Source: Bacteroidota bacterium (lineage in GTDB: Bacteria > Bacteroidota > Ignavibacteria > UBA10030 > UBA8401). Taken from it: 64,000 nt of DNA. The notes beneath the pieces were generated by a model that was not told the origin of the DNA, searched no databases, and saw nothing but the letters and a program-made list of their open reading frames with translations. The position numbers and the translations under genes are program-made. This document shows positions 1 through 64,000 of this stretch, one piece after another. The stretch lies in contig JAUXTU010000052.1 of assembly GCA_030679145.1 (NCBI GenBank), positions 1 to 64,000 of the forward strand. Reading direction: 5' to 3'. Each line of letters starts with the position of its first letter. Positions within the stretch are counted from its first letter, which is position 1.

Positions 1-411
1 GATCAGGAAACGACAGATTTTTTCCGTTGGAAGGTACAGTATACGACAGAAGAGCTCTCAGAATTGGTCAATAAAAAATCGGGATTTGATTTCGGAACAA
101 TTCTTTCATTAACACCGGTAAAGAGAGGTTCTTCGGGAAGAATTACGAGATTGAAAATTGAAGGAACAAAAAAGAGTTTAATCGTGGGAAAAGAATTGGA
201 AATCCGAAGATGGCTATCAAAATCTCATCTGTATAGTTCTGCGTTCGTTGTTACCAAAGAAAATGATACATTTACACTGCGCGGTGCAGGATGGGGACAT
301 GGTGTTGGATTTTGTCAGATCGGCGCAGCGGTGATGGCTGTTAAGGGGTTTCAGGCTGAAGAAATTGTGCAGCATTATTTTACGAATGCTGAGTTGAAGA
401 AATTATATTAG
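1..411 (+). CDS. SpoIID/LytB-domain protein, 5' truncated by window edge
   Basis: Open reading frame runs in from base 1; C-terminal GAGWGHGVGFCQIGAAVMAVKG is typical of SpoIID/LytB. Confidence 0.85.
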   Translation, partial: DQETTDFFRWKVQYTTEELSELVNKKSGFDFGTILSLTPVKRGSSGRITRLKIEGTKKSLIVGKELEIRRWLSKSHLYSSAFVVTKENDTFTLRGAGWGHGVGFCQIGAAVMAVKGFQAEEIVQHYFTNAELKKLY

Positions 412-416
412 TATTT

Positions 417-870
417 AACCGCGAAGACGCGAAGTCCGCAAAGAATTTTATGAAAGAACTAGAGCAAGAAACTGAACTGCTTGTTCATAAAGTGATCGGT
501 GCTGCGATTGAGGTTCATAAAGTTCTGGGTCCAGGTTATTTGGAATCTATCTATGAATCTGCTTTATGTATTGAACTTGAAAAAAGAAATATTGCATTTG
601 TACGTCAGCATAAAATAGCTGTTAGTTATAAAGGAAAAGAAATTGGAGAGGGGAGATTAGATTTATTTGTAGAGAATAAAGTTGTAGTAGAGCTTAAAAC
701 AGTTGAAGCACTTTTACCGATACATAAAGCACAAGTTATTTCATATCTGAAAACGACAGGTTGTCAGATAGCTCTTTTAATAAATTTCAACACGGTTGTT
801 CTTACGCAGGGTCTTCAAAGAATAATTTTAACAAAATAATTCTTTGCGCCCTTTGTGCTTTTGCGGTTTA
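417..870. repeat. Imperfect inverted repeats bracketing the GxxExxY gene
   Basis: Left arm 417-447 AACCGCGAAGACGCGAAGTCCGCAAAGAATT; right arm 838-870, reverse complement TAAACCGCAAAAGCACAAAGGGCGCAAAGAATT. Confidence 0.8.
450..839 (+). CDS. GxxExxY family protein
   Basis: VIGAAIEVHKVLGPGYLESIYESAL...VELKTVEALLPIHKAQVISYLK is characteristic of the family. Confidence 0.9.
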   Translation: MKELEQETELLVHKVIGAAIEVHKVLGPGYLESIYESALCIELEKRNIAFVRQHKIAVSYKGKEIGEGRLDLFVENKVVVELKTVEALLPIHKAQVISYLKTTGCQIALLINFNTVVLTQGLQRIILTK

Positions 871-884
871 TAGAAAGAAAAAAT

Positions 885-2153
885 ATGACATCAAGAAAAC
901 TATGGTCGTGGATCCCAACGTTGTATTTCGGACAAGGAATCCCGTACGTTGTTGTGATGAGTATTTCCGTCATTATGTATAAGAAGATGGGAATTTCGAA
1001 CACCGACATTGCTTTATATACAAGTTGGTTGTATCTGCCGTGGGTGATCAAACCGTTGTGGTCGCCGTTTGTTGATATGTTCCGTACAAAACGGTTCTGG
1101 ATCGTTACATTGCAATTGTTGATCGGTGCGGCGCTTGCCGGAGTTGCATTCACCATTCCTCTTCCAAGTTTTTTTCAGATAACACTTGCCGTCTTTTGGC
1201 TGATGGCATTCAGTTCTGCAACGCATGACATTGCCGCAGATGGATTTTATATGCTTGCGCTTGAGCAGCATCAACAGGCGGCATTTGTTGGTGTGCGCAG
1301 CACTTTCTACCGAATAGCAATGATCATGGGGCAGGGAGCGTTAGTCTATCTTGCCGGATATTTGGAAATGCACGCAGGTTCATTAGCGATGGCGTGGTCG
1401 ATCACGTTCTTTGTTCTCGCCGGCATGTTTCTTTCTCTGGCGATCTATCATAAATTCGTTCTGCCGTACCCGGTTTCTGATAAACCAACAGTGTCCGATG
1501 CAAGTCATAATGTATTGAAAGAATTTACCAGTACGTTTGGTTCATTCTTCAAGAAAAAAAATATCGGAATCATTCTCGCATTCCTTCTTTTGTATCGCTT
1601 TGCCGAAGCCCAGTTGGTAAAATTAGTGACACCATTTCTTTTGGACCCTCGAATTGAAGGAGGACTAGGGCTGACAACGCAGGAAGTCGGCATTGTGTAC
1701 GGAACGGTCGGCGTTATTGCACTGACGCTTGGCGGACTTCTTGGTGGAGTTGTCATAGCAAAACGGGGATTGAAGTTCTGGCTCTGGATCATGGTCTGCG
1801 CAATTCATTTTCCGGATGCGATGTTCATTTATCTTTCTCAAGTTCAACCAGAAAATTTTTATTTCATCAGTGCGGCTGTTGCCATTGAACAATTCGGGTA
1901 TGGATTTGGATTCACAGCGTATATGCTCTTTATGATTATGACCTCTGAAGGTGAGCATAAAACAGCACATTATGCTATTTGTACAGGATTTATGGCGTTG
2001 GGAATGATGCTTCCCGGAATGTTCAGCGGATGGCTTCAAGATCAGATCGGTTATCAGCATTTCTTTTTATGGGTGATGGCATCAACGATCCCGGGATTTA
2101 TTATTGCAGCGTTGGTAAAGATACCGGAAGAGTTTGGAAAGAAAAAAGCATAG
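885..2153 (+). CDS. MFS transporter (AmpG-like)
   Basis: Multi-TM protein; WIPTLYFGQGIPYVVV...LPWVIKPLWSPFVD; ATG at 885 preferred over GTG at 855. Confidence 0.8.
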   Translation: MTSRKLWSWIPTLYFGQGIPYVVVMSISVIMYKKMGISNTDIALYTSWLYLPWVIKPLWSPFVDMFRTKRFWIVTLQLLIGAALAGVAFTIPLPSFFQITLAVFWLMAFSSATHDIAADGFYMLALEQHQQAAFVGVRSTFYRIAMIMGQGALVYLAGYLEMHAGSLAMAWSITFFVLAGMFLSLAIYHKFVLPYPVSDKPTVSDASHNVLKEFTSTFGSFFKKKNIGIILAFLLLYRFAEAQLVKLVTPFLLDPRIEGGLGLTTQEVGIVYGTVGVIALTLGGLLGGVVIAKRGLKFWLWIMVCAIHFPDAMFIYLSQVQPENFYFISAAVAIEQFGYGFGFTAYMLFMIMTSEGEHKTAHYAICTGFMALGMMLPGMFSGWLQDQIGYQHFFLWVMASTIPGFIIAALVKIPEEFGKKKA

Positions 2154-2178
2154 AAGCTTTTAAATTATTTCAGTCAAT

Positions 2179-2232
2179 GTCATTCTGAGTCCCGCCGTTG
2201 TTTGGCGGGGCGAAGAATCTCGCTTTTCTGCT
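2179..2232. repeat. Dispersed GTCATTCTGAG...GAAGAATCTCG palindromic repeat
   Basis: GTCATTCTGAGTCCCGCCGTTGTTTGGCGGGGCGAAGAATCTCG with internal CCCGCC/GGCGGG hairpin; related copies at 4033, 7087, 8930, 30440, 44016. Confidence 0.75.
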
Positions 2233-2252
2233 AAAACATTGAGAAAAATCGT

Positions 2253-2316
2253 TGCCACAGATTCACAGATTAAAGTTATGAAAATATTTCTGTGATAATC
2301 TGAGCAATCTGTGGCA
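2253..2316. repeat. Inverted repeat TGCCACAGATT...AATCTGTGGCA
   Basis: Outer arms 2253-2263 and 2306-2316 pair exactly; nested ACAGATTA/TAATCTG. Confidence 0.75.
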
Positions 2317-2365
2317 TAAAAAACTATACTGAGTAGTTACGATTTTTTATTTAACAATAAACATT

Positions 2366-3310
2366 ATGAAATCAAAAAAATATATTATCGGAATGGACGG
2401 CGGCGGAACAAAAACGCACGCTATCATTGCTGACGCAAATGGTAAAATTCTCAAAATGCATTTTGCGGGACCATCGAACTTTCAGATCATGGGAGTTGAA
2501 AAAGCGGCAGAGACTATTTTCTCATTGATCGAAATTTGTTGTGAGTCCGTCAATTGTGAGATAAAAAATGTTGCGGCTGTTGCCTGCGGTTTGACCGGTG
2601 CGGGACGAATTGGTGATCAGAAACGAATGGCAGAGGGATTGAAGAAATTTGCTGAGTCGAAGAATGCTAAACTGAAGAACATCATCATCGAAAGTGATGC
2701 GCGCATTGCCTTAGAAGGAGCATTCAAAGGTGACGCAGGGATCATTCTTATTGCGGGAACAGGATCGATCGCGTTCGGTAAAGATTCTAAAGGGAAAGTG
2801 CATCGCGTTGGCGGATGGGGGAGAATGCTGGGTGATGAAGGGAGCGGATATTTTATCGGCAGGTTGGGACTTACAGCCGTAACGCGCCATATTGACGGAC
2901 GAGGTGAGAAAACAAAACTGACATCGATGATCGCAAAAGAATTTGGATTGACCGATCAAACCGCAATTATTGATGCTGTCTATAAAAATAATTTTGATAT
3001 CGCATCAGTAGCACCATTAGTTTTAAAAGCGGCAGAAAAAAAAGACTCAATTTGTTTCACGATTGTTGAAACCGCAGTGATTGATCTTGCAGAACATATC
3101 CGTGTTGCCGGATTAAAGATAATTCCACATTCTGCTAAAAAAGTGAAAACAAAAATTCATGTCTCACTCATCGGCGGATTGATCGCCAATGATACGCTGA
3201 TCTCTCGATTGCTTAAACAATATCTCGCATATAATCATCCGAATATGGAGATCATTTCCCCAATGGCTTCCCCTGCGTACGGCGCGGTGGTGATGGGAAT
3301 GAAGAAATAA
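2366..3310 (+). CDS. BadF/BadG/BcrA/BcrD ATPase family / N-acetylglucosamine kinase-like
   Basis: GMDGGGTKTHAIIAD and GDAGIILIAGTGSIAFG ASKHA motifs. Confidence 0.85.
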   Translation: MKSKKYIIGMDGGGTKTHAIIADANGKILKMHFAGPSNFQIMGVEKAAETIFSLIEICCESVNCEIKNVAAVACGLTGAGRIGDQKRMAEGLKKFAESKNAKLKNIIIESDARIALEGAFKGDAGIILIAGTGSIAFGKDSKGKVHRVGGWGRMLGDEGSGYFIGRLGLTAVTRHIDGRGEKTKLTSMIAKEFGLTDQTAIIDAVYKNNFDIASVAPLVLKAAEKKDSICFTIVETAVIDLAEHIRVAGLKIIPHSAKKVKTKIHVSLIGGLIANDTLISRLLKQYLAYNHPNMEIISPMASPAYGAVVMGMKK

Positions 3311-3385
3311 AGTCGGGTAATATTTATTAGCGCATATTATCCGACTTTCAGCAGTACAATTTCTAGTTAGGTAACTGTAAATAAT

Positions 3386-3898
3386 ATGGTACATAAATCA
3401 GGTCGTAAAAATAAACTTACTGGTCAAGCTGGTGAATACCTTGTTGCTGCCGAATTAGCGAGAATGGATCTAATAGCGACAACATTTACTGGAAATGTTC
3501 CAGATTATGATATTATTGCTTCAGATGGAAAAGGAAGACACGTTAGTGTTCAAGTTAAAACTTCTAATTCTGAATCCTGGCATTTCAATATTTCTAGTTT
3601 TTGCAAAATTACCTTTGATGGGAATCGACAAATAATTGGAGAACCAAATAGAGCGCCTATAAATAGATTGATCGTTGTGTTTGTGATATTATCACATAAT
3701 CGTGAAAAACGGGATCGATTTTTTTTGTTGAATTGGTTGAAATTACAAAAAATAATTATATCTAGGCATAAATACTGGTTAGATGCTCACAATGGTGTTC
3801 GTCCAAAAAATCCAGAATCTCTGCATGCTGCACTCACGGTGCTCGAAATAAAACAGTTTGAAGATAAGTGGGAAAGTGTATTACGAAGTTTAAAATAA
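3386..3898 (+). CDS. PD-(D/E)XK-like nuclease-fold hypothetical protein
   Basis: TGQAGEYLVAAELAR...PDYDIIASDGKGRHVSVQVKTS matches D...QVK core arrangement. Confidence 0.5.
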   Translation: MVHKSGRKNKLTGQAGEYLVAAELARMDLIATTFTGNVPDYDIIASDGKGRHVSVQVKTSNSESWHFNISSFCKITFDGNRQIIGEPNRAPINRLIVVFVILSHNREKRDRFFLLNWLKLQKIIISRHKYWLDAHNGVRPKNPESLHAALTVLEIKQFEDKWESVLRSLK

Positions 3899-4032
3899 AA
3901 ATTACGCGTTGTCATCTCGTTTCCAAACTCTCAGATTGTGTGAAAAGTATTTAGTTGGTTAGTTTTGTAAGTTCTGAAAACAAATAACAAAAATATAGGT
4001 TGTATATCAACATGAAGTTTTCACAAGAAGCT

Positions 4033-4166
4033 ATCTCAAAAATAGCGGTCATTGCGAGGGAGCGACTTGTCCGCCATCTTTTTGGCGGAAGCGACCAAAG
4101 CAATCTCCAAAGGTTCAGAATAAAAACGAGATTGCTTCGACAAAAAACGTCTCGCAATGACAATGA
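4033..4166. repeat. Dispersed GTCATTGCGAG...CTCGCAATGAC inverted repeat
   Basis: GGTCATTGCGAGGGAGCGA...AGCAATCTC / GAGATTGCTTCG...CTCGCAATGAC; left half repeated at 30427-30494. Confidence 0.75.
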
Positions 4167-4167
4167 T

Positions 4168-7056
4168 TTGGGATTTTTAAGATGGCTTTTAATATTTTGT
4201 TTAAGTTTTGTCTTGTTGAGTTGTTCCTCTACAGAACAATCTACCAGCATCAATGGCTCTAAAAGCAGATCGAATACTCTTGTTGCCGATTCATCGGCAT
4301 CGTTAAATCAAACTCATGCTTGGGCAGATTCGGTTCTTCAGCAAATGTCCCTTCGTGAAAAAGTTGCACAACTATTCATTATTTGGACAAAAGCGGGATT
4401 TTTTGCAAACGATGAAAAGCAATGGCAGGAGAATCTCCGCTACGCACAAAACGTAGGAGTCGGTGGATTCTATTTTTCAAACGGAAGTGCTTATGGCTTT
4501 CCGGTAAATGCGAACAAACTGCAACAGATTTCAAAAATTCCACTACTAATGACGGCAGATTTTGAATGGGGAGCGGGTATGCGTATTCAGGAAGCGACGA
4601 CATTTCCCCGTGCAATGTCGCTTGGAGCAACGCGCGATACGAATCTTGCCTACAAAATGGGAAAAGCAACCGCACGTGAAGCGAGGGCGTTAGGAATTTA
4701 TCAAAATTATTCGCCGACAGTGGATATAAATAATAATCCTAAGAATCCCGTCATTAATACCCGTTCATTCGGAGAAGATCCAAAATTAGTAAGTGATTTT
4801 GCTCGAGCATTTATTAGAGGAACGCAGGAAGAAAATGTGATTGCCACTGTAAAACATTTTCCGGGACATGGGGATACTGATATTGATACACATTTGGATA
4901 TTCCGTCCATCAATATTTCACGTGAGAGATTTGACAGCGTTGAACTTGTTCCTTTTAAGGATGCGATCAATAATGGTGTGATGAGTGTGATGATTTCGCA
5001 TATTCATGCCGTAACATTTGATGATACTAATTCTCTTCCTTCAACGGCTTCAGAGAATATTGTTACAAAATTGCTTAAAGATGAATTGAAATTCGATGGA
5101 CTTATTATTACCGATGCGTTAGCGATGAAGGGTGTGACGAAACTATTTTCACCCGGTGAAGCAGCCAAGCGTGCAGTAAAAGCAGGTGCAGATATGTTGG
5201 TAATGTCTCCCAATACTGATGAAGCAATAGATTCCTTGATCGAAGCGGTACAACGCGGAGAAATTACCGAGCAGCGCATCAATCGTTCGGTGAAAAAAAT
5301 ATTGGAGTACAAACAATGGTGTGGACTTGACACAAACCGGTATGTTGATGTTGATGCTGTTTCGAAAGTAGTTGCAAATAATTCGCACAAAGAATTAGCA
5401 AAAGAGATCGCAAGAAAATCAATTACGGTGCTGGGAAATGAAGATGGAATATTACCGCTCCGGAATCTTAATGGTAAAAAAATTCTTGATATTGTTTTTT
5501 CAGACACGGAAGAACCGGAGGATGCAAAAGAATTACATGAAGAACTCTTCAACCGCAAAAGAATAGAATTGGTGCGTATCGATCCTCGCAGCAATCAAAT
5601 GGAATATGAAGATGTTTTGAAAAAAGCAAAATTCGCCGATCTGATCATCTGTCAGTTCATGTTCTATATTCGATCGGAAGCAATGTCCGGACGGTTACCC
5701 AAAAAAGCATCTGACTTGATGACGGCAATCGCTGCATTGCAAAAACCAATCGTTACGATATCAACCGGAAATCCGTATGTTGCAATGGATTTTCCACCTG
5801 TCAATGCATATGTAGCTACGTTTAGTCCGAGCAAAGCTTCGATTGAAGCGGCTGCAGAAGTGATCTTTGGAGAACAACCTGCGCGCGGAAAACTGCCAAT
5901 AACCATTCCGGGTAGATATCAATTTGGACAAGGTGTAGAATACCAAGCTTTGATATTACGAAATGGTGAGCCGGGAGAGGCTGGTTTCGATGCAGATTCA
6001 TTAGTGCTTGTTGATTCCATAATTGAAAAAGCGATCGCAGATTCTGCGTTTCCGGGAGCAGTGCTTCTTGTTGCCAGAAATGGAATTGTTGCTCATGAAA
6101 AATCATACGGAAGATTCATGTATGATTCATCATCAGAGAAAATGACAACCGATGCGATCTTCGATCTTGCTTCGGTAACCAAAGTGATATCAACGACAAG
6201 CGCAGTGATGAGATTAGTAGAAGAGAAAAAAATATCATTACAAGATAAAGTCGTTAAATATTTCCCCGCATTTGGACAGAACGGCAAAGAGAATGTAACG
6301 ATCTATAATCTTCTTGTTCACAACAGCGGGTTACAGGCGTGGAGAAAATATTATGAATTCTGCGACACATCGCAATGTGTTTTAGATTCGATCTTCGTTG
6401 CGCCGCTGATCTATACTACAGGAGATTCTACATTGTATAGTGATCTTGGATTGATCACAATTGGAAAAATTATCGAGAGGGTGACCAAGACGACGCTTGC
6501 AAATTATGTTGATTCGGTATTCTTCAAACCGCTGGGAATGAAAAATACAATGTATAATCCACCGGTTGAACTATGGAAACGTGTTGTGCCGACAGAAATC
6601 GATTCATTCTGGAAGAAAACATATACGGCTGTGCGTGGAAGAGTTCATGATGAGAATGCTGCGACACTTGGCGGAATTTCGGGGCACGCCGGTTTATTTT
6701 CAACCGCATCCGATCTCTCAAAGATCCTGCAAATGGAATTGAATTATGGAATCTATAATGGAAAGAGATATCTCGATTCTGCAACAATTGCTGCTTTTAT
6801 TAAACGGCAGTCAATCAACAGCAGTCGTGGGATTGGATGGGACACACGCGCCGAAGGAAGATCGTTTACCGGTCAGTATGCTTCGCCAATCACATTTATG
6901 CATACCGGATTTACGGGAACATCAGTCGTTGTTGATCCGACAAAAAATATCATTGTCATTTTTTTAACGAACAGAGTCTATCCGACGAGAAGTAATTTAA
7001 AGATATTACGTGTTCGCCCCGCAGTTCATGATGCGATTTTTAAAGCATTGAAATAG
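4168..7056 (+). CDS. GH3 beta-N-acetylhexosaminidase fused to serine beta-lactamase-family domain, lipoprotein
   Basis: NagZ motif KHFPGHGDTDIDTHLDIP; C-terminal SxxK motif ASVTK; lipobox-like LLSCSS. ORF opens at 4000 but the first ~55 codons are a dispersed repeat; TTG at 4168 is a candidate start. Confidence 0.85.
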   Translation: MGFLRWLLIFCLSFVLLSCSSTEQSTSINGSKSRSNTLVADSSASLNQTHAWADSVLQQMSLREKVAQLFIIWTKAGFFANDEKQWQENLRYAQNVGVGGFYFSNGSAYGFPVNANKLQQISKIPLLMTADFEWGAGMRIQEATTFPRAMSLGATRDTNLAYKMGKATAREARALGIYQNYSPTVDINNNPKNPVINTRSFGEDPKLVSDFARAFIRGTQEENVIATVKHFPGHGDTDIDTHLDIPSINISRERFDSVELVPFKDAINNGVMSVMISHIHAVTFDDTNSLPSTASENIVTKLLKDELKFDGLIITDALAMKGVTKLFSPGEAAKRAVKAGADMLVMSPNTDEAIDSLIEAVQRGEITEQRINRSVKKILEYKQWCGLDTNRYVDVDAVSKVVANNSHKELAKEIARKSITVLGNEDGILPLRNLNGKKILDIVFSDTEEPEDAKELHEELFNRKRIELVRIDPRSNQMEYEDVLKKAKFADLIICQFMFYIRSEAMSGRLPKKASDLMTAIAALQKPIVTISTGNPYVAMDFPPVNAYVATFSPSKASIEAAAEVIFGEQPARGKLPITIPGRYQFGQGVEYQALILRNGEPGEAGFDADSLVLVDSIIEKAIADSAFPGAVLLVARNGIVAHEKSYGRFMYDSSSEKMTTDAIFDLASVTKVISTTSAVMRLVEEKKISLQDKVVKYFPAFGQNGKENVTIYNLLVHNSGLQAWRKYYEFCDTSQCVLDSIFVAPLIYTTGDSTLYSDLGLITIGKIIERVTKTTLANYVDSVFFKPLGMKNTMYNPPVELWKRVVPTEIDSFWKKTYTAVRGRVHDENAATLGGISGHAGLFSTASDLSKILQMELNYGIYNGKRYLDSATIAAFIKRQSINSSRGIGWDTRAEGRSFTGQYASPITFMHTGFTGTSVVVDPTKNIIVIFLTNRVYPTRSNLKILRVRPAVHDAIFKALK

Positions 7057-7086
7057 ATCAGATGAACTCAAAAACTAATTATGGTG

Positions 7087-7195
7087 TCATTCCGAACGAC
7101 GTCCCAAAGGGACAAGTGAGGAATCTCGTTTTTATTATTGAATCCAAAAACAAGATTTCTCTCCCGACGAACAACGTCGGGATCGAAATGACAAT
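7087..7195. repeat. Dispersed GTCATTCCGA...GGAATCTCG / AAGATTTCTC...GAAATGAC inverted repeat
   Basis: Same family as 2179 and 4033. Confidence 0.65.
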
Positions 7196-7303
7196 GATTA
7201 AATACTTTTGAGGCAATTTTTCACTGAACTGAACTTTCTTTCTTAAAAAACCAGTTTTTTCCCCACTGAAAAAATCGTATCTTTTCCCACAAAATTACTA
7301 ACA

Positions 7304-7337
7304 AGACCTTCCAGGTTTTTAAAAACCTGGAAGGTCT
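7304..7337. repeat. Perfect palindrome AGACCTTCCAGGTTTTT/AAAAACCTGGAAGGTCT
   Basis: Read directly; lies 22 bp upstream of the P5CDH start. Confidence 0.85.
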
Positions 7338-7358
7338 ATAATACACTGTGGAGTTTAT

Positions 7359-8912
7359 ATGCCTACTAAATTCAAGAACGAACCTCTTACTGACTTTTCA
7401 AAACCGGCAAACAAAAAAGCAATGGAAAAAGCACTTGCTAAAGTCCGCGCGGAACTTGGTAAAGAATATCCAATCGTGATCAGTGGAGAGCGAATAACAA
7501 CAACGGAAAAATTGTATTCGTACAATCCAAGTAAACCTGCAGAAGTGATTGGTGTTCATCAAAAAGCAAACGTAGATCTTGCAAACAAAGCAATTGAAGA
7601 AGCGTCAAAAACATTTGAGATATGGAAAAATGTTCCTGCAAAAAAACGTGCTGATTACCTCTTCAAAGCAGCTGCGTTAATGCGAAAACGGAAGTTTGAA
7701 TTTTGTTCAATGCTCACATACGAAGTTGGCAAATCGTGGGCAGAAGCGGATGCGGATACTGCAGAAGCGATCGACTTTCTGGAATTTTATGGACGAGAAA
7801 TGCTTCGACTTGCCGCGCCTCAACCGTTGATTAAAGTTGTCGGTGAAAAAAATGAGCTGCGTTATATTCCTCTTGGTGTCGGCGTGTGTGTTCCACCATG
7901 GAATTTTGCTCTCGCTATTCTTGTTGGTATGACCTCTGCAGCTGTTGTAGCAGGAAATGCGGTTGTTTTAAAACCATCCAGCGATTCTCCGACGATTGGG
8001 TACAAGTTCTTTGCATTGATGGAGGAGGTCGGTTTACCGAAAGGTGTCATCAATTATATTACAGGACCCGGTGGAGCAGTAGGTGATACAATGGTTGCAC
8101 ATCCGAAAACGCGATTCGTTTCGTTCACCGGTTCAAAAGAAGTTGGCGTTCATATCAATGAACTCGCTGCGAAAGTTCAAACGGGGCAAATTTGGCTGAA
8201 GCGTGTCGTTGCTGAAATGGGGGGAAAAGATTCTATCCTTATTGATAATGAATCAGATCTTGATTCGGCAGCGCAGGCAACGGTAGCATCAGCATTCGGT
8301 TTTCAAGGACAAAAATGTTCTGCGGCATCACGCGCAATTGTTGTAGAATCAGTGTATGATAAATTTGTTGAGAAGGTTGTCGAGCGAACCAAAAAATTAA
8401 AAGTTGGCGCTCCGGAAGATTTCTCAAACTATATGGGTCCGGTGGTGAATAAAGGTTCAATGGAAAAGATATTGAACTATATCGAAACAGGCGTTAAAGA
8501 AGGTGGGCGAATTGTAGCCGGTGGAAAACGAGTTGGGACTGATGGATATTTCATCCAGCCGACGGTTATTGCAGATGTTGATGCAAAAGCAACGATATCA
8601 CAGGAGGAAATTTTCGGTCCGGTAGTGGCAATCATTAAAGCAAAGAATTTCGATCACGCGCTTGAGATTGCGAACAATACGGAATTCGGTCTCACGGGCG
8701 GCGTGTGGACGAAGAATAAAAAGAAACAGGAACGTGCAAAGAATGAATTCCATGTGGGGAATTTCTATATTAACAGGAAGATCACAGGCGCATTTGTCGG
8801 CGTTCATCCATTCGGTGGATTCAATATGAGCGGAACAGATTCCAAAGCAGGCGGAAGAGATTATCTGTTATTATTCACGCAGGCAAAATTAATTTCGCAT
8901 AAAGTAAAATAA
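7359..8912 (+). CDS. rocA: L-glutamate gamma-semialdehyde (1-pyrroline-5-carboxylate) dehydrogenase
   Basis: ALDH with PPWNFALAI, FTGSKEVG, EMGGKD, GFQGQKCSA, EEIFGPV motifs; length typical of P5CDH. Confidence 0.88.
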   Translation: MPTKFKNEPLTDFSKPANKKAMEKALAKVRAELGKEYPIVISGERITTTEKLYSYNPSKPAEVIGVHQKANVDLANKAIEEASKTFEIWKNVPAKKRADYLFKAAALMRKRKFEFCSMLTYEVGKSWAEADADTAEAIDFLEFYGREMLRLAAPQPLIKVVGEKNELRYIPLGVGVCVPPWNFALAILVGMTSAAVVAGNAVVLKPSSDSPTIGYKFFALMEEVGLPKGVINYITGPGGAVGDTMVAHPKTRFVSFTGSKEVGVHINELAAKVQTGQIWLKRVVAEMGGKDSILIDNESDLDSAAQATVASAFGFQGQKCSAASRAIVVESVYDKFVEKVVERTKKLKVGAPEDFSNYMGPVVNKGSMEKILNYIETGVKEGGRIVAGGKRVGTDGYFIQPTVIADVDAKATISQEEIFGPVVAIIKAKNFDHALEIANNTEFGLTGGVWTKNKKKQERAKNEFHVGNFYINRKITGAFVGVHPFGGFNMSGTDSKAGGRDYLLLFTQAKLISHKVK

Positions 8913-8929
8913 TTATAATCGTCATGCTG

Positions 8930-8985
8930 ACGTATGTCAGCATCTTTCATTAGGTATAGATTCCGACATACGTCGGAATGACGTA
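8930..8985. repeat. Dispersed GTCATGCTGACGTATGTCAGCATCTTT...AGATTCCGACATACGTCGGAATGAC repeat
   Basis: Two sub-hairpins (GCTGACGTATGTCAGC and TTCCGACATACGTCGGAA). Confidence 0.7.
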
Positions 8986-9008
8986 TGAAAAAATAACAAG
9001 GAGTTCCA

Positions 9009-10172
9009 ATGAAAATTCATGAGTACCAGGGGAAAGATATTCTGAGAAAATTCAACGTTCCTGTTCCAAAAGGGGAAGTTGCTTTTTCCGTTGATGATGC
9101 TGTTAATGCTGCAAAACGTCTCGGCGGATCTGTATGGGTTGTGAAAGCGCAAATTCACGCCGGCGGACGCGGTAAAGGGGGTGGAGTAAAAGTTGCAAAG
9201 AGTCTGGATGATGTGAAACAGTATGCTAAGCAAATTTTAGGAATGACATTGATTACACACCAAACCGGTCCGGAAGGACGTTTGGTAAAACGGTTGTTGA
9301 TTGAAGAAGGGGCTAACATCGATAAAGAAATGTATGTTGGCATCACGCTTGACCGTGCACAATCAAAAAATGTGGTGATGGTTTCAACCGAAGGGGGAAT
9401 GGAAATCGAAAAAGTTGCTGAAGAACATCCCGAAAGAATCGTAAAAGAAACGATCGATCCGGCAGTCGGATTCCAGCAGTTTCAGGCGCGCAAACTTGCG
9501 TTCGCTCTCGGACTTAGCGGAGATGCTTTCAAGAATGGAGTAAAATTTCTTCTCGCATTATATCGTGCGTACGAAGCAACTGATGCATCATTGTTTGAGA
9601 TCAATCCTTTGGTTATTACCAAAGAAGGAAATGTCATAGCACTCGATGCAAAAGTGAATTTTGACGATAACGCTTTATATCGACATCCAGAGTTTGCAGA
9701 ATTACGAGATATTGATGAAGAAGATCCACTTGAAGTTGAAGCATCAAAATCCAATTTGAACTACATCAAACTTGACGGAAACGTTGGCTGCATGGTGAAC
9801 GGCGCAGGTCTTGCAATGGGAACAATGGATATTATCAAACTTGCAGGCGGCGAACCGGCAAACTTTTTGGATGTTGGCGGCGGAGCAAATGCAGTAACAG
9901 TAGCCAACGGATTCAAGATCATTCTTGCTGATAAAAATGTGAAAGCTATTCTTATCAATATCTTCGGCGGAATTGTTCGCTGCGACCGTGTTGCAAACGG
10001 TGTTGTTGAAGCGGCAAAAGTTGTTGATGTGAAGATTCCAATCGTAATACGTCTTGCAGGAACCAATGCTGATATTGCTGCGGATATTCTGAAAAATTCT
10101 GGGATGAAATTCCTTGTTGCTGAAAATTTGAAAGATGCAGCAGAAAAAGTAACAAAAGCATTGGCGGCGTAA
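9009..10172 (+). CDS. sucC: Succinyl-CoA ligase [ADP-forming] subunit beta
   Basis: [57 protein letters not shown]. Confidence 0.97.
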
Positions 10173-10177
10173 AAAAT

Positions 10178-10570
10178 ATGAATCTACAAGAGATTGAACA
10201 TTATTGGCTTGAATCATCTGATGATGATTTTGATACAGCTGAAAAATTATTTCTGAATAAGAAATATGTTCAGTCAATGTTCTTTCTTCATCTATCTATT
10301 GAAAAGGTGTTGAAAGCGGTCTTTGTCAGAAAAAATAATGTTGAAGCACCGTATGGGCATAACCTACAATACCTTGCTACAAAGATTGTAGGAATTCAAT
10401 GGCAGCAACATCAATTAGATCTACTGGCAGAAATAACCTCATTCAATATTTCGGCACGATATGATGATTACAAAAGAAATTTTTACAACGTATGCGACAA
10501 ACAATTTGCAGAGCAATACTTGCAAAAAGGAAATGAGATGAGAGAATGGTTCAAATCCCAAATACGATAA
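10178..10570 (+). CDS. HEPN domain protein (toxin-like partner of MNT)
   Basis: YWLESSDDDFDTAEKLF...LHLSIEKVLKAVFVRKN...YGHNL...FNISARYDDYK. Confidence 0.85.
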   Translation: MNLQEIEHYWLESSDDDFDTAEKLFLNKKYVQSMFFLHLSIEKVLKAVFVRKNNVEAPYGHNLQYLATKIVGIQWQQHQLDLLAEITSFNISARYDDYKRNFYNVCDKQFAEQYLQKGNEMREWFKSQIR

Positions 10571-10863
10571 TTGATATTATTAAAGCGATGCGTGCACGAA
10601 TTGGAAATGAAATTGATATTAAAAAAATATTCCTTTTCGGTTCGTATGCAAAAGGAACGTATTCAGAGAACAGCGATATTGATGTTTGTATTGTTGCTGC
10701 AAATGTTGAGAACGAATTTTTAGCAGCATTTAAGATTACACCAAAGATCGCTGCCATTGATGCAAGAATTGAACCAATTGTTGTTTCTGAAAAAGAATTT
10801 AATGAAAAAAATGTTTTTGGTGTTATAAAAGAAATTAAAACGTACGGTATAGAGATTGCGTAA
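10546..10863 (+). CDS. Minimal nucleotidyltransferase (MNT), antitoxin-like partner of HEPN
   Basis: FLFGSYAKGTYSENSDIDVCIV (GSx10DxD); overlaps HEPN gene by 25 nt. Confidence 0.88.
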   Translation: MVQIPNTIIDIIKAMRARIGNEIDIKKIFLFGSYAKGTYSENSDIDVCIVAANVENEFLAAFKITPKIAAIDARIEPIVVSEKEFNEKNVFGVIKEIKTYGIEIA

Positions 10864-10882
10864 AAACGTAATCGAGAAGAAC

Positions 10883-11074
10883 ATGAAAGGGATCGAATAC
10901 ATTGTTGATGCACGAGGAAAGAGGAAAGCGGTTGTCGTTGATCTAAAAGTTTACGGCAATGTGTGTGAAGATTTTTATGATTCGTTGACTGCAAAAATGA
11001 GAATAAATGAACCTCGTGAATCATATTCTTCTGTGAAAGCTAAGTTGGAAAAATTGGGAAAAATTCATGGCTAA
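10883..11074 (+). CDS. Small antitoxin-like protein (RelB/Phd-type position)
   Basis: MKGIEYIVDARGKRKAVVVDLKVYG... immediately upstream of and overlapping a RelE/ParE remnant. Confidence 0.55.
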   Translation: MKGIEYIVDARGKRKAVVVDLKVYGNVCEDFYDSLTAKMRINEPRESYSSVKAKLEKLGKIHG

Positions 11075-11327
11075 ATTTGCCATTGTTTTTTGCACGCTCA
11101 GGGCGCCAAGACTTGGAAAGTTTGCCGAGTAATTCTGTTGAAAAAATTCTTTCTGCAATTGAAAACTTTCCTTTGATCCATCTCCCAATGGGAGTAAAAC
11201 ACTAAAAGGTGAGAAAAATCTTTGACGGATTCGAGTTGGAGATTATCGTATAATTTATTCTGTTTATACTGACACGCTTATCATTGATGTTATTCGTGTT
11301 CGTCATCGCAAAGAAGTTTATAACTGA
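11067..11327 (+). pseudogene. RelE/ParE-family toxin remnant (frameshifts and in-frame TGA)
   Basis: Composite: MAKFAIV / FFARSGRQDLESLPSNSVEKILSAIENFP / GSKTLKGEKNL*RIRVGDYRIIYSVYTDTLIIDVIRVRHRKEVYN* across different frames. Confidence 0.8.
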
Positions 11328-11333
11328 TTATTA

Positions 11334-12791
11334 ATGTCTATATACGAAAAATACGAAGCCGTTATCGGTCTTGAAGTTCACGCGCAGCTTTCCACGAACA
11401 CGAAAATCTTCTGTGGCTGTTCGAATAAATTCGGCAGCCAACCGAACTCGAATGTCTGCCCTGTCTGTTTAGGAATGCCGGGAGTTTTGCCGGTGCTGAA
11501 CAAGCAAGTAGTGGAATACGCAATTCGAATGGGATTAGCAACGAACTGTTCTATCACTACAAAATCAATATTTGCCCGCAAGAATTATTTCTATCCCGAT
11601 CTTCCAAAAGGATATCAGATCTCCCAATATGAAGAACCGATCTGTCAGTATGGATATGCTGATATTGAATTGGGCAATGGAAGTTCAAAGCGGATCGGCG
11701 TAACACGAATTCATATGGAAGAAGATGCAGGAAAATCTATTCATGATGCTGGGAACGAAACACTCGTTGATGTGAATCGCTGCGGGACTCCATTGTTGGA
11801 GATCGTCAGTGAACCGGATATGCGTTCCGCAGAAGAGGCAAGCAAATATCTTATTTCAATCTGGCAGACAGTGAAATATTTGGGGATCTGTGACGGCAAT
11901 ATGGAAGAGGGAAGCCTGCGGTGCGATGCGAATGTTTCTGTGCGGTTGAAAGGTGAAACAAAGCTCGGAACCAAAGCCGAATTGAAAAATATGAATTCGT
12001 TCCGCAATGTAGAACGGGCGATTGAATATGAGATCAAACGTCAAATTGATTTGATAGAGGAGGGCGGAGCAGTTATTCAGCAAACTCTGTTATGGAATGC
12101 GGATAAGAATATTGCTGCGCCGATGCGAAGCAAAGAAGAAGCGCACGATTATCGGTATTTCCCTGATCCCGATCTTGTTCCGGTGATCGTCAATAAAGAA
12201 TGGATCGCTTCTGTTGAGAAACATCTTCCTGAGCTTCCTGTTATTCGCAGGAAAAGATTCATTGAAGCTTTTAAACTTCCTCCGTACGATGCAGAAGTTC
12301 TTACTCAGGAAAAAGAACTTGCAGATTATTTTGAATCCTCGTTGAACGGACTTTCAAAAAAGAATGAAGAAAATTACAAATTTGTAAGCAATTGGGTAAT
12401 GACCGATGTCCTGCGTGTTGTGAATGATGAAAAACTTTCAATCACTGATTTTCCGGTTTCTCCGGCGCATCTTTCTGGGATGGTGAATGCAATTGCGGAT
12501 GGTACAATCAGCGGAAAAATTGCGAAAGATGTTTTTGCGGAGATGTTAAAAACAAAAGAACATCCCCAAACGATCATCGAACGAAAAGGATTGGTACAGA
12601 TTTCGGATACGGGAACAATTGAAAAAGAGATTGATTCGATCTTGTCAAAATTTCCAAATGAAATATCGCGGTATCGCGGTGGCGAAGCTAAATTAATGGG
12701 ATTCTTCGTCGGTGAAACGATGAAAGTGATGAAGGGAAAGGGAAATCCCAAAGTAATTAACGAACTATTGGTAAAAAAACTTAAATCATAA
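11334..12791 (+). CDS. gatB: Asp-tRNA(Asn)/Glu-tRNA(Gln) amidotransferase subunit B
   Basis: [28 protein letters not shown]...[13 protein letters not shown]. Confidence 0.97.
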
Positions 12792-12792
12792 T

Positions 12793-12851
12793 CTCACGCA
12801 AAGACACGAAGGCGCAAAGTATTAGGTAATATTCCTTTGCGGCTTTGCGAG
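12793..12851. repeat. Gene-less copy of the CGCAAAG-type inverted repeat
   Basis: CTCACGCAAAGACACGAAGGCGCAAAGTATTAGGTAATATTCCTTTGCGGCTTTGCGAGA; same motif as arms at 417 and 838. Confidence 0.75.
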
Positions 12852-12870
12852 AAAAGAATGGAATGGAACC

Positions 12871-13623
12871 ATGCGTAAAAAAATAATCGCCGGAAACTGG
12901 AAAATGAATAACGACATTTCCCAAACAACAGAACTTATCAACGGAATCAAATCTGCAATTAAATCCTCATCGTCAACAATCGCAATTGTCTGTCCGCCAT
13001 ATACTTCATTAATGACGGCGCAGCAATTGATCAAAGGAACATCGATCAAGCTCGGTGCGCAGGATGTTTCGTTGCACGACAGCGGTGCATATACAGGAGA
13101 AATATCTTTGTCGATGTTGAAATCGGTTGGATGCGAATATGTTATTGTTGGTCATTCCGAACGACGGCAATATCATGCTGAAACCAATGAGGTCATCAAT
13201 CAAAAAGCAAAGAAAGTGTTAGCCGGCGGACTTATTCCAATTATTTGTGTTGGCGAGACGCTTGAAGAGCGTGAAAAAAATATTACCGGTCAGGTTTTAG
13301 CAACTCAGGTAAAAGGTGTTCTTGCCGGATTTTCTGGTGCTGATGTTGAGAAATCCATTATTGCATACGAACCGGTTTGGGCAATTGGGACAGGAAAAAC
13401 TGCGAGCAAAGAACAGGCAGAAGAAGTTCATCTGATGATTCGTAGTTTGATTACTCAAATATACTCTTCCTCAATTGCTGAAAAAGTAATTATTCAATAC
13501 GGCGGCAGCGTAAAACCGGATAATGCAAAGGAATTACTTTCTCAGCCAAATATTGATGGTGCACTTGTTGGTGGGGCGTGTTTAAAAGCGGATTCATTTT
13601 TAGCTATCATTAATGCTGCATAG
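12871..13623 (+). CDS. tpiA: Triose-phosphate isomerase
   Basis: IAGNWKMN, VIVGHSERRQ, AYEPVWAIGTGKTA, IQYGGSVKPDN. Confidence 0.98.
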   Translation: MRKKIIAGNWKMNNDISQTTELINGIKSAIKSSSSTIAIVCPPYTSLMTAQQLIKGTSIKLGAQDVSLHDSGAYTGEISLSMLKSVGCEYVIVGHSERRQYHAETNEVINQKAKKVLAGGLIPIICVGETLEEREKNITGQVLATQVKGVLAGFSGADVEKSIIAYEPVWAIGTGKTASKEQAEEVHLMIRSLITQIYSSSIAEKVIIQYGGSVKPDNAKELLSQPNIDGALVGGACLKADSFLAIINAA

Positions 13624-13638
13624 TAAACTCTAATCTTC

Positions 13639-13676
13639 AGGCCTCAAAACTATGTTTTTTTGTAGATTTGAGGTCT
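13639..13676 (+). terminator. Hairpin after tpiA (AGGCCTCAAA...TTTGAGGTCT)
   Basis: 10-bp stem with one G-T pair; weak T tract. Confidence 0.45.
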
Positions 13677-13798
13677 TGTTGTCTCCATACTACTCAAAAA
13701 TATCACTTGGTTTCAGCTGGTTCGTGTGTTATATTTAGATTGTTTTATAAAGAAAAATCCCTTAAAACAACGAAAATTCAACAACTTCGGATCAATAG

Positions 13799-16387
13799 TT
13801 GAACAAATTGCTCTTTCGATCATCAATTTATCTGTTAGTTTCAGTCCTTGTCGCAACCACTCTATTTTCCCAGCAGTTGTTTCTCGAAAATGGCACGCCG
13901 TCGCATCCAAATGTATTATCCTATAATTCGTCAGCACGTTCTATAATAGATCTTTCAGGTGAATGGAATTATTCGCTCGATAATGGTATATCGTGGAAAC
14001 AAGTAAAAATTCCAGCAGCTGCTAATTATGAAGGAAAGATAGTTTACCGGAAAAAATTTTCCGTTGATGAACTTTCCTTACAGAATAATGCATTTACTAT
14101 TGTCTGTTACGGAATCAACTACCAGGCCGAAGTCTTTATCAATGAAACGTTTGTGGGACGACATGAGGGGGGATATACGTCATTTGAGCTTTCTGTTCCG
14201 GATAACATTATTCAGATCGGTTCGGAAAATGTCATTCGTGTTGTTGTCGATAATTTGTTGAACCATAGATCAACATTTCCATTGCGGCCTCAAGTAAGCG
14301 GCTGGAAAAATTACAATGGAATTGTCCGAGATATCTTTATCGTTGCTGCGCCAAAATTACGTATAGAAAAAGTCGGTGTGGTTGTTGAAGCGATCGAACC
14401 GAAATCCACTAAACTAATCGTAACGACAACAGTATCTGCAAAAGATCTGCAAGCATTTGCACAGTTATCCAACAAAACATTTCAACTCTCTGTAGAAACT
14501 GTTGAAGCAGCGAATGGAATTGTTGTTGGAAAACCAACGGTTGTTTCTGTTGTTCCGCAGCCAAATAGTTCGGCGATAGCGCAAATCTCCATTTCAATTT
14601 CCAGCGCAAAATTATGGTCACCGGATTCGCCGGAACTCTATTCGATAAAAGTTTCTCTTCTTGCAGTTGAAGGAAAAAAAGATTCTTTGTTGGATGCGGT
14701 CAGTGTAACCACCGGAATTCGTACGTTCACTAAAGATAAGAATAATCTTCTGTTCAATGGCGCACCCATAAATTTACGAGGCGTTGTATGGATAGAGGAT
14801 TCGGAATTTCACGGAAGTGCGTTGACATACGAAGAGATGGAACGTGATGTTGCTTTGATTAAAAATCTTGGCGCAAACACCGTCCGTGTCGGATTCCATC
14901 CGCCGCATCCTTTCTTTATCCAGCTGTGCGATCGATACGGTCTATTGGTGCTTGAAGAAATTCCGAATTTTGAAATTCCCGCAAAAATTCTCGATGATGA
15001 AAATTACCGCTCACTCGTCAATAATTACCTGAAAGATATGATCGAACGTGATCGGCACAATCCATCAGTAATTGCATGGGGATTAGGAGAGGGATCAGGT
15101 TTTACTGGAGATACCGAGAAGAATATTGTTTCGCAGTTACATCATACTGCAAAATCCATCGATGATCGATTGACCTATTTTATAACGCGGGGCGCTGAAG
15201 ATGATGATGTATCATCTGCAGATATCTGTGCGATCAGTTTCTCCAATGTTGACATCAAGAAATTCCGTTTACAAATTGCTGCATTCAAAGAATCAAATCC
15301 AAAGAAGCCGCTCATTGTTTCCGGTTACGGTAAAGCGATAGAAGATGGGAATCGGAACGGATACAGCGATCCTAATTCTCAGGAATCGCAAGCGCGATAT
15401 ATTCAGCAGCGATATGCTGTCATTAAAGACATGAATCTTGCCGGTTCGATGATCTTTGCGTTTAATGATTTTAAAAGTGATCGCCCGATCATGCATATCA
15501 AACCTACAACTCCTTTGGTTCATACTGTGGGAATTGTAGAATTAGACCGCGAAAAGAAATCGGCATATGATGTTGTTCATTCCATTTATCACGATCAAAA
15601 GATTTCTGCTCTGCCAATCGGAAATTATGTCCCGGCATCTCCGTATGTCTATGTTGTCATCGGGCTTTCATTGTTGATCATTGCAGCTTGGTTGGTTAAT
15701 GGAAATCGCAGGTTTCGCGAAAGTACAAGGCGAGCAATTTTCAATTCATATAATTTTTTTGCGGATATCCGGGACCAATTCACACTTCCGCTTTTTCATA
15801 CAACCGTAACTGCATTCATTATTGCGATTACATTTTCTGTGATATTTTCCAGTATTTTGCATCATTTTAAAACCAGTGTTGCTTTGGATTACATATTATC
15901 GTATCTCCTCTCGGATGATTTCAAAAAAATTGTGATCGAAATGTCATGGAATCCGATGATCGGTGTAGGATATTTTTCAACCATTATTATAGGATGGTTC
16001 TTAGGTTTAACAGTTCTGGTCAAAATTTTAGCGTTGATGGCGCGAGTAAAAATTCGACTGTTTCATTCATATTCAATTGTGGTCTGGACCGCACTTCCCT
16101 GGCTCTTCTTTATTCCGGTCGGAATGATCTTATACCGAGTACTAGAAAGTGAAGTGTATGTCCCCTGGATATTAGGACTGGTTGTTTTAATGTCCGTATG
16201 GGTGTATTTCCGGACATTAAAAGGTATTTCTGTTATTTATCATATCTATACGCCAAAAATGTACATGATCGGTGTGACAGTAGTACTCGTCATCAGCGGA
16301 GGCTTTTACGCCTATTTAGATTATATGTATTCGCTTTCGTTATATGCAGAATATTTCGCAACGCACATTCTTCCCTTTGTCAATTAA
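13799..16387 (+). CDS. Glycoside hydrolase family 2-like protein with C-terminal multi-pass membrane domain; probable pseudo-glycosidase
   Basis: GH2 sugar-binding, Ig and TIM-barrel features (LSGEWNYSLD, LRGVVWIEDSEFHGS, MIERDRHNPSVIAWGLGEGSG); several TM segments in the last ~240 aa; TTG start. Confidence 0.85.
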   Translation: MNKLLFRSSIYLLVSVLVATTLFSQQLFLENGTPSHPNVLSYNSSARSIIDLSGEWNYSLDNGISWKQVKIPAAANYEGKIVYRKKFSVDELSLQNNAFTIVCYGINYQAEVFINETFVGRHEGGYTSFELSVPDNIIQIGSENVIRVVVDNLLNHRSTFPLRPQVSGWKNYNGIVRDIFIVAAPKLRIEKVGVVVEAIEPKSTKLIVTTTVSAKDLQAFAQLSNKTFQLSVETVEAANGIVVGKPTVVSVVPQPNSSAIAQISISISSAKLWSPDSPELYSIKVSLLAVEGKKDSLLDAVSVTTGIRTFTKDKNNLLFNGAPINLRGVVWIEDSEFHGSALTYEEMERDVALIKNLGANTVRVGFHPPHPFFIQLCDRYGLLVLEEIPNFEIPAKILDDENYRSLVNNYLKDMIERDRHNPSVIAWGLGEGSGFTGDTEKNIVSQLHHTAKSIDDRLTYFITRGAEDDDVSSADICAISFSNVDIKKFRLQIAAFKESNPKKPLIVSGYGKAIEDGNRNGYSDPNSQESQARYIQQRYAVIKDMNLAGSMIFAFNDFKSDRPIMHIKPTTPLVHTVGIVELDREKKSAYDVVHSIYHDQKISALPIGNYVPASPYVYVVIGLSLLIIAAWLVNGNRRFRESTRRAIFNSYNFFADIRDQFTLPLFHTTVTAFIIAITFSVIFSSILHHFKTSVALDYILSYLLSDDFKKIVIEMSWNPMIGVGYFSTIIIGWFLGLTVLVKILALMARVKIRLFHSYSIVVWTALPWLFFIPVGMILYRVLESEVYVPWILGLVVLMSVWVYFRTLKGISVIYHIYTPKMYMIGVTVVLVISGGFYAYLDYMYSLSLYAEYFATHILPFVN

Positions 16388-16403
16388 TTTTAACCGCTAA
16401 CGA

Positions 16404-19400
16404 ATGTATCTTTCTAAATTAGAAATAGTTGGTTTTAAATCGTTTGCAAATAAAGTGAATCTTTCCTTTGATGCTGGTCTTACAGCAATTGTCGGTCCGA
16501 ATGGCTGCGGGAAGACAAATGTTGTTGATGCTATCCGCTGGGCGTTAGGCGAACAAAAACCGAGTCGCTTGCGAAGTGATAAGATGGAAGATGTTATTTT
16601 CAACGGAACGAAAAACCGCAAACCGCTGGGGATGGCGGATGTTTCATTGACAATTGAGAACACAAAAGGAATTCTTCCTTCAGAATATAAAGAAGTTGTC
16701 ATCACTCGCCGTGTGTATCGTTCCGGTGAGTCGGAATATTATCTGAACAAAACTCTTTGCCGATTAAAAGATATCAAAGATCTTTTTATGGATACCGGAA
16801 TGGGCTCGGATGCGTATTCCGTTATCGAATTGAAGATGGTCGAGACGATCTTGAGTGACAAAGCAGATGAACGCCGCCGATTATTTGAAGAAGCTGCCGG
16901 AGTGACAAAATATAAGGTTCGCAGAAAAGAGACGTTCACAAAGCTTGATCACGTGCAGCAAGATCTGATTCGCGTGCAGGATATTGTGAAAGAAGTGCAG
17001 AAAGCAGTCAACTCTCTTGAACGACAAGCGCACAAAGCGGAACAGTTCAATATCATTTCGCAGGACTTGCGGACAAAAGAAATTATCCTTCTCGAACGCG
17101 AATATTCCGATATCATCCTTTCAATTGATCCGTTAAGGGAAAAACTGACTTCCGCTGTTGATGATAAGAAAAAGATCAGTGACGAACTATCTTCCGAAGA
17201 GACACTGCTGGATGATCTGCGGGAAGAACTGACCTCATTAGAAGAACGGTTGAATGAAGTACAATTAGAACTGAACGAGCATCAGCAAAAAATAAATCTT
17301 TCGCAGCAGGCACGTGTAAAAGCGAACGAACGAACCAATTCGCTGACAGAATCAATTGACCATTTTACGAAAGAAAAAGAAGAACTTTCTCACCAACTTC
17401 CCGAATTGGAGGCGCGTGCTGGGGAATTGGCCGTTTCAATCGATCAAACTCATGCAAATGTCCATTCTTCTACCGAACAATACAATGAGAAAAAAGAAGA
17501 ACTTGACAAATTTACCATAGAACTTGAAAAGAAAAAAACAGAAGTAAAATCGAAACAGGACGAAGTGATCGCCCTGCTTCATGAGATTTCGTCCAAACGG
17601 AATGAATACGAACGAACAAAAGCGCGGTTAGAGAATATCAATGGGCGATTGGATTATTCCGGAGAAGAGAATGCGATCTATACAGCGGAGATTTCAAAAA
17701 ATTCCGCTACGGTAGCCGAACTGACAAAGCAGGATAAAGATTTTCGGAAACAATTTGCCGAAGCAGAGATTCGAGCGTTGGATAAAGAATCAAAAAGAAC
17801 AGGTCTTCTCAAGGAAGTGGAGACTCTTCGCAATACTGAATTTGAAATCCGTGCGCTCCTTGAACGCCGTAAATCCCGATTGGATTTTCTTCAAGGTCTT
17901 ATTGAAAGTCATGAAGGTTTTTCTGAAGGTGCCAAATTTCTTATAACGAATGATGAATGGAAGAACACGCTGCAAACGACCGTTGCGGATGCATTTTCTA
18001 CCGATGCAAAATACCGTATTGCGATCGAAGCGGCACTTGGTGATGTGGCAAATTATATGGTCGTTCAAACGATCGACGATGCCCACCGCGGTGTTGAATT
18101 GTTGAAGACAAGCAATAAAGGCCGGGCAACGTTTGTTTGTCTTGAATCGATCCCATCCTTACCGGATGATAAGTTAGACATTATTGAAGGCGGAGTTATT
18201 TCGTGGGCAAGCGACAGTGTGCAGTGTGATCCAAAATATTCATCTCTTCGAGACTTTCTATTTGCCGGGACAATGATCGTTGAAGATGTTCAAACTGCCA
18301 AAGCGTTGGTGCGAAAATATTTCTCTTTGAAATGCGTTACGTTGGATGGTGAACTCGTCACCGGTTCAGGTATTCTTCGCGGCGGCAGTATTCGTGCAGA
18401 AGATGGTGGATTTATCGGTAAAAAAAATCAGATAGAAGAGCTTCATAAAGAGATTGAAACATTTTTGTTGCAAACCGATTCAAATCGGAAAGAGATTGCT
18501 GGAAAAGAAAAACAGATCGCCGCAATCGATGTAAAATCACTGTTCGATATTGCGAAGAAGATCGAACAACAGATGTCTTCAGTTGAAATGCGCATCGCTC
18601 AGATTGAATATGAAAAGAAGCGGATGGCAGAGAATGTTGAGAGGAATGACGCTGAAAACAGACGCTTGCGTGAAGAAGCAAATGCTCATAATGCAGAACT
18701 GAAAAATCTTCAGCCGACGATTGAGGGATTAGAAAACAAAAAATCATCGGCTGAACAACAATCCGGAGCTACTGCAAGTGAATTGGAAACAATGGAAGTG
18801 ATGTGGAATGAATTTTCCAAGGTAGCAACCAATGCACAACTTGAAATGATGCGATTGGTGAATGAAGAGAAAAATTTTGCCCGTGAATTGGAGTACACTA
18901 ACGCAACGATCGCGAATCTGAAGAATACATTTGCACAGCGAGACACTGATATTGAAAATGCACGTCGTGAGATCGAACGATTAGAGGAAGAACTTCTTTT
19001 TAATGCACATGTTCTTGAGACGCTTGATCAGGAATTAAAAGAAATTATTGAACGAAAGCGCGTGGCACAATCTGACTTTAATTCCAAGCGGACTCAATCG
19101 CACGATATTGAATTAAAATTGAAGGATGCGCGACGGTTACACGACAGTTCAATGTCCCGTTCACATGAATTGGAAATGAAAATTTCCGAACTGACAATGA
19201 AAGCACAGAATATTGTTGACCGCGGGAAAGAAGAGTTCGAATATACTGTTGAGTTGAAGGAATTTACGGCGGAAAATAACTTCGATATTGAATCTGCACG
19301 AGAAGAAATCCGGTATATGAAAGATAAGATCCGCTCACTTGGCGCTGTGAACTTTGCAGCATTTGATGAATATAAAACGGAAAAAGAACGATTGGAATTC

Positions 19401-19955
19401 ATCACTGTTCAGCGCGATGACCTGATCGAAGCGGAAAAGACATTGATGCAGACGATCGAAGAGATCAATAACACTGCTCAGCGAGAATTCATCACAACCT
19501 TTGATAAAGTTCGAGAATATTTCATTTCAACATTCAAAGGATTGTTTGATGAGGGAGATGAATGTGACCTTCAATTGGAAGATGGTGTTGATCCATTAGA
19601 AGCGCGGATTGAAATTACTGCTAAGCCTCGCGGTAAACGTCCGACTTCGATTGATCTTCTTTCCGGCGGTGAGAAGACATTGACGGCGATCGCATTGCTG
19701 TTCGCAATTTATCTTGTGAAACCGTCGCCCTTCTGTATTTTGGATGAAGTTGATGCGCCGCTTGATGATTCGAATATTGACCGGTTCTCTCGTATCATCA
19801 GAAAATTTAGCGATAATACGCAGTTTATTATTGTTACGCACAATAAACGGACGATGGAAGCAGCCAATGCAATGTACGGTGTGACGATGGAAGAACAGGG
19901 TGTTTCAAAATTAGTTTCGGTCCGTTTCAATGAGAGCAAAGTTGCTACAAATTAA
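16404..19955 (+). CDS. smc: Chromosome segregation protein SMC
   Basis: MYLSKLEIVGFKSFANKV...GPNGCGKTNV; hinge; LLSGGEKTLTAIALLFAIYLVKPSPFCILDEVDAPLDD. Confidence 0.98.
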   Translation: MYLSKLEIVGFKSFANKVNLSFDAGLTAIVGPNGCGKTNVVDAIRWALGEQKPSRLRSDKMEDVIFNGTKNRKPLGMADVSLTIENTKGILPSEYKEVVITRRVYRSGESEYYLNKTLCRLKDIKDLFMDTGMGSDAYSVIELKMVETILSDKADERRRLFEEAAGVTKYKVRRKETFTKLDHVQQDLIRVQDIVKEVQKAVNSLERQAHKAEQFNIISQDLRTKEIILLEREYSDIILSIDPLREKLTSAVDDKKKISDELSSEETLLDDLREELTSLEERLNEVQLELNEHQQKINLSQQARVKANERTNSLTESIDHFTKEKEELSHQLPELEARAGELAVSIDQTHANVHSSTEQYNEKKEELDKFTIELEKKKTEVKSKQDEVIALLHEISSKRNEYERTKARLENINGRLDYSGEENAIYTAEISKNSATVAELTKQDKDFRKQFAEAEIRALDKESKRTGLLKEVETLRNTEFEIRALLERRKSRLDFLQGLIESHEGFSEGAKFLITNDEWKNTLQTTVADAFSTDAKYRIAIEAALGDVANYMVVQTIDDAHRGVELLKTSNKGRATFVCLESIPSLPDDKLDIIEGGVISWASDSVQCDPKYSSLRDFLFAGTMIVEDVQTAKALVRKYFSLKCVTLDGELVTGSGILRGGSIRAEDGGFIGKKNQIEELHKEIETFLLQTDSNRKEIAGKEKQIAAIDVKSLFDIAKKIEQQMSSVEMRIAQIEYEKKRMAENVERNDAENRRLREEANAHNAELKNLQPTIEGLENKKSSAEQQSGATASELETMEVMWNEFSKVATNAQLEMMRLVNEEKNFARELEYTNATIANLKNTFAQRDTDIENARREIERLEEELLFNAHVLETLDQELKEIIERKRVAQSDFNSKRTQSHDIELKLKDARRLHDSSMSRSHELEMKISELTMKAQNIVDRGKEEFEYTVELKEFTAENNFDIESAREEIRYMKDKIRSLGAVNFAAFDEYKTEKERLEFITVQRDDLIEAEKTLMQTIEEINNTAQREFITTFDKVREYFISTFKGLFDEGDECDLQLEDGVDPLEARIEITAKPRGKRPTSIDLLSGGEKTLTAIALLFAIYLVKPSPFCILDEVDAPLDDSNIDRFSRIIRKFSDNTQFIIVTHNKRTMEAANAMYGVTMEEQGVSKLVSVRFNESKVATN

Positions 19956-19985
19956 TATTTCATTTTCCCAATGTGGTGTGAAAGA

Positions 19986-20711
19986 ATGAGTGAGAATCTT
20001 TCATATATCGTCTTTACAGATTTTGACGGAACGATAGCCGTCAATGATATCGGTGACGCAATGTTCAACCGATTCGGGGATATTGATGTCTGCACGGAAA
20101 GCTTTGAACAATATCGTAATGGAGAAATTGATGCACGTGATTGTTGGAAGAAAGGTTTTGCTTCTATTCCTTCAGTAACCAAAGACGATTTTGTAACATT
20201 CGCATATTCACAATCAGTCGACCTCCATTTTAAAACGTTTGTAGAATTCTGCTCAGAGAAAAATATTTCGATTAATGTACTGAGTGATGGATACGATGCA
20301 TATATCGATCCGGTATTGAAAAGGGAAGGATTGGACTGGCTGCCGCGGTTTTCCAATCGGCTGCAGTTCAATGATGATGGAACAGTTGAACCGATTTTTC
20401 CTTATACGGATGCTGAGTGCAAACGATGTGCGAATTGTAAACGGAACCATCTTCTGACAAAATCAAGCGATGATAATGTTATCGTCTATATCGGTGACGG
20501 GATTTCAGACCGCTGTCCGGCTCAGTTTGCCGATATCGTGTTTGCCAAAGATTCATTGGTCAGTTTTTGTGAAACACACAATATTACGTTTCACCGGTTT
20601 GAGAATTTTTCTGATGTGTTGAAAAATTTTCGGATGATGATAGAAACAAAAAAACCGCGTAAACGACGCACTGCAGAACTTGCACGCAAAGATGTTTTTA
20701 TGATGGAGTAA
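19986..20711 (+). CDS. MtnX-like HAD-IB phosphatase
   Basis: VFTDFDGTIAVNDIGD; VIYIGDGISDRCPAQFAD-type HAD motifs. Confidence 0.8.
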   Translation: MSENLSYIVFTDFDGTIAVNDIGDAMFNRFGDIDVCTESFEQYRNGEIDARDCWKKGFASIPSVTKDDFVTFAYSQSVDLHFKTFVEFCSEKNISINVLSDGYDAYIDPVLKREGLDWLPRFSNRLQFNDDGTVEPIFPYTDAECKRCANCKRNHLLTKSSDDNVIVYIGDGISDRCPAQFADIVFAKDSLVSFCETHNITFHRFENFSDVLKNFRMMIETKKPRKRRTAELARKDVFMME

Positions 20712-20713
20712 TA

Positions 20714-21292
20714 ATGGATATTCGATTGAAAATTTTTGAATTGCGAAGTTATACTCCGATTCCATTCCTTTTGGTGATGGTGGCATTTGCAGAACCTACT
20801 TTGATTTCTTTGATTTGCGGATTTGGCGTCGCGTTGATCGGCGAGGCGATTCGATTTTGGGGCGTTTCAATTGCAGGAAGTGAAACCCGAACGACTGGTG
20901 CAGTTGGCGCAACAAATCTTATTACGGATGGTCCATTCGGTTATGTTCGAAATCCTTTGTACGTCGGGAATATTTTGATGTATGTGGGCTGCGGAATTAT
21001 GTCAAATGCACTGGTTCCGTATTTAGCTTTGACAGCATTCGTCTGGTTTGTCATTCAATATCAGTTGATTGTTTCGCAGGAAGAGGATCACCTGAAGAGG
21101 GCGTTTGGTGATGAATATGCAACATATTGTAAGAATGTTCCGCGGTTCATTCCTCGAGTAACGAAATATTCCGGAGAACATTCATTCCATCGCGAGCCAA
21201 ACTTTTCACGCGGTCTTCAATCAGAGACAAGAACATTGCAGGCATTTTCTGCGGTGATTGCATTGATCGTGTTACGATTTTTTGTGAGGTAA
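20714..21292 (+). CDS. Isoprenylcysteine carboxyl methyltransferase-family membrane protein
   Basis: GPFGYVRNPLYVGNILMYVG...EEDHLKRAFGDEYATYCKNVPRFIP. Confidence 0.85.
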   Translation: MDIRLKIFELRSYTPIPFLLVMVAFAEPTLISLICGFGVALIGEAIRFWGVSIAGSETRTTGAVGATNLITDGPFGYVRNPLYVGNILMYVGCGIMSNALVPYLALTAFVWFVIQYQLIVSQEEDHLKRAFGDEYATYCKNVPRFIPRVTKYSGEHSFHREPNFSRGLQSETRTLQAFSAVIALIVLRFFVR

Positions 21293-21293
21293 G

Positions 21294-22412
21294 ATGAAAC
21301 AGCGAGTGATGATCGTGGCGGGTGAAGCGTCCGGCGATTTGCATGGAGCGGGCGTTGTTCGTGAGTTGAAGAAAAAAAATCCTTCAATGGATATCTACGG
21401 CATCGGCGGAGATAAGATGGAGAAAGAAGGAATGTTGCTCACATTCCATGTGCGTGAGATGTCGTTCATGGGTTTTGTTGAAGTGGTGAAACATCTGCCG
21501 CTGATCCGAGCTGTAGAAAAAACGCTTGAACAATTATTGATCCTAAAGAAACCTGATGTAGTTGTGTTGATTGATTACCCCGGTTTTAATTTGCGATTTG
21601 CGAGGATAGTAAAGAAGTACGGGATCAAAGTGGTGTATTACATCAGTCCTCAAGTGTGGGCATGGAAAAAAGGGCGCGTATTAAAAATGCGTGGATTAAT
21701 TGATAAAATGCTGGTGGTCTTTCCGTTTGAAGTTCCGATCTACGAAAAAGAGAATATCCCTGTGCAGTTTGTCGGTCATCCCTTGGTAGAAGAGATGCAG
21801 GAAATGATGAGTAAAGAGAACTTCTGCCGGCGATACGATCTGGATAACACAAAGAAATTCATTGCTGTTATTCCCGGAAGCAGAAAGCAAGAGATTGAGG
21901 ATTTATTCTCTGTAATGGTTCGTTCAGCGGTTGAAATTGCCGGAAATGAAAAAGAAGTTGTTGTTGCAGTTGCTCCGAATCTTTCGATGGAACTGTATAA
22001 AAATAATCTGCCTCCGAATATGAATGTGAAGTTCATTCAGCATTCTACACATGAAGTGATGAAATATGCTGAATTTGCTTTTGTAACATCCGGTACGGCG
22101 ACACTTGAAACTGCATGTGTCGGAACGCCGATGATTGTTGTCTATAAAACATCGGCGATAACATATTGGATTGCGCGATTGGTTGTGAAGATAAAAAATA
22201 TAGCATTGGTCAATATTGTTGCAGGAAAAACGATCGTTCCTGAGATGATCCAAGGTGATGCAACGGTGGAGAAATTGGTTAGTGAAGCACGCTCAATATT
22301 GAACTCACCCGAACATTATTCGGAGATAAAAAACGAATTGAATATTGTTCGGCAAAAACTTGGCGGGGTCGGGGCATCTGTAAATGTTACGGAAACAATT
22401 CTTGCTATTTGA
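21294..22412 (+). CDS. lpxB: Lipid-A-disaccharide synthase
   Basis: VAGEASGDLHGAGVV; GIGGDKMEKEGM; YYISPQVWAWKKGRV; FVTSGTATLETA. Confidence 0.97.
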   Translation: MKQRVMIVAGEASGDLHGAGVVRELKKKNPSMDIYGIGGDKMEKEGMLLTFHVREMSFMGFVEVVKHLPLIRAVEKTLEQLLILKKPDVVVLIDYPGFNLRFARIVKKYGIKVVYYISPQVWAWKKGRVLKMRGLIDKMLVVFPFEVPIYEKENIPVQFVGHPLVEEMQEMMSKENFCRRYDLDNTKKFIAVIPGSRKQEIEDLFSVMVRSAVEIAGNEKEVVVAVAPNLSMELYKNNLPPNMNVKFIQHSTHEVMKYAEFAFVTSGTATLETACVGTPMIVVYKTSAITYWIARLVVKIKNIALVNIVAGKTIVPEMIQGDATVEKLVSEARSILNSPEHYSEIKNELNIVRQKLGGVGASVNVTETILAI

Positions 22413-22415
22413 TGT

Positions 22416-23090
22416 ATGAAAAAACGATTGATCTTGATTGCGCTGCGCATTGTCCTTTGGAGGGTAGCTCTATTGTGGTGTAAGACGTTGAAGATTGTAC
22501 GAGTCAACGCAGATCAGTTTGATGAGTTAAGCCGAAACGGAAAAAATGTTATTGTAACATTTTGGCATGATTCAATGTTTGTCGGTTGGTTCTTGCATCG
22601 ACCCCAAACAAACTGGAAAATATCAGCGCTAGTAAGCCAGAGTAATGATGGTGAATTTCTTTCCACAATCCTTGAACGATGGAATTATACAATGATCCGC
22701 GGTTCAAGTCATACTGGCGGAAAAGAAGCAATGCAATTGATGGTAGATGAAGTTGAAAATGGAAACTCACTTGCAATTACACCTGACGGACCGCGCGGAC
22801 CCCGGCACGAAATGAAGATGGGGGCTGTTCGAGTTGCGCAGCGAACAGGGGTTCCGTTAATTTTGGTAGGAATTGCGACGCTAAAGAAGAAACAATTACG
22901 AAGCTGGGATAAGTTTGAAGTTCCACGGCCGTTCTCAACAGTTGTAGCAAAGTATAGCGAGCCGATTATTGTTCCGAAAGAGTTGAACAATGAATTGCTT
23001 GATGAGTTCAAACGAACAATGCAGAATGTAATGACGAAACTGACAGAAGAAGCATCAGAGCTATCCGTTACACTAGGTGGATCGAAGTGA
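22416..23090 (+). CDS. DUF374 lysophospholipid acyltransferase family protein
   Basis: FWHDSMFVGWFLH; GSSHTGGKEAM; AITPDGPRGPRHEMKMGAV. Confidence 0.88.
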   Translation: MKKRLILIALRIVLWRVALLWCKTLKIVRVNADQFDELSRNGKNVIVTFWHDSMFVGWFLHRPQTNWKISALVSQSNDGEFLSTILERWNYTMIRGSSHTGGKEAMQLMVDEVENGNSLAITPDGPRGPRHEMKMGAVRVAQRTGVPLILVGIATLKKKQLRSWDKFEVPRPFSTVVAKYSEPIIVPKELNNELLDEFKRTMQNVMTKLTEEASELSVTLGGSK

Positions 23091-24121
23091 AACCGAGCCG
23101 GTTATTTCTGCCCTTCGTACCGTTGTATGGTTTAGCAGCGATGCTTCGAAACTGGTTCTTTGATATAGGAATATTTCACTCAATTGATGTCGGTGTTCCG
23201 GTGATTTCAGTTGGTAATATTACAACCGGCGGGACGGGAAAAACACCGATCGTGAAAAGTATAGCGTCTATTCTTATTGAGAATGGAAGACATGTTGCAA
23301 TTATCAGTCGAGGGTATGGACGAAATTCAAATGGAACTATTATCGTAAGCGATGGCAAAAATATTTTGACTGATGCTGATTTGGGCGGAGATGAGCCGCT
23401 GCTTCTTGCCGAACAATTACGAAAAGCAATTGTGATCGTAGATGAAGATCGTATCCGTGGTGCACAAAAAGCGATTAAAGAATTTGGTGCAACGGTGATT
23501 GTTCTTGATGATGGATTCCAGCATCGGTACATCAAACGTTTAAAAAATATCGTATTGATCGATTCACAACATTCGCCGTTTAAGACATCATTGCTCCCTG
23601 CGGGTTATCGACGAGAATTGATTTCCAGCTTTAAACGTTCAGATGCAATTGTTGTAACAAAAGCAAACGATATCAATGAAGCATTACCGTTATTGAAAAA
23701 TACGGAACTTGATTCAATTGCACATAAATTCTCAAGTTCATTCCAGCCATCTGGCATACGTCATTTGTTTGGCGGTGTTAAGCAATCATTGACAATGCTA
23801 AAGGGACATACAGCAATTGGTCTTTGTGGAATTGCAAAACCGGAGAGTTTTCAACAGAGTCTTGAACAGTGTGGTGTACGTGTTAATAAATATTTTAATT
23901 TTCCCGATCACCATAAGTTTACTCGTGATGACATTGAACAAGTTATGAATTCGTTCAAAATGAATAATGCAGACTTCATCATTACAACAGAGAAAGATGC
24001 TGTTCGGTTGAAAGAATTTGAAATGGTATTGAAACAACTTCCAATTGTTATGTTGTCGATGGAAGTTGTTATGCATCAGAATGAAGCATGGAAGAAATTT
24101 ATACTGGACGGATTGCATTAA
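23087..24121 (+). CDS. lpxK: Tetraacyldisaccharide 4'-kinase
   Basis: VGNITTGGTGKTPIVKSIA; SRGYGR; LDDGFQHRYIKRLKNIVLID. Confidence 0.96.
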   Translation: MKPSRLFLPFVPLYGLAAMLRNWFFDIGIFHSIDVGVPVISVGNITTGGTGKTPIVKSIASILIENGRHVAIISRGYGRNSNGTIIVSDGKNILTDADLGGDEPLLLAEQLRKAIVIVDEDRIRGAQKAIKEFGATVIVLDDGFQHRYIKRLKNIVLIDSQHSPFKTSLLPAGYRRELISSFKRSDAIVVTKANDINEALPLLKNTELDSIAHKFSSSFQPSGIRHLFGGVKQSLTMLKGHTAIGLCGIAKPESFQQSLEQCGVRVNKYFNFPDHHKFTRDDIEQVMNSFKMNNADFIITTEKDAVRLKEFEMVLKQLPIVMLSMEVVMHQNEAWKKFILDGLH

Positions 24122-24804
24122 TGAAAATTGCAGTAAGTGACAATGGGAACGAAGGAAAACGGAAGAAATATCTGGATTGGCTTCAATTGTTTGCACCGGA
24201 TGCTGAACTAACAGTTATTGGGTATACAAATGGATTTGCTTCACTGAAAGGATTTGATGGTTTAGTCCTAACGGGAGGGGAAGATATAGATCCGCAGCTT
24301 TCGAAAGCATTACCGATTGAACTTGTTCAACCAAGCGATAAAAGAAGGGATGATTTTGAATTCCAATTGCTTGAGCAGGCAATAACTGAAAAGAAACCAA
24401 TTTTAGGAATTTGCCGCGGATTGCAAGTAACAAATGTTTTTCTCGGCGGCTCATTGACCGCCGATTTACAATCAGCAGGATTTGCAGATCACACAACAAA
24501 GAAAAATGAAAATGAGCGTCGTCATTCAATTGCTGTGACAAAAGAGTCACTTATGTATTCGGTTGTTGGTGCTGAGTTGGGAGAAATCAATTCATATCAT
24601 CATCAATCGGCGTTGAATGTTGCAGATGATCTGATGGTTTCCGGTCGTTCTCCGGACGGAGTCATTGAATCGCTGGAATGGAAAAATAAGACTAACAAAT
24701 CATTTTTACTCTTGGTGCAATGGCATCCGGAACGAATGATTGACGTAGAAAATCCTTTTACAAGAAATATTTGTAAAGCATTCTTTAGGGCAGCAAAAAA
24801 ATAA
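24121..24804 (+). CDS. Class I glutamine amidotransferase-like / gamma-glutamyl-GABA hydrolase family
   Basis: LTGGEDIDPQL; PILGICRGLQVTNVFLGG; VQWHPERM. Confidence 0.88.
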   Translation: MKIAVSDNGNEGKRKKYLDWLQLFAPDAELTVIGYTNGFASLKGFDGLVLTGGEDIDPQLSKALPIELVQPSDKRRDDFEFQLLEQAITEKKPILGICRGLQVTNVFLGGSLTADLQSAGFADHTTKKNENERRHSIAVTKESLMYSVVGAELGEINSYHHQSALNVADDLMVSGRSPDGVIESLEWKNKTNKSFLLLVQWHPERMIDVENPFTRNICKAFFRAAKK

Positions 24805-24821
24805 ATCAATAAATTAATACC

Positions 24822-24881
24822 CACGCAGCGATGCCTGCCTTTCACCATAGGCAGAATATTTGGAACCAGCAGGCATGCGTG
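24822..24881. repeat. Inverted repeat CACGCA-GCG-ATGCCTGC...GCAGGCATGCGTG with nested CTGCCT/AGGCAG
   Basis: Read directly, between amidotransferase and queA. Confidence 0.7.
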
Positions 24882-24927
24882 TAATTTTTACCACAGAGGG
24901 CAAAGTCCCTGAAAGGAACAGTGTGTT

Positions 24928-25965
24928 ATGAAACTTTCCGATTATAAATATCCGGTTCCGCGTAATCTTATCGCAAAACATCCGGCAAATCCGCGTGATC
25001 ATTCACGCCTGTTAGTGATCAACAGAGCCGATGAAACGTTTGAAGACCGCCATTTTTATGACGTAGCTGAATATTTTGACAAGGGTGATACGATGGTCGT
25101 GAATGAGACAAAAGTCTTTCAAGCGCGTCTTATTGGAAAAAAAGAAAAAACGAACGCAAAGATCGAAGTGTTTCTTCTTCGTCAATTGAATGTTGAAGAT
25201 AATATCTGGGATGTGATCGTTGATCCGGCACGAAAAGTACGGATTGGCAATAAAATTTATTTTGATAACGGGAATCTTTGGTGTGAAGTGATCGACAATA
25301 CCACGTCGCGCGGCAGAACGGTTCGATTTAATTACACGGGAGATTTTTTCAAAGTGATCGATAAGATCGGGCTGACACCGCTTCCACAATATATTAAACG
25401 AGAACCGACTCCAAAAGACAAAGATACGTATCAAACAATCTTTGCGGAAAAAGTTGGTGCAGTTGCCGCTCCGACTGCCGGACTTCATTTTTCAAAACAA
25501 TTACAGAAAAAAATGGAGAAGAAGGGAGTCAGCTTTGCCCCGGTTATTCTTCACATCGGTCTTGGAACATTCCGTGCGGTAGAAGTTGAGGACCTTACAA
25601 AACACAAAATGGATTCAGAATTTTTTCAGGTTGAAGATCCAACGGTGAAGATCGTTAATAAATCGATCGATGCTCGAAAAAAGGTCTGTGTTGTTGGGAC
25701 AAGCGCAATGCGCGCAGTGGAATCCAGCGTAACAACGGATGGTCATCTGAAACCATTAAAAGGCTGGACGGATAAATTCATTTTTCCACCGTATGATTTT
25801 AAGATCGCAGACCGAATGATTACGAATTTCCATATGCCGGAATCGACATTGTTGATGATGGTTGCTGCGTTTGCAGGACATGAATTAACTATGCGGGCAT
25901 ATAAACATGCTATTAAAAAGGGTTATCGGTTCTATAGTTACGGCGACGCGATGCTTATTCTATAA
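24928..25965 (+). CDS. queA: S-adenosylmethionine:tRNA ribosyltransferase-isomerase
   Basis: [64 protein letters not shown]. Confidence 0.97.
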
Positions 25966-25973
25966 CAAAAACA

Positions 25974-27839
25974 ATGGAACAATTTCTTACTGCGCAATTC
26001 TTTATTACGGCGGCGATCAATATTATTTTAGCCGGTACATTCGGCTATTTAATTACGCGTAAGCATCTGCTGTCGTACTTTTCAAAAGGGAAATGGTGGC
26101 TCACTTGGCTATCGGTTGCGATCATTACCTTGATGGATGAATTGACGTCGATCTTTTATGCACCGAGTGAAGCTTTTCGGATCATCGGAACGAATGCAAT
26201 TGCATTTATCATTCTGACTTCAATTCTCATACGATTCTTGTCGATGAGGATGACTGAGATTGCGGAGATATTGGAATTTCATGGGATAAAGGGTGGGGGT
26301 GTTTATTCATTTTCGTATTTAGTGCTTGGTCCGACGGTATCATTCATTGCGATCGCTTCCATTATTGTGGATTATGTGCTGACAGCGAGTCTTTCCACTG
26401 TCAGTGCGGTTGAAAATGGTCTGTCATTCTTTGAAGTTTCCGCTGCAGGAAAATTTGCGATGCAAGCCGGGATTATCTGGTTTGTTGCAGGATTGAATAT
26501 TCTTGGAATAAAAGAGAATGCTAAATTCACGTTCGGAATTTTTATTGTTGCAACAATTATTCTGATCAATCTTGTCTCTGCCGGAATGTTTCACATGCAC
26601 GTCGGCAGTTGGGGAACGATCGGACAAAGTTTCTCGAATATTGCATCCGGAATGAATGAGGGAAATTGGTTTAATGCATATTTCTTTGTGATCATCGGTG
26701 TGTCGAGTTGTATTTTGGCATATTCCGGTATTGAATCGGTTGTTCAAACTGCAGGTCTCGTAAAATCGTGGAAAGATGTAAAACGTGCGTATATTTTTCT
26801 TGCAGTAACGACCGGCATTTTCACTCCATTGATTGCCGCCGTTGTTCTTTCATCTGACATCAATCATGCTCAACATGAAACTGACCTGATCACGCAGTTT
26901 GCACGAATGGTTGGCGGAATTCCGTTTGGATATATCGTCGGGTTTCTTGCGAGTATATTATTGATGATGGCAGTGAACACGGCATATGTTGCATCCAGTG
27001 AATTGATGGAACGGGTAGCGCATCGATATGGGTTCCATTGGATTCTTAAAACAAATAATCGTCAGTCGCTCTATCGTGTTCACATTGGGAATGCAGCATT
27101 CTATACGTTCATTGTCTTTATTACGGGCGGCAACCAAATGCTGCTGGCGGAAATGTATGCTATTGGATTGTTGGCGAGTTTTTCCATCAATCTTGGAAGT
27201 TTGCTCATCTACCGGTATTCAAAAGGGACAAAAGATGTTCTTGCGTTCAATACACACCGCACGGGAACAATTGTATTATTTGCAATCATGTTCTCTTGTT
27301 TTATCTATCTTGGATACCATAAGCCGTATGGAACGTTGATGTGGAGTTCCGTCACAGCAATATTTTTATTTATTGGAATCCGGGTAGCCAAGAAACGTGC
27401 CCCGGAGATAAAAGAAATTGCGCAGACCGATCAGCCGTTGAATATGATCTTCTATCTCGTGGAATCCGAAGCGGAAAATCTTCATGTCTATTTCCGCCGT
27501 CCGAATGAGAATGCTCCAAGCGTTGATGATACATCTTCTGCGTTTATAAGTCTGTACCACCCGCGCGCAGGAATTCCCGAAAAAGTGGCCAAGAATCATT
27601 TCCGATTCGCCAGTCAAAGTCAGTCCATTTATCATGGCATCACTGAAATATTGTATGCACTCGATTATGAACTTCCGCACAAGAGAATTACTATTCATCT
27701 TGGCTGGCCAACATCCTCGTGGATCGATCGGCTATCGATCGGTGTGATGATGATGAGCGTGATGCGTCTTCCGAAATTATTCCCACGATTTAATTTTGTG
27801 ATCGAGTATTTCGGTAAACCGAAAGCAGTGAAAGAGTAA
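25974..27839 (+). CDS. APC-family amino acid permease
   Basis: ~12 hydrophobic segments; APC-type IILTSILIRFLSMR, FVAGLNILGIKENAKF, hydrophilic C-terminal extension. Confidence 0.75.
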   Translation: MEQFLTAQFFITAAINIILAGTFGYLITRKHLLSYFSKGKWWLTWLSVAIITLMDELTSIFYAPSEAFRIIGTNAIAFIILTSILIRFLSMRMTEIAEILEFHGIKGGGVYSFSYLVLGPTVSFIAIASIIVDYVLTASLSTVSAVENGLSFFEVSAAGKFAMQAGIIWFVAGLNILGIKENAKFTFGIFIVATIILINLVSAGMFHMHVGSWGTIGQSFSNIASGMNEGNWFNAYFFVIIGVSSCILAYSGIESVVQTAGLVKSWKDVKRAYIFLAVTTGIFTPLIAAVVLSSDINHAQHETDLITQFARMVGGIPFGYIVGFLASILLMMAVNTAYVASSELMERVAHRYGFHWILKTNNRQSLYRVHIGNAAFYTFIVFITGGNQMLLAEMYAIGLLASFSINLGSLLIYRYSKGTKDVLAFNTHRTGTIVLFAIMFSCFIYLGYHKPYGTLMWSSVTAIFLFIGIRVAKKRAPEIKEIAQTDQPLNMIFYLVESEAENLHVYFRRPNENAPSVDDTSSAFISLYHPRAGIPEKVAKNHFRFASQSQSIYHGITEILYALDYELPHKRITIHLGWPTSSWIDRLSIGVMMMSVMRLPKLFPRFNFVIEYFGKPKAVKE

Positions 27840-27840
27840 T

Positions 27841-28530
27841 ATGGTGACCAGTGTTATCATTCCTGCGGCTGGATTTGGTGAGCGGATGGGTGCAACCATT
27901 GGCAAGCAATTTCTGTTAATGAGCGATAAGCCGATTCTCGTTCATACATTGGAACGGTTTGAGCAATGTGAAGAAGTGAATGAAATCATCGTTGCTACCC
28001 AAAAGTCATCATTTCCGTTCATTGAAGAGATCAAACGAAAATATTCGTTCTCCAAATTGAGAGGACCGGTCGAGGGTGGTCAACGACGGCAGGATTCAAT
28101 TGCCAATGCGTTGCAATATATTGATCCTAAAGCAGAGATTGTTATGGTTCACGATGCGGTTCGTCCGTTCGTTCATAAAAAAGAGATCAGCCAATCAATT
28201 GAAACAGCGAAATATTTTGGCGCATCCATTGTTGCAGTTCGTGCAAAAGATACCATGAAACAGGCATCGACCGACGGACGGGTTGAAAAAACATTGAATC
28301 GTTCATCATTATGGAGTGTTCAGACACCGCAGACATTTCAACGGCAGATATTAATTGATGCATATGCCAACGCAGAAAAAATGAACATCACTGCTACGGA
28401 TGACTCTTTTTTAGCAGAGCAGATAGGCATTCTGCCGATTATTGTTGAAGGAAGTTACGAGAATATCAAGATCACAACGCCGGATGATTTGTTATTAGCA
28501 GAGTTATTGTTGAAACGCTTTGTTCCATAA
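27841..28530 (+). CDS. ispD: 2-C-methyl-D-erythritol 4-phosphate cytidylyltransferase
   Basis: VIIPAAGFGERMGATIGKQFL; VMVHDAVRPFV; WSVQTPQTF. Confidence 0.97.
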   Translation: MVTSVIIPAAGFGERMGATIGKQFLLMSDKPILVHTLERFEQCEEVNEIIVATQKSSFPFIEEIKRKYSFSKLRGPVEGGQRRQDSIANALQYIDPKAEIVMVHDAVRPFVHKKEISQSIETAKYFGASIVAVRAKDTMKQASTDGRVEKTLNRSSLWSVQTPQTFQRQILIDAYANAEKMNITATDDSFLAEQIGILPIIVEGSYENIKITTPDDLLLAELLLKRFVP

Positions 28531-28721
28531 ATAGTTGATTTTTGAAAAGTAATAAGATATCAGACATCATTATTGATTTAAGACTTTTAGAGTCGAATAA
28601 TTTAGATGGCATCTAAGGTTTTGAGTTAAATATTTATCATTCTCCTTGCATCTAATCGTTCGATTTCATTATTTTGCGGTTACAGTATACCGTTCTCTTT
28701 TCGTAACAGGGGAGTAAATAA

Positions 28722-29396
28722 ATGGAAAACCTCATTGTTGTCTTACTGATCAGTTATGTGATTGGTTCTATCCCAACAAGCATTATTGCAGTAAAGATTG
28801 CAAATGCGGGTGACATTCGTAAATTCGGTTCCGGTAATGCCGGCGGCACGAATGTATTACGAATGCTCGGCTGGAAGATCGGCATCGCTGTGATTTTGTT
28901 TGATCTGTTTAAGGGAGTTATTGCAACATACTACGTTCCTCAAATTTTCTGGGACCCGAATCCTCTTCCATTCAATAATGCAACTCCGTTCCAAGATTTT
29001 ACTGTCGTTCAGATCATTTGCGGAATTGTTGCGGTACTTGGTCATATTTGGACATTGTTTGCCGGTTTTAAAGGAGGTAAAGGCGTTGCTACCGGTGCGG
29101 GAATGATTCTTGGTCTGGCGCCAGTTGAGTTTGCCGTTATTATCGGTGTATTTACAGTTGTGTTTTTATTATCGCGATATGTTTCGCTCGGTTCAATTAT
29201 TGCTGCAATGGCGTTTCCCGTTTCGATGTTCGTACGCGAGAATATTTTCCATGTTGATATTCCCGGATATCACACATTGGTCTATTTTGCTATTGGTGTT
29301 TCATTGCTCATTACCTACACTCACCGTGAAAATATCAAGCGGCTGCTGGCGGGAACTGAAAATAAATTGACCCACTTCAAAGGTTCGCACCGGTAG
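28722..29396 (+). CDS. plsY: Glycerol-3-phosphate acyltransferase PlsY
   Basis: SYVIGSIPTSIIAVK; GSGNAGGTNVLRMLG; FKGGKGVATGAG. Confidence 0.96.
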   Translation: MENLIVVLLISYVIGSIPTSIIAVKIANAGDIRKFGSGNAGGTNVLRMLGWKIGIAVILFDLFKGVIATYYVPQIFWDPNPLPFNNATPFQDFTVVQIICGIVAVLGHIWTLFAGFKGGKGVATGAGMILGLAPVEFAVIIGVFTVVFLLSRYVSLGSIIAAMAFPVSMFVRENIFHVDIPGYHTLVYFAIGVSLLITYTHRENIKRLLAGTENKLTHFKGSHR

Positions 29397-29427
29397 ATTT
29401 AATCTGCCCACGTCTAAAGGTCTCATC

Positions 29428-30426
29428 ATGCGCATTTCAGTTCTTGGAGCCGGAAGCTGGGGAACAACGCTGGCAATCGTTCTCTGTGAAAATTTTCGTG
29501 ACGTTACATTATGGAGCTATCGAGCAGATCAAACCGAAGAAATGCGCGATGCCCGAACCAATAAAGATTATCTCCCCGGAACAATTCTTCCTGCACATCT
29601 AAAGATCACCCATGATATTGAAGAAGCAGCATCAAAAAAAGATTTGATCGTTACCGCCGTTCCATCGCAGTTCCTCAGAAATGTTCTAAAGGATATAGCT
29701 CATCTTGATCTTAAAAAAACGATCATTGTTAATGTTGCCAAAGGGATCGAGAATAAAACATTGATGACGATGTCTGAAGTGATGCTTGATATTTTTGAAC
29801 ATGAAAAAAAATCCAACATCGCCATTCTTTCCGGACCAAGTCATGCAGAAGAAGTGGTGAAAAAAATTCCGACTGCCGTCGTTGCTTCATCATTCAGTAC
29901 GCGTACGGCAAAGATATTAGCGCATACGTTCGCTACACCGTATTTTCGCGTGTATGTTTCCGATGATATCCGCGGCGTTGAACTTGGCGGAGCGTTGAAG
30001 AATGTGATTGCAATCGGTGCAGGTGTAGTTGACGGTGCAGGATTCGGCGATAATACAAAAGCTGCTATTATGACGCGTGGAATTGCGGAGATGACTCGGC
30101 TGGGGGATAAAATGGGGGCACTGCCAAGAACATTTTCCGGACTTTCAGGGATCGGCGATCTTATTGTTACGTGCATGAGCAAGCACAGTCGTAACCGTCA
30201 TGTTGGCGAGCAGCTCGGACGAGGGCGAAAGCTTGACGCAATTCTCGGTGAAATGGTGATGGTTGCCGAAGGTGTTGCAACATGTAAATCAGCGGTTGAT
30301 CTTGCAAAAAAGCATCACACTGAAATGGCGATCTTCTCTGAAGTATATAACATTATGTTCGAGGGAAAAGAACCTCACAGCGCAACCGAAGATCTGATGT
30401 CCAGAACAATTAAAGGTGAACACTAG
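29428..30426 (+). CDS. gpsA: Glycerol-3-phosphate dehydrogenase [NAD(P)+]
   Basis: VLGAGSWGTTLAIVL; SGPSHAEEV; ALKNVIAIGAGVVDG; SRNRHVGEQLGRG. Confidence 0.97.
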   Translation: MRISVLGAGSWGTTLAIVLCENFRDVTLWSYRADQTEEMRDARTNKDYLPGTILPAHLKITHDIEEAASKKDLIVTAVPSQFLRNVLKDIAHLDLKKTIIVNVAKGIENKTLMTMSEVMLDIFEHEKKSNIAILSGPSHAEEVVKKIPTAVVASSFSTRTAKILAHTFATPYFRVYVSDDIRGVELGGALKNVIAIGAGVVDGAGFGDNTKAAIMTRGIAEMTRLGDKMGALPRTFSGLSGIGDLIVTCMSKHSRNRHVGEQLGRGRKLDAILGEMVMVAEGVATCKSAVDLAKKHHTEMAIFSEVYNIMFEGKEPHSATEDLMSRTIKGEH

Positions 30427-30494
30427 AAACCATCTCAAAAATGGCGGTCATTGCGAGAGAGTCCCGATGTATCGGGACGACCGAAGCAATCTTT
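30427..30494. repeat. Dispersed CATCTCAAAAATGGCGGTCATTGCGAGAGAG...CCGAAGCAATCT repeat
   Basis: Closely matches the left half at 4026-4110; internal TCCCGATGTATCGGGA hairpin. Confidence 0.75.
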
Positions 30495-30647
30495 TTGTGG
30501 AATAGGGAATAATGAGTTGTTGCTGTTAATGTAATGCGCGTCCCAACTTATCGAGATGCGCATTTTTATTTTGGATGCGTTGCTTTTACACGGATTTTTT
30601 GATTACATTTCACAAGAATTTTTGTTAGTGAGGAAAAATTTCGTACT

Positions 30648-30765
30648 AACAATACGCGTCATTCCCGCGACTTGTCCGTCATGCTTCGCCTTTTGGCGGA
30701 AAACGGGAATCCATTTAATTAAGGAGTAATAAAAACGTCATCCCGAACTTGTTTCGGGATATAAA
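30648..30765. repeat. Two dispersed GTCATCCCG/GTCATTCCCG-type hairpin repeats
   Basis: GCGTCATTCCCGCG...GGCGGAAAACGGGAATCC and CGTCATCCCGAACTTGTTTCGGGAT. Confidence 0.6.
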
Positions 30766-30784
30766 AAATAAATAACAATTTTTA

Positions 30785-30951
30785 TATAGCGTAGCTTCGG
30801 CTGCTGTCTTCCAGTAAAACACTACATTTACAATAGCAAAGACACAGAAACGAAGGTGCGCCCCTACACGGGGTGCGCTTCGTTTCATCTTTTGCTTAGG
30901 GAGTAGTGTCCCGACTGGAAGGGTGAGATGAATGTCGCACCCTTTTTTTTT
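30785..30951 (+). ncRNA. Candidate structured non-coding RNA with intrinsic terminator (6S-like outline)
   Basis: Stems CTTCCAGT/ACTGGAAG, ACACTAC/GTAGTGT, AGCAAAGA/TCTTTTGCT, GAAACGAAG/CTTCGTTTC, apical GTGCGCCCC/GGGGTGCGC (wobbles), TTCG-loop hairpin at the 5' side, then AGGGTG...CACCCT-T9. Confidence 0.65.
30920..30951 (+). terminator. Rho-independent terminator AGGGTG...CACCCTTTTTTTTT
   Basis: 6-bp stem followed by T9. Confidence 0.7.
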
Positions 30952-31025
30952 GGGAAAGACTTTTTGGCTAAAAGAAAAGCCAATTAAGACACACCGGGGC
31001 TCTTGACTAAACGGAGCAACTGTAA

Positions 31026-34000
31026 ATGATTACTATTGGTAATCTGCGAGAATTATTAACATCGTTAAATTTCGAGAATACTGGAAATATATTCTCTAAA
31101 TATTTTATCAATTCAGATTCTGAATTAAAAGTAGACTTTGGTAGGGAATTATTAATCTATCCAGAAGGAAAAGGCTTAATAGTTAATGAACATCAAACGT
31201 GTAATTTTTCAGCAAATGAAAATTTTGTTGTTTTTGAATGTGTACATCGACTTTTAGAGAAAGGATATAAGCCAGAGCATTTAGAACTTGAACCAAAATG
31301 GAAGATAGGTCATGGCGCAAGCGGAGGAAGGGCTGATATATTAATCCGAGATAATTCTAAAAAACCATTATTGCTAATAGAATGTAAAACAGAAGGAAAA
31401 GAGTTTAAGGACGCTTGGAAAGATACACTAGTCGATGGTGATCAATTGTTTAGTTATGTCCAACAAATTCCGGATACGGAATTTCTCTGTCTTTATACCT
31501 CAGATTTCACGAGTGCAGTAGATTATAGTTTTACCTCTTTCATCATATCCCACAAAGACAACGCAAAAATATTAGAAGACAATAAATCTCTTAAGTCTTT
31601 TGATAAAGCAAAGAATGTCAAAGATCGATTTTTAGCTTGGAAAGATACATATAAGTTAGAATTTACAACCAAAGGGATATTTGAACTTAATATTCAGCCT
31701 TATCAAATAGGTAAAGATAAATATACGATAGAGGATCTTTTACCAGTTGATGTTAAAAACAAAGAAGGTAAATATCATGAATTTCGGACAATTTTACGTA
31801 AACATAATGTCTCAGGCAGAGAAAATGCTTTTGATGTTTTGGTAAATTTATTTTTGTGCAAAATAGTTGACGAATCTCAAAACCCGAAAGATTTAAAATT
31901 TTATTGGAAGGGCATTGCATACGATAATTATTATGATCTAATAGATCGGCTTCAAGAACTTTATAAAATTGGGATGGATAAATTTTTAGCGCAGGAAATT
32001 GTTTATATAAGCAATAAAGAAATTGATGAAGCATTCTGGACTGTAAAACAAAAGCGCAATGCAACAAAACAGCAAATAAAAGAATATTTTCGGAAGTTAA
32101 AATTTTTTACGAATAGTGACTTTAGTTTTATTGACGTTCATAATGAGCGATTATTTTATCAAAATGCTAAAGTACTTTTAGAAATTGTTCAGATGTGGCA
32201 AGATTTACAGCTCAAAACTACCGATCACAATCAATTTCTGGGAGATATGTTTGAATTTTTCCTGGATAATGGGATTAAACAGTCTGAAGGGCAATTTTTT
32301 ACACCGCTACCCATATGTAAATTTATATTAATGTCTCTTCCAATAGAGACTATAATTAAATCACAATCCGAGCAACCTAAAGCAATTGATTATGCATGCG
32401 GAGCAGGACATTTTTTAACGGAACTAGCTTCTCAAATTACACCTTTTGTTAAACTCTACAGACAATCAGAATTATCGGAGTTCTACAAAAATATTTACGG
32501 AATAGAAAAAGAATATCGCTTATCTAAAGTTGCTAAATTATCATCGTTTATGTATGGGCATGAGGGAATCGAGATTCTACATCATGATGCTCTTGGAGCA
32601 CATGGAAAAATAAAAGAAAGCAGTTTTGATATATTAGTTGCCAATCCACCATTTTCCGTTGAGGGTTTTTTGGATACTCTCTCCGAAGAAGAACGGAGTA
32701 AATACATTTTAACTGAGACTGTTTCTGATATAGCAAATAACAGAAATATACAATGTTTTTTCCTTGAACGAGCAAAGCAATTACTTGCACCTAATGGCGT
32801 AGCAGGAATTATTATCCCATCATCTGTCTTAAATAATTCAGATGGTACACATATCGCAACACGAGAGATATTAATACAATACTTTGATATTGTAGCACTT
32901 GTTGAACTTGGCAGTGGAACATTTGGCAAAACAGGAACGAGTACAATTGTGTTATTTATTAGAAGAAAAGCACAGAAACCAGAACCAGCAAAGCATTATT
33001 TGGATCGTGTGAATGATTGGTTTGAGGGTATAAATAAAGATAAAGAATCTGAAGTTTATCAAGATTTATACTTAATTAAAAAATATTGTGACCATATCGA
33101 AGTATCTTTTGATACATATCTAACATTAATGAATGGATATCCATCTGATAAGTTATTGAAACAAGATATATTTAAAGAATACGTTAAAGAATTTGATGCT
33201 AGTGCAGAAACTAAAAATTTGAAAACAAAAAAATATTTTAAAGAATTAACTTCCAAAGAAAAAAAATCTGAGATAGGTAACAGGTTTAACATTTTTTTGC
33301 AAAAAATTGAAAAAGATAAATTATATCATTTTATACTTGCCTATACAAATCCCCAAAATGTGTTAATTGTTAAAAGTCCGTCTGATACGAAAGAACAAAA
33401 AAACTATTTGGGTTACGAATGGAGTGCGGCGAAAGGCAGTGAAGGAATTAAATACAACAACGGAAACACAGTAGATCAAATAATTACACCATTATTTGAT
33501 CCTCAAAACAGAAATAATGTGAACAAAATAAATTATTTTGTTCAACAAAATTATCTAAACGCAGGGATCAGTAATGAATTTCCTGAAAGCCTAAAACCAT
33601 TTATTGATCTCGTTCCCCTTGTAGATTTACTAGATTTTTCACGAAAAGATTTTACAAAAACTATTTCGGTAAATCCCAAAAAAAATATAATTATTAAAAC
33701 TAAATGGGAACTGGTAAACATGGAAAATGTGTGCAAAATTGTTAGAGGAGCATCGCCACGTCCTATAGATAAATATATTACAAAGGAAAAGGATGGCATA
33801 AATTGGATAAAGATAGGCGACGTTAATGTTAATGATAAATATATTACTCAAACTGGAGAAAAAATTACTATAGAGGGTGCTAAAAAATCTCGTTTAGTTA
33901 AAGTTGGTGATTTTATTCTTTCGAATTCAATGAGTTTTGGTAGACCTTATATATTAAAAATATCGGGATGTATTCATGACGGCTGGTTACTAATGACAGA

Positions 34001-34835
34001 TTTTAGATATGATCTTGATAAAAATTATTTATATGAAATATTGTCTTTTGAAGATACTCAACGACAATTTATCGAAAGTGCCGCTGGTGGTGTAGTTAAA
34101 AATCTAAATATTGAACGTGTAAAATCGACGAGAATATCAATCCCACCAATTTCAGTTCAAAAAACGATAGTAAAAGAATGCAAAGTAATTGATTTAGAAT
34201 GTGAAAAAGCATATAAAAATATTAAGCTTTTGAGGAGAAAAAATGAAGAAAAGGTTAAAGCATGGTTCGCTAATAATTACGAGATGAAAAAACTTGATGA
34301 TTTAACAGAAATAAAAAATGGAGGTACACCCGATACAAATAATCCATTGTTTTGGACTAATGGTTCTATATTTTGGGCAACTTTAGTAGATACAAAAAGT
34401 AAATATCTTTTCTCAACCCAAAGGAAGATTACCAAGGAAGGACTGGATAATAGTAGCGCTCAATTGTTGCCTATTAACACTGTTATATTTTCTAGTCGAG
34501 CAACTATCGGTGAAGTGACAATTACAAAAGTTGAAACATGCACGAATCAAGGTTATAAAAATTTTATTTGTAATCCTGATTTATTGCATTATGAATATTT
34601 ATACTATGTTCTAAAAAACTCTGTTAAAGAAATTGAAAAACTGTCTTCTGGAATGACTTATAAAGAAATTAACACAAAAAGTATAAAGAATTTCAGAATC
34701 CCTACTCCGGCTCTAAATGTCCAAAAACGTTTAGTTCAAGAATTAGAGACGGTTGAAAAACAGATTACAGTGGCTGAGCATATAATTCAAGAATCTCTAA
34801 AACGCAAACAAAGTATAATGAGGAAATATTTATAA
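31026..34835 (+). CDS. Single-chain restriction-modification-specificity enzyme (Type IIG/IIB, AloI-like architecture)
   Basis: N-terminal nuclease motif GRADILI...LLIECK; N6-MTase GQFFTP, YACGAGHF, VANPPF; two HsdS-like TRDs (WELVNMENVCKIVRG... and YEMKKLDDLTEIKNGGTP...); no helicase. Confidence 0.88.
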   Translation: MITIGNLRELLTSLNFENTGNIFSKYFINSDSELKVDFGRELLIYPEGKGLIVNEHQTCNFSANENFVVFECVHRLLEKGYKPEHLELEPKWKIGHGASGGRADILIRDNSKKPLLLIECKTEGKEFKDAWKDTLVDGDQLFSYVQQIPDTEFLCLYTSDFTSAVDYSFTSFIISHKDNAKILEDNKSLKSFDKAKNVKDRFLAWKDTYKLEFTTKGIFELNIQPYQIGKDKYTIEDLLPVDVKNKEGKYHEFRTILRKHNVSGRENAFDVLVNLFLCKIVDESQNPKDLKFYWKGIAYDNYYDLIDRLQELYKIGMDKFLAQEIVYISNKEIDEAFWTVKQKRNATKQQIKEYFRKLKFFTNSDFSFIDVHNERLFYQNAKVLLEIVQMWQDLQLKTTDHNQFLGDMFEFFLDNGIKQSEGQFFTPLPICKFILMSLPIETIIKSQSEQPKAIDYACGAGHFLTELASQITPFVKLYRQSELSEFYKNIYGIEKEYRLSKVAKLSSFMYGHEGIEILHHDALGAHGKIKESSFDILVANPPFSVEGFLDTLSEEERSKYILTETVSDIANNRNIQCFFLERAKQLLAPNGVAGIIIPSSVLNNSDGTHIATREILIQYFDIVALVELGSGTFGKTGTSTIVLFIRRKAQKPEPAKHYLDRVNDWFEGINKDKESEVYQDLYLIKKYCDHIEVSFDTYLTLMNGYPSDKLLKQDIFKEYVKEFDASAETKNLKTKKYFKELTSKEKKSEIGNRFNIFLQKIEKDKLYHFILAYTNPQNVLIVKSPSDTKEQKNYLGYEWSAAKGSEGIKYNNGNTVDQIITPLFDPQNRNNVNKINYFVQQNYLNAGISNEFPESLKPFIDLVPLVDLLDFSRKDFTKTISVNPKKNIIIKTKWELVNMENVCKIVRGASPRPIDKYITKEKDGINWIKIGDVNVNDKYITQTGEKITIEGAKKSRLVKVGDFILSNSMSFGRPYILKISGCIHDGWLLMTDFRYDLDKNYLYEILSFEDTQRQFIESAAGGVVKNLNIERVKSTRISIPPISVQKTIVKECKVIDLECEKAYKNIKLLRRKNEEKVKAWFANNYEMKKLDDLTEIKNGGTPDTNNPLFWTNGSIFWATLVDTKSKYLFSTQRKITKEGLDNSSAQLLPINTVIFSSRATIGEVTITKVETCTNQGYKNFICNPDLLHYEYLYYVLKNSVKEIEKLSSGMTYKEINTKSIKNFRIPTPALNVQKRLVQELETVEKQITVAEHIIQESLKRKQSIMRKYL

Positions 34836-34923
34836 GAGTATCGTTTGTTTATCAAATACTATTGATCAATGATAGTCTGTCAGTAACTAAATATTTTGTA
34901 GTTTGTGCTTTTTGGGAAAAATA

Positions 34924-35640
34924 TTACAATGAATTCAATCGAAACTTAAACGGCACAGTTACCCAAACGCTCACCGGCGCGTTATTCATAATTGCCGGCG
35001 TAAACTTCCACAATATTGCCGCATCAATCGCATTTTGATCAAAGATGTTTGATGTAGATTTCACGATCTCCGCTTGTTTTACTTTCCCTTCTTTTGTCAC
35101 CCACATTTTAATGAAGACCGTTCCTTCAACTCCTGCGCGTCGAGCAATCTCGGGATATGACGGAGCAGGGTTGTAAACAGGTACAGGGTATTTTTCAATT
35201 CCTGCGATGAAGATTTCCGGTGCAGTTTCTTCGTCGATAATAGTTGTTCCACCAGAAATAACCGTTCCGGTTCCTCCTTCGATACCATTTTCTGTTTCTC
35301 TCGAAGCATTCATCTCCGTTTGTGTAGGAATTGTTGTTTCGGGATTAATTTCAGTTTCAGGAACTGGGACAGGGATACCGATGGCGGCTTTAACAGTTTG
35401 CGCAACAGAAACATTTGGTATCACCGGTCTATTCCAAATTGTTGGTTGAATATAAATTTCTCTTACTCTTTTTTTCCAGGAATTGTCAATTACACTATCT
35501 GCATTGGACGATTGCATAAGAAATTGAATACCCCCGATGACTGCGATATGAAATAATCCGGCGATCATCAATCCTTCAGTCATGTATCGATGATAGAGAT
35601 TCCGCAATTCGAGTGTACCGATATTCATTGTAGTTTTCAT
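34924..35640 (-). CDS. TonB-family energy transducer protein
   Basis: N-terminal TM, Pro/Glu linker, APSYPEIARRAGVEGTVFIKMWVTKEGKVKQAEIVKST...AAILWKFTPA. Confidence 0.9.
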   Translation of the reverse strand: MKTTMNIGTLELRNLYHRYMTEGLMIAGLFHIAVIGGIQFLMQSSNADSVIDNSWKKRVREIYIQPTIWNRPVIPNVSVAQTVKAAIGIPVPVPETEINPETTIPTQTEMNASRETENGIEGGTGTVISGGTTIIDEETAPEIFIAGIEKYPVPVYNPAPSYPEIARRAGVEGTVFIKMWVTKEGKVKQAEIVKSTSNIFDQNAIDAAILWKFTPAIMNNAPVSVWVTVPFKFRLNSL

Positions 35641-35660
35641 AACTGCCTCCGAATATTATT

Positions 35661-35684
35661 TCCCCTCCTCATTTGAGGAGGGGA
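35661..35684. repeat. Perfect palindrome TCCCCTCCTCATTTGAGGAGGGGA
   Basis: Read directly between the VWA and TonB genes. Confidence 0.75.
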
Positions 35685-35703
35685 TTAAAGGGTGGTGGTT
35701 AGG

Positions 35704-37038
35704 TTACTTGTTCTTCCTGGTTTTATAATTCTCATATTGAATCGATTTTTTTGCCTTGCGAGAATCGTCTTCCTTTGCAGTCTTTTGATATGATTCAATC
35801 TTTCCTAATTGTGAACGAACTGATTCACCGCTTGCTCCTGCCGCCGATGCTGCGGGTGAAGTGCTCATCAGATCTTTTGCTTCATTCAAACGCATTTCTG
35901 CCGCTGCCTGATCACCGTTATCCATCGCTTGCATTGCCTGTTCAACTTTACGCGTTGAAACTGCTATATCCGCTTTTGCTTGCGTTGAAATGTCGCGATT
36001 CTTTTCAATCTCAGCAAAATCTTTTGTGTACGTAACTTTTGCGGAAAATGTCGGATAGGAAGCGATGATCGTTGCACTTTCATATCGCAATTCACCTGAT
36101 GCTACAATCCTGTTTCCCGTTCCAGCAGGGACCGAAAGTTCAACGGTAAATTCTCTTGTCTCATTTGCATACAGGTCGCCGATTGGAATAATGTATCGTG
36201 CATTCTCATTCTTAAATTCGCAGCCGACGACATCCTGCACATGAACATTATCGCCAAGAGTAAGATAGATCGCTCCGTTTTGTGCAATCACCGATGAGGC
36301 CAATTCAAATTCCTGACGAATAATCGCGGCGAGCGAATGCGGATGTTCTATGAAATAATAATTACCGCCGCCGCTTTCCGAAAGTCCCATCATCAGATTC
36401 TCGTTGTAATCTAATCCGACTCCCATTGCGGTAACGGAAATAGATTTGTTCCTATATTGTTTTGCAATGCGGTTCAATTCAATCGGATCGGTTATACCGA
36501 CATTTGCTAATCCGTCTGACAGCAATACCACGCGATTGATGAATTCTTTTCCTGCATATTTTTCTGATTGGCGTAATCCTTCAACCAAACCTCCGCCAAG
36601 ATTCGTGGAGTTGCGCGGATACACTTCATCGATCAATCGTTTGATAGATTGTTTATTATTGCCGACTTTTTTCGCGCGGCGAATAACATCAACTATATCA
36701 TCATACACCACAATGGAAAGAATGTCGCTTGGCTGCAACTGATCAACGAGTGATGCGAATGCTTTTTTAACAAATTCCATTTTTTGTTGATCGCCCATTG
36801 AGCCGCTTCTGTCGATCACGATAGAAAGATTCATCGGTTTTCGTTGTTTTTCACCGATAATATTGGGTGTGGTGAGAGTCAACTGAAGATATGCGGTTCC
36901 TCCTCGCTCAGAAATGACCGGACAATTTAATTTTCCGTTCAATGTAAAAACAGGAGAGGGTGCATGAAGGGTCATAGCAGTTGAATTAGACCACATCAGC
37001 ATTATCACGGTGAAAATTGCAGCGATTCTTTGTTTCAT
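35704..37038 (-). CDS. VWA-domain protein (YfbK/Ca-activated chloride channel-like)
   Basis: MIDAS LSIVIDRSGSMGDQQKMEFVKKAF; RVVLLSDGLANVG; start at internal MKQR preferred. Confidence 0.88.
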   Translation of the reverse strand: MKQRIAAIFTVIMLMWSNSTAMTLHAPSPVFTLNGKLNCPVISERGGTAYLQLTLTTPNIIGEKQRKPMNLSIVIDRSGSMGDQQKMEFVKKAFASLVDQLQPSDILSIVVYDDIVDVIRRAKKVGNNKQSIKRLIDEVYPRNSTNLGGGLVEGLRQSEKYAGKEFINRVVLLSDGLANVGITDPIELNRIAKQYRNKSISVTAMGVGLDYNENLMMGLSESGGGNYYFIEHPHSLAAIIRQEFELASSVIAQNGAIYLTLGDNVHVQDVVGCEFKNENARYIIPIGDLYANETREFTVELSVPAGTGNRIVASGELRYESATIIASYPTFSAKVTYTKDFAEIEKNRDISTQAKADIAVSTRKVEQAMQAMDNGDQAAAEMRLNEAKDLMSTSPAASAAGASGESVRSQLGKIESYQKTAKEDDSRKAKKSIQYENYKTRKNK

Positions 37039-37126
37039 AACTCCTCCTTTGGTATTTGTGGAATTGAATTTGTACTTTATTGCGTTCACCTCTTGTCTGT
37101 GTATGTCATTAACTGTTGAAAGGTAA

Positions 37127-37711
37127 ATGAAGCCCCCAATCTTTTTTCTGAACGACGACGCGAAGATCCTTGATTTGATGAAAAAAGGGGATGACGATGC
37201 ATTGGTGATGATCTATCAGCAGAACCGAAAGGCGATCGTGTCGTTAGTATTGAAGAACAATGGAAGTAACGACGATGCTGAAGATGTAATTCAAGATTCA
37301 GTGATCATTTTATGGGAGAGAGTTCGGAGCGGCAGATTTGAATACACGGCAAAATTAAGCACGTTTCTTTTTGCGATTGCAAAGAATGTCTGGTCAAGAA
37401 AACGCGTACGAAGACAACGTGAGACTCCGACAAAAATGGAAAGTGATTTTTTGGAATCCGGGGATGCTTCACAGTTGGAGTTGATGGTTGAATCAGAGCG
37501 TTCCCAAACGGTTGCATCAGCGCTGGAAAAACTTGGTGATCCATGCAAAACTCTTTTGTTGCTATACTATTGGGAAGAAAAATCACAAGAAGATATTGCG
37601 GCACAAATGGGATTTGCGAATGCAGCAACAGTAAAATCCAAAAAATATACGTGCAAGAAGATGCTTGAAAAGATTTTGAAGGATTCAGGATTTATGTTGG
37701 GACTGATTTGA
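37127..37711 (+). CDS. ECF-type sigma-70 family RNA polymerase sigma factor
   Basis: NDDAEDVIQDSVIILWERV; YYWEEKSQEDIAAQMGFANAATVKSKKYTCKKML. Confidence 0.88.
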   Translation: MKPPIFFLNDDAKILDLMKKGDDDALVMIYQQNRKAIVSLVLKNNGSNDDAEDVIQDSVIILWERVRSGRFEYTAKLSTFLFAIAKNVWSRKRVRRQRETPTKMESDFLESGDASQLELMVESERSQTVASALEKLGDPCKTLLLLYYWEEKSQEDIAAQMGFANAATVKSKKYTCKKMLEKILKDSGFMLGLI

Positions 37712-37720
37712 AATAAAAAT

Positions 37721-38806
37721 ATGAATGATGATACTAAAAAATATTGGACAGACGATCCAGAACTTGTTGAGAAGTACATTCTCAATAAGATATCAGCTGA
37801 AGAGAAGAAACGCTTAGATGCGGAAATTGCGGATTGCGAACCGTGCAAGGCAAAACTTCAGGAAGAATTGGAGATTGCAGCCGGTATTCGTCATTATGGA
37901 CGTGATATTTTGAAAGCGCGGCTACGTAAGAAACTTCGGCGCGAAAGAGCCACGCAGTTTTTCAACTATCAATATGTCGGTCTTGCGGCAGCAGTAGTTA
38001 TTATTGCCATCGGGCTTGGTGCGTACCAAATTTGGTTCAGCGATCTTGTTGCTCCGAAAAAATTTCACCAGCAGGAGATTGTTTTTAAACAATCGGAAGA
38101 TTCTGCAGCTATTAGTTCCGAATCATCGGATGAAGAACGAAAGAGTGAAGCAGGCAAACCGGAGGATGAACATAAAGAATCCGATCAACGATTGGAACAA
38201 TCTTCTTCACAACAAAAGATGGAGATAGCTGAACAGGGCGATCTCGCTCAATCAGCACCTGCCGTATCATCCGTTGACCAGAAACAATCATTATCAGGTG
38301 CGGCAGGAAAATCCGATGATTTGGTAGGTGAAGGTTCCAAATCAGAAAGCACACCATCGGCAATTTGGCTGATTGGGCAAATTGTTATTGTGAATGAATC
38401 TGTTCAGGATAATGAGATAAGTGCTTCAAAAATTCAAAAAGAAAAAGATACAAAGTTTTCTGAACAACGCCGCCCAAAGACGAACTCACAATCGCTTGAA
38501 ACGATTACGCTAAATAAAAAAGTAAAAGAGAACAATATTATTCTTCAACAACGCTCAATGAAAGATCTTCCGATCGGACGATCACAGCAACGCACGGGAC
38601 AACAACGAGAGATTGAAACATTGTTTGAACGAACTGATAAGGGAATTCAACTGACATTATATGATGATTCAATAAATGAATCGGACATGAAAGACGCAAT
38701 TGTGGAACGCGTATCTGAAGATTCCATTGTAGTCTCACTTCCGAATCAACGGATCGCGTATCGGCTACCATCAGGTTGGAACTCAACTTCTTCCGGTCGA
38801 CGATGA
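37721..38806 (+). CDS. Putative anti-sigma factor, single TM
   Basis: N-terminal zf-HC2-like region with CEPC, one TM (YVGLAAAVVIIAIGLGAYQIWF), directly downstream of sigma gene. Confidence 0.65.
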   Translation: MNDDTKKYWTDDPELVEKYILNKISAEEKKRLDAEIADCEPCKAKLQEELEIAAGIRHYGRDILKARLRKKLRRERATQFFNYQYVGLAAAVVIIAIGLGAYQIWFSDLVAPKKFHQQEIVFKQSEDSAAISSESSDEERKSEAGKPEDEHKESDQRLEQSSSQQKMEIAEQGDLAQSAPAVSSVDQKQSLSGAAGKSDDLVGEGSKSESTPSAIWLIGQIVIVNESVQDNEISASKIQKEKDTKFSEQRRPKTNSQSLETITLNKKVKENNIILQQRSMKDLPIGRSQQRTGQQREIETLFERTDKGIQLTLYDDSINESDMKDAIVERVSEDSIVVSLPNQRIAYRLPSGWNSTSSGRR

Positions 38807-40989
38807 ACGGACAATCTTCAACTGAAATTCAATACGTCAAAGGTGTCGGTCCGGTTCGTGCTGCCGTGCTGCGAACGATCGGTGTTGATTCTCTTCAAAA
38901 ACTTCTCTACTACTTTCCGTACGATTACCTTGACCGCTCACGCATAACAAAGATCAAAGAACTTCCGAAACTAGTCGAAGCAGGGAACGAAGTTACGGTC
39001 ATCGGTTCGGTCTTTCGCACGGAATTAAAGTACACCCGCAATCGAAAGAAGATGTTTTTTCTTACCATCAAAGATGAGACCGGATATCTTGCTTGTGTTT
39101 TTTACGGCGCTGTTGAATGGTTTCAAAAAGCGTTTGAAGTGGGTGAGATACTTGCCATTTCTTCTGTTCCTGAATTGGATAAATATAATCGAGTTCAGTT
39201 CATCCATCCTGAATTTGACAGATTGAAAACTAAAGATGAAGAAGATGAAACGGATTGGAATTCGCTTCTTCATACCGGCGCAATCATTCCAAAATATTCT
39301 TCTGGTGAAGAACTTCGTAATGCCGGATTGGATAATCGCGGATTCAGGAGAATCCTTCGTAACGCGATCAATAATAATATCAACTCTTTGACGGAACATC
39401 TTCCGCGGGAAATTCTGCAGCGCAATACGCTCCTCGATATCTATTCGTCTATTAAGATGATTCATTTCCCGAAATCGTATACGGAACGGGATCACGCGTT
39501 GCGTAGATTGAAATTTGACGAACTATTTTATTTCGAGCTATTGATGGCGTTCCGCAAACGGGAATTAAAAGGTGAATTGAAGGGAATTCAATTCAAAATT
39601 TTGCGATCAAAGACTGTAAAATTGAAGGAATCTCTTGCGTTCGAACTAACTGATGCACAAAAGCGGGTTATTAAAGAAATTCATAACGACATGATGCAAC
39701 CGGTGCCGATGAATCGGTTATTACAAGGAGATGTGGGAAGCGGAAAAACAATCGTAGCACTCTTTGCAATGCTGACCGCAATCGAAAATGGATACCAATG
39801 TGCGCTAATGGCACCGACTGAAATTCTTGCTGAGCAGCATTGGCAAAGCATCAAGAATTTTCTGAAAGATATTCCGGTGAATATTCGCCTGCTTGTCGGT
39901 GGACAGAAGAAAAAACTGCGCGATGATGTGCTGGAAGATGTGCGAAGAGGAACGGCAAATATTGTTATTGGCACGCACGCGTTGATACAGGAACATGTGC
40001 ATTTTGCAAATCTCGGTTTTGTAGTGATCGACGAGCAGCATCGGTTCGGCGTTTCGCAGCGTGCATTATTGCGGGAAAAAGGGAGGCAAAATCCTGATGT
40101 GCTGGTCATGACAGCAACACCAATTCCGCGCACACTTTCATTGACTGTGTATGGTGATCTGGATGTTTCGGTGATCGATGAACTGCCCAAAGGACGAAAA
40201 GAGATCCGCACCGCTGTTCGATTTGATAAAGATAAAACCAAGATATTCAATTTTGTCCGCGAAGAAGTGAAGAAAGGACGACAAGCGTATGTCGTTTATC
40301 CGTTGATCGAAGAATCGGAAAAGATCGATCTGAAAGCGGCGGTGAAGGAATTTGAGTATCTCAGCAGTAAGATCTTTCCGGAATACACCGTCGGTCTTTT
40401 GCATGGAAGACTTTCATCCGAAGAAAAAGATGAGTTAATGCAGCGTTTCAAAAAGAACGAGATCCAGATCCTTGTTGCAACGACAGTGATCGAAGTCGGC
40501 ATTGATGTTCCGAATGCAACGATCATGATCATCGAGAACGCAGAACGGTTCGGATTATCACAGCTTCATCAATTACGTGGAAGAGTAGGGCGCGGCGCGG
40601 AGCAAAGTTATTGTATTTTAATTACGGATGAAAACTTTACCAAGCGAACATTGCAGTTAGCAACAAACAGAGCAAAAGCTCACCACGAAGTAGACGTGAC
40701 AAAAAAACGATTGGAAACAATGGTGAATACGAATGACGGATTTGTGATTGCTGAAGTTGATCTTGAGCTGCGCGGTGCCGGAGATTATTTTGGCACACGC
40801 CAAAGCGGACTTCCCGGATTCCGGTTGGCAAATATCATCAGCGACGCCGATCTCCTTACACTTGCACGCAAAGAAGCGTTCGATATTGTTGAGCGCGATC
40901 CGCATTTAGTACGAAGCGAACATAAAAATATTCGAAAAGAATTTGAGTTTGTCTTTAAAGATTTATTGTCGTTAGTACGAGTAGGGTAA
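38803..40989 (+). CDS. recG: ATP-dependent DNA helicase RecG
   Basis: LLQGDVGSGKTIVALFAM; DEQHRFGVSQR; MTATPIPRTL; QLRGRVGRG; ATGA overlap with upstream gene. Confidence 0.97.
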   Translation: MNGQSSTEIQYVKGVGPVRAAVLRTIGVDSLQKLLYYFPYDYLDRSRITKIKELPKLVEAGNEVTVIGSVFRTELKYTRNRKKMFFLTIKDETGYLACVFYGAVEWFQKAFEVGEILAISSVPELDKYNRVQFIHPEFDRLKTKDEEDETDWNSLLHTGAIIPKYSSGEELRNAGLDNRGFRRILRNAINNNINSLTEHLPREILQRNTLLDIYSSIKMIHFPKSYTERDHALRRLKFDELFYFELLMAFRKRELKGELKGIQFKILRSKTVKLKESLAFELTDAQKRVIKEIHNDMMQPVPMNRLLQGDVGSGKTIVALFAMLTAIENGYQCALMAPTEILAEQHWQSIKNFLKDIPVNIRLLVGGQKKKLRDDVLEDVRRGTANIVIGTHALIQEHVHFANLGFVVIDEQHRFGVSQRALLREKGRQNPDVLVMTATPIPRTLSLTVYGDLDVSVIDELPKGRKEIRTAVRFDKDKTKIFNFVREEVKKGRQAYVVYPLIEESEKIDLKAAVKEFEYLSSKIFPEYTVGLLHGRLSSEEKDELMQRFKKNEIQILVATTVIEVGIDVPNATIMIIENAERFGLSQLHQLRGRVGRGAEQSYCILITDENFTKRTLQLATNRAKAHHEVDVTKKRLETMVNTNDGFVIAEVDLELRGAGDYFGTRQSGLPGFRLANIISDADLLTLARKEAFDIVERDPHLVRSEHKNIRKEFEFVFKDLLSLVRVG

Positions 40990-41107
40990 TCTCTGAAAAA
41001 TATTTTTAAAAACAATTGCTACATTTTTTTTAAAAAATAGTTCCGCTACTCTCGAACTCTCCTCAGATTTGAATTCTAAAAATTTTCCTGAAAAAGTCTC
41101 TTACCAC

Positions 41108-41135
41108 TTGACAACTTTGTATAATTCCGTATATT
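41108..41135 (+). promoter_or_regulatory. Consensus-like sigma70 promoter TTGACA-16-TATATT
   Basis: Read directly upstream of the ATP-grasp operon. Confidence 0.6.
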
Positions 41136-41157
41136 AGTAGTGAATATAGAACGAAAA

Positions 41158-41185
41158 AGCGGTTCCTTAACCGCTCTTTGACATA
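41158..41185 (+). promoter_or_regulatory. boxB-like hairpin + boxA-like motif (rrn-type antitermination leader)
   Basis: AGCGGTTCCTTAACCGCT hairpin followed by GCTCTTTGACATA, cf. boxA TGCTCTTTAACA. Confidence 0.45.
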
Positions 41186-41300
41186 CAGACAGGAATAAAG
41201 TCATCACGGTAGAAAAATTATGAAGCGAGCGAACGATGATAAAAATAAATTCTCACAAATAGAGAAAGGTATCCAAAGTATTTTTTTGGTACTCCTCTGA

Positions 41301-42374
41301 ATGGACGTAGCATTAGTCTACAACGTGAAAAAGGAAGAGGCAGTTGACGCAGCGAGCGTCGCTCAACCTTCGAGTCAGAATCAACACACGACTCACACAA
41401 ACATACAAGTTGCTCCGAGCGCGGATGCTTTTGCGGAATGGGATACGATCGAAACTATCCATGCCGTACGAGATGCCCTTTCTCTTCGACACTCTGTCTC
41501 CCTTATTGAAGCTGACGATAATGCTTTCAACACTTTAAGATCTGATCAACCGGATATCGTGTTTAATATTGCTGAAGGTCGTTTCGGCGCATCACGCGAA
41601 GCACAGATTCCGGCAATGCTCGAGATGTTGAACATCCCGTATACCGGTTCTGATCCATTAACTCTGAGTGTTTGTCTCGATAAATCCCGCGCAAAAGAAA
41701 TTCTTTCATACTATAACGTCGCAAATCCGAAATTCGCTGTCATCTCATCACTTTCCGAACTTCAATCACTCAGTTTTCCTGTTCCGGCAATGGTAAAACC
41801 GCTGTTCGAAGGTTCAAGCAAAGGAATTTTCAATTCGTCGCTTGTCCATTCTCAGGAAGAATTGGTGAAACAGGTGAAATCGGTTGTCGAAGAGTACGGT
41901 CAGCCTGCGTTGATCGAAGAATTTCTTCCCGGAAGAGAATTTACTGTTGCGATGCTCGGGAATGGAAATGAATTGAATGTTCTTCCGATAGTGGAAATAA
42001 AATTTGATTCGCTGCCAAGTGGAGTGAATCCGATCTATTCCTATGAAGCTAAATGGATTTGGGATCAATCATCAAATCCGCTCGAAATTTTTGAATGTCC
42101 TGCAAAGCTTGATAACAGTCTTAAAACGGCTATCGAAACTCTTTGCCGAAATACCTATAACGTACTGCGGTGTCGGGATTGGTCTAGAATAGATGTACGG
42201 TTGGACCAAAATGGCAGACCAAATATTATAGAGATCAATCCATTACCTGGAATCTTGCCAAAAATTGAGGATAATTCGTGTTTTCCTAAAGCGGCAAGAA
42301 TGGCAGGACTTAATTACAACCAAATGCTGAATACCGTTTTGGATGCAGGATTAAAACGATACAATCTATTATAA
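41301..42374 (+). CDS. D-Ala-D-Ala ligase-like ATP-grasp protein (copy 1)
   Basis: IPYTGSDPLTLSVCLDKSRAKEIL; IEEFLPGREFTVAMLG; IEINPLPGILP. Confidence 0.88.
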   Translation: MDVALVYNVKKEEAVDAASVAQPSSQNQHTTHTNIQVAPSADAFAEWDTIETIHAVRDALSLRHSVSLIEADDNAFNTLRSDQPDIVFNIAEGRFGASREAQIPAMLEMLNIPYTGSDPLTLSVCLDKSRAKEILSYYNVANPKFAVISSLSELQSLSFPVPAMVKPLFEGSSKGIFNSSLVHSQEELVKQVKSVVEEYGQPALIEEFLPGREFTVAMLGNGNELNVLPIVEIKFDSLPSGVNPIYSYEAKWIWDQSSNPLEIFECPAKLDNSLKTAIETLCRNTYNVLRCRDWSRIDVRLDQNGRPNIIEINPLPGILPKIEDNSCFPKAARMAGLNYNQMLNTVLDAGLKRYNLL

Positions 42375-43474
42375 TGACAAAAACTGTTCACGTAGCAATT
42401 ATCTATAACGAACCTACCATTGAAACGGATACCGGTCGTCAATTTGCATTCGATGCCGGCGTCAGTCATCAGCACAGCGGTGTGTGGGTTTCTGCTGCAA
42501 AGACGGATGGGAAAATTGATCTTTCTGAAGTTGGTGTGATTGAAGAGAAAGAAGATATTCAATCTGCGTTGCGCGCACTTGGTTATGAAACTTCTATTTT
42601 CAACATGTCGGATGATCTTGACAGATTTCTCGCTTATTTGAAAGCAATGCAGCCGGATGTTATTTTTAATATGGTTGAGAGTTTAGGTGACTACGCGATC
42701 CACGAAATGCATGTTGCGGGAGTGTACGAGCTATTAGGAATTGCTTATACCGGTTCAGGTCCATTAACTCTTGGAACTTGCCTGAATAAAGCGCGGACAA
42801 AAGAAATATTGCAACAAAACGGAATACCGACTGCAAAGTTCATGCTTGTGGAGAACGCGAACGATCTGTCTGCTGATACGTTGAAACTTTCATTTCCGAT
42901 TATTGTAAAACCGAGCGCAGAAGATGCAAGTGTTGGTATTGACAATAATTCCATCGTTACTACTTTTGAAGATTTACAAAAACGGATATCATTTATTGTT
43001 AATAAATTTGAAGCACCGGCGTTGGTTGAAGAATACATTGAAGGACGTGAATTGAATGTTGCCATTATCGGCAACAATCCTCCGATGGTGCTGCCGATTT
43101 CAGAAATTGATTTTTCGGGACTTCCAAGCGGATATCCGAAGATTGTAACATATGATGCAAAGTGGATGGATGGAACTAAAGAATATGAAGGAACAAAAGG
43201 TATGTGTCCATCGATTCTTCCGTCTGAAATTGAAAAAGAAGTAAAGGATATTGCTTTGCGGGCATACAATCTTATGGAATGTCGTGATTATGCACGAGTT
43301 GACATTCGTTTATCGAAAACAATGAAGCCATATGTTCTGGAAGTGAATCCGAATCCAGATCTTTCGGATGATGCAGGATACCATCGATCGGCAAAAGCCG
43401 CGGGCTACTCATATCCGGAAGCGATCGGTAAGATCGTTGGTTTCGCAGTTGAACGCCATCTGCAAGCAAAATAA
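42374..43474 (+). CDS. D-Ala-D-Ala ligase-like ATP-grasp protein (copy 2)
   Basis: IAYTGSGPLTLGTCLNKARTKEIL; VEEYIEGRELNVAIIG; VLEVNPNPDLS; TAATG overlap with copy 1. Confidence 0.88.
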   Translation: MTKTVHVAIIYNEPTIETDTGRQFAFDAGVSHQHSGVWVSAAKTDGKIDLSEVGVIEEKEDIQSALRALGYETSIFNMSDDLDRFLAYLKAMQPDVIFNMVESLGDYAIHEMHVAGVYELLGIAYTGSGPLTLGTCLNKARTKEILQQNGIPTAKFMLVENANDLSADTLKLSFPIIVKPSAEDASVGIDNNSIVTTFEDLQKRISFIVNKFEAPALVEEYIEGRELNVAIIGNNPPMVLPISEIDFSGLPSGYPKIVTYDAKWMDGTKEYEGTKGMCPSILPSEIEKEVKDIALRAYNLMECRDYARVDIRLSKTMKPYVLEVNPNPDLSDDAGYHRSAKAAGYSYPEAIGKIVGFAVERHLQAK

Positions 43475-43513
43475 TTTTAGTGCGACGATTCTGTTCGTCT
43501 GAATGATAATTGA

Positions 43514-43987
43514 ATGATCGTCCGAAAAACTGAGCGTCAAGATTTTGAAACAATTCGATCTATCGTTATTGCGACAGAAGTGTTCAACAAAGAAGAGATC
43601 GATATTGCTGTTGAGCTGTTGGAAATATTTTTGAACGACCCGAACCAGCAAGATTATGAAATTTATTCGTATATTGACAGTGAAGAAAAGGTGTGCGGAT
43701 ATATTTGTATTGGTCCGACACCGGCAACAACCGCAACGTATGATCTGTACTGGATCGCGGTCGATCCTTCAACACAAAGCAAAGGGATTGGAACTGTTCT
43801 TTTAAATTTCACTGAAGATGCATTGCGGCAGCGCGGCGGTCGATTACTGATCGCCGAAACATCTTCGACAGCAAAATATGATAAGACGCGTGAGTTTTAT
43901 GAACGAAAGAAATTTCAGAAACTTGCGCATATCAAAGAATATTATAAACCGGGAGATGATCTTATCATCTACGGAAAATATTTATAG
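43514..43987 (+). CDS. GNAT-family N-acetyltransferase
   Basis: IAVDPSTQSKGIGTVLLNFTEDALRQRGGRLLIAETS. Confidence 0.88.
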   Translation: MIVRKTERQDFETIRSIVIATEVFNKEEIDIAVELLEIFLNDPNQQDYEIYSYIDSEEKVCGYICIGPTPATTATYDLYWIAVDPSTQSKGIGTVLLNFTEDALRQRGGRLLIAETSSTAKYDKTREFYERKKFQKLAHIKEYYKPGDDLIIYGKYL

Positions 43988-44015
43988 GAAACATCTGAAA
44001 AATTGTTTGTTGATT

Positions 44016-44098
44016 GTCATTCTGAGCGAAGCGAAGAATCTCATTTTTGGTCTTGAATGAAGAACAAGATTCCTCGTCGCTCTGCTCCTCGGAATGAC
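44016..44098. repeat. Dispersed GTCATTCTGAGCGAAGCGAAGAATCTC...GATTCCTCG...CGGAATGAC repeat
   Basis: Most canonical copy of the family in this window. Confidence 0.8.
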
Positions 44099-44175
44099 GT
44101 TGAGATAAGATTTTTTAGATGTCTAAACAGAGTTAGAAATAAATAATATTTTATTCACAACAGAAGGCACTTTTT

Positions 44176-45336
44176 ATGGAACTCTGGCAGGAAATGCTAA
44201 GAGCTAGTGTTGACAGCGGAAAAGATCTTGTTGATCGTTTCGGTTTCGACAAAGAATTAGCGGAAAAATTAAATACGCTATTTCACATTCGGATCAATCC
44301 TTATTATCTTTCATTGATTCGTTACCCGGGCGATCCGATTTGGCTGCAATGCATTCCCGATGCAAAAGAATTGGAAGAGGATGGTTTTTCGGACGATCCC
44401 TTGAATGAAGAGGCACACAGTCCAGTTCCAAGCATCACACACCGCTATCCGGATAGAGTGTTATTTTTAACCACAAGTCAATGTTCCATGTATTGCCGTT
44501 TCTGCACACGCAAACGTAAAGTGGGAGATTCAGGCAAGATCAGCATGAAATATATCCAAAGCGGTTTGGACTATATTGCAGCGCATCCTGAGATCCGAGA
44601 TGTTATTTTGTCCGGTGGTGATCCATTGATGCTTACCGATGTGATGTTGGAAAAAGTTGTCTCTGGTCTGCGTGCAATTCCTCATGTTGAGATTATTCGT
44701 CTCGGAACAAAAATGCCGTGTGTTCTTCCGCAGCGCATTACACCGGATCTGGTGAATATGTTGAAGAAGTATCATCCTATTTATGTAAATACACATTTCA
44801 ATCATCCTTGGGAAGTTACCCCTGAAGCGAAGCGTGCCTGCGAAATGCTTGCTGATGCCGGTATTCCTGTTGGAAATCAAGCTGTCTTAATGAAAGGCGT
44901 GAATGATGATCCGGATGTGATGTTGGAATTGATGCGAAAATTATTGGCAATGCGTGTTCGTCCGTACTATCTCTACCAAGCTGATATTACCAAAGGTGCA
45001 AATCATTTCAGAACACCGGTGAGTGTCGGTTTGGAAATTATGGATAAATTGCGCGGGCATACTTCTGGTCTTGCAATTCCTGCATATGTTATTGATGCAC
45101 CCGGCGGCGGCGGAAAAATTCCAATCCTTCCGCAATATGTTCTTGGGCGTAATGGAAACAACATCATCATGCGGAATTACAAATACGAGATCTATGAGTA
45201 TCCCGATGTTGAGGAAGCTGAGAAAAAAATGCCGACTGATTCTCAACAGATTGAGAAAAAATATCTGCGTAAGCGAAAAAGTGTTCAACGTAAAAAGACA
45301 TATAAAAAAGAAAAAGTGGAAACATCTGTTTCATAA
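44176..45336 (+). CDS. kamA: Lysine 2,3-aminomutase (KamA family, radical SAM)
   Basis: TTSQCSMYCRFCTRKRKVG (CxxxCxxC); YLYQADITKG and YVIDAPGGGGK retain both Asp positions used for lysine binding. Confidence 0.93.
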   Translation: MELWQEMLRASVDSGKDLVDRFGFDKELAEKLNTLFHIRINPYYLSLIRYPGDPIWLQCIPDAKELEEDGFSDDPLNEEAHSPVPSITHRYPDRVLFLTTSQCSMYCRFCTRKRKVGDSGKISMKYIQSGLDYIAAHPEIRDVILSGGDPLMLTDVMLEKVVSGLRAIPHVEIIRLGTKMPCVLPQRITPDLVNMLKKYHPIYVNTHFNHPWEVTPEAKRACEMLADAGIPVGNQAVLMKGVNDDPDVMLELMRKLLAMRVRPYYLYQADITKGANHFRTPVSVGLEIMDKLRGHTSGLAIPAYVIDAPGGGGKIPILPQYVLGRNGNNIIMRNYKYEIYEYPDVEEAEKKMPTDSQQIEKKYLRKRKSVQRKKTYKKEKVETSVS

Positions 45337-45340
45337 CCTA

Positions 45341-45366
45341 AAAAGTCCCGCATATGCGGGACTTTT
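45341..45366 (+). terminator. Intrinsic terminator AAAAGTCCCGCATATGCGGGACTTTT
   Basis: 11-bp perfect stem, T-rich tail, directly after kamA. Confidence 0.88.
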
Positions 45367-45387
45367 GTTTTATTATAACCTATTCTC

Positions 45388-45427
45388 TTAAGCACGCCGT
45401 TCGTTTTGAACGAACTGTATGCTTTAA
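45388..45427. repeat. Imperfect hairpin TTAAGCA-cgcc-GTTCGTTTTGAACGAAC-tgta-TGCTTTAA
   Basis: Read directly, just upstream of the HEAGH membrane protein. Confidence 0.6.
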
Positions 45428-45442
45428 CCATAGTTACACTGT

Positions 45443-45994
45443 ATGACGAAATCGAAACTGATCATAATATTGTGTGGTTACGGAATATTAATTTACATAT
45501 TCATTCTCCTTCCACAGAATCTTTACTCTCCGACACGATATTTTAATCTTTCCGGAATACTGTGGTTTATTCATCTGATGCTCTTGTATATTCATGAAGC
45601 GGGACATTTGTTCTTTGGCGTGTTTGGAAGAACAATCGGTATTCTGGGCGGATCACTTAATCAAATCCTTGCGCCGGTTGTTTGGTTTATTATTGCGAAA
45701 CGTGAAGAATCATCACTTTCAAGTGTTGCGCTGTTCTTTACCGGAGTCAGTGTCGTTGATGTAAGTATTTACGTTAAGGATGCTGAAGTTTTGCTCCTGC
45801 CTCTCATCGGAGGATTAAGTAAAGCGCATCACGATTGGAAAAATCTTTTGAGCAGATGGGGAATTATTGATTGGAGTTTTGCAATCGGAGAAATTTTGTT
45901 TTGGACCGGAATGATAATTGTAGCAGCCGGTCTTTATTTAGGAATAAAAAACGCGATTACAATGTATCGTCTTGGAATTACAGATAAAGAATGA
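45443..45994 (+). CDS. Small multi-TM protein with HEAGH (HExxH) motif
   Basis: LLYIHEAGHLFFGVFGRTIGILGGSLNQILAP inside predicted TM context. Confidence 0.6.
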   Translation: MTKSKLIIILCGYGILIYIFILLPQNLYSPTRYFNLSGILWFIHLMLLYIHEAGHLFFGVFGRTIGILGGSLNQILAPVVWFIIAKREESSLSSVALFFTGVSVVDVSIYVKDAEVLLLPLIGGLSKAHHDWKNLLSRWGIIDWSFAIGEILFWTGMIIVAAGLYLGIKNAITMYRLGITDKE

Positions 45995-46005
45995 TAAGAG
46001 TACCA

Positions 46006-46503
46006 TTATCCGATTTTTTTTTCAGAGTTCATCAATACCACAACAGCATGCGCCAATTGTTCTGAACCTTCCCGGCGAGCTGAAAAGAAGAAACGCCGAA
46101 TAATTCCAGTTTCTAGTGAAAAAGTGATCTCATGCGAGTCAATCATCCCGGTTTTTGTCAACGAAATTTCAATTGGACGTAACATTTCGCGCGGCAGTTC
46201 GGTAAACTTTTTTTGCAGATCGTAAATTGAATTCGCGTTGAACTTATCCAGCATTGCTTGATTTGTATCGACAATAACCCATGATGAAAAATTAAATTTC
46301 ATCATTCCTGCCAACGAGTTTTCAAACAGTGCCTTGTATCGTTGTTCGCTTCTTTTTATTTCTTCGATTGTTTTCTGCTGTTCATCAATAATCTTTCTGT
46401 TAGCCCCAAATATCAGTGCAATATACCCCACGGCGAACAACGCGATAATCGTAGTTGTTAACGTGATCATTAATGCTGTGTTATTCAAAATATCTTGCAC
46501 CAA
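46006..46503 (-). CDS. TM + PAS domain protein without output domain
   Basis: EEIKRSEQRYKALFENSLAGMMKFN PAS N-cap; stops without HisKA/GGDEF. Confidence 0.65.
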   Translation of the reverse strand: MVQDILNNTALMITLTTTIIALFAVGYIALIFGANRKIIDEQQKTIEEIKRSEQRYKALFENSLAGMMKFNFSSWVIVDTNQAMLDKFNANSIYDLQKKFTELPREMLRPIEISLTKTGMIDSHEITFSLETGIIRRFFFSARREGSEQLAHAVVVLMNSEKKIG

Positions 46504-47117
46504 AAACTCCTTGCAAACATAAGGTTAACGATTATTACTAACGACCAATTAAAATGCCAAAAAATATCGAAATACAAAAAACCTATTTGTAAAATGGTGT
46601 TGCTTAATGAAAAAATGATGATCGTTCCTGAGAAATAAAGAATTGTTCCTGACCCTATCCAAAAGATCGTATGTGACAGTAATGATACGGTTGCGGTTTT
46701 GCTCAATTCCAGCAGCACAAAGATGGATACAACAATAAGAAAAAAATTAGCAATTGTTGACATCGATTCGTTGAATTGTTCCGGCTGCTCAAAATATACT
46801 TTATTCAAAGTCCAGACAACAAGATAGATCATTGCTGCATACTGGATACCGTCTTTTAATATTCTTTGTTTGCTCCATGTCCAAAAAAAATATAAAAAAC
46901 TTTCTACCTCTACCACTTGGTGGATGTTCTGCAGAAATAAGTTGTTAATAGACATCCTTCGCAATGTCTCTTCGGCTATCACATGAAGAACGCTAAAACA
47001 AAAGAATAGTGTTAATATCTTTAATGGAGAATTGAGTTTCTTCCATTGAAATAATCCCGCGCCTGCGGGTAAAAAACATGATGCCTCAGCAACGTATAAT
47101 AGGATAGGAGCTTGCAT
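46485..47117 (-). CDS. Multi-TM hypothetical protein
   Basis: About 6-7 hydrophobic segments; overlaps downstream PAS gene. Confidence 0.55.
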   Translation of the reverse strand: MQAPILLYVAEASCFLPAGAGLFQWKKLNSPLKILTLFFCFSVLHVIAEETLRRMSINNLFLQNIHQVVEVESFLYFFWTWSKQRILKDGIQYAAMIYLVVWTLNKVYFEQPEQFNESMSTIANFFLIVVSIFVLLELSKTATVSLLSHTIFWIGSGTILYFSGTIIIFSLSNTILQIGFLYFDIFWHFNWSLVIIVNLMFARSFWCKIF

Positions 47118-47123
47118 TATTCT

Positions 47124-47516
47124 CTATTTCTGCAAAGCTGACGATTGATCGCAGTACGGAGGGCATGGGGCTATTTTTTCTGCCAATGTTCCGGTTGTCA
47201 TATCTTTACCCAGACTGTCAACGCCAACGGCTACCAGTGTGGGTGTTCCATCATCCATTTTGGCGTAATAAAAACGCAGTGCGACAACTCCTTTTTGTAA
47301 CAACATTTTGTCAAATACTTCACGATAAAACATTCCCCCTTGCGTCTTCATCTGCATAGCATCTTTTTTTAAGTTTTGAATATATTTTTTTGCGGTGTCA
47401 AGAGATATTTCATGATTATGTAAATTTTTTGGCAATGTTTGGGCAGAGGCGGAAGTGTTCCCCACAATCCAGAACAATGAAAAGATTGTAAGCGTAGATA
47501 GTGAACGGTAAATCAT
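47124..47516 (-). CDS. Small secreted hypothetical protein
   Basis: N-terminal signal peptide LTIFSLFWIVGNTSASAQ. Confidence 0.55.
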   Translation of the reverse strand: MIYRSLSTLTIFSLFWIVGNTSASAQTLPKNLHNHEISLDTAKKYIQNLKKDAMQMKTQGGMFYREVFDKMLLQKGVVALRFYYAKMDDGTPTLVAVGVDSLGKDMTTGTLAEKIAPCPPYCDQSSALQK

Positions 47517-47705
47517 AGTAACTCCTTGATTTTATATGTTTGGTGTTGATGCAAATTGCAATCATCATCTTGTTGATAAATCTTAAAATAAATCAACCCG
47601 TCTGTAAAAACATATGAAAAAAAAACGTACATCACAATAAAGAATATGGTTAATACTTTCATTTGCATATTTCACATTGCGGTAAAATCTCGTTATCTTC
47701 CTGAC

Positions 47706-49568
47706 GTGAAAATCCCTCAAGAAAAAATAGATGAGATCCGAGCCGCATCGGATATTGTTGATGTGATCTCCACGAGACTTCAACTGAAAAAACGAGGCAA
47801 AGACTATCTTGGTTTGTGTCCATTTCATCAGGAAAAGACACCCTCGTTCAGTGTCAGTCCAAATAAACAGATGTTCTATTGTTTCGGCTGCCATCGCGGG
47901 GGCGATGTTATAAAATTTGTGATGGAATATGAGAAGTCCTCATACATTGAAGCATTGGAAATTCTTGCTGAGCGCGCCGGTATTTCAATCACCCGAACAG
48001 AAGAAGCATATGAAGCTGCAAACGAAACCGAGAAAATGTATAATGTGATGTCGTTTGCAGCGCGTGCATTCTTTGCAAATCTTACCAAAACAACTGAAGG
48101 TGAATTTGCGTTGAACTATTTTCGCGAGAGAAGTTTTACCAACCAAACAATGACCACGTTCGGGCTCGGATATTCTTTGCGCGGATGGGATTCATTGCTA
48201 AAGAAAGCGCAGGAAGAAGGGATCGATCCGGAACAATTAGAGAAAGTTGGGCTTGTTCGTCGTCGTGAAGATGGTGGAAATTATGATACATTTCGCGGCC
48301 GAGTAATGTTCCCGATTTTCAATACAAATGGAAGGGTAATTGCGTTTGGTGCGCGGAAGATATACGAAGATGACAATCTTGGAAAATATATCAATTCTTC
48401 GGAAACCCCGATCTATCACAAAAGTAAAGTGCTTTACGGACTTTCACAAGCAAAGGATGCAATCCGCGAACGGGATTTTGTCGTATTAGTGGAAGGATAC
48501 GCAGACCTTATTTCTGTATATCAGGCAGGAACAAAAAATATTGTTGCATCCAGCGGAACGGCGCTCACGACAGAACAAATTCAACTGATCTCGCGTTATA
48601 CAAAAAATATTACGCTTGTATATGATGCCGATTCTGCCGGTGCGAATGCAATGATGCGCGGAGTAGATCTTATTCTTGAAGGAGGTCTTGATGTGCGAAT
48701 TGTGCAGCTTCCCGAAAACGAAGATCCAGATTCTTATGTTCGAAAGAACGGCGGCAAGGCATTTGAAGAATTGTTGAAACGATCTGTGACATTCATTGAT
48801 TACAAAGCAAATGAATTTCAACGTGCAGGAAATTTTGATTCACCGGAAGGAAAAGCAGAGGCAGTGCGAGGACTCGTTCAGTCCATAGCAAAAATTGGCG
48901 ATCAATTGAAACGTTCATTCTTTATTAAAGAAGTTGCGGAAAAATATAATCTGTATGAATCAATGCTGTACAGTGAACTTGAAAAATTTACACGAAGGGT
49001 ACCGCATAAATTCGTAGAGACCGCAAAAACGGAAATTCCCGAAGAGGAACGGGCAACGAATAAACGGAAAGTTCTTGTTAGCGAAATTCCGTTGGAAGAA
49101 AAAGAAATACTCTCTGCTGTATTTGAAGATCCTAAAGAAATGATCCCTTTCATTTTTGGCAATGTACATCCGGAAGATTTTTCACATCCGATTTCAAGAA
49201 AAATCTCAGAACTTATATTGAGTGTTTTCGATGAAACAGGAGAAGTAGATGTCAATCATCTTATTACAATGTTAACTGACGATCAGGAAAAGACGATGGT
49301 CGCCAATATTACATTCAATCGATATCAGCTTGGTGAACGGTGGAATAAGATTGGTGGCAAGGTAAGCGAAACACGATTATATGAATCAGCTTTCGGAGCG
49401 ATTAAAACATTGAAGAAGAAGCGATTGGAAACAGAGCTTGCCGATAATCGAATTAATATGAAAAATGCATCTATGAGCGGAAGTGATACGATTCCTTTCT
49501 TAAAACACCAACAGGAAATTCTGACAAGGCTAAAGGAAATTGATGGATTGAAATTAATGAAGGGCTGA
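47706..49568 (+). CDS. dnaG: DNA primase
   Basis: CHC2 zinc motif LCPFHQEKTPSFSVSPNKQMFYCFGC; TOPRIM VEGYADLISVYQAG; GTG start at 47706. Confidence 0.96.
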   Translation: MKIPQEKIDEIRAASDIVDVISTRLQLKKRGKDYLGLCPFHQEKTPSFSVSPNKQMFYCFGCHRGGDVIKFVMEYEKSSYIEALEILAERAGISITRTEEAYEAANETEKMYNVMSFAARAFFANLTKTTEGEFALNYFRERSFTNQTMTTFGLGYSLRGWDSLLKKAQEEGIDPEQLEKVGLVRRREDGGNYDTFRGRVMFPIFNTNGRVIAFGARKIYEDDNLGKYINSSETPIYHKSKVLYGLSQAKDAIRERDFVVLVEGYADLISVYQAGTKNIVASSGTALTTEQIQLISRYTKNITLVYDADSAGANAMMRGVDLILEGGLDVRIVQLPENEDPDSYVRKNGGKAFEELLKRSVTFIDYKANEFQRAGNFDSPEGKAEAVRGLVQSIAKIGDQLKRSFFIKEVAEKYNLYESMLYSELEKFTRRVPHKFVETAKTEIPEEERATNKRKVLVSEIPLEEKEILSAVFEDPKEMIPFIFGNVHPEDFSHPISRKISELILSVFDETGEVDVNHLITMLTDDQEKTMVANITFNRYQLGERWNKIGGKVSETRLYESAFGAIKTLKKKRLETELADNRINMKNASMSGSDTIPFLKHQQEILTRLKEIDGLKLMKG

Positions 49569-49575
49569 CGTTGTA

Positions 49576-50754
49576 ATGAGCAATGATTTTTTTTACGAAA
49601 AGTTAACGCCAATTGATAATTTTGTTGATATCTCCGATCCGAAGATCTATACAGAAATGCCTGAAGATTGGCATATCGCCGTTTCTGACGTTAAAAATTC
49701 CACGGAGTTGATTCGAACAGGACGCTATAAAGAAGTGAACCTGATCGGTGCATCAACGATCATGGCGTTGCTCAATCTTAAGAAATCTTTTTCCCTTCCA
49801 TTTATCTTCGGCGGAGATGGCGCATGTGTCTGCATTCCCGAATCAATGGTTGATGAAGCAAAGCAATCTCTTCTCGCTACAAAATTAATGGCAAAAGATT
49901 TGTACGGCATAGAACTTCGTGTTGGAGTTGTTCCCATTCGTTTTGTTCGCGAACAAGGATACAATGTGTTAGTTGCTCCCTGTCGATTATCGAAATCATT
50001 TGATCAGGCAGCATTCAGCGGCGGCGGTTTGCAATTTGCGGAAGATTGTTTGAAAGATCCGAAAACCGAATTCCAATTTGCGCTCGATCCCGGCGAGAGC
50101 AAACCATCAGCTGATTTTACAGGATTGGAATGCCGTTGGCAAAATGTTCCAAGCACACAAGGTGAAATCGTTACGTTAATAGTTCAAGCGCTTGGTAAAT
50201 CCGATAAAGAAAAGAATGAAACATATCGTGAAATTATCGGGAAGATCGGCATAATTTACGGAAATGATGCTAAATGCCATCCATTGCAGGAGAAACTTCT
50301 CACAATGTCGTTGAGTGAAGAGCAGCTTGCGGGTGAATCAAATATACGATCCTATTCAAAAGGTAAACTCTATAGAATTTGGTATTGGTTTAAGATACGG
50401 TATGGTGTTTTGCTCGGTAAATTTATGATGTCTCAACAAATCAAAACAGAATTGACCGATTGGGGAGCATATAAGAAATCGGTGATTGAAAATACCGATT
50501 TCAAAAAATTTGATGACAAACTTCGTCAGGTTCTTTCCGGTTCAGTTGAGCAGCGAGAACAACTTACGTTGTATCTGGAGGAAAAATATCGCTCAAAAGA
50601 ATTGGTATATGGAATTCATGCTGCTTCGAGTGCTTTATTAACGTGTCTGCTTTTTAATTATAATCAGGCGCATGTTCACCTTGTCGATTCGAATGACGGC
50701 GGATATGCGATTGCAGCAATACAATTAAAAGAACGATTGAATAATGTGAAATAG
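49576..50754 (+). CDS. DUF3095 family (cyclase-like) protein
   Basis: DWHIAVSDVKNSTELIRTGRYKEVNLIGA; FIFGGDGACVCIP. Confidence 0.75.
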   Translation: MSNDFFYEKLTPIDNFVDISDPKIYTEMPEDWHIAVSDVKNSTELIRTGRYKEVNLIGASTIMALLNLKKSFSLPFIFGGDGACVCIPESMVDEAKQSLLATKLMAKDLYGIELRVGVVPIRFVREQGYNVLVAPCRLSKSFDQAAFSGGGLQFAEDCLKDPKTEFQFALDPGESKPSADFTGLECRWQNVPSTQGEIVTLIVQALGKSDKEKNETYREIIGKIGIIYGNDAKCHPLQEKLLTMSLSEEQLAGESNIRSYSKGKLYRIWYWFKIRYGVLLGKFMMSQQIKTELTDWGAYKKSVIENTDFKKFDDKLRQVLSGSVEQREQLTLYLEEKYRSKELVYGIHAASSALLTCLLFNYNQAHVHLVDSNDGGYAIAAIQLKERLNNVK

Positions 50755-51004
50755 CAAGGAGGGGGCTGATCACATCCCTTTCATTAGAAATCATTCTACA
50801 TTTGATTGAAAATAAATTTCTATATCAGATATCAAAATATTTACGTAGCTTGGACATATAAGGTATATACCATAAACGGAAATCCACAAAACCTCGATTA
50901 AAAAATTGGACATACATTACACAGGTATTGTTTATCTGAATAGTGTTCCATGAGAAATATGTGCAGACGAGAACTCATCCAACAACAACACAAAGGAGGT
51001 AGCA

Positions 51005-51433
51005 ATGAACACAAAACTCAATTTGATGCAGTGGACAATGGCATCACTTGCGGTCTTCGTAATCATAACGATCTTCACATTTGTTATGATCAGACTCGGG
51101 GTTGAACCTTGGGTATCGCCAATTCCACAGGATCAAGTAACTCTGACCGACCGAATCGCTACATATCTCTCGAGGCTCATTCTGGCGGGTCTTTTCACAT
51201 ACATCTTTACGAAAACGACCTATGAAGACAAATCAAGCATTGGTCACGGTCTTCGCTATGGTTTTGGGATGGGACTGCTCATGTTTGTCCCAAACTTTGT
51301 AGCACGTATAGTTCATGCAGATTCGCCAATTACTGTGCAAGGAACTTTTATGGTTGTAGGAGTAATACAGTCTATTGTCTGTGGAGCGGCAATGGCATAT
51401 TTGTATAAGTCGGACAAACCCAAAAATTCATAG
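51005..51433 (+). CDS. Small membrane protein, hypothetical
   Basis: 4 hydrophobic segments; AAAGGAGG ribosome-binding site just upstream. Confidence 0.6.
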   Translation: MNTKLNLMQWTMASLAVFVIITIFTFVMIRLGVEPWVSPIPQDQVTLTDRIATYLSRLILAGLFTYIFTKTTYEDKSSIGHGLRYGFGMGLLMFVPNFVARIVHADSPITVQGTFMVVGVIQSIVCGAAMAYLYKSDKPKNS

Positions 51434-51436
51434 ATA

Positions 51437-51466
51437 GATAGCGCTTACTCTCATCTGGGCGCTATC
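51437..51466 (+). terminator. Hairpin GATAGCGC...GCGCTATC
   Basis: 8-bp perfect stem after 51005 gene. Confidence 0.55.
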
Positions 51467-51547
51467 ATAATCCTATTAGAAAACAAACGGGAACAGGAAA
51501 TTAATAGATTTATGATTTTAATTCCTTGTTCCCGAATTTCTGATTGG

Positions 51548-51578
51548 GACTTTCCAAACCATAGAAATTTGGAAAGTC
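51548..51578. repeat. Inverted repeat GACTTTCCAAA...TTTGGAAAGTC
   Basis: 11-bp perfect arms; similar in style to the 7304 palindrome. Confidence 0.7.
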
Positions 51579-51591
51579 TATCCAGTCAACA

Positions 51592-52881
51592 CTACATCTT
51601 TGCAATTATTGCATTTCCAAATTCAGAGCATTTTACTTCTGTTGCTCCTTCCATTTGTCGGGCAAAATCATATGTTACCATTTTTGCACCGATTGCTCCG
51701 TTCAATCCTTTAATGATGAGGTCAGCTGCTTCAGCCCAACCAAGGTAACGAAACATCATTTCACCGCTCAACACAACTGATCCCGGATTGACCTTATCCA
51801 GATTTGCATATTTTGGAGCCGTTCCGTGTGTTGCTTCAAAAATCGCATGTCCTGTAATGTAATTGATGTTTCCGCCCGGAGCAATTCCAATTCCGCCGAC
51901 CTGTGCAGCGAGCGCGTCAGAAAGATAGTCGCCGTTCAAATTCAATGTAGCAATGACATCAAAATCTTCCGGTCGTGTAAGGACTTGCTGCAATGTAATA
52001 TCAGCAATTGCATCTTTGATTACGATTCCTGCGCCCGGTTTTCCTTCGGGTATTTTGCACCATGGTCCGTCGTCAATCTCCACAGCTCCGAAAAATTCTT
52101 TTGCGGTTTGATATCCCCAATCACGGAATGCACCTTCGGTGAACTTCATGATATTTCCTTTATGAACGATCGTGACGCTTTTTCGTTTGTTCTTAATTGC
52201 ATAACTGATTGCACTATGAACAAGTCGCACTGTTCCGGAATAACTTACCGCCTTGATCCCAATACCAACGTTAATATCCGCGGGGAAATTTGGAGTGCCA
52301 ACCGATTTCCAGAATGATTCTGTTTTTTCTTTTGTACCAAAACGGACCTTATTAAAATCTTTTGGAAATTCTTTTGCAAGAAGATCCAATACTTTTTGAG
52401 CTTCAGGTGAGCCGCCCGGATATTCAATTCCCGCATAGATGTCTTCTGTATTTTCACGGAAGATCACCATCTCCACTTTTTCTGGACGTTTTACCGGAGA
52501 TGGAACACCGGTGAAATATTGAACCGGACGCAGACAAACATAAAGATCGAGCATCTGACGAAGAGCGACATTCAATGAACGAATTCCCCCGCCAACCGGA
52601 GTTGTTAATGGTCCTTTGATACCGACGAGATATTGTTTGAAAGCATCGATTGTTTCATCAGGCAGCCATGTTTTCAATTTGTCGAATGATTTTTGCCCTG
52701 CAAGAACTTCTTTCCATTCGATCTTTTTTTTTCCTCCGTATGCTTTTGCAACTGCGGCATCAAGAACGCGCACTGATGCGCGCCAAATATCCGGACCTGT
52801 TCCGTCTCCTTCAATAAATGGAATAATTGGATTGTCCGGAACGATAAGTTTTCCATTTTGTGTTGTAATTTTTTCTGCCAT
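51592..52881 (-). CDS. icd: Isocitrate dehydrogenase (NADP+)
   Basis: [53 protein letters not shown]. Confidence 0.97.
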
Positions 52882-53020
52882 AATGATTCCTTGATGCTTA
52901 TTTAATAGTCACGTTTTAACTTCGCTTTCCAAAGGAATCCCTTCGGGACAGTGTGACCAGAGTGAGTAGTTATCATCCCGAGCAAAGTTGCGGGATGATG
53001 AATTGCAATTAATATTGAAT

Positions 53021-53431
53021 CTATACTATGTTTGCTCGAATTTTATCCGCAACATCTTTCATTTGTCCGTCTGCATATTTCTTAAGACTAAGATTGAATG
53101 AAATATTATCATTTGAATATCGCGGAGTGATATGAATATGAAAATGAAAAACAGATTGCCCCGCTACCTCGCCGTTATTGGCAAAAAAATTGAATCCTTC
53201 AAGATTGAACGTCTTCACTAATGATTTTGCCACTTTTTGTGTCACCGTTATCAATTCCCCAAGTTCTGATTCAGGAACTTCCAAAAAGTTCTTATATTCT
53301 TTTTTTGGAATTACCAACGCGTGTCCGTAATGGATTGGCATAATATCAATAATTGAGATGACGTTGTCCGTCTCATACAGAATTTCCGCAGGGATTTCGC
53401 GGTTTATGACCTTTGTAAATATTGTGCTCAT
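53021..53431 (-). CDS. HIT family hydrolase
   Basis: TIFTKVINREIPAEILYETD; VFHFHIHITPRY histidine triad. Confidence 0.95.
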   Translation of the reverse strand: MSTIFTKVINREIPAEILYETDNVISIIDIMPIHYGHALVIPKKEYKNFLEVPESELGELITVTQKVAKSLVKTFNLEGFNFFANNGEVAGQSVFHFHIHITPRYSNDNISFNLSLKKYADGQMKDVADKIRANIV

Positions 53432-53579
53432 GGTGTTGTAAAATGGTTTGAGAAATTTGTGGTTATTATCGTTCTTTCTGTAATGAAATTAGAAAAAGAA
53501 GTGGAGAATTTAAAGGGAAAAATCTTTATATTTCTCAACCCAAAAAAGTCAATTATCTACAAAACTCAATGAGGAACGT

Positions 53580-54977
53580 ATGAAAAAATTTATCATTTAT
53601 GGAATGCTTGTTATCAGTGCGGCATCACTGGCATTGATGGGTTTCCAATGCTCATCTGCTGAGATGACAAGCGCAAAACTGTATATCAACAGAAAAGAAT
53701 TTACCAATGCTGAAGTTCAATTAATGAAAGAAGTTGCAAAGAATCCGAAAAACGAAGAAGCATGGTATTTACTTGGGCAGATTAGATTTGAATTGAAGAA
53801 TTATACAGGAATGAAAGATGCATTTGTTAAAGCAAAAGAAGTCGGTTCAAAATTCAAAAAAGAAGTTGAGGGACAAACGCTGGCAACGTGGGCGCGCTTG
53901 TTCAATCAGGGTGTTGAAGAATTGAACAAGGCTGAAGATTCAACCGGTTTTAATGCTGCAATTGAAACGTATAAATTAGCATCATATGTATTACCTGAAA
54001 GCACGATCAATCATCAAAATCTTGGTTTGGCGTACTATCGTAAAGGTGATTTTGACAATGCCATTCCGCCGTTGACAATTGCTTTAGATAAAGCAAATTC
54101 GCTGTTTGCAGTAAAAATTTTAAGCGGTATCTATTTGACACGGGCAAGTGAATTAAAATCAAAATTTACAGAACAGAACAGGGCTGCAATCGATGAAATG
54201 AAAAATCTTGGTCAGATAAGAGAAAAAATTAAAGCTGTTGATGTGAAATATTTTATTGGCGATCCAAGCAATATTGATAAAGAGACCAAGGGTAAGGGAA
54301 AGCAGGCAGTTGTTGTAAAAGAAAATTGGAAATATAATAAGTATAATTTAACTGTTGTGATTGAAGGAGAATTGGTTACGTCGGTAAAATATACAACCCC
54401 GTATGTTGCACCAATTGATTCATCAAGCCATAAGTTATCACTTGTGGAGTATGATAAAGCGATTGAAGTCCTGAAGAAAGGAAGTGCTTCATACCCTGAA
54501 GATGCGGAAATTTCTGAGAGTTTGATGAATTCATATATCGGTGCTGAGCGAAATGCAGAAGCACGAGTGTTATTAGATGAACGCGTAAGAAAATATCCCG
54601 ACAGCAAATTTGACCATTATAACCTTGGTGTATTCTTGCTAAAAGATAATAAGTACGAAGAATCTGTGAACGAATTTAAATCGGTGCTGGTAATTGATCC
54701 TGAATTTAGTTCAGCCACGTATAATCTTGCTGCAACATACGTTAACTGGGGTGTTGCTGAGCAAGAACGTTTAAAGAAAGAAAAGAAGGATGAAGATAAA
54801 TCGTATCAGGAAAAATTCAAACTAGCTATTCCATTTTTGGAAAAAGTGATTGAAACAAAACCGAATGATGTTCAAATATTGGAATTACTTGGACAGGTAT
54901 ATGCAAATTTAGGCAATGTTGAAAAAGCAAATGCCGCATATAAAAAAGCTGATGATATCAGACAGGAAAAAAATTAA
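53580..54977 (+). CDS. TPR-repeat lipoprotein
   Basis: Signal with lipobox LMGFQC; multiple TPR units. Confidence 0.88.
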   Translation: MKKFIIYGMLVISAASLALMGFQCSSAEMTSAKLYINRKEFTNAEVQLMKEVAKNPKNEEAWYLLGQIRFELKNYTGMKDAFVKAKEVGSKFKKEVEGQTLATWARLFNQGVEELNKAEDSTGFNAAIETYKLASYVLPESTINHQNLGLAYYRKGDFDNAIPPLTIALDKANSLFAVKILSGIYLTRASELKSKFTEQNRAAIDEMKNLGQIREKIKAVDVKYFIGDPSNIDKETKGKGKQAVVVKENWKYNKYNLTVVIEGELVTSVKYTTPYVAPIDSSSHKLSLVEYDKAIEVLKKGSASYPEDAEISESLMNSYIGAERNAEARVLLDERVRKYPDSKFDHYNLGVFLLKDNKYEESVNEFKSVLVIDPEFSSATYNLAATYVNWGVAEQERLKKEKKDEDKSYQEKFKLAIPFLEKVIETKPNDVQILELLGQVYANLGNVEKANAAYKKADDIRQEKN

Positions 54978-54992
54978 GAGATAATGTTTATG

Positions 54993-55040
54993 TCCGAAAC
55001 TGATGATCACAGATCGTGAACATTAGCTTCGGATTTTGTT
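54993..55040 (+). terminator. Long terminator hairpin TCCGAA-a-CTGATG-a-TCAC/GTGA-a-CATTAG-c-TTCGGA-T tract
   Basis: Three stacked stems plus TTTTGTTTTTTT. Confidence 0.8.
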
Positions 55041-55058
55041 TTTTTATGAAAGAATATT

Positions 55059-55388
55059 ATGAGCAATCCACAGCCGCCGCAAGGACAACAGATTAACATT
55101 GAATTGGGAGAGAAAGAAGCAGAAGGGACGTATTCGAATCTTGCTATTATCACCCATTCGCCGGCAGAATTTGTCATCGATTTTACGCGAATTCTACCTG
55201 GTGTTCCGAAAGCACGCGTTCAAGCAAGAATTATTATGACACCCCAGCATACAAAATTATTGATGAATGCAATTCGTGATAATATCCAAAAGTATGAAGA
55301 AAAATTTGGTGAGATAAAGATTTTCGGAGAAGAGACCGCCAATCCTTTTGGTTTTCAAATTCCTGTAAAAGAAGAGAAAGTGCATTAG
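55059..55388 (+). CDS. DUF3467 family protein
   Basis: GTYSNLAIITHSPAEFVIDFTRILPGVPKARVQARIIMTPQHTKLLMNAI. Confidence 0.88.
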   Translation: MSNPQPPQGQQINIELGEKEAEGTYSNLAIITHSPAEFVIDFTRILPGVPKARVQARIIMTPQHTKLLMNAIRDNIQKYEEKFGEIKIFGEETANPFGFQIPVKEEKVH

Positions 55389-55527
55389 GCTGTGAGCGTT
55401 ACCACAATTTCGTAATTCTATTCTTCACAATATTAGTGAAGTAAGGGATATGTAGTTTGTTGTATTTCATAATACTGCATTGTATCTTGCCTTCAAGAAT
55501 TTCATTTAATTATCAAGGGGAATATTC

Positions 55528-58194
55528 ATGCAAACCTCTCTACTGCATTCCAAACGCCATTGGTTGAAATTGTTCGTTGTTCTTTTTGCAACCCTTCCGT
55601 TTTCATATAATTGTTTTGAACAACCGGCCGATTTCAAAGCACCAATGTGGGAAACCCCGCTGAATTTGACCCTGGTCAAGAAAACATTTTTTTTCAGCGA
55701 TGTAGTAAATAAAGATCCTAAATTTGATACAACAACCGGTGTTGTGCTTTATAAACCGACTGAAAATGCCATCGGTTCCAAACAAGGGATATCGAAAGAT
55801 GTCTTTACTATGCCCTCTCCAAAAGGGAATACGATTCAACAAGAGATTGGTGTTGTCCCCGTAGATATAGGAAATCAACCGCCCGCCAGTATAACAGCAA
55901 ATCAATTGGGAATCAAATCTTCCGATCTTAATCCTTCGATCGATCCTCAAATAGACACATTGTCACCTTCGCAATTGGGATTGCCGGTGGGAGTTCCATT
56001 TGTCACAGATCTTCCTGCAATTCAAATTGATCAAAATTTTGGTGATACAACACAATATACTTATTTAGTCTTTGCTAATGGAACAATGAGTTTAAAGATC
56101 ACCAATAATTTTCCATTTGCAATTAAGTTCGCAAACAATCAACTCCGATTGGTCAATTTCAATACTATAAATGATACAAATCAGACTGTGGCAGCATTTG
56201 TTTTTTCAGGTCAAATCGATGCGGGTACATTTGCTATTTCAAATCCGGTATTATTGGCAGGTGTTACAATGGATGGGATTTTGAAGTTGAAAGGTTCAAT
56301 GTCTACCGTTGGCGCAACGGGAAAACAATTGAATGCCAGTCATAACATAATATCAGAATTGAGTGTTACAAATGCCCAAATACAATCTATGGTTCCTGAA
56401 CCTTCCCCTTTAGTATTACCATTGAATGAAGTATTCGGTGATTCAACAGAATTTAAATATATTGTTTTCGAAAACGGACAAATGTCGCTGACGATAAACA
56501 ATAGTTTTCCTTTTGACATTCAATTTGTAGGCAATTCTCTTGTTCTGGTTAACAAAAATGATACAACACAAGTGGTCGGAACATTTGTATTTCCGGGTAA
56601 GATTACGGGAAAATCAGCGCCGGTATCCTCAAACCTTGTTCAATTAGCAAACAAAAGAATGGATGCAATTCTAAAGTTGAAAGGAACTGTAAACGTATCT
56701 AATTATTTGGGCAAAACCATCTTAAACAATGATATACTTACATCGACACTTTCGTTGACAAATGGATTTTTGCAGTCCGCGTTAGTGAATACCATCAATT
56801 TTAATCCAACCAGTGTGCTTGCTGTTAATGATTCCGGAGTTCTTCTTGATGAAAAGATCAAAGTAAAACTTGCAAAGTTTGAGAGTGGTGAAATGGAAGT
56901 CCGAATTGAAAATAGAACGGCTCTCAAATTGAGCGTTAAGTTTAGAATTTCGGAGTTGAAAGACAATTTGAAAGGTGGAAAAGTATTTAGTCTTGCCGGT
57001 GCCGATCAGGACACCATTGTTACAATAGATCCGGGGGTAACTTTGTCAGAGAAGATACAAATGAAAAATGTTTCATTTGTATCCCGTGATATAACGCCCA
57101 GCGGCGATACAAGTGTTACACAGAAATTGCATTTTGGTTTAGAAATAAAAACACTGAAAGCAAGCAGCGGATATATATTGGTCAATAAAACGGATCTGGT
57201 TGTTGCCGAAGTTAAACCTGATAGCACGTTAGGTTTTGTCCTTTCTGAAATACAAGGGAAAATTCCGCCGGAAACTTTATTGGTGAATCAATCTTTTGAT
57301 GTTGGGATCGGAGATATTGGAAACAATCTCACACTGAAAGGAATTAAGAGTGCAATTAATCTTTCAACGATAGTTGATTTGAGAGGGAAATTATTCCCAA
57401 CGGATGTGAATTTATATATAGTCCCAGTGAATAAATCCGGCGGCTACGCAGATTCTGTTCATATAACAAAACGCATCCAATCAGGAATTTCAATCATTCC
57501 AATTGATACTGCTTCGGTCAATAAATTGATGAACAGTTTCTTGGCAAGTCTGGGAGAATTACCTTCTAAATTCTTGGTGCGTGGCAATGTTATCATCAGC
57601 CCGCTCGATCTCTATGAGAATAATTCTAATGCAACAATTGGGGTAGGGGGGATAACTCAAAAAGACAGCGTATTTGTGAATTTAGATTACGCTATCCCTG
57701 TTGCAATTGGAATAAAAGATGGGCTATTGAAGAATCCGCCAACGGAATTTTCGGAAACGTTGCCTGATACAGCTCTCGTTAATCTTATTAAAAATGGGAA
57801 AATTTATCTCGACATCACAAATACATTCCCGCTTGATGTGGAATTGCAGTTAAAATTGCTGAAAGGAATTTTACCGGATAAAAAATTACCGGATACAATT
57901 TCTGCACCGGTGTTGACTATTCCTCAAAGCTTGACTGATACGGTGAATTATCCACCACTTCGAATTTTAGCAGACACAACAACTAATCGCACCGGTCAGC
58001 GTTCATTTACATTCCTTAATCTGACGCCGGATGATGCAAAAAAATTGAATGAAGCAGCATTCAGTGCAGTGGATCTGAAAATGAAAACATCCGGCAACGG
58101 AAACAGTGCCAAGGTATTCAATTTAACGGATAAGCTCGAGATGACCGTTAAGGCGAATATCATTTTCTTAGTCGATCAAGATAAATTAAAATAA
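55528..58194 (+). CDS. Large secreted/lipoprotein-like hypothetical with internal repeats
   Basis: Signal peptide plus lipobox-like SYNC; recurring NGxMSLxIxNxFPFxIxF modules. Confidence 0.7.
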   Translation: MQTSLLHSKRHWLKLFVVLFATLPFSYNCFEQPADFKAPMWETPLNLTLVKKTFFFSDVVNKDPKFDTTTGVVLYKPTENAIGSKQGISKDVFTMPSPKGNTIQQEIGVVPVDIGNQPPASITANQLGIKSSDLNPSIDPQIDTLSPSQLGLPVGVPFVTDLPAIQIDQNFGDTTQYTYLVFANGTMSLKITNNFPFAIKFANNQLRLVNFNTINDTNQTVAAFVFSGQIDAGTFAISNPVLLAGVTMDGILKLKGSMSTVGATGKQLNASHNIISELSVTNAQIQSMVPEPSPLVLPLNEVFGDSTEFKYIVFENGQMSLTINNSFPFDIQFVGNSLVLVNKNDTTQVVGTFVFPGKITGKSAPVSSNLVQLANKRMDAILKLKGTVNVSNYLGKTILNNDILTSTLSLTNGFLQSALVNTINFNPTSVLAVNDSGVLLDEKIKVKLAKFESGEMEVRIENRTALKLSVKFRISELKDNLKGGKVFSLAGADQDTIVTIDPGVTLSEKIQMKNVSFVSRDITPSGDTSVTQKLHFGLEIKTLKASSGYILVNKTDLVVAEVKPDSTLGFVLSEIQGKIPPETLLVNQSFDVGIGDIGNNLTLKGIKSAINLSTIVDLRGKLFPTDVNLYIVPVNKSGGYADSVHITKRIQSGISIIPIDTASVNKLMNSFLASLGELPSKFLVRGNVIISPLDLYENNSNATIGVGGITQKDSVFVNLDYAIPVAIGIKDGLLKNPPTEFSETLPDTALVNLIKNGKIYLDITNTFPLDVELQLKLLKGILPDKKLPDTISAPVLTIPQSLTDTVNYPPLRILADTTTNRTGQRSFTFLNLTPDDAKKLNEAAFSAVDLKMKTSGNGNSAKVFNLTDKLEMTVKANIIFLVDQDKLK

Positions 58195-58204
58195 TCACCA
58201 CATC

Positions 58205-59644
58205 ATGAAGAAAGGACAAATGACAATGAAAAAGATTCAGATAAATTGTTTCGTTGCAACAGTTGTAATTCTTCTTGCATTTGATGTGGTTTTTACGACT
58301 ACATTATTTGCCGGAGGAGATAAATATTCACCCCGACTTGTTGGAATGGGACGCGCCTTTACTGCGTTCTCTCGCGGTCTCGATGCCGTCGGCGTCAATC
58401 CAGCAAATCTCGCGTTAAACGACAGAGATGCTACCGTGACGATCAACATTGTGCCGATAGGATTTTCTATTGGAAGCGATATGATCAATCTTCAGATATA
58501 TAATGATTTTTTTACGGGTGTTGATGATGGTGCAGGAAATCGCGTACCAAAATTTTTAACGGATGAAGATAAAGATAAAATTCTTGAACTATTCCCGTCT
58601 GGAATAGCCAATACTCAACTACGATTGGAAACAGCTCCGATTGGTGTTTCACTTCAATTCGGCGATTTTGGATTGGCGATAGTTCCGTCGGTGCAAACAG
58701 CATTGAACCTTGATCTCGATAAGGCATATCTTGAATTTCCTCTGCGAGGATATCCGGCTGGGAAATCATATAATTTCGATAATACGGCCATAAATGGACA
58801 ATCTGTTTTTGAAGTGAACTTCTCTGTAGGGTATTTGCTCCCTCTTGAACTTCCGTTCACCAGTGATATTGCGGTTGGTATAGGTGTGAAATATTTAAAT
58901 GGTCTTGCATTTATTGCCACCGATCATTACAATGCATCGATAGTACCAGAAGTAATCAATAATCCAGACGGTTCTCAATCAAATGGTGCAACGGTTGCAA
59001 ATTTTGATTTTCTGCAATGGGCAGCTGTTGTTGATGAAAAAAATCCAACACAACCAGCCGGCACTGGTCTTGGTTTTGATGTTGGTGTTTCAATGAGATT
59101 GCTGGAAGATATTCAGTTTGCCGTCAGCGTTACCGATATTGGGAAAATTAGTTGGGATAAAAATACAAAAGCAATAATTGGAAATGCTTCGCTTCGATTA
59201 GAATCAGTTGGTGACACCGCAAACCAGAATAAATTGAAAGAAGCTTTCAAAGGAAAGACAGTTGACACTACAGGATTTGAATTTGCTCTCCCAACGGCTG
59301 TGAATGTCGGTGCGGCAATTCAAATGGATGATATGTTTGATGTCATTCCGTTTCGCTGGCTAGTTGCTGTTGACGGACATTTTGGTTTGAATGAAATTGG
59401 CGGTAATACAAAGTTACCACAATTCTCAATCGGAACAGAACTTGATCCACTTGCAGGTTGGTTGCCGCTTCGAACTGGTATCACTATTGGTGGTCGTGAG
59501 CGATTTGCCTGGTCTGCTGGTTTTGGATTACATTTCGCAAACACTTTTGACCTTGATTTTGCAACACAAAGTATCGCACTGTTAACCAATCCGGAGACGT
59601 TTAGAACTGGTTCATTTACAATGGGAATGCGACTACGATTTTAA
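58205..59644 (+). CDS. Putative outer-membrane beta-barrel protein (DUF5723-like)
   Basis: Signal peptide; GGDKYSPRLVGMGRAFTAFSRGLDAVGVNPANLAL; terminal aromatic FTMGMRLRF. Confidence 0.65.
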   Translation: MKKGQMTMKKIQINCFVATVVILLAFDVVFTTTLFAGGDKYSPRLVGMGRAFTAFSRGLDAVGVNPANLALNDRDATVTINIVPIGFSIGSDMINLQIYNDFFTGVDDGAGNRVPKFLTDEDKDKILELFPSGIANTQLRLETAPIGVSLQFGDFGLAIVPSVQTALNLDLDKAYLEFPLRGYPAGKSYNFDNTAINGQSVFEVNFSVGYLLPLELPFTSDIAVGIGVKYLNGLAFIATDHYNASIVPEVINNPDGSQSNGATVANFDFLQWAAVVDEKNPTQPAGTGLGFDVGVSMRLLEDIQFAVSVTDIGKISWDKNTKAIIGNASLRLESVGDTANQNKLKEAFKGKTVDTTGFEFALPTAVNVGAAIQMDDMFDVIPFRWLVAVDGHFGLNEIGGNTKLPQFSIGTELDPLAGWLPLRTGITIGGRERFAWSAGFGLHFANTFDLDFATQSIALLTNPETFRTGSFTMGMRLRF

Positions 59645-59667
59645 GATTAGTGCATTGATAGATTAGA

Positions 59668-59702
59668 AAATCCCCGATATCTTAAAAGGATGTTGGGGAT
59701 TT
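59668..59702. terminator. Bidirectional terminator AAATCCCC...GGGGATTT
   Basis: 8-bp stem between convergent genes, A/T tracts on both sides. Confidence 0.7.
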
Positions 59703-59708
59703 CTGTTT

Positions 59709-61151
59709 TTAAATAGCGCGGCGTAAACGGGCGACAGGTATCATCATTGATTCCCGGTATTTTGCTACAGTGCGGCGTGCAATATTGAATCCTTTTTCTT
59801 TTAGAATGGCGGCAATTTCTTCATCGCTAAATGGTTTTGATTTCTCTTCAGTGGCAAGTATCTCTTTGATTCGAAGTTTTACTTCTTTGTTGGAAACATC
59901 TTCACCGCTTTGCGTGCTGATTCCTTCACTGAAAAAATATCGTAATTCGTACACCCCAAAATCGGTCTGGACATATTTACCGTTCACAACTCTGCTAATA
60001 GTGGAAATGTCCATTCGAATTGTTTCTGCAATGTCTTTATAGATCAACGGTTTTAGTCCCTCGCCTGTTTCAAAGAAATCTTTTTGACGGTCTACAATTT
60101 CGTGCATTACTTTCAACATGGTTTCGCGACGCTGATAAATGGATGCGATGAACCATTTTGCCGCATCGAATTTTGAGCGAAGGAATTGTTTCGTATCCGT
60201 GCCGACATCCTTATTGCGTTTGGACATCAGGTCTTTGTAGCCGCGGTTGATACGGAGCGGGGGTACATTTTTATCATTCAATTGGATGATAAAGTTACTC
60301 TCGTCCTTTGTTACAATGAAGTCCGGCGTAAGATAATTCTGGGCAGAGTCGATTGTTCCTTCACCTGGTTTAGGATTTAGATGCGAGATCAATTCTAATA
60401 CTTTCTTAACATCATCAATCGAAATATTGAGCAGTTTCGCGATCTGCTCATAATGTTTCTTTGTGAATTCGTCAAAATGATCCCGTAATAATTTTTTTGC
60501 AAGTTCGAGCATTGCAGGTTCGCCCTTTGCAAACTCCAATTGTACAATAAGGCATTCCTGCAGGGAGCGAGAAGCAATTCCGACCGGTTCAAGACGTTGA
60601 ATAATCGCCAGCACCTCTTCAACTTGATCAACTTTTAAATGCAGTTTGTGTGCAAGATTGATATCGTTCACGATTGATTCGAGATCGCGTCGGAGATAAC
60701 CGTCTTCATCAATGTTCCCGATGATCTCTTCTGCAACGATCATTCCAATATCTGTCACATCGGCAAGCTGCAATTGTTCTGAAAGTTTTTCTGCCAAGGG
60801 TGTGATGGAAGCGATAGGAATCTCTTCTCTATCTTCATCATCATTGTTTTGAACTTCACGTTTTCCTCTGAACATCTCCTCATCGTTCAAATAATCCTCA
60901 AACGTGAATTCATCTTCTTTTTTCTTGGTGATGGTTTCTTCTGCTTCCGTATCAGCAACAGGATCGGTATCACTGAGTGTTTCAGCCTCTACTTCGCCGT
61001 CCACGCCTTCTTCCAATAATGGATTTATTTCCAATTCTGTTTTAATAAGCTGCTCTAACGCAAGCGAAGGAAGCTGCAGCAGTTTCAGATATTGGATCTG
61101 CTGCGGAGTGAGTTTTTGGAGTAACCTTTGTTGTTGTGAAAGATGCAGCAT
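59709..61151 (-). CDS. rpoN: RNA polymerase factor sigma-54
   Basis: LSQQQRLLQKLTPQQIQYLKLLQLPSLALEQLIKTELEINPLLEE; RRTVAKYRESMMIPVARLRR RpoN box. Confidence 0.97.
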   Translation of the reverse strand: MLHLSQQQRLLQKLTPQQIQYLKLLQLPSLALEQLIKTELEINPLLEEGVDGEVEAETLSDTDPVADTEAEETITKKKEDEFTFEDYLNDEEMFRGKREVQNNDDEDREEIPIASITPLAEKLSEQLQLADVTDIGMIVAEEIIGNIDEDGYLRRDLESIVNDINLAHKLHLKVDQVEEVLAIIQRLEPVGIASRSLQECLIVQLEFAKGEPAMLELAKKLLRDHFDEFTKKHYEQIAKLLNISIDDVKKVLELISHLNPKPGEGTIDSAQNYLTPDFIVTKDESNFIIQLNDKNVPPLRINRGYKDLMSKRNKDVGTDTKQFLRSKFDAAKWFIASIYQRRETMLKVMHEIVDRQKDFFETGEGLKPLIYKDIAETIRMDISTISRVVNGKYVQTDFGVYELRYFFSEGISTQSGEDVSNKEVKLRIKEILATEEKSKPFSDEEIAAILKEKGFNIARRTVAKYRESMMIPVARLRRAI

Positions 61152-61153
61152 AA

Positions 61154-61720
61154 TTATACTACCGTCTCAATTCTTTTGTTCAATTGTTCTGTCCATTCTT
61201 TTCCAAACGCGCGTTCTAGCGGTGTGGAAACGAAATGATTCAACGCAATATTCTCTGTTTTGCCTTTGTTTAAGGCGGGTGTACATTCACCAAAAAATTC
61301 AAAATGAATCTCTTTCCCATTCCGTTCGGTTCGTCCGATCCGGATTGGAAAGAGGTGACACGATAATGGTTTTTGCCAAGAAATTTTCTTTTCGTAAAAT
61401 GCGCGTTCAAATGCACATTTGGCAATATTGTTATCATAATATACGAAGACACATGCTTTTCCTTCGACACATTGCGTAGCATAATTTCCTGTATCACCAT
61501 CAACCAACCCAAATTCATCTATGACAGAACGATGCAGTTGCGGTAAAAAATCTTTAATGATAGGGAATGCATTTTGAATTTCTTGGATCTCCTCATCTTG
61601 CAATGGAGCGCCGCGACCGCCGGGGAATGTGCAACATGCCCCTTTACATGCGTTGAGATCACACGAAAACTTCGTTTCCGCGATCGACTGGTGAACTTCT
61701 ATTTCAGCAATTGTAAACAT
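61154..61720 (-). CDS. DUF3109 family protein (Cys-rich)
   Basis: FSCDLNACKGACCTFPGGRGAPL; SCHLFPIRI. Confidence 0.85.
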   Translation of the reverse strand: MFTIAEIEVHQSIAETKFSCDLNACKGACCTFPGGRGAPLQDEEIQEIQNAFPIIKDFLPQLHRSVIDEFGLVDGDTGNYATQCVEGKACVFVYYDNNIAKCAFERAFYEKKISWQKPLSCHLFPIRIGRTERNGKEIHFEFFGECTPALNKGKTENIALNHFVSTPLERAFGKEWTEQLNKRIETVV

Positions 61721-61794
61721 TTGTAGATGAAGATAAGAATATTTTGAGGAAGGTGAAAGCATTCCGCTGAAAGAAGCGAAGTAAAAATTCTTTT

Positions 61795-62907
61795 TTATAT
61801 TCTTAAAAACATCTTTCCCGCCATTTGTCTCACAATTCCTTTAAATTCAAGACTTAAAAGATTAACAAGAACATCGGAAGAAGAAAGCTGCGATTGCTCT
61901 GAAATAGTATCAATATGAAGCGGTTCATGGTTCAGGATATCAACAATTTTTTGTTCGAATGCATTAAGCTGGGGCGGTTCGATTGTATGTGGTTTTGATT
62001 TGAGAATAGGCTGAAGAGAAAGTTGTAGTTCTTCCAAAACATCGTCAATAGTTTGAACAAGTTTTGCCTGTCCGTTCTTAAGAAGTTTGTTTGTGCCAAA
62101 ACTTTTCTTCTCCGTAATGTTTCCTGGAAGGCAAAACAATTCCCGATTTTGATCGATCGCTGTTGTGGCTGTGATCATTGCTCCGCCATCCACATCGGAT
62201 TCGATAATGATCGTTCCAAGTGTCATTCCGCTGATAATACGATTGCGCCGTGGAAAAAATCCCGGATGCGACGGAGTGCTCATCAGTAGTTCAGAAATAA
62301 TGGCACCCTGATGATTAGATTCAATGAGATCAACTAATTTTTCATTCTCTTTTGGATAGATTTTGTCAATACTACCCCCAAGCACTGCAATCGTCCTTCC
62401 GTGAACATGAAGATTTGTTTTATGTGCTATTGTATCAACGCCTCTCGCTAATCCACTGACAACGGTTATTCCGCGTTGCGACAATTCTTTGGCAAAAACT
62501 TCCGTCATTTGCTTACCGTAGGAAGTTGGGTGTCTGGTGCCGACGATTGCAATGGAATAATTATCACTGAATTGAAATTTTCCACGGACGAATAATAGAA
62601 CGGGAGGATCGTAAATATTCTTTAGAAGGAGTGGATAGTTGTCATCCCAATAGGAAACAATAGTACCGTTCACTTTATTAAGCAGTGAAAATTGCTCTTC
62701 AATAAATTGTTGATTTCGTTCAGTGTGGCGGATCAACGAAGCATCTGTTTCTTTGATACCGGCGATCTTTATTAAAGAGCGCGGTTCTGCTGAAAAAATT
62801 TCTGTTGTCGAATTAAAATGATTGACAAGATTGATGATCTTTCGATCACTGATCTTTGGAAGGGATTTTAAATGCAGTAAGTCCTGAATACTGATGACAC
62901 CGCTCAT
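61795..62907 (-). CDS. dprA: DNA processing protein DprA
   Basis: IAIVGTRHPTSYGKQMTEVFAKELSQRGITVVSGLARGVDTIAHKTNL; FFPRRNRIISGM. Confidence 0.96.
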   Translation of the reverse strand: MSGVISIQDLLHLKSLPKISDRKIINLVNHFNSTTEIFSAEPRSLIKIAGIKETDASLIRHTERNQQFIEEQFSLLNKVNGTIVSYWDDNYPLLLKNIYDPPVLLFVRGKFQFSDNYSIAIVGTRHPTSYGKQMTEVFAKELSQRGITVVSGLARGVDTIAHKTNLHVHGRTIAVLGGSIDKIYPKENEKLVDLIESNHQGAIISELLMSTPSHPGFFPRRNRIISGMTLGTIIIESDVDGGAMITATTAIDQNRELFCLPGNITEKKSFGTNKLLKNGQAKLVQTIDDVLEELQLSLQPILKSKPHTIEPPQLNAFEQKIVDILNHEPLHIDTISEQSQLSSSDVLVNLLSLEFKGIVRQMAGKMFLRI

Positions 62908-62911
62908 TCAA

Positions 62912-64000
62912 TTATCCGAAAATTTCTTGTTGAAAGCGGTTTACAAGAGCTGTTGCTTCATCTTTTGTTTTTGCTTCGGCAATAATTCTAATGATTGGTT
63001 CCGTATTTGATTTTCGTAAATGAACCCACGATGTTGGGAAATCGATCTTCAGTCCGTCGTCAAAATTTGTTTTTTCGGATTTCGAATATTTTTCATATAA
63101 TCGTTGAAGAATTTCATCCGGTTTTAATGAACCGAGTTCGATCTTATTTTTCACGATCTCATATTGCGGCAAACTCGCTTTTAGTGCAGACGCTTTTCCC
63201 CCAAAATTCGTGAGCAGTTGAAGGAATAATCCGATCCCAACAATTGCATCACGTCCCAGATGAACTTCCGGCAAAATTACGCCGCCGCTACCTTCGCCAC
63301 CGATGACGGAATTTAGTTGTTTCATTGCTGATGCGACATTGATCTCACCAACCGCAGTTCGATGGACGGTTGCTCTGTATTCTGCAGCAACATCTTCCAC
63401 CGCTCTGGTAGTTGAGAGGTTAACGACGACTGAATGATTTGTTCTACCCAGTTGTTTTTCTGCTTCCAGAATAAATTTCGTTGACGAAACGATCGTGTAT
63501 TCTTCTACAAATGGTTTGCCTTCTTCAGTGATTAGTACCAAACGGTCAACATCAGGATCAACTGCGATTCCAAGATCAGCTTTTTCCTTCTGCACCCGTT
63601 CGCAAAGTTCGGTCAAGTTTTCGGGGATTGGTTCAGGAGTATGTGAAAACACTCCATTTACTTCGCAGTTCATTTCAATCACTTCGCAGCCGAGTCTGCG
63701 TAATAATGTTGGGACGATTACTCCGCCTGCGGTATTCACACAATCCAGAACAATTTTGAATTTCCGTTTTGCAATCTGTGTTCTGTTGATGCTAGGAAGT
63801 GTTAAAATAGCTTTGATGTGCTCATTGATGAATTCCGGATCTCTCGTTAATTTTCCTTGTTTATTCCACGGTTTATAAGAAAATTTTCCACGATCTGCAA
63901 TTGACCAGAATTTTTTGTTCTCTTCGCTGTTCAGAAACATTCCCGAGGATCCCATGAACTTTAGTCCATTCCAAATCATCGGATTGTGACTGGCGGTGAT
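62912..64000 (-). CDS. glmM: Phosphoglucosamine mutase-like phosphohexomutase, truncated by window edge
   Basis: Reverse complement of the last bases encodes ITASHNPMIWNGLKF (phosphoserine site); DPDVDRLVLI; GEGSGGVI. Confidence 0.85.
   Translation of the reverse strand: MTASHNPMIWNGLKFMGSSGMFLNSEENKKFWSIADRGKFSYKPWNKQGKLTRDPEFINEHIKAILTLPSINRTQIAKRKFKIVLDCVNTAGGVIVPTLLRRLGCEVIEMNCEVNGVFSHTPEPIPENLTELCERVQKEKADLGIAVDPDVDRLVLITEEGKPFVEEYTIVSSTKFILEAEKQLGRTNHSVVVNLSTTRAVEDVAAEYRATVHRTAVGEINVASAMKQLNSVIGGEGSGGVILPEVHLGRDAIVGIGLFLQLLTNFGGKASALKASLPQYEIVKNKIELGSLKPDEILQRLYEKYSKSEKTNFDDGLKIDFPTSWVHLRKSNTEPIIRIIAEAKTKDEATALVNRFQQEIFG

What the first reader, a model, noticed from the sequence alone, without database searches (positions are those of the whole stretch)
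13799..16387. GH2 protein with both catalytic glutamates apparently replaced by glycine
The GH2 acid/base motif (e.g. W-S-L-G-N-E-S-G in LacZ-type enzymes) appears as IAWGLGEGSGFTG, placing Gly at the Glu position. The nucleophile segment (typically P-I-I-x-x-E-Y-G) appears as KKPLIVSGYGKAI, again Gly for Glu. The rest of the GH2 scaffold is intact and the frame is open over 862 aa, suggesting a selected pseudo-enzyme (carbohydrate sensor/scaffold) rather than decay.
Basis: partly seen in the sequence, partly recalled or inferred. Interest (0 to 1): 0.7.

Follow-up and report, generated by a model that had tools for sequence, protein, structure and literature searches.

The report
Membrane-anchored dead GH2 sugar-cutting enzyme
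A protein built like a sugar-cutting enzyme has lost its whole cutting site and gained a membrane domain, yet nearly every genome in this bacterial class keeps it, usually directly in front of the chromosome-organising gene smc, so it has probably been turned into a receptor or scaffold.

Summary
The ORF at 13799-16387 (862 aa) is a GH2 scaffold with Gly at both the acid/base (G432) and nucleophile (G509) positions. Three further -1-subsite residues are also gone: His to Phe366, Asn to Glu431 and Tyr to Ser482. In 24 ordinary GH2 proteins from the same genome and its relatives, His, Asn and both Glu are all present.

The protein is one copy per genome and covers nearly the whole class: 177 of 197 genomes, plus four families of other classes in the phylum. 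Barrel dN/dS is about 0.02-0.15. The catalytic columns are mostly among the less conserved in the protein. A positively charged, probably cytosolic segment (636-664) and a loop at the pocket mouth are among the most conserved. Gly/Gly itself is not a family hallmark. One family (f20, 6 of 6 genomes) keeps all five catalytic residues and is nested inside, so the site was probably lost repeatedly from an active ancestor.

smc lies within 1.5 kb downstream on the same strand in 81 of 96 testable loci (median gap 9 nt in the first set), including all 9 outgroup loci. I read it as a periplasmic pseudo-glycosidase receptor or scaffold. Its ligand, and any real tie to SMC, are untested.

The parts
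13799..16387 (+). gene of the membrane-anchored pseudo-GH2 protein, 862 aa
   Evidence: open frame with TTG start; full-length orthologues of 71-73% identity aligned from residue 1
13799..13873 (+). N-terminal signal peptide / export helix (residues 1-25)
   Evidence: hydrophobic helix 4-22, helix 2-22 in the model
13940..14353 (+). GH2 N-terminal jelly-roll domain (residues 48-185)
   Evidence: Pfam PF02837 E 5e-12
14411..14722 (+). GH2 immunoglobulin-like domain (residues 205-308)
   Evidence: Pfam PF00703 E 6e-8
14738..15592 (+). GH2 TIM barrel without catalytic residues (residues 314-598)
   Evidence: Pfam PF02836 E 8e-29; Foldseek to GH2 beta-glucuronidases, target TM 0.75-0.84
14894..14896 (+). 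F366 at the position of the conserved -1-subsite His
   Evidence: H in 24 of 24 ordinary GH2
15089..15094 (+). E431-G432 at the position of the Asn-Glu (acid/base) motif
   Evidence: N and E in 24 of 24 ordinary GH2; phmmer alignment
15242..15244 (+). S482 at the position of the -1-subsite Tyr
15323..15325 (+). G509 at the nucleophile position
   Evidence: E in 24 of 24 ordinary GH2; phmmer alignment
15329..15394 (+). family-specific conserved loop after barrel strand 7 (residues 511-532, N518, G521, Y522, S527, A532)
   Evidence: 85-100% conserved in 112 family members, at most 30% in ordinary GH2; low entropy
15602..16384 (+). C-terminal polytopic membrane domain, Yip1-like (residues 602-862)
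   Evidence: 26 of 50 members match Pfam Yip1, the window copy at E 9.7e-4; model pLDDT 92.5; hydrophobic helices
15698..15790 (+). positively charged, probably cytosolic juxtamembrane segment (residues 634-664), the most conserved stretch tested
   Evidence: mean entropy 1.40 bits for 636-664 against 2.2-2.8 for the GH2 domains
16404..19955 (+). smc, start codon 16 nt after the stop of the pseudo-GH2 gene
   Evidence: the same order in 81 of 96 testable relatives

Best explanation
The protein is a conserved, exported, inner-membrane-anchored pseudo-glycosidase. Shown computationally: a GH2 scaffold with the whole -1-subsite catalytic set lost, a Yip1-like membrane domain fused behind it, near-universal single-copy vertical retention under purifying selection, and a conserved gene pair with smc. 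Inferred: the GH2 part faces the periplasm and binds a glycan or a partner protein without cutting it; the five or six membrane helices pass this to the cytosol through the highly conserved positively charged segment 634-664. It therefore works as a receptor or scaffold, like a bacterial counterpart of the klotho kind of pseudo-glycosidase. An ancestral version was an active glycosidase, and f20 probably still is.
For: Both Glu plus His, Asn and Tyr lost against 24 of 24 controls. Single long copy in 177 of 197 class genomes and in other classes, clearly separated from ordinary GH2 (about 387 bits and above, mostly over 540, full length, against at most 280 bits over the GH2 part only). Barrel dN/dS 0.016-0.145. 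Model mean pLDDT 90.6 and GH2 fold matches E 5e-47. Catalytic columns at the 9th-51st percentile of conservation while pocket-mouth residues (H370, N518, G521, Y522, S527) are at the 90th-100th and segment 636-664 is the most conserved stretch tested. f20 keeps 5 of 5 residues in 6 of 6 genomes, with the same architecture and the same smc neighbour. One published survey calls the GH2 nucleophile Glu invariant across subfamilies (PMC12243196).
Against: No ligand, partner or phenotype is known. Topology rests on hydrophobicity and charge alone. The barrel could serve only as a folded spacer. E431 beside the acid/base position could in principle act as an acid, although nothing replaces the nucleophile. 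Some lineages keep one of the two Glu.
Confidence: 0.75

Rival explanations
1. The smc neighbourhood is only positional: the pseudo-GH2 protein does an envelope job of its own and is merely co-transcribed with smc.
For: At least six families (f11, f18, f19, f21, f25, f26) and most f8 loci keep the protein away from smc; gene order around housekeeping genes can persist by vertical descent (in the order, the HAD-like gene and other downstream genes also stay together).
Against: smc is the only neighbour common to the order, the rest of the class and the outgroup classes at high frequency; the next best occurs in 18 of 48 class loci and none of the 9 outgroup loci. Start and stop overlap or lie within 50 nt in 51 of 65. 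In f15, which lost the GH2 part, a Yip1-only gene still precedes smc.
Confidence: 0.5
2. It is still a glycosidase, with migrated or substrate-assisted catalytic residues.
For: Acid/base replacement with retained activity is reported in subfamily GH2_21 (PMC12243196); E431 lies next to the acid/base position in the window copy and in 12 others.
Against: No family-wide new acidic residue appears at the pocket: the conserved list holds only residues shared with ordinary GH2 or non-acidic ones. Nucleophile, His, Asn and Tyr are all replaced and their columns vary freely.
Confidence: 0.08
3. The gene is decaying, or the substitutions are sequencing errors.
For: Two very divergent copies in 1.7 Mb genomes of the same family (24-25% identity) and a frame-broken copy in one small genome (G083) show that decay does happen in places.
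Against: Open frames and full length in nearly all genomes, low dN/dS, and the same losses in independently assembled genomes.
Confidence: 0.02
4. The barrel binds a protein rather than a glycan (klotho-like co-receptor or structural scaffold).
For: Near-complete loss of sugar-contacting -1-subsite residues while the pocket-mouth loop 511-532 is strongly conserved.
Against: R363, which assists the nucleophile in active GH2, and other pocket residues stay conserved (90 of 98), which would also fit glycan binding.
Confidence: 0.4

Closest known systems
Glycoside hydrolase family 2 (group I beta-glucuronidases / beta-galactosidases, e.g. 3cmg, 5z1a, 6ncy)
   Same: Three-domain GH2 scaffold, predicted fold TM 0.75-0.84 to solved structures, shared structural residues and the conserved Arg of strand 2
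   Different: Nucleophile, acid/base, Asn, His and Tyr all absent in the window copy; C-terminal membrane domain
Klotho (GH1 pseudo-glycosidase co-receptor) and chitinase-like lectins such as YKL-39 (GH18)
   Same: Glycosidase fold turned into a non-hydrolytic binding protein; klotho is also membrane-anchored (PMC7828330, PMC8302672)
   Different: Other GH families, animal proteins; here a polytopic membrane domain, a bacterial class-wide vertical gene, and a gene pair with smc
Bacterial Yip1 domain proteins (PF04893)
   Same: C-terminal domain matches the Yip1 model in 26 of 50 members
   Different: Fused to a GH2 scaffold; the window copy scores below the curated cut-off; no solved structure resembles the predicted fold

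Membership tests
GH2 glycoside hydrolase | jelly-roll + Ig-like + (beta/alpha)8 barrel scaffold | tested here: met
GH2 glycoside hydrolase | nucleophile Glu after strand 7 | tested here: not met
   G509; E in 24 of 24 controls
GH2 glycoside hydrolase | acid/base Glu preceded by Asn after strand 4 | tested here: not met
   E431-G432; N-E in 24 of 24 controls
GH2 glycoside hydrolase | -1-subsite His (loop 2) and Tyr (loop 6) | tested here: not met
   F366 and S482
GH2 glycoside hydrolase | conserved Arg in strand 2 | tested here: met
   R363, 24 of 24 controls and 90 of 98 family members
GH2 glycoside hydrolase | hydrolysis of glycosides | not testable with these tools
   needs purified protein
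Yip1 domain (PF04893) | match to the curated model above cut-off | tested here: inconclusive
   window 19.5 bits against cut-off 28.6; 26 of 50 homologues match at E 0.01 or better; the f15 homologue is above cut-off
pseudo-glycosidase (pseudoenzyme) | catalytic residues lost while the scaffold is kept under selection | tested here: met
pseudo-glycosidase (pseudoenzyme) | binding or regulatory function in place of catalysis | not testable with these tools
   no ligand or phenotype data

The most novel reading that the evidence does not exclude
The protein is a transmembrane partner of the SMC condensin: the periplasmic pseudo-glycosidase reads the state of the envelope (a peptidoglycan or surface glycan) and the conserved cytosolic segment of the Yip1-like domain recruits or regulates SMC, tying chromosome organisation to the cell envelope in this part of the Bacteroidota.
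Probability: 0.2. Interest if true: 0.9.

Novelty: new variant of a known kind. Interest (0 to 1): 0.62.

Why it matters
Pseudo-glycosidases are known mostly from animals, and a published GH2 survey describes the nucleophile Glu as invariant across the subfamilies it defined (PMC12243196). Here is a GH2-derived pseudoenzyme family that covers nearly a whole bacterial class, has its own membrane domain and is found beside smc. The f20 lineage with an intact site is a natural control: comparing it with the dead copies could reveal the ancestral ligand and what was kept when catalysis was lost. It also warns against annotating these genes as beta-galactosidases.

Tried and rejected
I first took residue 431 (Glu) as the acid/base position; the ungapped alignment shows it is the Asn position and 432 is the acid/base, corrected from then on. 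A structure search with the membrane domain alone found nothing, and a profile comparison with the genome's own Yip1 protein was weak, probability 18%. A promoter/terminator scan gave counts near chance and no terminator between the gene and smc. Literature searches for Yip1 with Ignavibacteria (0 papers), pseudo-glycosidases (3 papers, none bacterial by title and abstract) and smc gene neighbourhoods found no description of this family; only CC-licensed PMC papers are held. The phmmer adjacency script measured ORF starts rather than smc starts and was replaced. The dN/dS program failed for a few saturated or divergent pairs.

Full report
Observation. The ORF at 13799-16387 (+) encodes 862 aa without a stop. 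Pfam recognises the three GH2 domains up to residue 598. The alignment to the beta-glucuronidase 6ncy places G432 on the acid/base Glu, E431 on the preceding Asn and G509 on the nucleophile Glu. As a control I took 24 ordinary GH2 proteins from the same genome and its relatives. All 24 have His, Asn, Glu and Glu at the four columns where the window protein has Phe366, Glu431, Gly432 and Gly509. The -1-subsite Tyr is also lost (Ser482): 0 of 5 signature residues remain, against 4 or 5 of 5 in every control.

What was missed. Residues from about 602 to 862 form a polytopic membrane domain. The window copy matches the Pfam Yip1 model only weakly (E 9.7e-4, below the cut-off), but 26 of 50 homologues match it, and a homologue consisting of this domain alone passes the cut-off. 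AlphaFold models the whole protein with mean pLDDT 90.6. Foldseek matches the GH2 part to solved beta-glucuronidases and beta-galactosidases with target TM-scores of 0.75-0.84. The membrane domain alone (pLDDT 92.5) resembles no solved structure.

Distribution. In the 60 nearest genomes, 59 have a match and nearly all carry one long orthologue; in the class, 177 of 197 have a match at E 1e-60 or better. With a family profile, members give about 387 bits or more, mostly over 540 and over the full length, while other GH2 proteins reach at most 280 bits over the GH2 part only. Outside the class, families f29, f32, f47 and f59 have it, and the many other families listed have only GH2-part matches or none. 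Named records of the nearest relatives are uncultured Ignavibacteriae/Bacteroidota bacteria.

Catalytic residues through the family. Of 98 aligned copies, 63 lack both Glu, 18 have only the acid/base Glu, 11 only the nucleophile Glu and 1 has both, the rest being gapped at one of the positions. That one belongs to family f20, and all six f20 genomes keep the full signature H-N-E-Y-E. In the GH2 tree the family is monophyletic against the 24 controls, though with weak support at its base (0.37; 0.91 in an earlier run), and f20 lies inside, next to f9 and the window's order (support 0.98). Parsimony counts at least 8 changes for the nucleophile and 13 for the acid/base, with an active root. Together this suggests an active ancestor that lost catalysis repeatedly, rather than one fixed Gly/Gly state. 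Deep branches are poorly supported, so exact counts are loose.

Selection. Close pairs give dN/dS of 0.016-0.145 in the barrel. In 112 copies the catalytic columns are at the 9th to 51st percentile of conservation. R363, H370, N518, G521, Y522, S527 and D557 at or near the pocket mouth are at the 90th to 100th, and the juxtamembrane segment 636-664 is the most conserved stretch tested (1.40 bits, against 2.2-2.8 for the GH2 domains). N518, G521, Y522, S527, A532 and P394 are family-specific compared with ordinary GH2. A signal-like helix, one entering helix at 615-633 and a positively charged loop behind it suggest a periplasmic GH2 part and a cytosolic segment 634-660 (inference from hydrophobicity and charge).

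Neighbourhood. In the window smc starts 16 nt after the stop codon. Among 76 testable relatives smc follows on the same strand within 1.5 kb in 65; the gap is at most 50 nt in 51, with a median of 9 nt and seven overlaps. A further 20 loci add 16. All 9 loci from other classes have it. Clustering of same-strand neighbours shows smc as the only one frequent in the order, the rest of the class and the outgroups alike. In f15, where the GH2 part is gone, the Yip1-only gene still sits in front of smc. Several families keep the protein away from smc, so the link is strong but not absolute.

Mechanism. Most likely a membrane-anchored pseudo-glycosidase that binds a glycan or protein in the periplasm and signals or tethers through the membrane domain. 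The non-hydrolytic, selected status is well supported; the receptor or scaffold role is inference; a functional tie to SMC is a suggestion from gene order only.

Comparison with what is known. A published division of GH2 into subfamilies reports the nucleophile Glu as invariant, with substitutions described at the acid/base, Asn, His and aromatic positions (PMC12243196). That paper also filtered out proteins with transmembrane domains in its secretion analysis. Known pseudo-glycosidases such as klotho and YKL-39 belong to other GH families (PMC7828330). I found no paper on the present family within the library held.

Noticed in passing
L114:5929-6705 (+): In family f15 a 258-aa Yip1-only protein, related to the membrane domain, sits 134 nt before smc; the GH2 part appears to be gone.
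   Followed up: partly
L119, L161-L165: Six f20 genomes carry the same GH2-membrane fusion before smc with all five catalytic residues intact, the apparent active form.
   Followed up: yes
L066, L067: Two 1.7 Mb genomes of the window's own family have extremely diverged copies (24-25% identity) still directly before smc.
   Followed up: no
L140:5330-8115 (+): In one f19 genome (2.2 Mb) the gene is split over three overlapping frames, probably a frameshifted copy.
   Followed up: no
L125, L128, L110-L113, L132, L133, L136, L137: Members of families f14, f24, f27 and of outgroup families f32 and f47 keep the nucleophile Glu but have lost the acid/base, unlike f2/f3/f5 members that keep the acid/base and have Arg or Lys at the nucleophile.
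   Followed up: partly

Follow-up and report, generated by a model that had tools for sequence, protein, structure and literature searches.

Between gpsA and a restriction-modification (R-M) gene, the 64,000-nucleotide stretch of DNA analysed here (referred to as the window; contig JAUXTU010000052.1 of the Bacteroidota assembly GCA_030679145.1) contains a segment that can fold into one long interrupted hairpin. An initial annotation had described positions 30785-30951 as an undescribed structured RNA with the outline of 6S RNA. Is this segment an RNA gene of its own, or does it belong to the gene that follows? All window coordinates below refer to the + strand.

Fold A and its family

The helices proposed in the initial annotation, CTTCCAGT/ACTGGAAG, ACACTAC/GTAGTGT, AGCAAAGA/TCTTTTGCT and GAAACGAAG/CTTCGTTTC, were all located exactly where it had placed them, and the sequence likewise has the apical stem with its G-U pairs, the TTCG hairpin and, followed by a T9 run, the terminator hairpin. 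The strand from 30786 to 30946 has a minimum free energy of -71.2 kcal/mol, compared with -45.8 +/- 3.9 kcal/mol for dinucleotide shuffles (z -6.5; 0 of 200 shuffles were as good), and the whole leader (30785-31040) folds with a z of -6.0. ARAGORN detected neither a tRNA nor a tmRNA in the window.

Regions downstream of gpsA in related genomes had been suggested as a source of orthologous sequences. None of the close relatives carries the RNA at this locus, and in four gpsA neighbourhoods other genes come next and there is no R-M gene. A synteny comparison therefore fails, and a genome-wide search was needed. A BLAST search of the own genome with the element returned the self-match only; the element is thus no high-copy repeat. 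In 100 relatives, BLAST gave scattered matches in other families of the order, the best of them in genome G027 (93% identity). The related loci have the same architecture, with stems that are changed yet complementary and a downstream gene close by. Since MAFFT alignment combined with RNAalifold misaligned the family, iterated covariance models were used instead: R1, built from seven members, the broader R2, and R3 as the third iteration. At the level of the order, R1 detected members in 18 of 98 genomes, 30 in all, and one of these was a second copy in the own genome; with R2, 79 of 397 genomes of the class proved positive, and with R3, 60 of 399 genomes sampled across the phylum. The window element itself matches R3 at 30786-30946 with 119.7 bits (E 1.2e-23; E-values of the models built here are rough). 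An exhaustive search of ten chosen genomes gave 0 to 16 copies each. The own genome has three, i.e. the window element and two diverged copies found by model, and not the many unlinked copies that would have marked a repeat. These two lie on contig C61 (L171:5121-5286, +), where the copy precedes a type III R-M operon, and on contig C34 (L200:2187-2352, +), where a copy of the general type precedes small genes. Pattern matches in G199 and G043 were rejected as members, as they have the 5' motif only and no credible model match. No plasmid matched the window element. The plasmid search gave one match for a distant member, a member-like stretch on the mobilizable plasmid pB3-10 of Rhizosphaericola mali (NZ_CP044017.1; L273:3001-3122), which is unannotated and lies about 90 nt before a gene for a hypothetical protein. 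Among viral contigs, none has the 5' motif of the R-M type and two have the kissing-loop motif.

In an alignment of 71 members, 40 of 44 pairs show two-sided changes, so that the compensatory changes called for in the initial annotation are indeed found; the members include close relatives, and the counts are of non-independent events. Fold A contains 812 two-sided cells (210 in shuffles), and 96.3% of its cells are paired, a share that falls to 36-50% if the partner slides by 1-3 columns; the alignments were fitted to the fold A structure, which inflates its paired cells, but the margins over shuffles and slides are very large. G-U cells outnumber A-C cells 297 to 31 across the family. The structured molecule is thus the + strand RNA.

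Fold A consists of the hairpin P1, a long rod (P2-P3-P4-P5) and the compact terminator hairpin P6 before the U-run. P1 (30791-30804, GUAGC-UUCG-GCUGC) is paired in 94% of cells over the 71 members. In P2, 30808-30815 pairs with 30914-30921, with 97.9% of cells paired and two-sided changes in all six counted pairs; the 3' strand, too, rests on family covariation. P3 joins ACACTAC (30819-30825) to 30903-30909, and here 99.3% of cells are paired and again 6 of 6 pairs have two-sided changes. The long arm P4/P5 (30835-30896; AGCAAAGA..., GAAACGAAG..., apical GUGCGCCCC/GGGGUGCGC) is found both in the window fold and by family covariation, and the terminator-like P6 (30920-30951, AGGGUG...CACCCU followed by T9) is evident from the sequence and corresponds to helix 7 of the family covariation analysis. 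What had been annotated as a large asymmetric bubble is not idle. It contains the arms of two small hairpins, H1 (GUAAA/UUUAC, 30814-30831), whose stem is 4-6 bp long in 66 of 71 members and is of the GAAAA/UUUUC type in the family, and H2 (GGGA/UCCC, 30899-30912), which is fully paired in 61 of 71 members with the stem variants GGUA/UACC, GGCA/UGCC and GGGA/UCCC. As the two strands of P3 are the loops of H1 (5' strand, 30819-30825) and H2 (3' strand), the P3 helix can also be a kissing loop.

A scan of the window with Rfam 15 gave no family at gathering score, and scans of 31 member loci (11 + 20) gave no family match at the element; this includes 6S, 6S-Flavo and Bacteroidales-1, the families suggested for comparison. 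In E-value mode, two members produced chance-level matches only. Among these was a Bacteroidales-1 score of 15.9 bits, on the opposite strand and at a lax threshold. A 6S-Flavo search found no match in the own genome, but none in control genomes either. A 6S RNA would be expected as a single housekeeping copy that is kept in close relatives, whereas here there are three copies, none in seven genomes of the same genus and up to 16 elsewhere. The 6S interpretation is therefore abandoned: there is no useful 6S score, the copy number ranges from 0 to 16 per genome, and the RNA is the leader of specific genes. The description as an undescribed structured RNA, on the other hand, is supported by the fold z of -6.5, the compensatory changes and the absence of an Rfam match. 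Judged from its sequence, the window element is a member of a covarying RNA family that has no match in Rfam.

Leader position and the restriction-modification subfamily

Downstream of the RNA, the nearest gene shares its strand in 91 cases, has the opposite orientation in 4 and is missing in 3; for the nearest gene upstream, the counts are 46 (same) and 36 (opposite). The Bacteroidota -7 promoter box TAnnTTTG is found within 70 nt upstream in 29 of 97 members (19 of 446 control windows), and its distance is nearly constant (23-34 nt) in most of the phylum-wide members that have it. This strand bias and the upstream box identify the RNA as a 5' leader, and going by gene arrangement the family as a whole is the 5' leader of the downstream gene. 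Outside the R-M subfamily, 13 of 64 scanned downstream genes carry a Por secretion tail, and others encode PAS kinases, RibD-like proteins and sigma-70 region 4 proteins; lipoproteins, response regulators, SusC-like receptors and a Crp-like protein were added by sequence judgement. ORFs were called mechanically. In one genus elsewhere in the phylum (L254, L259, L261, L263, L264, L265), the RNA lies 230-375 nt before SusC/SusD-like gene pairs, and a TAnnTTTGC box is located about 25 nt upstream of it.

In the window, the downstream gene (31026-34835) encodes a type IIG restriction enzyme-methyltransferase of 1269 aa with specificity domains (PADLOC REase_MTase_IIG, 1433.8 bits, residues 1-1269; Pfam N6_Mtase, Methylase_S and HSDR_N_2). 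The extent originally given, 30785-30951, does cover a structured segment but is too short, as conserved parts reach the start codon of this gene at 31026. The window leader is one of 19 that form an R-M subfamily marked by the 5' motif GCGTAGCTTCGGCTRCTGTCT, about 16 of which precede R-M genes; the R-M association that had been offered as an alternative to 6S fits these data. Behind these leaders are found genes of type IIG (window, L124, L133), type I (L127, L129, L131) and type III (L130, L132, L135, L137, L138, L139, L171) systems and other methyltransferases (L125, L126). The exceptions are followed by other genes (a lipoprotein gene at L185; L084/L134) or, at L136, only by a short gene without family assignment at the contig end. 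At L134 (5908-6956, +), mobile mystery proteins A and B (TIGR02612/TIGR02613, the latter a Fic protein) are encoded about 1.3 kb after the leader, and there is no R-M gene. Between the window and G027 the leader is 93% identical, yet the two enzymes behind it have no meaningful similarity; the leader is thus a portable module in front of unrelated enzymes. A short gene (RYDQHGRLLSDAEFIQR..., 124-145 aa) with no Pfam or NCBIfam match comes first after the leader at L128:10187-10600 (-), L133:11803-12174 (-) and L136:4753-5187 (+), and at L128 a type III restriction enzyme follows further downstream; the short gene perhaps encodes an R-M accessory protein.

Two elements close to the start codon extend the R-M leaders. 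A 3' segment, AAGACACACCGAAGCTC, which is complementary to the leader 5' end, is found only in the R-M subfamily and is followed by a hairpin just before the ATG. In the window, the segment near the ribosome-binding site (RBS) is AAGACACACCGGGGCTC (30986-31002), which is complementary to the leader 5' end and resembles the 5' strand of P4/P5, and the hairpin GCUC...GAGC (30999-31017) covers the GGAG of the RBS. The hairpin has compensatory variants in relatives (GCTCCG/CGGAGC, GTTCTG/CAGAAC, GCTCTG/CAGAGC, GCTCTT/AAGAGC), and almost all R-M members keep the motif ahead of their start codon, despite a spacer between P6 and the RBS segment that varies and contains REP-like inserts. REP-like palindromes are also located between gpsA and the window leader, at 30430-30480 (GTCATTGCGAG...), 30660-30715 (CGTCATTCCCGCG...) and 30737-30765 (CGTCATCCCGAACTTGTTTCGGGAT), and similar ones occur in the spacers of related R-M leaders. 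At L083/L124, L090 and L101, a degenerate second copy of the leader 5' end is present about 90-190 nt upstream (TAGCGTAGCCCCG...REP...AACTTCGGCTGCTG), with a REP-like insert replacing the UUCG loop.

A second, competing fold

The view of the segment as a single hairpin is correct with respect to fold A, but it misses a second, competing fold that is also conserved. In this fold B, the rod is split between two partners: its 5' side pairs with the 5' end of the RNA, and its 3' side with the 3' side of the terminator. The result is two long hairpins, each tipped by one of the small hairpins H1 and H2, the tips of which can kiss. The pairings were evaluated by exchanging partners across members (2000 permutations), and in a second version only within subgroups; five negative-control segment pairs were null in the cross-member test.

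Hairpin II (30870-30943) pairs the P5 3' strand with the P6 3' strand (GGGUGCG/CGCACCC and beyond), has H2 inside and excludes both P5 and P6. Its z is about -12.2 to -12.5 (within-group -10.4), and the duplex energy is -15.8 kcal/mol within members versus -11.7 kcal/mol across members (0 of 2000 permutations). In the cross-member permutation, this signal is stronger than that of P6 itself, and the portion of hairpin II outside both P5 and P6 reaches a z of -9.7 alone. When the P5-3'/P6-3' pairing was forced, P1 and its tail were found to pair with the P4/P5 5' strand. This is hairpin I (30789-30861), in which GCGUAGCUUCGGCUGCUGUCUU (30789-30810) pairs with AAGACACAGAAACGAAGGUGCGC (30839-30861) and H1 forms the tip (z -11.7; within-group z -7.9; 0 of 2000 permutations). 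The two helices are also supported in a set of 27 phylum-wide members from which the idea had not been derived (z -9.1 for hairpin I and -6.7 for hairpin II). As they are member-specific, also in this independent set, selection appears to maintain two global folds that exclude each other. For an extension of hairpin II into P2/P4 (125-148 x 162-182), which the window itself can form, the family-wide tests gave no support (z -2.0; within-group z -0.9). One subtype (L231, L234, L235, L238; G350, G286, G364), whose strands resemble GGGGCGUUUUCC/GGAAAAUGCCC, has an alternative helix that far exceeds the terminator stem in length.

Refolding places fold B about 4 kcal/mol above the fold A optimum in the window, and on the family average fold A is 13 kcal/mol more stable than fold B in isolated RNA. 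Hairpin II likewise ends at the U-run, and the sequence therefore does not distinguish which of the two folds would terminate transcription.

A putative switch and its place among known RNAs

We think that the window segment probably forms the 5' leader of the restriction gene and belongs to a family of regulatory RNAs, spread over the Bacteroidota, that are bistable, act in cis and switch expression. Both folds, the leader position, the terminator-like hairpin, the R-M linkage and the RBS hairpin can be read from the DNA, whereas we infer the switching, its direction and its signal. During transcription, hairpin I of fold B could form first, and a cellular signal would decide whether fold A displaces it before the polymerase passes the U-run; depending on this, transcription would stop or continue there. 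The R-M subfamily may have a second step, in which the freed 5' end of the read-through RNA would pair with the segment beside the RBS and open the RBS hairpin, while fold B would occupy the 5' end and keep translation off. It is conjecture that the leader could in this way postpone restriction, or hold it down, once the system has entered a new host.

What might select the fold? A bistable leader could be a riboswitch in the strict sense, with the kissing-loop junction binding a small molecule or second messenger. Junction and kissing loops are conserved with near-invariant flanks (GAAAACUGGUAAUUUU, GGUAUACCAGUACC) across the phylum, and several copies per genome precede varied genes, as is the case for second-messenger riboswitches. 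However, the downstream genes (R-M, secreted T9SS-type, SusC/D, PAS kinases, sigma factors, RibD-like) share no pathway, so that no ligand can be proposed from them, and we regard this sub-case as tentative. Its most far-reaching form, a new Bacteroidota riboswitch class in which one small signal acting through the junction and the two folds controls surface and secreted proteins, signalling genes and, in a specialised mobile version, every R-M type, is a shade more doubtful. The varied downstream genes would also suit an RNA that recruits or binds a protein (RNA polymerase, a NusG-type antitermination factor or an RNA chaperone) or that senses temperature or transcription speed via its two folds; the comparable stability of these folds in the window, the great stability of the 5'-terminal UUCG hairpin and the terminator are in line with such a role. 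On the protein side, though, the loop-loop contact and the junction are conserved beyond the needs of a simple protein-binding hairpin, and no adjacent regulator gene is common to the loci. We take these options together as possible rather than probable.

The gene arrangement bears on two other explanations. A stand-alone small RNA, 6S-like or trans-acting, could end at P6 and be upstream of genes by chance, and both its own good terminator and the promoter-like boxes just upstream in part of the family would be expected of it. Against it stand a same-strand bias of 91 to 4 downstream compared with 46 to 36 upstream, a subfamily linked to R-M genes, conserved elements that reach the start codon and the absence of a 6S match; we consider this explanation improbable. 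Still less credit is given to a mobile repeat or DNA-level element (MITE, REP or attC-like hairpin) that travels with the R-M genes. The patchy distribution with transfer between families of the order, the mobility of R-M genes and the REP-like palindromes nearby would agree with it, but the genome contains only three diverged copies, compensatory changes maintain the stems, the G-U pairs are strand-specific, and the element has a leader position.

On this sequence evidence, the leader RNA is previously unlisted and has a switch-like position at the start of R-M operons and, elsewhere, before genes for secreted proteins, receptors and regulators. It is an old question how mobile R-M systems restrain their toxic half on entering a new host, and a sense leader RNA that is reused before unrelated systems of types I, IIG and III would offer a new and easily tested answer. 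A structured leader with two conserved folds that is present in about 15-20% of the sampled class and phylum genomes and absent from Rfam also points to an unrecognised signal that may tune surface proteins and defence together.

Our literature search, which left most subscription papers outside its range, found no description of this leader. Reviews of R-M regulation discuss C proteins, methyltransferase repressors and antisense RNAs and do not mention riboswitches (PMC3874152, PMC12707154); in PMC12707154, leader, untranslated and transcription termination are not mentioned either. The antisense RNAs of EcoRI and Eco29kI and the C proteins resemble the leader as non-coding control of R-M expression, but the former are antisense transcripts that arise within the genes and the latter bind DNA (PMC3874152, PMC12707154), whereas here a sense 5' leader is common to unrelated R-M types. 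In the main text of the Flavobacterium psychrophilum transcriptome study, with which the comparison was made, 64 structured 5' regions are reported, single entries of which may overlap our family, and Flavo-1 (RF01705) is an unexplained RNA motif common in Flavobacteriaceae that matches in either orientation (PMC9723704). Flavo-1 overlaps with the leader family in taxonomic range and is likewise unexplained in function, but none of the scanned members matches it and our family is leader-oriented.

With 6S RNA, 6S-Flavo (RF01685) and Bacteroidales-1 (RF01693), the family shares a long interrupted rod with a terminator; it differs in that it has no match in the Rfam scans, is multi-copy or absent, and lies before specific genes. 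Similar in organisation are transcription-attenuating riboswitches and leader attenuators, which also combine a 5' leader, two exclusive folds and an intrinsic terminator-like hairpin, and kissing loops are a feature of the purine, lysine and cobalamin riboswitches. We therefore suggest that the leader may work like an attenuating riboswitch. It differs from these in having no known ligand or Rfam family and a very mixed regulon that includes three R-M types, and in that its alternative helix uses the 3' strand of the terminator and not the 5' strand.
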